From Chloroflexota bacterium (GTDB lineage Bacteria > Chloroflexota > Anaerolineae > UBA1429), in the NCBI GenBank assembly GCA_021372475.1, contig JAJFUJ010000012.1:1-36393 (forward strand): 36,393 bases of DNA, read 5' to 3'. Made by a program: the position numbers and the translations under genes. This document shows positions 1 to 36,393 of the stretch, piece after piece (within the stretch, counting starts at the first letter, position 1; each line of letters opens with the position of its first letter). The notes under the pieces were generated by a model. It ran no database searches, was not told the DNA's origin, and saw only the letters and a program-made list of their open reading frames with translations.

Positions 1-885
1 TATACCGGCCTGATCGCCGCCGCTATAGCTGCCAGCGTTGGGTTCCACGTTTGGCTGCCGCTGCAGGGCACTGTGGGCATGCAGTTGGCAGAAAAGCAGT
101 ACTCCGGCCGCGTGATGGGGGCGCTGGCTTCCTCCTCTGCACTGGCCTCGTTTATCGGCATGGGCGCGGTGGCTCTGTTGGCTGCCACATTGCCGCTGCG
201 CTGGTTTTTTGTCATCGCGGGAGTACTAATCGTGATAGCGGCTGTATTGCTGCTGCGCCTGCCGATATCGCTCGGTAAAACTGCTGTCCAGCAACCGCGT
301 TTGTTCTTTCGCAAGCGCTACTGGCTTTATTATGTGCTGACCTTTTTTGAAGGCTCGCGCATTCAGCTTTTTGCCGCTTTTGGCACCCTGATTCTGGTGC
401 AGAATTACCAATTCAGCACTCGCGAGATCAGCTTGTTGCTTTTGGTCAGCGGCCTGGTGAACTTTATCCTGGCGCCGGTCTTTGGCCGGATGCTGGATAA
501 ACTGGGTGAGCGCACCGTACTCACTGCCAGCTATATTGCGCTGGCGCTTTGCTTTGTCGGTTATGCGACTATCCACCGGCCAGTTATTCTGGGCGCTATT
601 TTGGTCATCATTAACCTGCTGACGATGCTGAGCATTGGCCTATCTACCTATGTCAACCGCATCGCGCCCCCAAGTGAGTTGGCGCCCACCCTGAACTCTG
701 GAGTAAGCGTTAACCACATCACTTCGGTCGGGATGGCCTTTTTGGCTGGTGCGCTGCTCAGGCAGGTCGGTTACGAGATGCTTTGTTGGGGAGTGGTGGT
801 GATTATCCTGGCCTCCGTGCCATTTGCCCTGGCAATTAAAAGCCGTTATGCGCCACCGAGAGTTGACGCGGCAGAGCCGGAATAA
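1..885 (+). CDS. MFS transporter, 3' part (5' end outside window)
   Basis: The open frame runs from base 1, so the gene begins upstream; 294 residues are visible. They contain about eight strongly hydrophobic helices and end in a short charged tail. Between helices there is a cytoplasmic-loop pattern (GRMLDKLGERT) typical of the major facilitator superfamily, so this is the C-terminal half or more of a 12-helix secondary transporter in the cytoplasmic membrane. The substrate cannot be read from the sequence. The next gene, a membrane miniprotein, starts 18 bases after its stop, and then a TauE/SafE exporter and a UxaA-type lyase follow on the same strand. It may therefore import the lyase substrate, but that is inference. 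An ATG at 73 is internal to the family fold and is not the likely start. Confidence 0.82.
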   Translation, partial: YTGLIAAAIAASVGFHVWLPLQGTVGMQLAEKQYSGRVMGALASSSALASFIGMGAVALLAATLPLRWFFVIAGVLIVIAAVLLLRLPISLGKTAVQQPRLFFRKRYWLYYVLTFFEGSRIQLFAAFGTLILVQNYQFSTREISLLLLVSGLVNFILAPVFGRMLDKLGERTVLTASYIALALCFVGYATIHRPVILGAILVIINLLTMLSIGLSTYVNRIAPPSELAPTLNSGVSVNHITSVGMAFLAGALLRQVGYEMLCWGVVVIILASVPFALAIKSRYAPPRVDAAEPE

Positions 886-903
886 GCTTTGTGGGAGGGT
901 TCA

Positions 904-1041
904 ATGCAGTTGTGGCTGAAAGTTGTCCTTACCCTGGCGCTGCCGGTGGTATGGGGTATCGGTAGTGCTTGGTTAATGGATAGCCTGTCGCGCTGGCGGC
1001 GCAACCGCCGGGGCGACGCTAAGCAGGATCCCAAGCGATGA
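904..1041 (+). CDS. 45-residue membrane miniprotein
   Basis: A short frame of 45 codons begins at an ATG preceded by a strong ribosome binding site (GGGAGGG, 892-898). Its stop overlaps the start of the exporter gene in an ATGA arrangement (1038-1041), so the two are probably translationally coupled. The product has one hydrophobic helix (about residues 4-25, with Trp and Leu) followed by a very basic tail (SRWRRNRRGDAKQDPKR). This is the topology of a single-pass membrane protein with a cytoplasmic C-terminus. I do not recognise a family. The placement suggests a small accessory subunit of the exporter or of the upstream MFS transporter, but no function is shown by the sequence itself. Confidence 0.68.
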   Translation: MQLWLKVVLTLALPVVWGIGSAWLMDSLSRWRRNRRGDAKQDPKR

Positions 1042-1907
1042 CGCTTACTATTATCGGCGCGCTGTTTATCGGCGCTGGTGTGGGGGTATTGACCGCCATC
1101 TTTGGCGTGGGCGGGGGATTTCTGATCACCCCTCTGCTGCACATTGTATTGGGTATGCCGATGCCGCTGGCGGTCGGCACTTCGGCTGTACAGATTCTCG
1201 GTGTCTCGACCTGCTCGCTGTATGAACGGCGGCATAGCGATAAGCCGGCTGCTAAACTGGCCATTGTCGCCTTCGGTGGAAATTATGTAGGGGTCCAGCT
1301 AGGCGCTGACTTGCTCCATTACCTGGACGGATTGGGCACCGTCAGCGTGAACGGGTTTAGCTTTGTTGCGGCTGACATGATTATCCTGGCGATTTTTATC
1401 CCGTTGTTGCTGGGCATCGCTTACCGCGTCTATCGCGACACACGCCAAAGCGCCGAATCTGCTAGCAGGGTAGGGTGGTTTGCGCGTGTGCGAATCCCGC
1501 CCTTTACGCGCTTCGAGGAGCTTGACCAACCGGAGCTCTCGCTACCTGTATTAGCTTACTTTGGACTATTTATGGGGTTTTGTACGGGACTCTTGGGAAT
1601 CGGCGGAGGGGTGCTGCTTTTCCCGGCACTGATATACCTTGTGGGGCTGCATACGCGCCGTGCAGCGGCCACCAGCTTGGTGATGGTCTGGCTGACCTCA
1701 GCAATTGCTGTGGTAACGCATACGGCAGCCGGTAACGTGGATTATGGCCTGGTTGTTCCCCTACTATTTGGCGGTACCCTGGGAGCTCATCTGGGAGCTC
1801 GCTGGGGCGCTATGCTGAGCGGGCGCGAGATCAAGAGATATTTTGTGTATGTGCTTGTGCTGGCTGCTATAATGGTCGCGCTTAAAATCGGGTTCAGTTT
1901 GTTCTAG
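1038..1907 (+). CDS. TauE/SafE family anion (sulfite) exporter
   Basis: The 289-residue protein is almost entirely hydrophobic. It shows the internal duplication of the TauE/SafE family: a glycine-rich helix pair near the N-terminus (GVLTAIFGVGGGFLITPLL) is repeated in the second half (FCTGLLGIGGGVLLFPAL). Each is followed by a segment with A-V-G-T-S or A-A-T-S. This family exports sulfite, sulfoacetate or related organosulfur anions across the cytoplasmic membrane. The length matches typical members (about 250-300). A hydrophilic loop around residues 130-165 separates the halves. It overlaps the upstream miniprotein by four bases and lies 14 bases before the two-subunit UxaA-family lyase. 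That position would fit disposal of sulfite released by the lyase; the substrate assignment is inference. Confidence 0.86.
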   Translation: MTLTIIGALFIGAGVGVLTAIFGVGGGFLITPLLHIVLGMPMPLAVGTSAVQILGVSTCSLYERRHSDKPAAKLAIVAFGGNYVGVQLGADLLHYLDGLGTVSVNGFSFVAADMIILAIFIPLLLGIAYRVYRDTRQSAESASRVGWFARVRIPPFTRFEELDQPELSLPVLAYFGLFMGFCTGLLGIGGGVLLFPALIYLVGLHTRRAAATSLVMVWLTSAIAVVTHTAAGNVDYGLVVPLLFGGTLGAHLGARWGAMLSGREIKRYFVYVLVLAAIMVALKIGFSLF

Positions 1908-1921
1908 AAAGGGAAAGAAGG

Positions 1922-2197
1922 ATGATCAATGTCCTGCGTATCAACCCGCGCGATAATGTGGTAACCGCTTTGCGCGAACTGCCGGTCGGGACGCTGATCG
2001 AAGCGAGCGATACGCTGCCTGTGGTTATCACCAGCGAGCTCATTCCATTCGGCCACAAAGTGGCTATAGCGGCCATCGCTAAAGGGAGTGCGGTGTTCAA
2101 GTACGGCGCCAGCATCGGTAAGGCTTCAGCGGACATTGCCCCTGGGCAGCATGTCCATACGCATAATCTGCACAGCGTGCGGGGAGCGGCGAAGTGA
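1922..2197 (+). CDS. SAF-domain small subunit of UxaA-family lyase (SuyA-like)
   Basis: This 91-residue protein is a stand-alone SAF domain, the N-terminal beta-clip module of altronate/galactarate dehydratases. Recognisable parts are the opening INPRDNVVTAL, the central IPFGHKVAIAAIAKG and the closing IAPGQHVHTHNL with its two histidines. The start follows a purine-rich site (AAAGAAGG). The stop overlaps the GTG start of the large subunit as GTGA (2194-2197), so equimolar coupled expression is likely. Split small and large subunits occur in (2R)-sulfolactate sulfo-lyase SuyAB (small subunit about 8 kDa, large about 42 kDa, from established knowledge) and also in some altronate dehydratases. 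The neighbouring TauE/SafE exporter favours the sulfo-lyase reading. Confidence 0.82.
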   Translation: MINVLRINPRDNVVTALRELPVGTLIEASDTLPVVITSELIPFGHKVAIAAIAKGSAVFKYGASIGKASADIAPGQHVHTHNLHSVRGAAK

Positions 2198-3363
2198 GCA
2201 ATAATAACACCTTTATGGGGTTTCGACGCCCGGACGGCCGAGTCGGCGTGCGCAATGGGATTGCGATTATCCCAAGCTGCGGCTGCGCCAACCATGCCGC
2301 CAAGCTTATCGCTGCCCAAGTACCGGGCGCTGCCCTCTTGGATTATGTTGGCGGGTGCGGTGAGACTGAGATGGATATCTCGCTCGCCACCCGGCTGCTC
2401 GCACAATACGGCCGGCATCCTAACGTGGTAGGCAGTGTAGTTATCAGCCTGGGCTGCGAGACGCTGAATGCCCAGGAACTGGCGGAGCAGATTAGTGTAG
2501 GGTGGGCGCCTTGTGAGCTTTTTGGCATCCAGCAGCTTGGCAGCACACGGTTGACCGTCGAGCGCGGCATTGCCGCTGCAACCAAGATGGCGGAGCGCAT
2601 CCCTTTCTATCGACGGGAACTGTGCGACATCAGCGAGTTGACCATCGGGCTCGAGTGTGGCGGCTCGGATGCCACCTCGGGGATGGCCGCCAACCCGGCT
2701 ATGGGCAGTTTTAGTGACCTGCTTGCCGAATGCGGCGCCAAGATAATCCTGGCGGAGACCAGCGAGATGCTGGGCGCTGAGGACATTCTCTCTGCGCGCG
2801 CCGTCACGCCGGAGGTAGGCAGCCAGATGTTGCGTATCGTCAGGGAATGTGAGGCTGCTCTCAAGGCCACTGGTGAGGACTTTATGGGTAAACAGCCTAG
2901 CCCGGGCAATGTGCGCGGCGGCATCACTACCGTCGAGGAAAAGGCGCTGGGCGACGTGCTGAAAGGCGGTACCTCCCCTCTGGTAGACGTATTGGCTTAC
3001 GGCGAACCTCCCCGCCGTCCTGGCCTTTCGTTCATGGATACGCCCGGCAACGACCCATGCTCCGTCACTGGATTGGTGGCGGCCGGCAGCCAAATTGTGG
3101 TGTTCACCACCGGACGCGGTAATCCGATGGGGCATTCCATCGCGCCGGTCATCAAGATCACCGGCAACCCCGAAACATACGCACGCATGGCAGAAGACAT
3201 GGACATCAATGCTGGCACCATCGTTCGGGGCGAAGAGACCGTCGCGCAGGTGGGCAGGCGCATCTATGAGCTGTGCCTACAGGTAGCCGGCGGCAAGCAG
3301 GTGGCTGCTGAGGTGCTCGGACACGCCGAGTTTATGATGCTGCGGCGCGGGCCCACTTATTAA
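2194..3363 (+). CDS. UxaA-family lyase large subunit (SuyB-like or altronate dehydratase-like)
   Basis: The 389-residue protein carries the hallmarks of the UxaA large domain: RRPDGRVGVRNG near residue 10, a cysteine pair in PSCGCANH, the segment GLECGGSDATSG, and the C-terminal FTTGRGNPMGHSIAPVIKITGN. It starts with GTG, coupled to the SAF subunit. Members eliminate water from sugar acids (altronate, galactarate) or sulfite from sulfolactate using a metal centre. The segment YVGGCGETEMD sits where dehydratases, as I recall them, carry a histidine-rich H-x-H-G-C-type motif; here the cysteine stays but the histidines do not. This could indicate a different substrate. Size and the adjacent exporter fit SuyB, but sequence alone does not distinguish the two reactions. 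It is the last gene before a strong terminator. Confidence 0.8.
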   Translation: MSNNNTFMGFRRPDGRVGVRNGIAIIPSCGCANHAAKLIAAQVPGAALLDYVGGCGETEMDISLATRLLAQYGRHPNVVGSVVISLGCETLNAQELAEQISVGWAPCELFGIQQLGSTRLTVERGIAAATKMAERIPFYRRELCDISELTIGLECGGSDATSGMAANPAMGSFSDLLAECGAKIILAETSEMLGAEDILSARAVTPEVGSQMLRIVRECEAALKATGEDFMGKQPSPGNVRGGITTVEEKALGDVLKGGTSPLVDVLAYGEPPRRPGLSFMDTPGNDPCSVTGLVAAGSQIVVFTTGRGNPMGHSIAPVIKITGNPETYARMAEDMDINAGTIVRGEETVAQVGRRIYELCLQVAGGKQVAAEVLGHAEFMMLRRGPTY

Positions 3364-3378
3364 TTGGGCATACTACGG

Positions 3379-3406
3379 AACAAGCCGCACGCGCGTGCGG
3401 CTTGTT
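3379..3406. terminator. Bidirectional rho-independent terminator
   Basis: A perfect inverted repeat of two 14-base arms (AACAAGCCGCACGC and its complement) lies between the convergent lyase and lysS genes. It ends in TT on one side and starts with AA on the other, so it can stop transcription from both strands. The lysS stop codon begins only four bases beyond it. Confidence 0.85.
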
Positions 3407-3409
3407 TGA

Positions 3410-4876
3410 TTAATCCTTGTTGCGCAATTGCGGAAAGAGGATTACCTCGCGGATCGAGGTTTGGTCAGTAAAGAGCATCACCATCCGGTCGACGCCAAAG
3501 CCAAGCCCGCCGGTGGGTGGCATACCGTGTTCGAGCGCGGTGATAAAATCCTCATCCATCGGATGCGATTCCTCTTCGCCGGCGGTGTAATCCCGGGCGG
3601 CCGCGGCGAAGCGTTCACGCTGATCCAGAGGGTCGTTCAGCTCGGTGAAGGCGTTACCGCATTCCATATTGGCGATGAAAAACTCAAAGCGCTCCACGAG
3701 CTGCGGCTCGCCCGGCTTCTTTTTGGCCAGCGGCGAGATATCAATCGGGTATTCGGTGATGAATGTAGGTTGCGTGAGATTCGGCTCGACGGTTTCATCA
3801 AAAAGTTTTTCTATCAGTTTGCCCCAGTTAGGCAGCTTGCCAAAGGAATAGCCTTTGGCCTGAACCGCTGCAGAAAGGCTGGCATAGTCGCTGACAGTGG
3901 CAATGTCGATTCCAGAGGCATCCAGGATGGCTTGGCGCATAGTGATCCTGCGCCAGGGCGGTGTCAGGTCGATATCCTGTCCCTGATAGGTGATGTGTGT
4001 GGCGCCTAATACCTCTTGCGCGACGGCGGCATACAGTTCTTCTACCAGGCGCATTATGTCATTGTAATCCGCATAAGCCTGGTACAACTCTGTCATCGTA
4101 AACTCGGGGTTGTGTCGAGTTGAGATGCCCTCGTTGCGAAAGTTATGGCCAATTTCATACACGCGGTCCAAACCGCCGATGATCAGCCTCTTCAAATATA
4201 GCTCGTCCGCGATGCGCAGGTAAAGCGTTTGGTCGAGGGCGTTATGATGGGTAGTAAATGGACGTGCCGCTGCTCCGCCGTATAACGGCTGCAGGATGGG
4301 CGTCTCGACCTCGAGAAAGCCGCGCGCATCCAGGAAACGGCGGATGGCGCTGACTATGCGCGTGCGGGTGATAAAGACGTTCCGCACCTCTTCATTGGAG
4401 AGCAAATCCAGGTAACGCTGGCGGTAGCGAAGCTCGACATCCTGGAGCCCGTGCCACTTTTCGGGCAGCGGCCGCAATGCTTTGGAGAGCAGGGTGTAAT
4501 TCTCAACCTGGACGGTTACTTCGCCGGTGTGGGTGCGAAACATGCTGCCCTCGACACTGATGAAATCGGCCACATCGAGCTGCTTGAATGCCTGATAAGG
4601 TTCCGCACCGAGCACATCCTGGCGCGCCAGAATCTGGATACGCCCGCTACCGTCGGCGATATGAGCAAACGTAGATTTACCCATCACACGCATCGAGACC
4701 AGCCGACCGGCGACACGACTATGCAGCTTCTCACCTTCGCCCAGCGCCTCAAATGCAGCCAGGGCATGCGCGGTAGTGTGAGTGCAGCTAGAACGCGGTG
4801 GATATGGATCGACCCCGGCAGCACGCAATTTGTCCAGTTTCGCGATGCGCCGCTCACGTTGATCAAGCTCAGCCAT
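3410..4876 (-). CDS. lysS: Lysyl-tRNA synthetase, class II
   Basis: This 488-residue protein charges tRNA-Lys with lysine in the cytoplasm. An N-terminal OB-fold anticodon-binding domain (about residues 55-150; GRLVSMRVMGKSTFAHI) precedes the class II catalytic core. Motif 1 lies around FLEVETPIL. Motif 2 is GHNFRNEGISTRHNPEFT. Motif 3 is GLGFGVDRMVML near the C-terminus. The length is normal for bacterial LysS, and the start follows AAGGAG with good spacing. It lies 25 bases downstream of greA on the same strand, a frequent bacterial gene order. No lesion is seen. Confidence 0.97.
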   Translation of the reverse strand: MAELDQRERRIAKLDKLRAAGVDPYPPRSSCTHTTAHALAAFEALGEGEKLHSRVAGRLVSMRVMGKSTFAHIADGSGRIQILARQDVLGAEPYQAFKQLDVADFISVEGSMFRTHTGEVTVQVENYTLLSKALRPLPEKWHGLQDVELRYRQRYLDLLSNEEVRNVFITRTRIVSAIRRFLDARGFLEVETPILQPLYGGAAARPFTTHHNALDQTLYLRIADELYLKRLIIGGLDRVYEIGHNFRNEGISTRHNPEFTMTELYQAYADYNDIMRLVEELYAAVAQEVLGATHITYQGQDIDLTPPWRRITMRQAILDASGIDIATVSDYASLSAAVQAKGYSFGKLPNWGKLIEKLFDETVEPNLTQPTFITEYPIDISPLAKKKPGEPQLVERFEFFIANMECGNAFTELNDPLDQRERFAAAARDYTAGEEESHPMDEDFITALEHGMPPTGGLGFGVDRMVMLFTDQTSIREVILFPQLRNKD

Positions 4877-4901
4877 CAGTGCTCCTTATCGGCGTCGATC
4901 G

Positions 4902-5369
4902 TTATTGGATAGCAAGCACTTTAAAGTGGGTTGTCCCGCCAGGAGTATCTACCCGAACGAGATCTCCGGTGCGCTTGCCAAGTAAAGCCTTACCCAATGG
5001 CGATTCATTCGAGATACGTCCCTTGACTGGATCGGCTTCAGTGCGACCGACAATCTGGTACGTTTCTGGAGCATAATTGTCCTCAGCCACTGTCACGCTG
5101 GCTCCTAGTAGGATGACATCTGTCTTAGCCGCGCCGGTCAACACACGTGCATTGGCTAATATCGCCTCGAGTTCGCGGATGCGTCCCTCGATAAACGCTT
5201 GCTCGCGCTTGGTTTCGTCGTATCCGGCATTCTCGGTAAGGTCACCTTCCTCTACAGCCGCCTTGAGGCTCTCGGCTACCTCAATACGCCGCACATCCCG
5301 CAGGTGATTCAATTCTTGCTCTAGCTTAACGCGGCCTTCTGCTGTAAGAAAGTTCACTTTTTCTGCCAT
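4902..5369 (-). CDS. greA: Transcription elongation factor GreA
   Basis: The 155-residue protein has the two GreA domains. An N-terminal antiparallel coiled coil comes first (about residues 1-75; LTAEGRVKLEQELNHLRDVRR, then GDLTENAGYDETKREQAFIEGRI). A C-terminal FKBP-like domain follows (about 80-155; VTVAEDNYAPETYQIVG, ISNESPLGKALLGKRTGD). The acidic tip DLTENAGYDE enters the RNA polymerase secondary channel and stimulates transcript cleavage in backtracked complexes. The start is set by AGAGG eight bases upstream. It is the first gene of a greA-lysS unit, with a plausible promoter about 90-115 bases upstream. Confidence 0.97.
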   Translation of the reverse strand: MAEKVNFLTAEGRVKLEQELNHLRDVRRIEVAESLKAAVEEGDLTENAGYDETKREQAFIEGRIRELEAILANARVLTGAAKTDVILLGASVTVAEDNYAPETYQIVGRTEADPVKGRISNESPLGKALLGKRTGDLVRVDTPGGTTHFKVLAIQ

Positions 5370-5457
5370 GATATTTTAGCCTCTTGAAAGCGTATAGATA
5401 TAAAAGAAGCCCTTAGGCGTGTATACCACGACCTTGGGGCCACCTCAGAATATTACT

Positions 5458-5486
5458 ATGATAATACGGTCTTGTTTTTTTTGCAA
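5458..5486 (-). promoter_or_regulatory. Candidate promoter for greA-lysS
   Basis: Read on the minus strand, TTGCAA (5481-5486) and TATCAT (5458-5463) are separated by 17 bases. This would start the transcript near 5451 and give an untranslated leader of about 80 bases. The match is moderate. Confidence 0.45.
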
Positions 5487-5501
5487 ACGGCCCCGATATT
5501 C

Positions 5502-5530
5502 TTGACAATACCCTCTCGAGTGGCTATGCT
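5502..5530 (+). promoter_or_regulatory. Promoter for moxR-GNAT
   Basis: A consensus -35 TTGACA (5502-5507) and a -10 TATGCT (5525-5530) have exactly 17 bases between them. A transcript would start near 5537. The ribosome binding site AGAGGAGG (5546-5552) then lies just before the ATG at 5558. Confidence 0.75.
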
Positions 5531-5557
5531 AATTCAGCGTAGCCAGAGGAGGCTGTT

Positions 5558-6517
5558 ATGGGGATTATTCAGAATGTCGGTGATAAAATAGCGGTCAATG
5601 TCGAACAGGTCATCATCGGCAAACATCGCGAGATCCAGATGGTGCTCGTGGCGATGTTATGCCAAGGGCACGTGCTTATTGAGGATGTCCCCGGCGTCGG
5701 TAAAACCATGCTGGCCAAGGCTATTGCAAAATCGATCGGCTCAACTTTTCATCGCATCCAGTTTACCCCTGATATGCTTCCTTCTGATATCACTGGCGTC
5801 TCCGTCTTTAATCAGCAGACGCGCCAATTCGAATACCGCCCTGGCCCAATAATGGCTCAGATTGTGTTGGTGGATGAAGTCAACCGCGCGACACCGAAAA
5901 CACAGTCGGCGTTGCTCGAGTGTATGGAAGAGCACCAGGTGACGGTAGACGAGGGCACCTATTATATGCCCAAACCGTTCCTAGTGTTGGCCACGCAAAA
6001 CCCAATCGAGTATGAAGGCACCTTCCCCCTGCCTGAAGCGCAGCTTGACCGATTCCTGATGCGCATCAGTCTTGGGCACCCTAAGCCTGAGGAAGAGGTA
6101 CAGATTCTGGATGCGCAGGAGCATCAACACCCAATCGAAGGTATCGGGCAGGTTGTGCCGGTTGAGGACTTGATCGAAGCGCAGCAGGTCGTGCACTCCA
6201 TTTACGCTGACCCGCTGATCAAGGAATATATCGTAGCGTTGGTTAACGCGACGCGCGACCACCACGATGTGTATTTAGGTGCCAGCCCGCGCGGCAGTTT
6301 GGCGCTGCATCATGCCGGGCAGGCGTTAGCCGCCCTGTATGGACGCGATTTCGTTATCCCTGATGACATCAAGCTGCTTGCAGAAGCTACCCTGGCGCAC
6401 CGCATCATCGTTAGCCCTTCCGCCCGCATCAAGAACGTCGATACCAGGGCAGTCGTACGTGAAATCGTAGATCAAGTGCCTGTCCCTGGGACACGCCGCC
6501 GCCCCACAAACAAATAA
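5558..6517 (+). CDS. MoxR-family AAA+ ATPase
   Basis: The 319-residue protein is a MoxR-type AAA+ ATPase, a chaperone-like remodelling enzyme in the cytoplasm. Walker A is PGVGKT (residues 45-50), Walker B ends in D106-E107 ([10 protein letters not shown]), and sensor 1 follows in LVLATQNP. The MoxR signature [15 protein letters not shown] and a C-terminal helical lid ([18 protein letters not shown]) are complete. MoxR genes usually precede DUF58 and von Willebrand factor A genes that encode their partners. Here only a GNAT acetyltransferase follows, 21 bases downstream. The start is set by AGAGGAGG. Confidence 0.93.
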
Positions 6518-6538
6518 CCTGCCAGCGAGGTGTGAGAT

Positions 6539-7066
6539 ATGCGCATACGCCAAATGACGGTTGGAGACGTTGACGGCTGTTTACGGCTGGATAGCTCCTA
6601 CCCGACTGCATACGTGTGGCACCTGATTGACCATATAACAGAGACCCATATCGAGATTACCCTGGAGCGGACACGTTTACCGCGTACCGTTCAGGTAGAT
6701 TATCCTTGCGCCCTGGCAGATCTGGCCGATGAATGCCGTACAAGCGATTGTTTCCTGGTCGCGGACCACTTGAGCAAGTTGCAGGGCTGCATCAACCTTA
6801 GGCAACGCCGCTGGACGAATACTGCCTGGATCGAATACTGCGCGGTGGACCGCACCTATCGTGGGCAGGGGATTGGCTCGCTCATGCTTGAGGCAGGCGA
6901 AGACTGGGCTCGCAGTGCCAAACTCAGGCAGGTAGTGATGCCCTTGCAAACCAAAAACGACCTGGCGATTGCGGCGGCTATGGCACGCGGTTATCTTTTT
7001 GCGGGGTACCTTGATCGTTACTTTAATAACGAAGACATCGGTCTGCTGTTTGCGAAGGCAGTTTGA
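6539..7066 (+). CDS. GNAT-family N-acetyltransferase
   Basis: The 175-residue protein ends in a GNAT acetyl-CoA-binding core. The core contains a strand (WIEYCAVDRTYR), the pyrophosphate loop RGQGIG and a helix (SLMLEAGEDWARSA), followed by a strand and a C-terminal Y-F-N-N segment. The first half (residues 1-90) varies more and begins with the usual IRQMTVGDVDGCLRLD. It would transfer an acetyl group to an amine of an unknown protein or small-molecule substrate. It lies 21 bases after moxR and has a GAGGTG ribosome binding site, so the two are probably co-transcribed. No specificity can be read. Confidence 0.85.
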   Translation: MRIRQMTVGDVDGCLRLDSSYPTAYVWHLIDHITETHIEITLERTRLPRTVQVDYPCALADLADECRTSDCFLVADHLSKLQGCINLRQRRWTNTAWIEYCAVDRTYRGQGIGSLMLEAGEDWARSAKLRQVVMPLQTKNDLAIAAAMARGYLFAGYLDRYFNNEDIGLLFAKAV

Positions 7067-7093
7067 GCGCTGGCAGCAGGCCGATATCTGCGT

Positions 7094-7122
7094 TTTGCAT
7101 TCCGGATGAATGGATGTATAAT
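7094..7122 (+). promoter_or_regulatory. Candidate promoter for rpoC
   Basis: A perfect -10 TATAAT (7117-7122) is preceded at 17 bases by TTTGCA (7094-7099), or at 16 bases by TTGCAT. Transcription would start near 7129, leaving an rpoC leader of about 180 bases. This suggests rpoC is expressed apart from the upstream GNAT gene. Confidence 0.6.
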
Positions 7123-7223
7123 AAAAGGCTGCACGCAAAGCTTGATTTTATACATTGGAAATCAATCATCTATACGGTGATCAAGATATTCTACGCCAAA
7201 TAGCAACATCTCGGTAGACGTGA

Positions 7224-7241
7224 TTTCCTCGCGGGAGGAAA
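7224..7241 (+). other. Hairpin in rpoC leader
   Basis: A 7-bp perfect stem (TTTCCTC / GAGGAAA) with a GCGG loop lies about 70 bases before the rpoC start. It has no T-run, so it is not a terminator. Its purine arm (GGAGGAAA) resembles a ribosome binding site but has no start codon at suitable distance. The role is unknown. Confidence 0.4.
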
Positions 7242-7310
7242 CCGCAACCGGGATATTTGCGTTATATCTCCTCACGCGTTGCGTTCATCCACTGGATAAT
7301 AGGAGGGCAA

Positions 7311-10300
7311 ATGGAAATAAACGAAATCAAGACCCTTAGGATCAGTTTGGCCTCTCCGGAAACAATACTTTCCTGGTCGTATGGTGAAGTAACCAAACCT
7401 GAAACGATTAACTATCGTCGTTTACGGCCCGAAAAGGATGGCCTCTTTTGTGAGGCAATCTTTGGCCCCACCAAAGACTATCAGTGCTATTGCGGTAAAT
7501 ACAAAAAGGTGCGTTTCCGCGGTATCAAATGCGACAAGTGCGGCGTCGAGGTGACCCAGTCGCGCGTCCGCCGCGAACGCATGGGGCACATCGCTCTGGC
7601 TACGCCGATTGCGCACATCTGGTATACCAGACGCTCGCCCAGTTACCTCGGGCTGCTGCTCAATATATCGCAGCGCAACCTGGACCGCGTGCTTTATTAT
7701 GCGCAATATATCATCACCGAAATTGACGAAGCTGCGCGCAAGCGGGCGCTACAGCGCCTGGATGAAGATATGCGCCACGAGATTGAACGTGAGACTGAGG
7801 CTCAACGGGCGGAGTTGGCCGAATTGCAGGCCAAAGCAGTACAGCGCGCCCAGGCGTTGCAAGCCGGGGTTGAGGCAGCCAGGGCAGACTTGCAGGCTCA
7901 AAGCGATCTCCAGACAGAAGCCTTGATGAGTGAGGCCACCCGCGTGCGCAGCCTGATGGAAGCCCGCATCGATCAACCTGCGATAGAAACCATCAAATTC
8001 CTGGCTACCGGCCAGGTGGTGGTGGTGCAGGAGGGCGATGTCATCCGCCGCGAGCATCTTGCTGCGTTTAATAAAACCGTGCAGGATGAACTAAGCGCCA
8101 TCGAAGTGCGCCGGGCTAACGAGATTGACCGCCAGTCTGCCGCACTGCTCGCAGAGACGCAGCAGACTGAACACACCGAAGAAGCTCGTATGACGGAGCT
8201 ACAGGAGGTTATCGGTTCGCTCGGGACTGCAATCGAGGAGCGTTTTGAGCAGGAGCGCGATGACCTTACGCTGCTGCGACCCAAACAATTGTTAAATGAA
8301 ACCCGCTACCGTGAGCTGCACGAAAAATGGCCGCGCGTCTTTAAGGCCGCTATGGGCGCTGAGGCTATTTATGATATCACCGCCAAGATCAACCTGGAAG
8401 AATTAGCCCAGGAACTGCGCAACGAAATCAGCATCAGCCGCTCCAAGCAGCGCCGCAAGAAGGCTACCAAGCGGCTGCAGATCGTTGAGTCGCTGCGTAA
8501 AGCCAATAACCGCCCCGAGTGGATGATTCTCAAGGTGCTGCCGGTTATCCCGCCTGCGCTGCGGCCGATGGTGCAGCTCGACGGCGGACGTTTTGCTACC
8601 AGCGACCTGAATGATCTCTACAGGCGTGTAGTTAACCGCAACAACCGCCTCAAGCACCTGATTAAGCTGCAGGCGCCAGATGTGATCGTACGTAATGAAA
8701 AGCGTATGCTGCAGGAGGCCGTCGATTCGCTGATTGACAACTCGCGCCGCGGCAAGGCCATCTCGCTGCGTGGGCGCCGCCAACTCAAGTCGCTATCGGA
8801 TATGCTTAAAGGTAAGCAGGGACGGTTCCGCCGTAACTTGCTCGGCAAGCGCGTGGACTACTCCGGCCGTTCCGTCATCGTGGTGGGCCCGCACCTCAAG
8901 CTGCATCAATGCGGCCTGCCCAAACGGATGGCCTTGGAGTTATTCCGTCCGTTTGTGATGAACAAACTGGTCGAGCGCAACTATGCTATCAATGTCAAAG
9001 GCGCCAAGCGCCTGATCGAACGCGAAGAGCCGCCCGTCTGGGAAGTGTTGGAAGATATCGTCAAGACACGCCCGGTGCTGCTCAACCGCGCTCCGACCTT
9101 GCACCGCCTGGGTATCCAGGCTTTTGAGCCGATTCTCGTCGAAGGCAGCGCTATCGAGATTCACCCACTGGTGTGCTCAGCCTTTAACGCCGACTTTGAC
9201 GGCGACCAGATGGCCGTGCATGTGCCTCTCTCGGATGAAGCCGTACAGGAAGCCCGCGAGTTGATGCTTTCCAGCCATAACTTGCTGCGCCCGGCGAACG
9301 GCGAGCCAGAGGTCGGCCCATCCAAGGACATGGTGCTCGGTTGCTACTATCTGACCCTGGAACGCCCCGGCATGAAGGGCGAAGGCTCTGTGTTTTCCAG
9401 CTTTGACGAAGTGACTATGGCGTACGAATTGGGCAAAGTGCACCTGCACGCCAAAATCAAGTATGTCTTTCAGCCGACACCGCGCCACAAGCAGCGGGTA
9501 ATCGATACGACCGTCGGTCGAGTTCTTTTCAACGAGGTGCTGCCGCCAGAGCTCTGGTTCGTTAACCGCACCCTCGACAAGGGTGGCCTCAAGAAGCTCA
9601 TTGGTGAAGGATATCGCAAGTTGGGCATTGAAGGCACCGCGGAGCTTGTCGATGCCATCAAAGACATCGGCTTTAAGTATGCTACTATCTCTGGTACCAC
9701 GATTGCCATCGACGATATCAAGGTGCCTGAAGAGAAGGCGGAGATTATCGAGGATGCCAATAACCGTGTGGCCGAAATCGAGCACCAGTTCCGCCGCGGC
9801 CTTATCACTGATTCTGAGCGATATACCAAGACGGTGGAAACTTGGACCGAGGCTACCGACAAAGTGACGGCTGCCGTAGCCAAGAACTTGGATCCGTTCA
9901 GCCCGATCGGCATTATGGTGAACTCTGGCTCGACCAAGCAAGGTCTGAATCCGATTCGCCAGTTGGCTGGTATGCGCGGTCTGATGGCAGACCCGTCAGG
10001 GCGTATTATTGCTCTGCCAATTCGCTCCAACTTCCGTGAGGGGCTGTCCTCCCTCGAGTACTTTATCTCGACGCATGGCGCGCGCAAGGGCTTGGCGGAT
10101 ACTGCCTTACGCACGGCTGACGCAGGATACCTGACCCGCCGCTTGGTGGATGTTGCCCAGGATGTCATTATCCAGGAAGAGGACTGCGGCACCACTCAAG
10201 GGATCAAGATTACCCAGGATCCAACCAAGTCCGTCACAGAGCATATGGCTGAGCGTATCGTCGGGCGGTTTACTGCCAGCCCGATCATTCATCCGAAAAC

Positions 10301-11705
10301 CGGCGAGATTATCGCCGATGCGAATGTGATGATCGATGACGAGATGGCTCAGGTTATCGAGGACGACAAAGTCCCTGAGGTTATCGTGCGCTCACCGCTC
10401 ACTTGCTCGCTACGCTACGGAATGTGCGCCCATTGTTACGGGCGGGACCTGGCGCGCGGTGCTGAGGTTAAAATCGGCGAAGCTGTCGGCATCGTGGCAG
10501 CGCAATCGATTGGTGAGCCGGGCACGCAGCTTACACTGCGTACCTTTCACACCGGAGGTGTGGCCGGCGCTACTGACATCACCGTCGGGCTGCCGCGCGT
10601 TCAGGAGCTGTTCGAAGCGCGCATCCCCAAAGGGCAGGCAATTATTTCTGATATCAACGGCCGCGTGGAAATCACCAGCGAAGGCGAGCAACGCTCGGCC
10701 AAGGTAACCAATACCTCACTGAAACGCGTCAGTCATAACCTGCCTGAGGGCGCCGTGCTTTTCGTTCAGGAGGGCGACACGGTGCAGGAAGGTCAGCTTT
10801 TGGCTCGTGTGGATGCTGGTGGTGTTGAGGTAATGGCCAAGGTTTCCGGCAGGGTCGCGCTGGAGCCCGACCGCATTATCATCGCTCATGAGGAGCGCGA
10901 GCAACGCACCTATGATATCCCTGTTACTGCCCGTATGCGCGTCTCGGACGGCATGGAGATCGACGCTGGTGACATGATTACCGAAGGTTCCAAGAACCCC
11001 CACGAGATTCTGTCAATCCTGGGGGTAGATGCGGTGCGCGAATACCTGGTAGCTGAAATCCAAAGGGTTTATCGCTCCCAGGGTGTGACGATTAACGATA
11101 AGCATATCGAAGTGATCGTGCGCCAGATGCAGCGGCGCGTGCGCGTTATCTCTCAGGGAGATAGTGAGCTGCTGCCCGGCCATCTCATCGACCGGTTTGA
11201 GTTCGAGCACCTTAACCAGGAGATAATCGAGCGTGGCGGTGAACCAGCTACTGCTGAACCAGTGCTGCTGGGCATCACCAAGGCGGCGCTCAATACAGAG
11301 AGCTTCCTGTCAGCGGCCTCCTTCCAGCACACGATCAGCGTCCTGGCTTCGGCCGCTATCGAAGGCCGCGAAGACCGGCTGCACGGCCTCAAGGAGAGCG
11401 TCATCATCGGCAAGTTGATCCCGGCTGGCACTGGCTACAAAGCCCAGGAGCAGAAACTGGAGCCGGTGGCCATATCGGCTGAAGTGGATAACGAACCATT
11501 GGATACCGAAGTGTTGGGCGAGTTCGCCGACGAGTTTCTTGCCGGCGGAACCCTACCGGAGCTGGCGCCGATTGATCCGGATTTTATGAGCGTCGAAGGA
11601 GACGATGACTTTGGCTCTGAAGGCGACGTCGATTCTGACCTCGACTTGGATGATACGGATGATGACAGTAGCCTTGATTTTGAGGAGCCGGGTTCAGAGG
11701 AATAA
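7311..11705 (+). CDS. rpoC: DNA-directed RNA polymerase subunit beta'
   Basis: This 1464-residue protein is the beta' subunit of RNA polymerase and carries the catalytic metal site. Zinc site 1 is C59, C61, C74, C77. The catalytic loop NADFDGD is at 626-632 (D628, D630, D632). Zinc site 2 is C959, C1032, C1039, C1042. The bridge-helix and trigger-loop region includes [14 protein letters not shown] and [15 protein letters not shown]. The C-terminal core ends with [15 protein letters not shown] and [17 protein letters not shown], plus a very acidic tail of about 35 residues. Between about residues 140 and 347 there is a long Ala/Glu/Gln-rich coiled-coil insertion where many beta' subunits have only a short linker. 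I chose ATG 7311 because AGGAGGG (7301-7307) precedes it; a frame opening at 7257 adds 18 unsupported residues. No rpoB lies upstream. Confidence 0.98.
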
Positions 11706-11708
11706 CCT

Positions 11709-14606
11709 ATGAACCACGTTTTGCTGCGCCGTCGTTTGCATACCAAGAAAAAAAGCGGAGGGCCATCGGCCCTCCGCTTTGTACTTGTATTCTTTATTGC
11801 GCTTATTCTCTCTACAGTGCTTTTAGCTGCAGTTGCGGTGGGCGGTGTCTATACCGTATACGCGACCTATGTTAAATCCTTGCCTGATCCTGGCGAAGTA
11901 GAGCGGTTGAGTTCTGAATCCTTTGAGACGACCCGCATCTACGACCGCACCGGCCAAACCCTCTTATATGAAATAATCCCTCCCGATGGCGGCAGGCGCA
12001 CTTATGTCTCCCTGGACCAGATTCCTTTGAACCTGCGCAATGCTACTATCGCCATGGAGGACCGTACGTTTTATACCAACCCGGGCGGCATCAATATCGA
12101 AGGGTTGGGGCGCGCTGCCGTGGGTCTGCTGCGCGGTGAGAACTCTGGCGGCGGAAGCTCGATTCCCCAACAGTTGATTAAAAACGTATTAATGGAACCA
12201 GAGGAACGCATGGAGCGCAGCTACACGCGCAAAATCAAAGAGCTGGTGCTCACGTTCGAGCTGGCGCGCCGCTACCCCGGCATCGAGGGGCGCGATAAAA
12301 TCCTGGAGTGGTACCTGAACACCGTGTTCTATGGGCATTTTGCCTACGGTGTGGAGGCCGCAGCGCAAACTTATTTCGGCAAGTCGGTGCAGGATCTGAC
12401 TCTGGCCGAAGCGGCGATGCTTGTGCCGCTGGGCAACGCGCCAGCCTACAATCCATGGGATGCCCCCGAGAAAGCCAAGGAGCGTCAGGAAGTGGTGCTC
12501 GACCAGATGGTTGAGCAGGGATATATCACCCAAGATGAGGCCGATGCCGCGAAAAAAGAGAACATCGTAGTTCCCAAATCCGGCTTTGCCCTTGAAGCGC
12601 CGCATTATGTGATGTATGTGCGCGAGTTGCTGGAAGAGAAATTCGGCACAGATGCGGTTTACGGCGGCGGTCTGCAAGTCATCAGCGCTATCGATTTGGA
12701 AAAGCAAGCCCAAGTTGAGGAGCTGGCGAACCAACATATCGCTGAGATTGGCGACTCGTATAATGTGCACAATGCCGCAGTAGTTGTTCTGGACGCAAAA
12801 ACTGCAGAAATCTTGGCGATGGTCGGCAGCTTGGATTATGACAACGAGGCTATCGACGGCGAAGTGAATATGACTATCTCGCCGCGGCAGCCAGGATCTA
12901 GTTTCAAAATATTCACTTATGCGACAGCCTTTGCACAAGGCTATACACCAGCCACCATGGTATTGGATGTGCGCACCAGCTTCCCAGATCCACCGCGCTC
13001 GGTGGTGTATGTACCCGAAAACAGCGACCGAACGTTTCACGGCCCGGTGCTCTTGCGCCAGGCGCTGGCATGCTCGCTCAACGTCCCTGCGGTGGTAACG
13101 ATTCACAACGCTGGCGTGCAGAACGTGCTCGATACCGCTCACAAGATGGGCATCACTGACTTGAACGGTGCTTACTATGGATTATCACTCACTTTGGGCA
13201 CAGGTCCTGTCAAGCTGCTTGACTTGACTTATGCCTATTCCGTGCTGGCCAACAGTGGCGTGATGGTGGGTACCCCTGTTGCTACAGAGGATTACAAAGA
13301 AGGCTTCAGGCAGCTCGACCCCGTGGCAATTCTGAAGGTGAGCGATTCCAAGGGCAATGTGCTGTATGAATACGAGGAACCGCAGCGACAAGAGGTCATC
13401 TCACCGCAGGTGGCTTATCTGCTGAATGATATCCTTTCAGATAATAACGCCCGTGCTCCCTTTTTTGGCTATGACAGCGTGCTTTATATCCCTGACCGGG
13501 CGGTGGCCGTTAAGACGGGCACCACTGATGGGTATCATGATGCTTGGACCATCGGTTACACTCCCCAGTATGTCGTGGGTGTTTGGACTGGCAATACCGA
13601 CTATGAGGCCACAAAAAAGGCTACAGGCTCTGGCGTTGCGGCGCCGTTGTGGAGATCGGTGATTACCTGGCTGCACGAAGGTTTACCGGTCGAAGAGTTC
13701 CCTTACCCGGATGGATTGGAGACCGCAACCATTGATACGGTCTCCGGCAAACTGCCGACCCAATACTCACCCAACACACGCGAAGAGGTGTTTATTGCTG
13801 GTACCGTTCCTACGACTTACGATGACGTGCACGTTCCATTCCGTATCTGCAAGGCTTCGGGCAAGCTGGCTACTGAATACTGCCCGCTGGATCAAGTGGA
13901 AGAAAAAGTTTACGAAGTTTTTGCCCCTGAAGCAGATGACTGGCTGCGCGCTCAAGGCATTGAACGGCCGCCGACAGAGTATTGCGATATCCACGGCCCA
14001 GCAGGTGGTGCACTGGAGGTGGCGATTACCAGCCCGAGCGACAACAACGTCGTTGGAGGTGTGGTAACTGTCACAGGCAGCGCCCGCACAGGCGATATGC
14101 AGTACTATTATCTTGAAGTCGGCACTGGCCGCGAGCCGACGGAATGGCAGCGCATCGGCGCTGACCATGGCGATAAAATCGAGCGTGGCATATTGGAAAT
14201 GTGGAATACCGCCGGCCTGGACGGCCTCTATACTCTGCGTCTGACTGTGGTCAGCGCCGGGGGAACCCAACAATCCCTAGTGCGTGTGCTGGTGGATAAC
14301 AGTCCGCCTGCGATGCGTTTAATTCTGCCGTATCAGGATGAGATATATACCGTCGGCGTGGACGAATGGATTAATATCCAGGTGCTGGCCGAGGATAACC
14401 TGGGGATGAGCAAGGTCGAGTTCTATGTGGATGACAAGCTGCTGGGCTATTCCACAGTGGCCCCTTTCTCGATGCGTTGGATGCTCAATGGCTCCTGGAC
14501 AGAGGTGCCCGTGTACGGCACGCACTCGATCTATGCAATCGGCTTTGATTCAGCCGGCAACCAGGTCAAGACCGAGCCGGTAAGCGTGCGCGTTACCGCG
14601 AATTAA
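11709..14606 (+). CDS. Class A penicillin-binding protein (PBP1A-type)
   Basis: The 965-residue bifunctional enzyme polymerises glycan strands and cross-links peptides on the outer face of the membrane. A short basic cytoplasmic tail and one membrane helix (about residues 25-55) anchor it. The GT51 domain has catalytic E117 in AMEDRTFY and the motif GGGSSIPQQLIKN. The transpeptidase has S397-x-x-K400 (SSFK), S456-x-N458 and K602-T-G-T605. After about residue 760 come two Ig-like beta domains (starting VAITSPSDNNVVGG and MRLILPYQDEIY). The start is set by AGAGG eight bases before ATG 11709, three bases after the rpoC stop. A terminator-like hairpin lies within codons 15-24. No start downstream of the hairpin would keep the membrane helix. 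Confidence 0.95.
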   Translation: MNHVLLRRRLHTKKKSGGPSALRFVLVFFIALILSTVLLAAVAVGGVYTVYATYVKSLPDPGEVERLSSESFETTRIYDRTGQTLLYEIIPPDGGRRTYVSLDQIPLNLRNATIAMEDRTFYTNPGGINIEGLGRAAVGLLRGENSGGGSSIPQQLIKNVLMEPEERMERSYTRKIKELVLTFELARRYPGIEGRDKILEWYLNTVFYGHFAYGVEAAAQTYFGKSVQDLTLAEAAMLVPLGNAPAYNPWDAPEKAKERQEVVLDQMVEQGYITQDEADAAKKENIVVPKSGFALEAPHYVMYVRELLEEKFGTDAVYGGGLQVISAIDLEKQAQVEELANQHIAEIGDSYNVHNAAVVVLDAKTAEILAMVGSLDYDNEAIDGEVNMTISPRQPGSSFKIFTYATAFAQGYTPATMVLDVRTSFPDPPRSVVYVPENSDRTFHGPVLLRQALACSLNVPAVVTIHNAGVQNVLDTAHKMGITDLNGAYYGLSLTLGTGPVKLLDLTYAYSVLANSGVMVGTPVATEDYKEGFRQLDPVAILKVSDSKGNVLYEYEEPQRQEVISPQVAYLLNDILSDNNARAPFFGYDSVLYIPDRAVAVKTGTTDGYHDAWTIGYTPQYVVGVWTGNTDYEATKKATGSGVAAPLWRSVITWLHEGLPVEEFPYPDGLETATIDTVSGKLPTQYSPNTREEVFIAGTVPTTYDDVHVPFRICKASGKLATEYCPLDQVEEKVYEVFAPEADDWLRAQGIERPPTEYCDIHGPAGGALEVAITSPSDNNVVGGVVTVTGSARTGDMQYYYLEVGTGREPTEWQRIGADHGDKIERGILEMWNTAGLDGLYTLRLTVVSAGGTQQSLVRVLVDNSPPAMRLILPYQDEIYTVGVDEWINIQVLAEDNLGMSKVEFYVDDKLLGYSTVAPFSMRWMLNGSWTEVPVYGTHSIYAIGFDSAGNQVKTEPVSVRVTAN
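11752..11780. terminator. Terminator-like hairpin inside the 5' end of the PBP gene
   Basis: Two 13-base arms (AAAGCGGAGGGCC and its exact complement) flank a 3-base loop at 11765-11767. On the minus strand the stem is followed by a run of seven T, a textbook intrinsic terminator. On the plus strand it is followed by TTT and then a T-rich stretch (GTACTTGTATTCTTT), a weaker terminator. It lies within the coding sequence, about 45 bases after the start codon and just beyond rpoC. It may attenuate read-through from rpoC into the PBP gene or stop antisense transcripts. Confidence 0.65.
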
Positions 14607-14617
14607 TATCATGGATA

Positions 14618-14989
14618 CTAGATATCCAGCTCGGAGAGCCTCTCGTCGCTGATACCAAAGTGATGTGCAATCTCGTGGATGACCGTACGACGCACCAGCC
14701 TTTGCAGCGACAGTTCGCCGCAGGACATACTTTCTAGGGGGCCTTGAAATAATGTGATGCGGTCGGGAGGCGTCAAAAGATACCCCCGGCCGCGCTGTGT
14801 AAGGGGAATACCTTCGTACAATCCCAACAGCGTCCTGCCCTGTCCGATGCCAGAGCGCTTCAACTGATCGGCACTAGGCCAGGATTGAACCACGACCGCG
14901 ATATTATCCATTCGCTCGCGCACCCAGTCCGGTAGGCTGTCCACAGCTTGGGCAACTAGCTGCTCAAAAACTGCAGGTTCATAACGCAT
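14618..14989 (-). CDS. Zincin-like metallopeptidase family protein
   Basis: The 123-residue protein ends in the zinc-binding motif HEIAHHFGI (HExxH with a following His/Gly/Ile helix and a nearby D/E-rich end). This is the pattern of a small family of predicted metallopeptidases. The N-terminus (FEQLVAQAVDSLPDWVRERMDNIAVVVQSWPS) and LLGLYEGIPLTQRGRGY are typical of that family, and the size is normal (about 120). Its start overlaps the end of the NFACT gene by 11 bases, so translation is probably coupled. The substrate is unknown. It converges with the PBP gene with only 11 bases between the stops. Confidence 0.87.
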   Translation of the reverse strand: MRYEPAVFEQLVAQAVDSLPDWVRERMDNIAVVVQSWPSADQLKRSGIGQGRTLLGLYEGIPLTQRGRGYLLTPPDRITLFQGPLESMSCGELSLQRLVRRTVIHEIAHHFGISDERLSELDI

Positions 14990-16718
14990 CGTCGTCGTCC
15001 TGTGCGCCCAAAATCCCGGGCACCGTCAACGTGTGCTCATTGCGGTAGGTAACCATCCCCGGACGGCTGCCTGGAATACGGTTGACATAACGGCGGCGTG
15101 TATAATCCACCAACACGTTTGCTTCGCCGCGCTTCCCCGAGTAATAAGCTGCATAGCGAGCTGCTTGTTCAATAACACCTGGCAGCGGCTCACCTCGTCC
15201 GCATTTGACGACCACATGCCCGCCCGGCACCCCATGGGCGTGCAGCCAGGTGTCATCGCCTGAGGCGCGTTTGAAGGTGACCTCTTCATTTTGGCTGGCC
15301 GATCGTCCTACCAGGATAATGCACCTGGGCGAGGCGTTAATGGTCATAATATGCTTTGGCGCGCCGGCGCTCGTATGCCGGGTTTCTGAGCCCCTCAGCT
15401 CCTCCAGCTCGCGCTGCAGCGCATCCAGTTCGCTGCGGTTTTCGGCCAGGTCAATATCCAGTCCGAGCTGCTCCAGATATGCCAGGTCTTGGTGCGCTGC
15501 CTCGACCATCTCCGGCACCTGGACGTTGGCGGCTTTCTTGCGACGGTATTGAGCGAATAGGCGCTCTGCATTAGCGGCTGCGCTCTGCAAGGGGTCCAGC
15601 GGAATACTCACAGGTTCACCGTTTTCACTCCCCAGCAAGCTGGCTGCCATCTCTGCATCGAGTTCAAGCATTTTCTGCCCCGGCGCAATTGACCAGCCCA
15701 GCGCTAGAATGGCGTTTGCCTGGCGCTGCAGCGCCTCAAGCTCGTCGGTCGGCAGCATGGAGCGCTCCAGGGAAGCCAGGCGCGCCCGCGTATCCGCCTG
15801 CAATTTCCCCAGCATCATATGCAGATGCGAACGCACCGGCCGATACGCATCACCCTTCTGGCGCTCTTCCAGGTAACGGACGATGGCGCCGCTGATACTC
15901 GGCATCTCCTCAATCTTGCCCAGATGCGTCAAGCGGTAGGGTGCAAAGGCCGTGATTTGGCCGCATTCATCCAGAGCTACACAGGGTTCCCAGGCATGGG
16001 TTTCGGGTAAACCGATAAAATAGGGCAGCACTGCCAGTAGCTTCTCGGCTTGTTGGGCTGGGTTATTCGCTATGCTATCGCCGGCGCCCAAGGCGCGTGC
16101 AGTTATCTCACGCCCCAGCAGCGGGCTGATGCCGGTGATGGCGTCGACCAGCACATGCCACACTGGCTCCCTCGAATGCCCCTCTAGGATTCTGTGCAGT
16201 TCCTCGGCGGTAACCTGCGGCGGCAACAGCTTGGCCTGAGGCGGCGGGGCAACATAAGGTTGATGTGGTAAAGTCGCGCGGTAGCGGTTTAACGAAGGCG
16301 GAATGCGCTTAACGGCATCCATCACCACTCGCTGCGTATCGACGAGGATAAAGTTGCTGTAACGTCCCATCAGCTCGCAGATGAGCCTTACCTGCCCCTC
16401 CGGTCCGCTGAAAGCCATTTCAAGAACGCGTTCATATACCGGTTGGTAAAACCCCTGCAATAAGGCGCTGCGCAGGTATTTACCTAGGAGCAGTATAAAA
16501 GGAGAGGGAGTCTCCACTCCGCGGCGGGCCTTATCCTCAACGAGCATAACACATGGTAAACTGGCGTTGGCAGAGAGCAGCAACTGCTGGCGTCTGCCGG
16601 TGAATACCTCGAGCACGATGGTGAGGGCATCTACCTGCACAATACGCTGCACGCGCCCGCCAACCAAAGGTCGGAGTTCATCGCGTACCGCCGAAAGGGT
16701 CAAGGTATCGTAGCTCAT
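14979..16718 (-). CDS. rqcH: NFACT family protein, RqcH/Rqc2 homologue
   Basis: The 579-residue protein has the NFACT layout: an N-terminal NFACT-N domain (residues 1 to about 200, with LICELMGRYSNFILVD), a helical and coiled-coil middle (about 280-450), and a C-terminal NFACT-R domain (about 455-560, with DDTWLHAHGVPGGHVVVKC). Bacterial members bind obstructed 50S subunits with peptidyl-tRNA and direct alanine tailing of stalled nascent chains; older annotations call them fibronectin-binding proteins. The usual catalytic-site pair Asp-Arg of NFACT-N appears here as E96-R97. The ATG follows the upstream deacetylase stop by one base (TAATATG) with no clear Shine-Dalgarno site, suggesting re-initiation. 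The assignment is firm for the family and less so for tailing activity. Confidence 0.9.
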   Translation of the reverse strand: MSYDTLTLSAVRDELRPLVGGRVQRIVQVDALTIVLEVFTGRRQQLLLSANASLPCVMLVEDKARRGVETPSPFILLLGKYLRSALLQGFYQPVYERVLEMAFSGPEGQVRLICELMGRYSNFILVDTQRVVMDAVKRIPPSLNRYRATLPHQPYVAPPPQAKLLPPQVTAEELHRILEGHSREPVWHVLVDAITGISPLLGREITARALGAGDSIANNPAQQAEKLLAVLPYFIGLPETHAWEPCVALDECGQITAFAPYRLTHLGKIEEMPSISGAIVRYLEERQKGDAYRPVRSHLHMMLGKLQADTRARLASLERSMLPTDELEALQRQANAILALGWSIAPGQKMLELDAEMAASLLGSENGEPVSIPLDPLQSAAANAERLFAQYRRKKAANVQVPEMVEAAHQDLAYLEQLGLDIDLAENRSELDALQRELEELRGSETRHTSAGAPKHIMTINASPRCIILVGRSASQNEEVTFKRASGDDTWLHAHGVPGGHVVVKCGRGEPLPGVIEQAARYAAYYSGKRGEANVLVDYTRRRYVNRIPGSRPGMVTYRNEHTLTVPGILGAQDDDDAL

Positions 16719-16719
16719 A

Positions 16720-17706
16720 TTAAAAGTAATTAATCATAGCTTCGAGTTCTTCGGCGCCGAAATACCCGCGAATGCGTAGGCGTGTCAATTCCCACAGGTT
16801 CGTGCTGCTATGCTCGATGCCCTGGGCTGTGGTTGTGCCGGCCCAATAACCGGCGGCCGGCAAGAGATCGATGACCATGCCGTTGTAAGCGCCGGAAGGA
16901 TAACACAGAATGCGCACTTCCTGGTGGGTGTGAGCTTCAATCGCCAGCCTTGAATCGCGCAGTTGGCTTTCGACATTTTCCTCGGAGAGCGTGCTTAGAT
17001 CAGGATGACTTACGCTGTGCGATTCGATGGAAATACCATGCTGGCTCATTTCAACAGCCATATCCCAGGTTACAAAGTTGATGTTGTTTTCATCCAGCAG
17101 GCTGGTGATGACAAATACCGTAGCTTTCATACCGTACTTGACCAGCAGCGGATAGGCATTGGTGTAGGCATCGCGGTAGCCGTCATCCAGGGTGATGATG
17201 ACCGGCTTGGGGGGGAGTTCATAGCCGGTCTGCAGCGCCAGCACCAGGTCTTCAAGGGTGATGGCCTCATAGCCGTTTTCTTGCAGCCAGATGAGATGCT
17301 CCTCGAATTTTTCGGGCGGCAGTGAAAGATCCAGGCGAACAGCGTCGGCATCCTCAGGCGGCGCTGAAATATAATGATACATCAGTATCGGCACACGTAT
17401 GGTACGCTCTACTCCGTCAGGTGTCGGCAGAGGGCGCGGAGTGGCGGTGGGCGTCGGCGCAGCCGTCGGCGCGGGGACCAGCGTCAGCGAGGCCGTTGCC
17501 GCAGGTTTAGGGGTGACCGTTGGATAGAGGGTAGCCATAATGCTAGCGACCGGGCTGCTTGTGGCAGAGGCCGGCGGTAGTGGGGGCGGCGTACGGGTTT
17601 GCAACGCTTGTACGCTGTTCATGCAGCCGGCGGTCCCCAGCAAAACAAGCAATACCAGCACGACTGGCGCTGCGCGGTGTAAGATGTGTAACACAGGTGC
17701 TTTCAT
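16720..17706 (-). CDS. Polysaccharide deacetylase lipoprotein (NodB domain)
   Basis: The 328-residue protein begins with a lipoprotein signal peptide ending in a lipobox (GTAGC, C28). A Pro/Thr/Ala-rich linker follows to about residue 100, then a NodB carbohydrate esterase 4 domain. Active-site elements are visible: TLDDG (D175, D176), HSVSH (metal ligands H231 and H235) and YPSGAY (270-275). It would remove N- or O-acetyl groups from a cell-surface glycan outside the membrane. It is the first gene of an operon with rqcH and a zincin. Its promoter appears to lie immediately upstream, with a very short leader and no clear ribosome binding site. Confidence 0.92.
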   Translation of the reverse strand: MKAPVLHILHRAAPVVLVLLVLLGTAGCMNSVQALQTRTPPPLPPASATSSPVASIMATLYPTVTPKPAATASLTLVPAPTAAPTPTATPRPLPTPDGVERTIRVPILMYHYISAPPEDADAVRLDLSLPPEKFEEHLIWLQENGYEAITLEDLVLALQTGYELPPKPVIITLDDGYRDAYTNAYPLLVKYGMKATVFVITSLLDENNINFVTWDMAVEMSQHGISIESHSVSHPDLSTLSEENVESQLRDSRLAIEAHTHQEVRILCYPSGAYNGMVIDLLPAAGYWAGTTTAQGIEHSSTNLWELTRLRIRGYFGAEELEAMINYF

Positions 17707-17721
17707 GAATCTAGTAAGCTG

Positions 17722-17749
17722 ACTATATGTATCCCTGTGCAGGTGTCAA
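17722..17749 (-). promoter_or_regulatory. Candidate promoter for the deacetylase-rqcH-zincin operon
   Basis: On the minus strand, TTGACA (17744-17749) and TATAGT (17722-17727) are 16 bases apart. The predicted start near 17715 leaves only about ten bases before the ATG at 17706, which has no Shine-Dalgarno site. Confidence 0.6.
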
Positions 17750-17767
17750 AGCGGAACCGTTGCAAGA

Positions 17768-17796
17768 TTGACTTAACGCAACCGCCGTGCTACAGT
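17768..17796 (+). promoter_or_regulatory. Candidate promoter for rsmD operon
   Basis: TTGACT (17768-17773) and TACAGT (17791-17796) are 17 bases apart. The predicted transcript start near 17803 lies just before the ribosome binding site GGAGGG (17805-17810), giving an unusually short leader. The match is moderate. Confidence 0.4.
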
Positions 17797-17813
17797 GTCG
17801 AGATGGAGGGACT

Positions 17814-18401
17814 ATGCGAGTTATTTCCGGCAGCGCCAAGGGCAGAAGGTTGGTACCAGTACCAGGGGAAACCACCCGCCCGATTACAGACCGCGTCAAG
17901 GAATCGTTGTTCGATATCCTGGCGGGCAGCGTAGCCGGGAGCGTCTGGCTGGATCTATTCGCTGGCACGGGGGGAGTGGGCATCGAGGCGCTCAGCCGCG
18001 GCGCATCGCGAGTGGTATTTATCGATCAAGTCCGCAAAGCGATCGACATTTTGCGCCGCAACCTCGAGATGACGAGCCTGCTTGAAGGCGCCGAAACGCG
18101 CAATATGGATGCCTTCCGCTACCTACGTCAGGCCCCGCAGCAGATGTTTGACTATATCTATGTCGCTCCGCCGCAATATGCTGATTTGTGGTCAAAAGCC
18201 CTCTCGATTATCGATGAGCGGCAGTTGCTGAAAGCGGGCGGGAATGTGATTGTGCAGATATATCCCAAAGAGCTGCATCCAGTGCAGCTTGAACATCTTT
18301 ACCAGGTGCAGGAACGCCGTTACGGCAGCACCCTGCTGGTCTTTTACGCTGCTAGGCAGGACAAAGCTGGCGAGGTAACGCTCAATGACAGCGCCGTATG
18401 A
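17814..18401 (+). CDS. rsmD: RsmD family RNA methyltransferase
   Basis: The 195-residue protein has the RsmD pattern: an N-terminal MRVISGSAKGRRL, then TRPITDRVKESLFDIL, then the S-adenosylmethionine loop LDLFAGTGGVGIEALSRGA (about residues 46-64). RsmD methylates N2 of G966 in 16S rRNA. The catalytic motif IV, normally DPPY or NPPF, reads APPQY here (A118-Y122), so the expected acidic or amide residue is missing. Activity or target may differ. I chose ATG 17814 because GGAGGG lies at the right distance; an ATG at 17787 adds nine unsupported residues. The end overlaps the DUF951 gene by 17 bases. Confidence 0.9.
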   Translation: MRVISGSAKGRRLVPVPGETTRPITDRVKESLFDILAGSVAGSVWLDLFAGTGGVGIEALSRGASRVVFIDQVRKAIDILRRNLEMTSLLEGAETRNMDAFRYLRQAPQQMFDYIYVAPPQYADLWSKALSIIDERQLLKAGGNVIVQIYPKELHPVQLEHLYQVQERRYGSTLLVFYAARQDKAGEVTLNDSAV

Positions 18402-18618
18402 GGTAGCAGTGGGCGATGTGGTCGAGCTGCGCAAGCTGCACCCGTGCGGCAGCAAAGTCTGGACCGTCACGCGCATCGGAGCCGACATCGGCATCAAGTG
18501 CCGGGGATGCGGTCGTCATGTGATGATAACGCGCCGTGACTTTTTCAAGAATACCAAGCGAGTGCTCAACCACGGAGCGCCGGTTGCGTCCCATCCACCG
18601 GAGGACCTCGATGGATAG
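18385..18618 (+). CDS. DUF951 domain-containing small protein
   Basis: The 77-residue protein matches the DUF951 pattern: VGDVVELRKLHPCGSKVWTV, then RIGADIGIKCRGCGRHVMI. Its three cysteines (PCG, KCRGC) suggest a small zinc-ribbon-like fold; members are about 60-75 residues. The biochemical role of the family is unknown. It overlaps rsmD by 17 bases upstream and mnmE by eight bases downstream. It is therefore part of a tightly coupled unit with an rRNA methyltransferase and a tRNA-modification GTPase, and a role near RNA or the ribosome is a reasonable guess. Confidence 0.9.
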   Translation: MTAPYEVAVGDVVELRKLHPCGSKVWTVTRIGADIGIKCRGCGRHVMITRRDFFKNTKRVLNHGAPVASHPPEDLDG

Positions 18619-19981
18619 CCTGGATGACACCATCGTTGCCATCGCGACACCCCCCGGCCGCGGCGGAATCGGTATTGTGCGCCTCAGTGGGCCGCGCGCT
18701 GTTGAAATCGCAACCAAGCTTTTTGCTCCCGCCCGAACGGCTGCCGCCTGGCAGCGCGAACCGCGCCGCATGATGCTTGGCAGCATCATCAAGCCCGATA
18801 GTGGAGAAGTCGTTGACCAGGCGCTGCTCTGCCTTATGCCGGCGCCGCGCAGCTATACGCGCCAGGATGTGGTCGAAATTCACGCGCACGGCGGGCCGCT
18901 GCCCCTGCGTCAGATTCTGCAGTTGTGTTTGCAAGGCGGCGCACGCCTGGCTAACCCGGGCGAATTTACGCTGCGCGCCTTTGTCAACGGCCGTATCGAC
19001 CTGGCGCAGGCGGAGGCTGTGCTGGATACCATCCAGGCCGAGACCGAGGCAGCGCTTCACGTGGCTCAGCGGCAGCTCGAGGGACATCTTTCTATGAAGG
19101 TCAAAGCATTGCGGCAGGAACTGCTGCAGATACTCGCTTACCTCCAGGCGCGCGCTGATTTTCCTGATGAGGATGTGCCGGAGCGCAATATTATCCCGGA
19201 TCTCGAACGTGCGGGTGCACAGCTTGGCGAATTGCTCAGCCAGGCGGGGCAGGGGATGCTTTACCGCCAGGGAGTGCGCACGGCCATCGTCGGCCGCCCG
19301 AATGTGGGCAAAAGCCGGCTGCTCAACTGCCTGGTGGGCGCTGACCGCGCGATCGTTACGAATATCCCCGGCACGACGCGCGATACCCTGAATGAAACCA
19401 TCGACCTTGACGGTATCCCTTTCGAGGTGATCGATACAGCCGGCATCACCCACAGTGCGAATCCTATCGAGGTGCTGGGTATAGAACGCAGCCGCAAAGC
19501 GGTCGCTCAGGCGGATCTGGTGCTGCTGGTGATAGATGCCAGCCAACCGTCATCGTATGCTGATTTGGATGTGGCTGCCCTGCTAGATGGCAAAAAGGCG
19601 CTGGTGGTGTTGAACAAGTCGGACCTCAATCCCCTTTATTCGTATGATGGCGTGCTCCCTGGGGTGCCGCACTTGGCGGTATCCGCACTCACCGGCGCTG
19701 GCTTGCGCGACCTGCGGCAGGAGATGGTCAGCCGGGTGCTCGCAGGGAATGTCTCGACCGGCCAGGAAGCGCTGGTCAGCAATCCGCGCCATCGGCAGGC
19801 GTTGGAAGGTGCCCAGGTCTGCCTGCAACACGTGCGTGAGGCGGCCGGCCAGGGTATATACCAGGATTTGTGGTCGATTGATCTTACGGAAGCGCTGCGC
19901 CTGCTAGGCGAAATAACCGGCGAAACGGCCAGTGATGAGTTGCTCACGATGATTTTCAGTGCTTTTTGTATCGGTAAATAA
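18611..19981 (+). CDS. mnmE: tRNA modification GTPase MnmE
   Basis: The 456-residue protein, together with MnmG, makes 5-carboxymethylaminomethyl (or related) uridine at tRNA wobble position 34. The N-terminal folate-binding domain begins DDTIVAIATPPGRGGIGIVRLSG. The helical domain is interrupted by a Ras-like G domain: G1 GRPNVGKS (228-235), G2/G3 region TNIPGTTRD (250-258) and DTAGI, and G4 NKSD. The C-terminus ends in CIGK, with the conserved cysteine (C453). ATG 18611 is preceded by GGAGG and matches the family start; a frame opening at 18536 would overlap DUF951 by far more. No mnmG lies in the window. Confidence 0.97.
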   Translation: MDSLDDTIVAIATPPGRGGIGIVRLSGPRAVEIATKLFAPARTAAAWQREPRRMMLGSIIKPDSGEVVDQALLCLMPAPRSYTRQDVVEIHAHGGPLPLRQILQLCLQGGARLANPGEFTLRAFVNGRIDLAQAEAVLDTIQAETEAALHVAQRQLEGHLSMKVKALRQELLQILAYLQARADFPDEDVPERNIIPDLERAGAQLGELLSQAGQGMLYRQGVRTAIVGRPNVGKSRLLNCLVGADRAIVTNIPGTTRDTLNETIDLDGIPFEVIDTAGITHSANPIEVLGIERSRKAVAQADLVLLVIDASQPSSYADLDVAALLDGKKALVVLNKSDLNPLYSYDGVLPGVPHLAVSALTGAGLRDLRQEMVSRVLAGNVSTGQEALVSNPRHRQALEGAQVCLQHVREAAGQGIYQDLWSIDLTEALRLLGEITGETASDELLTMIFSAFCIGK

Positions 19982-19992
19982 AGGGGGAGCCT

Positions 19993-21069
19993 TTGCGTCT
20001 GGCAATTATCTGCTCATTTCTCAACCAGTACGGCGGTGCGGAACGCGTGCTCGAGGTGCTGCACCGGATGTACCCGGACGCGCCATTTTATACCTCAGTT
20101 TACCGTCCCGAGGCATTCCCTGAAACGGACCGTGGCTGGGATGTGCGCACCTCGTTCGTGAACCGCCTGCCGATGGCCAAACGCCGGCCGCAGTTATATC
20201 TGGCGCAGTACCCGCAGGCTTTCGAGAGCTTTGATTTGCGGGCTTTTGATACCGTACTGAGCGTAACTAGCTCGTTTGCCCACGGCGTCATCACCTCATC
20301 CGAGACTCGCCATATCTGCTACTGCCTGACGCCAACCCGCTTCCTGTGGAACTACCCTGCCTATATTGAGCGTGAGGGAATCGGCCGCCTGGCACGCGCA
20401 GTTCTGCAGCGCTCTCTCAAGCACCTGCGCATGTGGGACCGCTTGGCTGCCGACCGCGTGGATGAGTTTGTGGCAATCTCGCGTACCGTGCAGCAGCGCA
20501 TCGCCAAGATATACCGGCGCGATTCAACCATCCTTTACCCGCCAGTACAGATTGGCAAACTCGAGTCGCCTCAAGAGCCGGAGGATTACTACCTGATTGT
20601 CTCGCGTCTGATTCCTTACAAACGCATCGACCTGGCCGTCGAAGCCTTCAACCGGCTCGGTTTGCCGCTCTATATCGCCGGTGAGGGTCGCGATAAGCAA
20701 AAATTGCAGGCAATGGCCAAACCCAATATTCGCTTTCTCGGTTACTGCTCGGATGATGAAAAACGCCGTCTGATGGCGCGCTGCAGGGCGTTCATCTTCC
20801 CGGGTGAGGAGGATTTTGGGCTGGCGCCGCTCGAGGCGATGGCAATGGGGCGGCCGGTAATAGCTTATGCGGCCGGTGGTGCGCTTGATACTGTATTGGA
20901 TAAGCAAACCGGGGCCTTTTTTACGGAACCGACCCCGGGTTCTCTGGCGCAGGCTGTCACTACCCTGGATACAGCCAGCTTTGACCCGCCAGCTATCCAG
21001 CAGCACGCTTTGCAGTTCGACGAGAGCGTCTTTAGCGCTGGCTTGAGGGCTATTCTGGAAAAGCGCTAG
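19993..21069 (+). CDS. GT4-family glycosyltransferase
   Basis: The 358-residue protein is a GT-B glycosyltransferase. The N-terminal domain opens with RLAIICSFLNQYGGAERVLEVL. The C-terminal nucleotide-sugar site contains SRLIPYKRIDLAVEAFN and the E-x7-E motif PGEEDFGLAPLEAMAMGRPVIAY. These features resemble mannosyltransferases of the WbaZ type, which add a sugar to a lipid-linked or surface glycan using a nucleotide-sugar donor at the inner membrane face. The start is TTG at 19993, with AGGGGGAG upstream, 12 bases after the mnmE stop. It converges with the second deacetylase operon. The exact donor and acceptor are not evident. Confidence 0.92.
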   Translation: MRLAIICSFLNQYGGAERVLEVLHRMYPDAPFYTSVYRPEAFPETDRGWDVRTSFVNRLPMAKRRPQLYLAQYPQAFESFDLRAFDTVLSVTSSFAHGVITSSETRHICYCLTPTRFLWNYPAYIEREGIGRLARAVLQRSLKHLRMWDRLAADRVDEFVAISRTVQQRIAKIYRRDSTILYPPVQIGKLESPQEPEDYYLIVSRLIPYKRIDLAVEAFNRLGLPLYIAGEGRDKQKLQAMAKPNIRFLGYCSDDEKRRLMARCRAFIFPGEEDFGLAPLEAMAMGRPVIAYAAGGALDTVLDKQTGAFFTEPTPGSLAQAVTTLDTASFDPPAIQQHALQFDESVFSAGLRAILEKR

Positions 21070-21090
21070 CCGCAACCGGGCTTGGCTGGC

Positions 21091-22311
21091 TTAGCGGCTG
21101 CCCTTGGTGTACAGGAACTTGCCCAGGTTACCGTTGACGGTCTCGATGAACTGTTCCAGGGTCATGCTGTAATCGATCTGTAGTCGGTTCAAGCGATAGG
21201 GCTCCGCAGGTTCCTGATAGCCGACCGGATTGAGCGTTACTGCGCTGGTGAAACCGGCTGCCTGCACCTCGGCCACAGTCTCATCGCCGTAAGCGCCGAA
21301 CGGATAACTGAACGAATCGAGCTTGACACCCAGTTGAGCCTCTATCTCATCGCGTGCATCAAAAACCTCATGGTGCAGGTCTTCGGGTGAAAGCTCATAC
21401 ATGCTGTAATGGCTGTAGCTGTGGCAGCCTACCCACATCCCTTGCGCTACCAGCTCACGCAGTTGATCCCAAACCAGGTAATCTGTCTCACTCCCATATG
21501 TCGGGAATGCAGCTACGATATATACCACTGGCCTCAACCCGGTCTCCAGGAAGACCGGCCAGGCACGCGTGAGCAAACTCACCCAGCCGTCATCCATCGA
21601 GATAATGACCGGTTTCGAAGGCAGCGGGGCGCCGCCAAAGTAGTCGATGAGCTGCTGCGGGCTGATGCTGTGCCAGCCGTTATCTCGCAGGTAATGCATC
21701 TGCTCGGTAAAGGCCGTCTCACGCACTGTCCAGGCAAGCTGTTCTTCGCTGACCTGGCTTGCGTCCTCAAAATCCTTGATGTTGTGGTACATCAGGATCG
21801 GCACCGGCACACCATAGCCCCCCGTCTCGAAGCTCAGGTTGTAAGGCTCTCCCATTACTACGCCCGATAGGCTGCGCACCCCGGGTAAAACAGTCAACTC
21901 GTACATATCGGCGGTCCACCCGCCGGCAGCAATAATAACTGCTCGGTCGGGCGCTTCCCAGCCGACGGCGACTTCAATTGCGGGGGTGAGAATCAAGCTG
22001 TCCTGTAGAGAAGCCTGGTCCATCGGTTGGTCGAACACCAGCACGATGGGGCGGTCGCCTTGCATTGTCAGGTCGCCACTAATCGGGTTGCTGGCGGTTA
22101 CTTGAGGCGGTGTCCCCGGGGTTGGGCTGGGTTCAGGCGTCGCCGAGGGTTCCGGCGTAGGAGAAGCCTGCGAGGTGAATGTGGCAACCGGAGTCGAAGT
22201 TGCACTTATTTCCGTCGGCGCTGTGGGGGCTTCCGATGTGCGCGTGCACGCCAGAAGGGTAGGTGCAAGCAGACAAACCGCTATCACAAAGGGTATCAAA
22301 TGACGTTTCAT
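21091..22311 (-). CDS. Polysaccharide deacetylase lipoprotein with Ig-like domain
   Basis: I place the start at 22311 (406 residues), where a lipoprotein signal peptide with lipobox LLAC (C22) begins and GGAG lies upstream; an ATG at 22368 would lie inside the preceding gene. A Pro/Thr/Glu linker (about residues 25-70) leads to a bacterial Ig-like domain (about 70-165; PIVLVFDQPMD, YELTVLPGV). A NodB carbohydrate esterase domain follows: SMDDG with D240-D241, HSYSH with H297 and H301, and YPFGAYG. It would deacetylate an extracellular glycan while tethered to the membrane lipid. It is the last gene of an operon with an MFS transporter and a PIG-L deacetylase. Confidence 0.92.
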   Translation of the reverse strand: MKRHLIPFVIAVCLLAPTLLACTRTSEAPTAPTEISATSTPVATFTSQASPTPEPSATPEPSPTPGTPPQVTASNPISGDLTMQGDRPIVLVFDQPMDQASLQDSLILTPAIEVAVGWEAPDRAVIIAAGGWTADMYELTVLPGVRSLSGVVMGEPYNLSFETGGYGVPVPILMYHNIKDFEDASQVSEEQLAWTVRETAFTEQMHYLRDNGWHSISPQQLIDYFGGAPLPSKPVIISMDDGWVSLLTRAWPVFLETGLRPVVYIVAAFPTYGSETDYLVWDQLRELVAQGMWVGCHSYSHYSMYELSPEDLHHEVFDARDEIEAQLGVKLDSFSYPFGAYGDETVAEVQAAGFTSAVTLNPVGYQEPAEPYRLNRLQIDYSMTLEQFIETVNGNLGKFLYTKGSR

Positions 22312-22336
22312 TCCGTAATCTCCAGACTTGCTCTGC

Positions 22337-23038
22337 CTAAAGCCGGATATGCTTAAAGGCCTCCGCAAACGTGTAACCCAAGGCTTGCCCCGTTTCCTGG
22401 GCAGCAGCGCGGATGTGCTCTCCGATCGCTTCGATCCGCCCGTTTACCTGGCTGTCGTGCTGGCTCAGGGCGGCGATGCGCCGATCGATCGAACCGCTCA
22501 CATCTTCCCAATAATCGGCATTCTCCGTCCAAAACAAATAGACGTCGTTCACGCGCCAGGGTTCCTCCCCTAACAATTGTTCGGGGAAGATATACCATTC
22601 GCGGGCGGCATAGATGGCGTCCAGCGCGACCATGCCGGCTGCGCGGTGGTCCGGGTGGAGTTGATAGCGGCGGAAGGGATCGATCGCCAGCACAGCATCG
22701 GGCTTGAATCGGCGAATCCAGCCGCAGACCTGGCGCCGCAGCTCAAGCGTGTTCTCCAGCAATCCGTCAGGGTAATGAAGAAAGGTAACTTCATGTACGC
22801 CTAGCTCGCATGCGGCGGCGCGCTGTTCCAGCTCGCGTTGGGCGGCCACCACGCCGGGATGTTTGGACGAATCATGGCTGCCTTTATCACCGCTGGTTAG
22901 GAGCAGGTAATCGATTCGGCGTCCCATCGCAGCCCATTTGGCTACGGTAGCAGCGCAGCCGAACTCTGGGTCGTCCGGATGGGCGCCAATCACGAGAACA
23001 CGTTGTATAGTATCTGGTTCGTTCACTTCAGGCCTCAT
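22337..23038 (-). CDS. PIG-L family (LmbE-like) deacetylase
   Basis: The 233-residue protein has the PIG-L zinc site: AHPDDPEFG (H20, D23) near the N-terminus and HPDH (128-131) in the second half, in a Rossmann-like fold. Members remove N-acetyl groups from GlcNAc-containing conjugates, such as GlcNAc-phosphatidylinositol or mycothiol precursors, or act on other amides. It has no signal peptide, so it acts in the cytoplasm. Its start overlaps the end of the upstream MFS gene by 11 bases, and the secreted deacetylase gene starts 26 bases after its stop. The substrate is not evident, though the context suggests an N-acetyl sugar. Confidence 0.92.
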   Translation of the reverse strand: MRPEVNEPDTIQRVLVIGAHPDDPEFGCAATVAKWAAMGRRIDYLLLTSGDKGSHDSSKHPGVVAAQRELEQRAAACELGVHEVTFLHYPDGLLENTLELRRQVCGWIRRFKPDAVLAIDPFRRYQLHPDHRAAGMVALDAIYAAREWYIFPEQLLGEEPWRVNDVYLFWTENADYWEDVSGSIDRRIAALSQHDSQVNGRIEAIGEHIRAAAQETGQALGYTFAEAFKHIRL

Positions 23039-24326
23039 TTACAGGGGTAGGGATTGGCTCTTCACGAGCGGGGCGCACAGGTAACAAATAAAAGGTGGCT
23101 GCTCCAATTACGCGTAAGGTGCCGCCGATGAGCAGCGTCGGGATGATGCCGATTGCGTTGGCTATCGCTACACCAATCAATGGCGCAATAAATGCGCCAA
23201 CGTTCATCACCGCCGAATAAAGAGCGGTCGCCGTATATTTTTGCTCGGGGGGAAGCAGCCCGAACCATATAACGCTATGGCTCAAGTCAACACCCGGGCT
23301 GACTGCATTGACAAAAAACGCTGCAAACAGGATAAACGTCAGATTGGGTACCAATGCTACCAGAAACGGGAAGATAATAACCAGTGGCAGCGCAATCAAC
23401 AAGGTTCTGGATTCGCCAATGCGCCGAATGACCCTTCTCCACAACCAATAGCCGACTATTACGCCGATATAGGCCAAGGTATTGAGCATTCCCAGCCAAC
23501 CGTCGCTGGCCCCCAGTTGCTTCACGTACAAGATAATATAGAGTGGGCTGATCATCCAGGCGCCAAAGCTCAATAAAAAGGTGTTGATGGTAATGCGCAG
23601 AAACATCGGGTTATGGCGCATCATGCCAGCGAGGTCGCGTAAGGTGCCTGTCTGGTGTTCCTGAGATTTCGTTTGGCTAACCTTTCTAGCCGGGATCCTG
23701 AGTTGCGACACCAGATAGATGCTAATTATCCCGCCGGCCAGGCCAAAAAGGTAGAGAATTTGATAATTCAGCGGAAACCGAATCGATACCAACCAGCGTC
23801 CTGCCAGGAAAACCAATGGGGCTATGGTCAGGCTTGAAATAATGGCGCGCCACGAGATAACCGTTGAACGCGAACGCACCGGGATAATCTCTGAGAACAT
23901 TGGGTTCCAGGCGGTGGAGAAAAAAGCCGAGAAAGCGGTCATGATCACCAATATGGCAACCGTAACTTCTGGCAGGAATTTCTGCGTAAAAAACGGGAGA
24001 ATTGCGATAACGAGATAACCGATGCGCGCCAGGGTTAAACTGCCCAGCAGCCAGGGCATCAGCTTGGTTTTACGTTCCAGAATGCGCGCAGAGGGCATAT
24101 AGACTATCGCGGCAATTAGCGCCGGGATAGATGATAATAAGCCTACCAAGGTGTTGGAACCACCCAGACGCAATACATACGCCCCGTTGAATGAAGCTGC
24201 AACGGTTAAGAGGGAAGCAAAGGCCAGTTCGATATAAAGCAAAGCGACATTGCGTTCGTCGGTATATTGGTCGCCGGCTTTGCCCGAGAGTAAAAGCCGA
24301 AGCTTGCCCAGCACCTGCCTGGTCAT
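23028..24326 (-). CDS. MFS transporter
   Basis: The 432-residue protein has about 12 membrane helices. A central hydrophilic loop of about 30 residues (RIPARKVSQTKSQEHQTG) separates the halves, as in major facilitator superfamily members. An N-terminal cytoplasmic stretch of about 25 residues (LRLLLSGKAGDQYTDERNV) precedes helix 1. A basic loop after helix 2 (SARILERKTKLMP) fits the MFS motif A position. The start follows GGAAGG with good spacing. It is the first gene of an operon with PIG-L and NodB deacetylases, so transport of a glycan or glycoconjugate is possible; no substrate signature is seen. Confidence 0.88.
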   Translation of the reverse strand: MTRQVLGKLRLLLSGKAGDQYTDERNVALLYIELAFASLLTVAASFNGAYVLRLGGSNTLVGLLSSIPALIAAIVYMPSARILERKTKLMPWLLGSLTLARIGYLVIAILPFFTQKFLPEVTVAILVIMTAFSAFFSTAWNPMFSEIIPVRSRSTVISWRAIISSLTIAPLVFLAGRWLVSIRFPLNYQILYLFGLAGGIISIYLVSQLRIPARKVSQTKSQEHQTGTLRDLAGMMRHNPMFLRITINTFLLSFGAWMISPLYIILYVKQLGASDGWLGMLNTLAYIGVIVGYWLWRRVIRRIGESRTLLIALPLVIIFPFLVALVPNLTFILFAAFFVNAVSPGVDLSHSVIWFGLLPPEQKYTATALYSAVMNVGAFIAPLIGVAIANAIGIIPTLLIGGTLRVIGAATFYLLPVRPAREEPIPTPVNEA

Positions 24327-24365
24327 CAGTTACACCTTCCGCGAATATTCGAGCAGAAGTATAGC

Positions 24366-24393
24366 ATAATAGTATTAGCGCGCTCAAGCGCAA
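24366..24393 (-). promoter_or_regulatory. Candidate promoter for the MFS-PIG-L-deacetylase operon
   Basis: On the minus strand, TTGCGC (24388-24393) and TATTAT (24366-24371) are separated by 16 bases. A transcript would start near 24359, about 33 bases before the MFS start codon. Confidence 0.45.
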
Positions 24394-24404
24394 ATCACAG
24401 TATC

Positions 24405-24432
24405 TTGTGCACGCCTGGGCGCGTGATATAAT
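24405..24432 (+). promoter_or_regulatory. Candidate promoter for proBA
   Basis: TTGTGC (24405-24410) and TATAAT (24427-24432) are 16 bases apart. A second TATAAT sits at 24434-24439 in the same AT-rich run. The transcript would begin about 20 bases before the proB start. Confidence 0.6.
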
Positions 24433-24461
24433 ATATAATACAAATAGTAAAACGGAGTTGG

Positions 24462-25580
24462 ATGGATAAAACTCACCTGTGTTGGCGCAGGGTCATCGTT
24501 AAAGTGGGCACAAGCACCCTGACAGCGGGCAGCGGTAAACTCAATCCGCCGCGTATGCTGGAACTTGTGCGCCAGATAGCTGTTCTGAGGGGTGGCGGCG
24601 CAGACGTCGTGTTGGTTACCTCCGGCGCGCAGCAGGCCGGCCGCGAGCGCCTGGGCGCACTGTGCGAGGGGCAGCATATACCCACCAAACAGATGTTGGC
24701 CGCCGTGGGCCAGGGGCGCCTGATGCACCTGTGGGAGGAGTATTTTGAGCTGTACGATATCGTGGCTGCTCAGGTGCTGCTGACACGCCAGGATATTGAG
24801 GACCGCCATCGCTATCTGAATGTGCGCGATACCTTTGAGAGCTTGCTCCAACGGCGCATCGTGCCGATTGTCAACGAGAATGATGCCGTCGCTACCGAAG
24901 AAATCAAGGTGGGCGAGAATGATACCCTTTCGGCGATGGTGGCCAACCTGGTGGAAGCCGATTTGCTGGTGCTCCTCTCTGATATCGACGGCCTCTATAC
25001 CGCAGATCCGGGGCAAAATCCTGATGCCCGCCTCATCGAACAGGTGGGGCGCATCGATAGCTCGACCTACGATTTGGCCGGCGCCAGCAAATCCGGGCTG
25101 GGAACCGGCGGGATGTATACCAAGATAGTGGCCGCCGATATGGCGGTGCGTTCCGGCACCGCGGTGGCTATCGCCAACGGCGCTAGGGATAATATCCTTC
25201 TCGGCTTGGCGGAGCGCACACAGCCTTTCACCTGGTTCCCGGCGCGCATCTCTTTGGCCGAAGGACGTAAACGCTGGTTGCTGGCCCAAAAGCAGGTGAC
25301 CGGGAATGTGGTGATCGATGCAGGAGCCGTGCGCGCCATCCTGCAGAATGGCAGGAGTCTGCTGCCGGTGGGCATCTCTCAGGTGCAGGGAGATTTCGAG
25401 CGCGGCGCCTTTATCGGCGTGCTGACCGCCGACGGCGAGGAGATTGCCCGCGGCTTGGGTAATTACAGCGCCGGGGATTTACGGCACATCTTGGGGCACC
25501 GTTCAGGCAGCATCGCCGACATCCTGGGCTACGACTACGGCCCGGAGATGATTCATCGCGATAAATTGGTAATTCTCTAG
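24462..25580 (+). CDS. proB: Glutamate 5-kinase
   Basis: The 372-residue enzyme phosphorylates the gamma-carboxyl of glutamate, the first step of proline synthesis. The amino acid kinase domain (residues 1 to about 255) shows IVKVGTSTLT, NENDAVAT, GENDTLSAMVANLVEADLLVLLSDIDGLY and the glycine-rich SGLGTGGMYTK. A C-terminal PUA domain (about 275-360; GNVVIDAGAVRAIL, ARGLGNYSAGDL) is present, as in most bacterial ProB. The start has GGAG upstream. proA follows 15 bases after the stop, so the two form an operon and together give glutamate-5-semialdehyde. No proC is seen in the window. Confidence 0.97.
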   Translation: MDKTHLCWRRVIVKVGTSTLTAGSGKLNPPRMLELVRQIAVLRGGGADVVLVTSGAQQAGRERLGALCEGQHIPTKQMLAAVGQGRLMHLWEEYFELYDIVAAQVLLTRQDIEDRHRYLNVRDTFESLLQRRIVPIVNENDAVATEEIKVGENDTLSAMVANLVEADLLVLLSDIDGLYTADPGQNPDARLIEQVGRIDSSTYDLAGASKSGLGTGGMYTKIVAADMAVRSGTAVAIANGARDNILLGLAERTQPFTWFPARISLAEGRKRWLLAQKQVTGNVVIDAGAVRAILQNGRSLLPVGISQVQGDFERGAFIGVLTADGEEIARGLGNYSAGDLRHILGHRSGSIADILGYDYGPEMIHRDKLVIL

Positions 25581-25595
25581 CGCGAAAGGACAAAA

Positions 25596-26870
25596 ATGAG
25601 CACCGTCGGTTTACAACGACTCGGCCAGCAGGCGCGGGCTGCCGTCAAGCTTCTGAGCGCCAGCTCAGGCATCCAACGCAATGCGGCTTTGCTGGAGATG
25701 GCCAGCCGCGTCGAGCACGATGACCAGCTTTTATCAGCAAACCAGGCGGATGTAATGGCTGCCCGTGAGGCCGGCCTGGCGCCCGCATTGCTGGACCGTT
25801 TGACGCTTACTCCAACACGCATTGCAGAGATTACCGAAGGCTGCCGGGACGTGGCCGCCTTGCCCGATCCGCTTGGTGAGGTGATGGACGGTCGGGTGCT
25901 GCCCAACGGCCTCAGAATCGCCAAGCGGCGCGTGCCGTTGGGCGTGATTGCGTCCATCTACGAGTCGCGTCCGAACGTAACCATCGAGATATCGAGTCTA
26001 TGTGTCAAGACAGGCAATGCGATTATTCTGCGCGGCGGCAAGGAAACCCTGCGTACCAATATGCTCCTCGCGGCGCAGGCGCGCGCGGCTTGCGCCGCCG
26101 CCGGTCTGCCCGAGGATGCCGTCCAGTTGATTACCTCGACCGACCGTGAACTGGTGCCGCGGCTGCTGGCGATGGACGACATCATTGACCTTGTCATTCC
26201 CCGCGGCAGCCGTGGATTGCAAGACCTGGTGCGACAGTATGCGCATATGCCCGTTATCTACGGCGGCATCGGCGTGTGCCACCTGTTTGTGGATGCTTCG
26301 GCCGACCTCGAGCGCTCTCTGCCGGTCATCCATAATGCCAAGACGCAGGCGCCGTCCGTGTGTAATGCCCTGGATACCATTCTAGTGCATTCCAGTGTAG
26401 CTGCAGCGTTTCTGCCTCAAATGGCCGCTAACCTCAATGGTTCCGGCGTGCGCGTATTGGGGGATGAACGCGCTTTGCCCCTTATGCAGGGCGCTGCCGG
26501 CACGCGCCCCGAGCTGCTCGATGCAGCCGCTCCGGAGGATTTCGGACGCGAGTTCCTCTCGCTAACACTCTCGGTCAAGGTGGTGGATTCCCTCGATGAG
26601 GCTATCGCCCATATTGCGCGCTACAGCACCCAGCATTCGGACGGTATTCTGACCAACGATTATGCCAACGCGCAGCGCTTTGTGGCCGAGGTAGATTCAG
26701 CAGCCGTATATGTGAACGCCAGCACGCGCTTTACCGATGGTGGCCAGTTCGGTTTGGGCGCCGAGGTGGCTATCAGCACCCAGCGTATGCATGCCCGCGG
26801 TCCGCTCGGGTTGCGTGAGTTGACCACTTACAAATGGGTGGTCGAAGGCGATTATACCGTCCGCCGCTAG
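25596..26870 (+). CDS. proA: Gamma-glutamyl phosphate reductase
   Basis: The 424-residue NADPH-dependent enzyme reduces gamma-glutamyl phosphate to glutamate-5-semialdehyde in proline synthesis. It has the aldehyde-dehydrogenase-like fold, with RVPLGVIASIYESRPNVT, the segment GNAIILRGGKE in the cofactor region, and the catalytic cysteine C256 in APSVCNALD. The conserved end RGPLGLRELTTYKWVVEGD is complete and the length is normal. A GAAAGGA site precedes the start. It is co-transcribed with proB. Confidence 0.97.
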   Translation: MSTVGLQRLGQQARAAVKLLSASSGIQRNAALLEMASRVEHDDQLLSANQADVMAAREAGLAPALLDRLTLTPTRIAEITEGCRDVAALPDPLGEVMDGRVLPNGLRIAKRRVPLGVIASIYESRPNVTIEISSLCVKTGNAIILRGGKETLRTNMLLAAQARAACAAAGLPEDAVQLITSTDRELVPRLLAMDDIIDLVIPRGSRGLQDLVRQYAHMPVIYGGIGVCHLFVDASADLERSLPVIHNAKTQAPSVCNALDTILVHSSVAAAFLPQMAANLNGSGVRVLGDERALPLMQGAAGTRPELLDAAAPEDFGREFLSLTLSVKVVDSLDEAIAHIARYSTQHSDGILTNDYANAQRFVAEVDSAAVYVNASTRFTDGGQFGLGAEVAISTQRMHARGPLGLRELTTYKWVVEGDYTVRR

Positions 26871-26875
26871 CCTGC

Positions 26876-26904
26876 TTGACAGCTTACTGCCGCCAGTTCA
26901 CAAT
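26876..26904 (+). promoter_or_regulatory. Candidate promoter for the oxidoreductase-isomerase pair
   Basis: A consensus TTGACA (26876-26881) is followed after 17 bases by CACAAT (26899-26904). This would start a transcript near 26911 and separate the next two genes from proBA. Confidence 0.5.
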
Positions 26905-26952
26905 GAGTTTAGTAAAATCGCTCGATGCTGAGCACAGTAAAAGGAGGGCTGC

Positions 26953-28140
26953 ATGGTAAGTGGTAAAAAGGAAGATTCCTTCTTCCCGCGTAAACTCAAG
27001 ATGGGTATGGTAGGCGGCGGCCGAGATGCTTTTATCGGCGCAGTACACCGTCGTGCGGCGATGCTAGAGGGCAACGTGGAACTCGTCGCCGGCGCCTTTT
27101 CCTCTACACCGGAAAAGAGCAAAGCTTCTGGCAGAGACCTGCTTCTGGCGGATGACCGCATCTACGGCAGCTACGAGGAGATGGTCGCGCGCGAGAACAA
27201 ACTGCCGCTAGGCGAACGTATCGATTTCGTCTCGATCGTGACGCCCAACCACATGCATTACCCGGTCGCCAAGGCCTTTATAGAGGCCGGTTTCAACGTC
27301 GCTTGCGACAAGCCCATGGTGCACACGGTAGCACAGGCAGAGGAACTGGTGCGCCTCGTCAAGGCGCACGATGTAGTCTTTGCCGTCACCTACAACTATA
27401 CCGGCTACCCGATGGTCAAACAGGCGCGCTATCTGGTGGAGACGGGCGCGCTGGGCAAGATCCAAAAGGTCATTGTCGAATACCCGCAAGGCTGGCTGCT
27501 CGACCGCGTCGAGCAAACGGGCAGCAAGCAGGCCGCATGGCGCACCGACCCGTCGCGCTCCGGCGCCTCCGGCTGCATCGGGGATATCGGCTCGCACTGC
27601 GAGAATCTGGTCTCCTACGTCACCGGCTTAAAGCTGGATTCAATCTGCGCCGACCTGACAGCTTTCGCTCCCGGCCGGCCGCTCGATGATGACGGCAATA
27701 TCCTGCTGCGCTTCCAGGGCGGCGCTAAGGGCATCCTGACGGCCTCGCAAATTTGCCCGGGCCAGGAGAACAGCCTAAAGCTGCGTGTATGGGGTACCAA
27801 GGCCGGCCTGGAATGGTTTCAGGAAGACCCGAACTATTTACATGTCCTCTCGAACGTTGCCCCGCAGCAGATTTACAAGCGCGGCAACGGCTATGACTGC
27901 GCGGCAGCCGCGGCCAACAGCCGCATTCCCAGCGGGCACCCCGAGGGCTTTATCGAGGGATTCGCCAACGTGTACCGTAACTTTTGCGACACGATTCGCT
28001 GCAAGCTGATGGGCACAGAGCCCACCGATATTATGCTCGATTTCCCGCATGTCGAGGACGGCGCGCGCGGCGTGTACTTTATTAACAAAGCGGTCGAGAG
28101 CAGCGCCTCCACAGTCAAATGGCTGCCGGCTGCTTATTGA
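26953..28140 (+). CDS. Gfo/Idh/MocA family oxidoreductase
   Basis: The 395-residue protein has an N-terminal Rossmann domain (KMGMVGGGRDAFIGAVHRRA), the segment VSIVTPNHMHYPVAKAFIEAG, and the catalytic lysine K120 in CDKPM. The C-terminal domain holds DIGSHCEN with H215, the usual second catalytic residue. Such enzymes oxidise or reduce a sugar, inositol or sugar-acid hydroxyl with NAD(P). AGGAGGG lies just before the start. The next gene, a xylose-isomerase-like TIM barrel, starts 23 bases after the stop. This pairing is common in inositol and rare-sugar catabolism, but the substrate cannot be fixed here. Confidence 0.94.
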   Translation: MVSGKKEDSFFPRKLKMGMVGGGRDAFIGAVHRRAAMLEGNVELVAGAFSSTPEKSKASGRDLLLADDRIYGSYEEMVARENKLPLGERIDFVSIVTPNHMHYPVAKAFIEAGFNVACDKPMVHTVAQAEELVRLVKAHDVVFAVTYNYTGYPMVKQARYLVETGALGKIQKVIVEYPQGWLLDRVEQTGSKQAAWRTDPSRSGASGCIGDIGSHCENLVSYVTGLKLDSICADLTAFAPGRPLDDDGNILLRFQGGAKGILTASQICPGQENSLKLRVWGTKAGLEWFQEDPNYLHVLSNVAPQQIYKRGNGYDCAAAAANSRIPSGHPEGFIEGFANVYRNFCDTIRCKLMGTEPTDIMLDFPHVEDGARGVYFINKAVESSASTVKWLPAAY

Positions 28141-28163
28141 TACCTGCATAAAGGAGAGTTACA

Positions 28164-29153
28164 ATGGCTAGACCAGTTACTCTATTCACTGGGCAGTGGG
28201 CGGATCTCCCGCTGGCCGAGTTAGCCCCCAAGGCGCGTGATTTCGGCTATGACGGCCTGGAATTGGCCTGTTGGGGTGATCATTTTGACGTGAGCCGCGC
28301 TCTGGCTGAGCCGGGCTATTGCCAGGGACGGCGCGACCTCCTGGCCAAAAACGGTTTGAATGTCTGGTCAATCAGCATGCACCTGGTGGGCCAGATGGTC
28401 TGCGATATGAACGACTTTCGCACCGACGGCTTTGCCCCTCAAGAGCTGGCCGGCAAGCCCGAGGAAAAGCGCACCTGGGCTATTGAAATGGTAAAAAAGT
28501 CAGCCAAGGCGGCCAAGAAGCTTGGCGTAAGCGTTGTTAACGGTTTCACCGGTTCATCGATCTGGCATATGCTATATGCTTTCCCGCCGTATGATTTTGC
28601 CAAGATCGATGAGGGGTACAAGTACTTTGCGGACAAGTGGAATCCCATCCTGGATGTGTTCAAGGCTGAGGGAGTCAAGTTCGCTCTGGAGGTCCACCCC
28701 ACCGAGATAGCCTTTGATATCATTACCGCCAAGCGCACCCTGGCAGCCCTCGATAACCGCCCCGAGTTCGGCTTTAACTTTGATCCAAGCCACCTGCTCT
28801 GGCAGGGAGTCGACCCGGTGCGTTTTATCGAGGAATTCCCGGATCGTATTTTCCACGTGCATCTCAAGGATGCGGCCACGCTGCTGGATGGCTATACCGG
28901 CATCCTGGCCTCGCATCTCAACTTTGGCGAGGCGCACCGCGGCTGGGACTTTCGTTCGCCCGGCCACGGCGATGTCGATTTCGAAGCCATCATCCGCCAG
29001 CTCAATCGCATCGGCTACACGGGGCCGCTTTCGGTGGAGTGGGAGGATTCGGGGATGGAGCGCGAATACGGCGCCCGCGACGCCTGCGAGTTCGTGCGCC
29101 GCAGCGATTTTACCAGTTCGCAAGTGGCCTTCGACGCCGCATTCAGCAAATAG
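28164..29153 (+). CDS. Sugar phosphate isomerase/epimerase family protein
   Basis: The 329-residue protein is a xylose-isomerase-like TIM barrel. Metal-site strands are visible: FALEVHPTE (Glu), [10 protein letters not shown] (Asp and His), FHVHLKDA (His, Lys, Asp) and LSVEWEDSG (Glu). Typical reactions are epimerisation or isomerisation of a keto-sugar or dehydration of an inosose. A strong AAAGGAGAG site precedes the start. It is the second gene of a pair with the Gfo/Idh oxidoreductase and is followed by a strong terminator ten bases beyond the stop region. The two genes probably act successively on one sugar or cyclitol. Confidence 0.93.
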
Positions 29154-29166
29154 CGTTATAAACATA

Positions 29167-29195
29167 AAACCGCCCGAAGGTCCTTCGGGCGGTTT
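29167..29195. terminator. Bidirectional rho-independent terminator
   Basis: Arms AAACCGCCCGAAGG and CCTTCGGGCGGTTT pair perfectly around a single central base; in practice the inner GG-CC becomes the loop. A run of A before and T after allows termination on both strands. It lies between two convergent genes. Confidence 0.9.
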
Positions 29196-29200
29196 ATCAT

Positions 29201-30043
29201 TTAGGGTTGGTATGGCTCGGGATGCCAGGGGGCGTTCATTACACCGATGACGCTGGTGGGGTGCTGAGCTTTATCGATGCGGTATGAGTCGCCGGGCTTA
29301 TCCGGTCGCAGCCGCGTGATGTGTTCGTAGGGGGCACGCAGTTGTATGATGCCCCAGCCTTTAGACTGGGCTCGTAATTTACTCAACGCCTCATAAGCTG
29401 CCTTGTTAATCAACTGTCGCGCCACCTCAGGGTGGCGGTGGATGGCGCCCAGGTTGTGATGCATATATTCGTCGGTCGTCAGGGCGCTGCCGTCATCGCG
29501 AGTCATCCCGCGTTTGACTGCGACGGTGATAATCCCCGGGATAAGCGCACGCGCCTCGCGCACCAGTGCTTCATCCCCAGTGGCCAAAATCGAGGGGATG
29601 CCTAGCTCGCTGGCGCATACAGCCAACTCTCCCAGTTCGCCGATGCTGATGCCGTTGATGGATTGGTCAAGGTAATTGAACCATTGCGTATGCGCCAGAT
29701 GTGCATATAACGTGCCGGCCTTGGCGTGCTGGCCTATCCAAGCCACAGCATCGAACGACTCGTCGAGTTCGCTGGGCCAACCGCCCCAGCCGCGCGCCAG
29801 CCAGGCGCGCGCATCCAACACCGCTGGGTTAATGCCGCCAGCGCCGTGTCCATCCGAGACAACCACTTCGGTCGCGCCAGCCTCGTAAAAGCCGCTGACG
29901 GCAGCGTTCACCTCGCGGGTCAGAAATTCGCGCCCCAGGTCATAATAACGCCCGGGATACTGCTCGCCGGCGGGCTGGCACCAGTTGTCATGGTCCAGCA
30001 CCCCGGCCACGCCCTCCATATCCGTCTCGATGAATATCTTCAT
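29201..30043 (-). CDS. M55 family D-aminopeptidase (DppA-type)
   Basis: The 280-residue protein shows the zinc ligands of the DppA family: D8 and E10 in ETDMEGV, H66 in SDGHGAG, H106 in GQHAKAGT and E136 in ISIGELGE. Their spacing is close to that known for Bacillus DppA. Family members hydrolyse D-Ala-D-Ala or other D-amino-acid peptides as decamers. It has no signal peptide. The gene starts two bases after the stop of the CHAT-ATPase gene, and its ribosome binding site (AAAGGAT) overlaps the end of that gene, so the two are translationally coupled. Many M55 genes sit with dipeptide transporters, so this partner is unusual. Confidence 0.93.
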   Translation of the reverse strand: MKIFIETDMEGVAGVLDHDNWCQPAGEQYPGRYYDLGREFLTREVNAAVSGFYEAGATEVVVSDGHGAGGINPAVLDARAWLARGWGGWPSELDESFDAVAWIGQHAKAGTLYAHLAHTQWFNYLDQSINGISIGELGELAVCASELGIPSILATGDEALVREARALIPGIITVAVKRGMTRDDGSALTTDEYMHHNLGAIHRHPEVARQLINKAAYEALSKLRAQSKGWGIIQLRAPYEHITRLRPDKPGDSYRIDKAQHPTSVIGVMNAPWHPEPYQP

Positions 30044-30045
30044 GC

Positions 30046-32769
30046 TTATCCTTTGCCTCTGCTTCTGGCAGCGCGCACCTGGTCGCGTAAAAAGGCGTCT
30101 ATATCGCCTTCCTGTTCCAGCAGCGTGGCGAGCTTGGAATCGGCCAGCGGCACCACCGTCACGCCTTCGTAAGTGGTCGCTGGGAAGGTCGCTTTATGTT
30201 TTTCAGCCGGTTCACTCAGGATAACGAAGGCCAGTTTGATGCCCCGTACCTGCGCTTCGCGCACAACCTCAACCGGCCAGCGCTCGCTAATGGCAGGCGC
30301 GGATTGCCGGCTGACGAGTATAGCCGGCGTATAAGCCGCCCAAAAGGCGTCCTCAGGGCCGGCTGGTTCGACGGTAAGGGCCAGGTCCAGGCGTTCCGTA
30401 TCAACAGCTACCTCTGGCACGATGGTCAGGGCCGGCACAGTGGCAAAGAAAGCCGCGCTGAATGCTTCCCAGGCGGTATCGGCGCGATAGTATCCGCGCG
30501 AACCGAGCGCCTGTGCGCGTAGGTTGCGCAGCCGGCCGTACATCTCATGTTTGATGTCGGCAGGCACCGTGAGGGATTCCGCGGCCGAGGAGGTTTCGGT
30601 TTCATCCTCCGCTTCCTGCGTAAAATATGTACGCAGTGCGCGCTCATACAGCGGATTGCGCAGGCTGCACGGTTGGGTGGGCGCAACGGCGCCGATCATC
30701 TCCAGCGAGGCCAATACCGGGTCGTTGCGGGTGAATGGCATCCGTCGCCCCTCCATCGTGATGCTGCGCAGCCGGCGGCGCTGCAGCGGACGACGCGCAA
30801 TCTCGTGGAGCACGTGGTGGATGTTGTCGTCCTCCAGCAGCATCTGCTGGGCGGCCGCTTCGACCTGCTCAACGCCAATCTCGGGTGCGCCGCTATCCAG
30901 CAGGTGTGCGCAAAGCTGCATGGTCAGGTACGGATGGCCGTGAGCGAGGGTGTAAATCGCCTCGCGCGCCTCGGGCGCGACGGTGACATTATACCGGCGG
31001 AACTGGTCAATCAGCCTGTTGACGCTGTCGCGGTCGAAATCATGCAAGTACACCTTTTCGCAGATATTCAACGGCGATTGATGGCCGAAGGTCAGCGCGT
31101 AGAGGTCAACTGCGCCGGAGAATATAAAGAGATACTTGCTCAGGAGCGGCGTAGTGCTGCGTCCCTGGGTAAAGACAGAGCGCAGTGCGCTGAAAAAGTT
31201 ATCCGATACCTCAGGGCTCAGTGCGCCGACCTCATCCAGCAGCACCACGATGCGCTGGTCAGGCACCTTGCTTGCCAATTGTGTCAGGAATTCGACGAAA
31301 TCGGCGGTGCTTTCGAGGTTGGTGGTCGGAGCGCTGTTTTCCTCTTGCATGTGGGCGCGGAACTCACTCGTCAAGCGGAAGGCCAGGTAGCGGTAACAGG
31401 CTTTGGTATCCTGGGCGCGCAGCACCGAAAGGTCGATAAAGACGGGGCGATAGCGCGGCTGCAGCCGTTCCATCAGGTTGAGCAGCAGGGTAGTCTTACC
31501 CGTCTGACGGGCGCTCAGGATGGCTATGTATTCTGTTACCGAAGGCTGCAGCGCCAACCTGACGACGCGCCGCAGCTCCGGCCGGTCGATCAGCAGGCTT
31601 GCGCCAAAGGTTGAGGTCAGGGGCCCGCGCGTGGTGAAGGGCTCAGCCTTCTCTGCTGTGGGAATGCCCAGCGCGAGCTGCCCGCCTTCAGAAGCATCGC
31701 GTTTTACTACTATGCGGGTTGGGTCGTCGTTCCACAACCTGCCGCTCTGGGAGCGTAAAAAGAGCACCGGGGCCAGCCAGTCGCTCGGTTCGGCGCCGGC
31801 TGCTCCTGCCCCCAGGCGCCCTTCAGCCATGCACTCATCGATCGTGCGGCCCATTGCTAGGGCCTTGTAGAAAAAGCGGCTGAAGCGCGTGGCCGCCTGG
31901 TCCTCGACCGGCCACTGCATCGCTACCACCGCCGGGATTTCCGCCCGCACCAATGAGGGCGCCAATCCGGCCCAGGCGCCGTTTGCAGTATCGCAGGCAT
32001 TCAATACCACCAGGTTCACGCCGAAACGGCAGAACATGTGCGACATCTCGTGCGCTTTGAGCAGCGAAGTGCGCCCATGCTCATCCTCCAGCACCAACGC
32101 TCCCTGCTGCAGCTCGCGGTTATAATGCCCGTGGCCGACATAATGTACCACATCCGGCGTCTGTGTTTGCAGGGCATTTAGCATTTTCTCATAGTTCGCC
32201 TGCGGCAGGACATCGATGCGCACCTGCCCGGCCTGAGTTAGCTCCGCCAATGCTTCCTGAAGCACGTCGATCTCGTGCTGCCAGTTGAGCTGCGCCTGGT
32301 CCAGCGGATTGGCTGCCATCACCAGAATGCTCAGCGAACCGCGCTGGCGCAAGGTGGGGGGAGCAGCGTGTAAACGGAGATAGCGCACAAGCGAGATAAT
32401 CGGGTCGAACACCAAAAAGTTGCTCTTGCGCGAATCGTACAGTAGCTCCCAGGAGAGGCGCGTCAGCTCCCAGGAATCGACGTGCAGCCTGAGCCGCAGC
32501 CCGCGGCTGCGTTCGCGCGCGACCTGGTAGCTCTCGTACCACAGGGTTTGAGCTTCGCGCGACAGCACGCTCTTGAACAAAGCGTTACCCAACTGGGCGG
32601 CTATCTGGCGCGAACGGGGGGCTTGCCCGGCTGCAGCAAGGATATCGGGCGGCAGGTTGAAGCGATAGCGTTCCCCCTCGCCCACCGGCGATGAGAGCAC
32701 TTCAGCGACCCCCGTATATGCCGAAGCATCCCAATCGCTCAGGCGTAGATCAAAACTCAGGTATTCCAT
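30046..32769 (-). CDS. CHAT-domain / P-loop ATPase / nuclease-like fusion protein
   Basis: The 907-residue protein has three parts. First is a CHAT domain, a caspase-like protease fold (about residues 95-345), with SWELLYD, the catalytic His in VGHGH (H213) and Cys in LNACDTA (C259). Second is an AAA-like P-loop ATPase of the STAND-related type (about 395-690), with SARQTGKTT (K425) and VVLLDEVG (D512-E513). Walker A has Ala instead of the first Gly. Third is a C-terminal region (about 720-890) that resembles a restriction-endonuclease-like fold (AWEAFSAAFFA, RLDLALTV with D795, AILVSRQ). There the expected E-x-K is replaced, so it is probably not a nuclease. The start has GGGAG upstream. It may be a sensor-protease in stress or defence; that is inference. 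The M55 gene follows in the same operon. Confidence 0.88.
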   Translation of the reverse strand: MEYLSFDLRLSDWDASAYTGVAEVLSSPVGEGERYRFNLPPDILAAAGQAPRSRQIAAQLGNALFKSVLSREAQTLWYESYQVARERSRGLRLRLHVDSWELTRLSWELLYDSRKSNFLVFDPIISLVRYLRLHAAPPTLRQRGSLSILVMAANPLDQAQLNWQHEIDVLQEALAELTQAGQVRIDVLPQANYEKMLNALQTQTPDVVHYVGHGHYNRELQQGALVLEDEHGRTSLLKAHEMSHMFCRFGVNLVVLNACDTANGAWAGLAPSLVRAEIPAVVAMQWPVEDQAATRFSRFFYKALAMGRTIDECMAEGRLGAGAAGAEPSDWLAPVLFLRSQSGRLWNDDPTRIVVKRDASEGGQLALGIPTAEKAEPFTTRGPLTSTFGASLLIDRPELRRVVRLALQPSVTEYIAILSARQTGKTTLLLNLMERLQPRYRPVFIDLSVLRAQDTKACYRYLAFRLTSEFRAHMQEENSAPTTNLESTADFVEFLTQLASKVPDQRIVVLLDEVGALSPEVSDNFFSALRSVFTQGRSTTPLLSKYLFIFSGAVDLYALTFGHQSPLNICEKVYLHDFDRDSVNRLIDQFRRYNVTVAPEAREAIYTLAHGHPYLTMQLCAHLLDSGAPEIGVEQVEAAAQQMLLEDDNIHHVLHEIARRPLQRRRLRSITMEGRRMPFTRNDPVLASLEMIGAVAPTQPCSLRNPLYERALRTYFTQEAEDETETSSAAESLTVPADIKHEMYGRLRNLRAQALGSRGYYRADTAWEAFSAAFFATVPALTIVPEVAVDTERLDLALTVEPAGPEDAFWAAYTPAILVSRQSAPAISERWPVEVVREAQVRGIKLAFVILSEPAEKHKATFPATTYEGVTVVPLADSKLATLLEQEGDIDAFLRDQVRAARSRGKG

Positions 32770-32816
32770 CGCTGCTCCCGTTAGGCCAGCTTGTTGATGA
32801 GCTCGATATTGCCGTT

Positions 32817-32846
32817 ATTATAAGCATTCTGATATTCCTGGGTCAA
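32817..32846 (-). promoter_or_regulatory. Promoter for the CHAT-ATPase/M55 operon
   Basis: On the minus strand, TTGACC (32841-32846) and a perfect TATAAT (32817-32822) are 18 bases apart. The transcript would start near 32810, about 40 bases before the start codon. Confidence 0.65.
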
Positions 32847-32882
32847 GCTGAGCACAGCACATGCGGGTAGGCACAAATATAG

Positions 32883-32888
32883 TATAAT
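32883..32888 (+). promoter_or_regulatory. Candidate -10 element for the GT-C gene
   Basis: A perfect TATAAT lies 30 bases before the GTG start, but no good -35 hexamer is seen at the usual distance. The ribosome binding site AGGAG is at 32909-32913. Confidence 0.4.
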
Positions 32889-32917
32889 TACCCTGACTCT
32901 GCCGGAATAGGAGCTTT

Positions 32918-35197
32918 GTGAACAAGTCCGGGCCTGTTCAGCAAACGGATGCCGCCGTGCCGCCTTCGGTGCGCTGGGCGCTGGCCGGGTTGATAGTGCT
33001 CTACCTGCTTTTAGCCGGCACTTACAGCGTCATCAACCCGCTCTTTGAGGCGCCCGATGAAGCATGGCACTATGCTTTTGTGCAGCACATGGCGCAAGGG
33101 CAGCCGCTGCCGGTGCTCGATCCTGAGAATCCCGGCCCGTGGGCGCAGGAAGGAGGGCAGCCTCCGCTGTATTACTGGCTTGTTTCGCGCATCACCCGCT
33201 GGCTGCCCGCCTCCGATTGGCAGACGCTATTGGCACAAAACCGTCACGCCGACATTGGTTCCTATCTGCCTGATGGCAATGGCGACGCTTACATCCATAC
33301 GCCGGCCGAGGCCTGGCCGTATCGCGGCGCAGCGTTAGCTATCCACCTGGCGCGCCTGGTCTCGGTGCTGCTTGGCGCCGGCAGCGTGTTGTGCACTTTT
33401 CTAATCGGCCGCGCCGTGTGGCCAAGGCGCCCCTGGCTCGCGTTGGGAGGGGCAGCCCTGCTGGCGTTCAACCCGATGTTCCTCTTTATCTCTGCCTCGG
33501 TCAGCAACGACAACCTGGTTACGCTGCTGTGTACCCTGGCTTTTTGGCTGCTGCTGCGCCTGCTGAAGCGTCCGCCTGTTTTCGGGCGCTGGCTTATCCT
33601 TGGCACAGTCATCGGGTTGATTGCGCTGAGCAAGATCAGCGGATTAGCCTTCGCTGCGCCGGCCGGGGCAGCACTGCTCTGGTTAACCTGGCGCAGGCGG
33701 GATGCCAAGGCACTGTTTGCCGGCGCTGCCGGCCTGGTCGTCGGAGCGCTGGCGGTGGCAGGTTGGTGGTATCTGCGCAATTGGCAACTTTACGGCGACC
33801 CTCTTGGCTTGAATGTCTTTGTGGCTACCATCGGGCCGCGCGTTCCCCCAATAACCCTTTGGGAGTTGACGGCCGAATGGCAGGGACTCGTGCGCAGCTT
33901 TTGGGGCGTCTTCGGCTGGATGAACGTCGTAGCGCCGGAATGGTTCTACTGGCTGGTTGATGGCCTGATGCTGCTGGGCTTGTTAGGATTGGTCCTGCGC
34001 TTGTGGACACGTATCATCCAGCACCGTAGGCTCTCTGCGCTGGAGAGCATCCAGTGCATCCTGCTGGTTGGCTGGCCATCGGTAGTATTCATCAGCCTGG
34101 TGCGCTGGACCCTGATCACGCCCGCTACCCAGGGGCGGCTGCTCTTTCCGGCTGCTGCGCCATTGCTGCTGCTTGAAGCCTACGGGCTAAGTGGATTGGC
34201 TCCGCGGCGCTGGCAAGGCATTCCCCTCGCGCTGGCAGGAGCGTTGCTGGCCGGATTGGCTTGTTGGGCGCCGTTGGCGGTCATCCGGCCAAGCTATGAA
34301 GCGCCGCGACCGCTTACCAGCGTAGAACAGGAGGCGATCCCTAACCACCTGGGCATTTCCTACGAAGGGCGTATCGCCCTGATAGGGTATCAAGTTGATA
34401 GGCAAAATGTAGAGCCCGGCGGTAAGCTGCCGGTCACCTTGTATTGGAAAGCGGAGCAGAGCGAAACCAGCATCCTCTCTGTTTTTGTGCAGTTGGTCGA
34501 TGCCGGCGGCGAGGTCATCGCCAATCGCAATATGCTGTTGGGCGGTGGATCACTCACTACGCCGTACTGGACTCCTGGCGTCGTGATATCACAGACGTAC
34601 CTGCTGCAGGTTTCACCTGCGGCATTGAACCCAAGCCGTGCGGAACTCATCGTTGGCCTGTATCAATACTATCAGGATAACCGCCGGTTGGAGGCCTTCG
34701 ATGCTGTGGGCAGCTCCTTGGGGGATGCGTTTGTGCTGGCCGAGGTGGCGATACAAGCCAAACCGCAAGGTGAAATCTATAATCCGGTTCAATTCGAGCT
34801 TGAGAATGGGATTGCGCTGGTGGGTTACAACCTGGAGCATAGCATTATGGCTCCAGGTGATACGGTTCATGTCACCTTGTTTTGGCGAGCGCTGGCGCCG
34901 GTTGCCAGCGATTATGCCAGTTTTGTCCAAGTCCTGGATTCAAGCGGCTCTGTGCAGGGGCAATTGCACCGCCACTTGGATTCAAGCGAGCCCGGAACCA
35001 GCCAATGGCAGGTTGGGCAGATTATCCGTGAAGACTATATCTTTACGTTGGCCGCTGACGCGCCGGCGGGCGCTTATGCGTTGGATATTGGGATGTATCT
35101 GCCGGAGACAGCCTCAAACGCGCGTGTGGTCAAGCAAGATGGCTCGCTGGGCGATAATCATATCGTGCTGACCCATCTGAGGGTGGAAGCCAAATAG
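32918..35197 (+). CDS. GT-C type membrane glycosyltransferase-like protein with two beta-sandwich repeats
   Basis: The 759-residue protein starts with GTG (AGGAG upstream). About ten membrane helices span residues 20-465. The first outer loop has the acidic pattern FEAPDEAWHY (E44, D47, E48), as in GT39/ArnT-like or DUF2142 membrane glycosyltransferases that use polyprenyl-phosphate sugars. The tail carries two homologous beta-sandwich modules (about 482-600 and 629-745), each opening with IAL-x-GY and containing PG-x(5,7)-V-T-L-(F/Y)-W and D-x-x-G-x-V. The modules may bind glycan or protein outside the membrane. A paralogue lies convergently just downstream. The glycosyltransferase call is by architecture; catalysis is unproven. 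Confidence 0.82.
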   Translation: MNKSGPVQQTDAAVPPSVRWALAGLIVLYLLLAGTYSVINPLFEAPDEAWHYAFVQHMAQGQPLPVLDPENPGPWAQEGGQPPLYYWLVSRITRWLPASDWQTLLAQNRHADIGSYLPDGNGDAYIHTPAEAWPYRGAALAIHLARLVSVLLGAGSVLCTFLIGRAVWPRRPWLALGGAALLAFNPMFLFISASVSNDNLVTLLCTLAFWLLLRLLKRPPVFGRWLILGTVIGLIALSKISGLAFAAPAGAALLWLTWRRRDAKALFAGAAGLVVGALAVAGWWYLRNWQLYGDPLGLNVFVATIGPRVPPITLWELTAEWQGLVRSFWGVFGWMNVVAPEWFYWLVDGLMLLGLLGLVLRLWTRIIQHRRLSALESIQCILLVGWPSVVFISLVRWTLITPATQGRLLFPAAAPLLLLEAYGLSGLAPRRWQGIPLALAGALLAGLACWAPLAVIRPSYEAPRPLTSVEQEAIPNHLGISYEGRIALIGYQVDRQNVEPGGKLPVTLYWKAEQSETSILSVFVQLVDAGGEVIANRNMLLGGGSLTTPYWTPGVVISQTYLLQVSPAALNPSRAELIVGLYQYYQDNRRLEAFDAVGSSLGDAFVLAEVAIQAKPQGEIYNPVQFELENGIALVGYNLEHSIMAPGDTVHVTLFWRALAPVASDYASFVQVLDSSGSVQGQLHRHLDSSEPGTSQWQVGQIIREDYIFTLAADAPAGAYALDIGMYLPETASNARVVKQDGSLGDNHIVLTHLRVEAK

Positions 35198-35322
35198 GGC
35201 AGCCTGCTTATAATCGATGGCAGAGTATCTCGATAGGCACTTGTCAACGAGCTGTTTTGGTTTCAATACTGTAAAATATCTGCAAATTCTGCTGGCGTTA
35301 ACGATATTACTTTTGCGCCAAC

Positions 35323-36393
35323 TCAGTCGCTGACGGTGATGTAGGTCAGCGTGATGCTATCGCTCTTTGCTTGTCCGGCGCTGTCGACAACCTGCAGCCG
35401 CTCCCCGCTTTCCGCGTCATACAATCCGATGGCCAGCGCATAGTCCCCCGCCGGCATATCGGCATTCACCAGAACTTGGTGAGGGTCCGCCAGCCAATCC
35501 CCGCTGGTCCAGAAGGAAGTTGGGTAATCGCCTCCCAATGGCGGCCCGTCGCCGCTGCTGCGGTTCTGGCCGCTGGCATCTACCAGGTGTACAAAAACAG
35601 TATAATCGCTCTTTAGGGGCTGATTAACCTGCCAATACAGCGTAAACTTAACCTCGTCTCCTTTTTTTACTGCGTTGGATTCGAGGTTATAACCGACCAG
35701 GCGAATATGGTCCTCCAGGTTGGCATCCATCTGGTTCTGAACCTGGCCTGGCGAGGTGGCTGTCGCGATGCGCACCCTGCCGATGACGGGCCAACCCACG
35801 GTCTGACTTTGTTCATCCAGAACCGGCAGGTTTTCCATGCTAGCGAGTTGGTATAACCCGACAGATACCTGGGCTGCTACAGGCCCTTGGGCATCGGACG
35901 CAACGGGCACAAGGTAGCGGTCACGGATTATTTGCCCGGGCTCGAGGGCAGAAGTGGCTCGCAAACCCCCGCCGGGGTAGCTGTCGCGCTGCCCCACGAC
36001 CTTTTGCTGTAGCCCGGAGATGTGAATGTATATCGAATAGTTCTCGCTCATCGGCGCCAATACCTGCCAGTACAATGTTACCGGCACCAGGCCGCCTGGG
36101 TCAACGCTCCTGGCTTCGATCTCCGTCGCCACAAGCCGCATCACGCCGCCATACGTCGCTCCGAACGGTTGCGCAGTTGCTGGAATCTGGTCTTGAGTAA
36201 GTATAGGCGCTGGTGCGTATGCCGGGCGGATCGAGCCAAAGGGGGAGGCAACCGCCAGGGTGAATACCAGAGCGCACAAGCCAACCATCAGCCAACTGCC
36301 GATGCGCCGATAGTTGATGGTTTGCAGCCCCACTATGCTGAATACACAGATGGCGGGCAGCGCGGCGAAAAGCAGCCGACCTTGCGAGGCCAT
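35323..36393 (-). CDS. Paralogous GT-C type membrane protein, C-terminal part (5' end outside window)
   Basis: The visible 356 residues are the C-terminal part of a protein related to the gene at 32918. The opening ASQGRLLFAALPA aligns with ATQGRLLFPAAAP in that gene, ahead of the last membrane helices. Two beta-sandwich modules then follow (starting near VMRLVATEIEARS and IRLVGYNLESN), each with the PGG-x-VPVTLYW or KGDEVKFTLYW pattern. The Met at the window edge lies inside the alignment, so the true start is outside. The two genes converge across a 125-base gap with no clear terminator. Function is as for the paralogue, by inference. Confidence 0.8.
   Translation of the reverse strand: MASQGRLLFAALPAICVFSIVGLQTINYRRIGSWLMVGLCALVFTLAVASPFGSIRPAYAPAPILTQDQIPATAQPFGATYGGVMRLVATEIEARSVDPGGLVPVTLYWQVLAPMSENYSIYIHISGLQQKVVGQRDSYPGGGLRATSALEPGQIIRDRYLVPVASDAQGPVAAQVSVGLYQLASMENLPVLDEQSQTVGWPVIGRVRIATATSPGQVQNQMDANLEDHIRLVGYNLESNAVKKGDEVKFTLYWQVNQPLKSDYTVFVHLVDASGQNRSSGDGPPLGGDYPTSFWTSGDWLADPHQVLVNADMPAGDYALAIGLYDAESGERLQVVDSAGQAKSDSITLTYITVSD

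Follow-up and report, generated by a model that had tools for sequence, protein, structure and literature searches.

The window, the whole 36,393-nucleotide stretch of Chloroflexota DNA analysed here, encodes a protein in which a CHAT domain is fused to an AAA_35 NTPase. The best reading of this protein is a CHAT signalling protease gated by ATP and belonging to a family that we call gene B. A steadily expressed NTPase switch would control the CHAT protease, and the M55 metallopeptidase gene that follows would be a passenger; we put the probability of this reading at roughly 0.6. Comparison with related genomes suggests that the CHAT-NTPase stands by itself and is related to one of the genes of a two-gene operon, here called A-B, and that the M55 gene is its accidental neighbour. 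The features of the window on which the argument draws are these:

26953..28140, forward strand: GFO/IDH/MocA oxidoreductase gene, paired with the TIM-barrel gene
28164..29153, forward strand: TIM-barrel (AP_endonuc_2) gene, convergent with the M55 gene
29167..29195, reverse strand: intrinsic-terminator-like hairpin between the convergent M55 and TIM-barrel genes
29201..30043, reverse strand: M55 metallopeptidase (P0002), 280 amino acids, intact open reading frame, probable passenger gene
30046..32769, reverse strand: CHAT-AAA_35 protein (P0001), 907 amino acids, intact open reading frame
30049..30567, reverse strand: C-terminal domain of P0001, residues 735–907, no assigned fold
30622..31638, reverse strand: AAA_35/STAND-like NTPase (PF14516) and winged-helix-like part of P0001, residues 378–716
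31234..31236, reverse strand: Walker B Asp512
31489..31500, reverse strand: P-loop GKTT, residues 424–427
31777..32601, reverse strand: CHAT protease domain (PF12770, 7.5e-35), residues 57–331
31993..31995, reverse strand: codon of Cys259, which with His213 forms the putative CHAT catalytic pair, invariant in 12 homologues
32131..32133, reverse strand: codon of His213
32817..32846, reverse strand: promoter of the CHAT gene, TTGACC-N18-TATAAT, score 11/12, 47 nt before the start codon

The sample consists of 15 genomes, which make up the window's family and also its whole order in the data set; they are mostly fragmented assemblies, in which gene calls outside the window are mechanical. The CHAT-NTPase is present in 13 of the 15, with one copy each, the copy in G008 being split over two contigs. 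In the window protein both domains score well above their curated Pfam cut-offs, the CHAT domain with 121 bits against 24 and the AAA_35 domain with 66 bits against 27 (2.7e-18, residues 413–659), and the NTPase has a P-loop and a Walker B motif; the winged-helix part that follows it was assigned by eye. An alignment shows that His213, Cys259, GKTT at 424–427 and Asp512 are invariant across 12 homologues, all from the window's order. A sequence-only reading of this DNA had described a CHAT protein with intact His213 and Cys259, fused to a P-loop ATPase, and these results bear both points out; its suggestion that the protein is a candidate signal-gated protease is likewise supported as a reading.

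The C-terminal domain (residues 735–907) has no match in Pfam and is missing from the homologues in G003, G004, G005 and G010. It co-occurs with M55 genes (six of eight against none of four), an association that was dropped as both track the same clade. An AlphaFold model of the CHAT protein made from a two-sequence input was unusable (pLDDT 35, pTM 0.26). A PD-(D/E)XK layout for residues 735–907 was rejected, as it is a loose secondary-structure likeness that is no evidence at a pLDDT of 35.

Full-length co-linear relatives of the CHAT-NTPase are confined to the order, according to a search of 298 genomes of the class. Outside the order the NTPase region (residues 378–716) matches other proteins, with 34–44% identity in the seven cases compared. 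In all 16 of the listed matches outside the order the matching gene, gene B, lies directly downstream of a larger gene, gene A (among them L153:1823-6486, L152:2485-6157, L151:682-4421, L155:1873-6493, L156:2233-6599, L157:1824-6996, L198:3370-8860 and L199:1793-7310). Gene A encodes a STAND-like NTPase, in most cases together with BNR/Sortilin-type beta-propeller repeats. Gene B encodes an AAA_35 NTPase with a variable C-terminal part, which is TIR-like in family f7 (two proteins, one just above the Pfam cut-off and the other just below), and a CHAT domain in f3; in f39 and f8 it comprises a membrane segment, recognised by eye, and a beta-rich part.

In a tree of the NTPase module, a quick one with some long branches, the CHAT-NTPases of the order fall within gene B, next to the genes that carry TIR (SH-aLRT 89). 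The window protein thus lies within the gene B clade, and no gene A is found directly upstream of it. The CHAT domain is N-terminal in the order and C-terminal in f3, which suggests two separate acquisitions. The A-B operon, conserved with its exchangeable effectors over several families of Anaerolineae, is possibly an undescribed and separate two-gene signalling operon with interchangeable effector domains, and attention moves to it from the CHAT-M55 pair. We tentatively propose, as a possibility short of an even chance, that a sensor, gene A, controls an effector, gene B, and that the B gene of the window's order left the operon, gained an N-terminal CHAT domain and became a core gene, partnering A in trans in most genera and acting alone elsewhere. 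Should A-B prove to be such a system, the known set would gain a STAND-type module that senses through a beta-propeller and has TIR and CHAT outputs, and the window's order would be an example of an effector NTPase turning into a core gene.

Homologues of gene A (E-values of 1e-116 to 1e-262) are present in ten of the 15 genomes of the order, away from the CHAT gene. None was found in the window's genome (98% complete), in G002 and G003 (both 99% complete), in G014 or in G007. Where the contig permits, gene A of the order is mostly directly downstream of dnaE, which encodes the DNA polymerase III alpha subunit. This arrangement is common to f42 and one f8 genome (loci of all these groups: L182:3-7346, L184:1-7257, L185:2-6456, L190:314-7743, L192:28-7583 and L199:3474-8999), and in the f8 genome the gene order is dnaE-A-B (L199). 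It is possible that gene A and the CHAT-NTPase are partners in trans in most genera, but such a partnership cannot be a requirement in all; as gene A is missing from the window's genome and from G002, the switch there would have to do without it. Frames of about 1600 amino acids in which HEAT repeats precede STAND-type NTPase modules in tandem are also present in three genomes of the order (L018, L020 and L021). These were considered as close kin of the CHAT-NTPase and rejected, being only distant relatives.

In the proposed mechanism a signal, possibly relayed by gene A where that gene is present, would reach the NTPase, which would then undergo a nucleotide-dependent rearrangement or oligomerisation. 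This change would release the CHAT protease, which would then cleave a single target or a small number of them, and the cleavage would lead to a response in signalling or cell death.

The promoter of the CHAT gene is conserved in the order. A TTGAC[C/G]-N18-TATAAT site (11/12) is present 36–65 nt upstream of the CHAT start in eight of 13 genomes, and weaker matches (10/12) are present in two further genomes. As a control, sites scoring at least 11/12 at a comparable distance were counted at the same loci and found for only four of 131 genes, a set that includes CHAT genes. The site is present where M55 is linked (G000, which is the window's genome, G002 and G006) and also where it is not (G009, G013, G012, G004 and G003), the promoter therefore belongs to CHAT and suggests steady expression of that gene. 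The strong promoter that had been placed before the gene pair is confirmed as a near-consensus site that is present at the same position in other genera. The terminator placed after the pair is confirmed as a terminator-like hairpin (29195-29167), which may serve both of the convergent genes. The CHAT and M55 genes probably share one transcript.

The sequence-only reading had gone further and proposed that the two genes form a system tied to wall-peptide turnover. In such a unit the CHAT protein would sense an envelope or peptide signal and would activate the M55 peptidase, or be informed by it, in the turnover of D-peptides or wall peptides. The shared promoter and terminator are in favour of a unit, as is the spacing: open reading frame coordinates confirm that the M55 gene starts two bases after the CHAT gene in the window, and M55 directly follows CHAT in three genera (2 bp in G000, a 4-bp overlap in G002, 17 bp in G006). 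These are three of the six genomes with both genes. In G002 the pair has moved together, remaining joined although it is parted from the TIM-barrel gene. The three linked genomes all belong to one rpoB clade, with G001 and G007 (support 100/99), so a single origin of the adjacency is the simplest reading. Within this clade the pair is kept in all three genomes with a readable downstream side, with CHAT proteins that are only 52% identical. The CHAT gene of G001 is cut by a contig end and M55 was not found there, neither gene was found in G007, and G014 has no rpoB match and hence is absent from the tree.

The wider distribution is against a unit. M55 genes of the window's clade are present in seven of the 15 genomes of the order; CHAT occurs without them in seven genomes and apart from them in G008, G009 and G014, and the DNA retrieved for seven loci outside the order that carry the same M55 clade showed no CHAT-NTPase. 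A search for conserved adjacency had been suggested as a check, and the adjacency does repeat in three genera of one clade, but in most genomes CHAT is without M55 or apart from it. As a background control, a single concatenated query was used to look for other tight gene pairs of the window in the same genomes. The MnmE and glycosyltransferase genes, which are 11 bp apart and between which we know of no functional link, are adjacent in all ten other genomes where both were found, and the oxidoreductase and TIM-barrel genes in 13 of 13. CHAT-M55 linkage, at two of five other genomes, is below these values in a control that rests on few gene pairs. Since unrelated tight pairs are kept better, the linkage is not above background, and we consider a functional CHAT-M55 unit highly improbable; the proposed tie to wall-peptide turnover is not supported. 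In a lineage that preserves gene order well, two intact genes lying close together say little in favour of a system. The best reading of the pairing is not a system but an operon arrangement specific to one clade, in which M55 would have come to lie downstream as a passenger of the CHAT promoter. Given its retention in that clade, it is conceivable that co-expression brings a mild benefit.

The CHAT gene also has other downstream neighbours. It is followed by truD, which encodes a tRNA pseudouridine synthase, in G009 (29 bp, L044:3636-7567) and G010 (10 bp, L049:137-3503), and by a histidine kinase gene in G008.

Two further explanations concern the CHAT-NTPase itself. A resident regulator is favoured by its core, vertically inherited distribution and by the absence of defence genes around it, and one form this could take is a HetF-like developmental or cell-division regulator, a core CHAT protein that would control division or morphology and have no part in defence. 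HetF is the best NCBIfam match of the window protein, over the CHAT domain only, but the score is 70.9 bits against an equivalog cut-off of 1200, and HetF has TPR and transmembrane parts where the window protein has an NTPase; we regard a HetF-like role as unlikely. Effector exchange among the relatives argues for a conflict-type ancestry, and the protein could be an anti-phage abortive-infection protein in which the NTPase would sense infection and the CHAT domain would kill the cell. In different relatives the same NTPase bears a TIR-like, a CHAT or a membrane effector, an exchange that is typical of conflict systems, and a cyanobacterial CHAT-AAA_35 protein is encoded on a plasmid beside ParD and RelE/ParE genes. 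Against this, the gene is a nearly universal single copy in the order and has no adjoining defence genes. Proximity to defence islands had been named as a check, and no such setting was seen; the surrounding genes are for tRNA modification, proline synthesis, sugar metabolism, a topoisomerase and the like. PADLOC gave no full-length match for the window proteins, only partial CHAT or weak NTPase matches, among them a partial match of SAVED_CHAT to the CHAT protein, and none for six other window genes that were scanned. An anti-phage role therefore appears quite improbable, and the NTPase-controlled signalling protease is the reading that we prefer. Carriage of the CHAT-NTPase by viruses was also considered and rejected, as 22 pattern matches included no relative.

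The M55 protein belongs to the Peptidase_M55 family (PF04951, 1.2e-47, 163 bits against a cut-off of 25). Asp8, Glu10, His66, His106, Glu136 and His118 are invariant in seven homologues and align with those in the structure of Bacillus subtilis DppA (1hi9). In DppA the corresponding residues are five metal ligands and the active-site histidine. The protein had been described as a DppA-type peptidase with all five metal ligands; the family and the ligands hold, but it is not DppA itself, scoring 99 bits against the NCBIfam equivalog cut-off of 430. It is best read as a separate enzyme that probably acts on D-amino-acid peptides. M55 is more constantly accompanied by the convergent TIM-barrel gene, found in five of the seven genomes with this M55 clade (G000, G006, G008, G009 and G011); in G008 M55 comes after topoisomerase I. 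In the window (26953-30043) the oxidoreductase and TIM-barrel pair lies tail to tail with M55, with a hairpin terminator in common, and this layout too recurs in five of the seven genomes with the M55 clade.

No description of the A-B pair or of CHAT-M55, and no paper containing both 'CHAT domain' and AAA_35, was found in a literature search whose coverage excluded most subscription journals. Kaur et al. 2020 (PMC7159879) describe NTPase conflict systems with exchangeable effectors from multicellular bacteria, Chloroflexi among them; the word 'CHAT' is absent from the searched text of that paper. CHAT is the protease of Craspase (PMC9729208) and occurs together with TIR in a DGR target protein (PMC10907252).

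Among known proteins, B. subtilis DppA resembles the window's peptidase in its M55 family, its full set of metal ligands and its active-site histidine; the window M55 differs in having a C-terminal region of its own, no dipeptide transporter alongside and a score far under the equivalog cut-off. The TPR-CHAT of Craspase and SAVED-CHAT proteins are, like the window protein, CHAT proteases governed by another module, but they are gated by a CRISPR RNA complex or a cyclic oligonucleotide sensor domain and have no AAA_35 NTPase. HetF of Anabaena shares the CHAT domain, with TPR and transmembrane parts in place of the NTPase. It is a core regulator and putative protease with a required active site, and as part of the divisome it interacts with FtsI (PMC8406250).

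A protein of Tolypothrix sp. PCC 7910 (WP_167727962.1) has the same domain order as the window protein, with CHAT at residues 57–322 and AAA_35 at 376–706. It is a distant relative (26.8% identity over matched pieces), lacks the C-terminal domain and is plasmid-borne; its gene is followed after 12 bp by an AAA_35-GUN4 gene, near ParD and RelE/ParE genes (L158:2836-7491). The gene B proteins (L152:2485-4122, L153:1823-3520 and L156:2233-4545) share the NTPase module of the window protein at 34–44% identity, and the f3 member also carries CHAT. Gene B proteins have C-terminal effectors of several kinds and their genes always adjoin gene A; the window protein, by contrast, has an N-terminal CHAT domain and comes from a genome without gene A.
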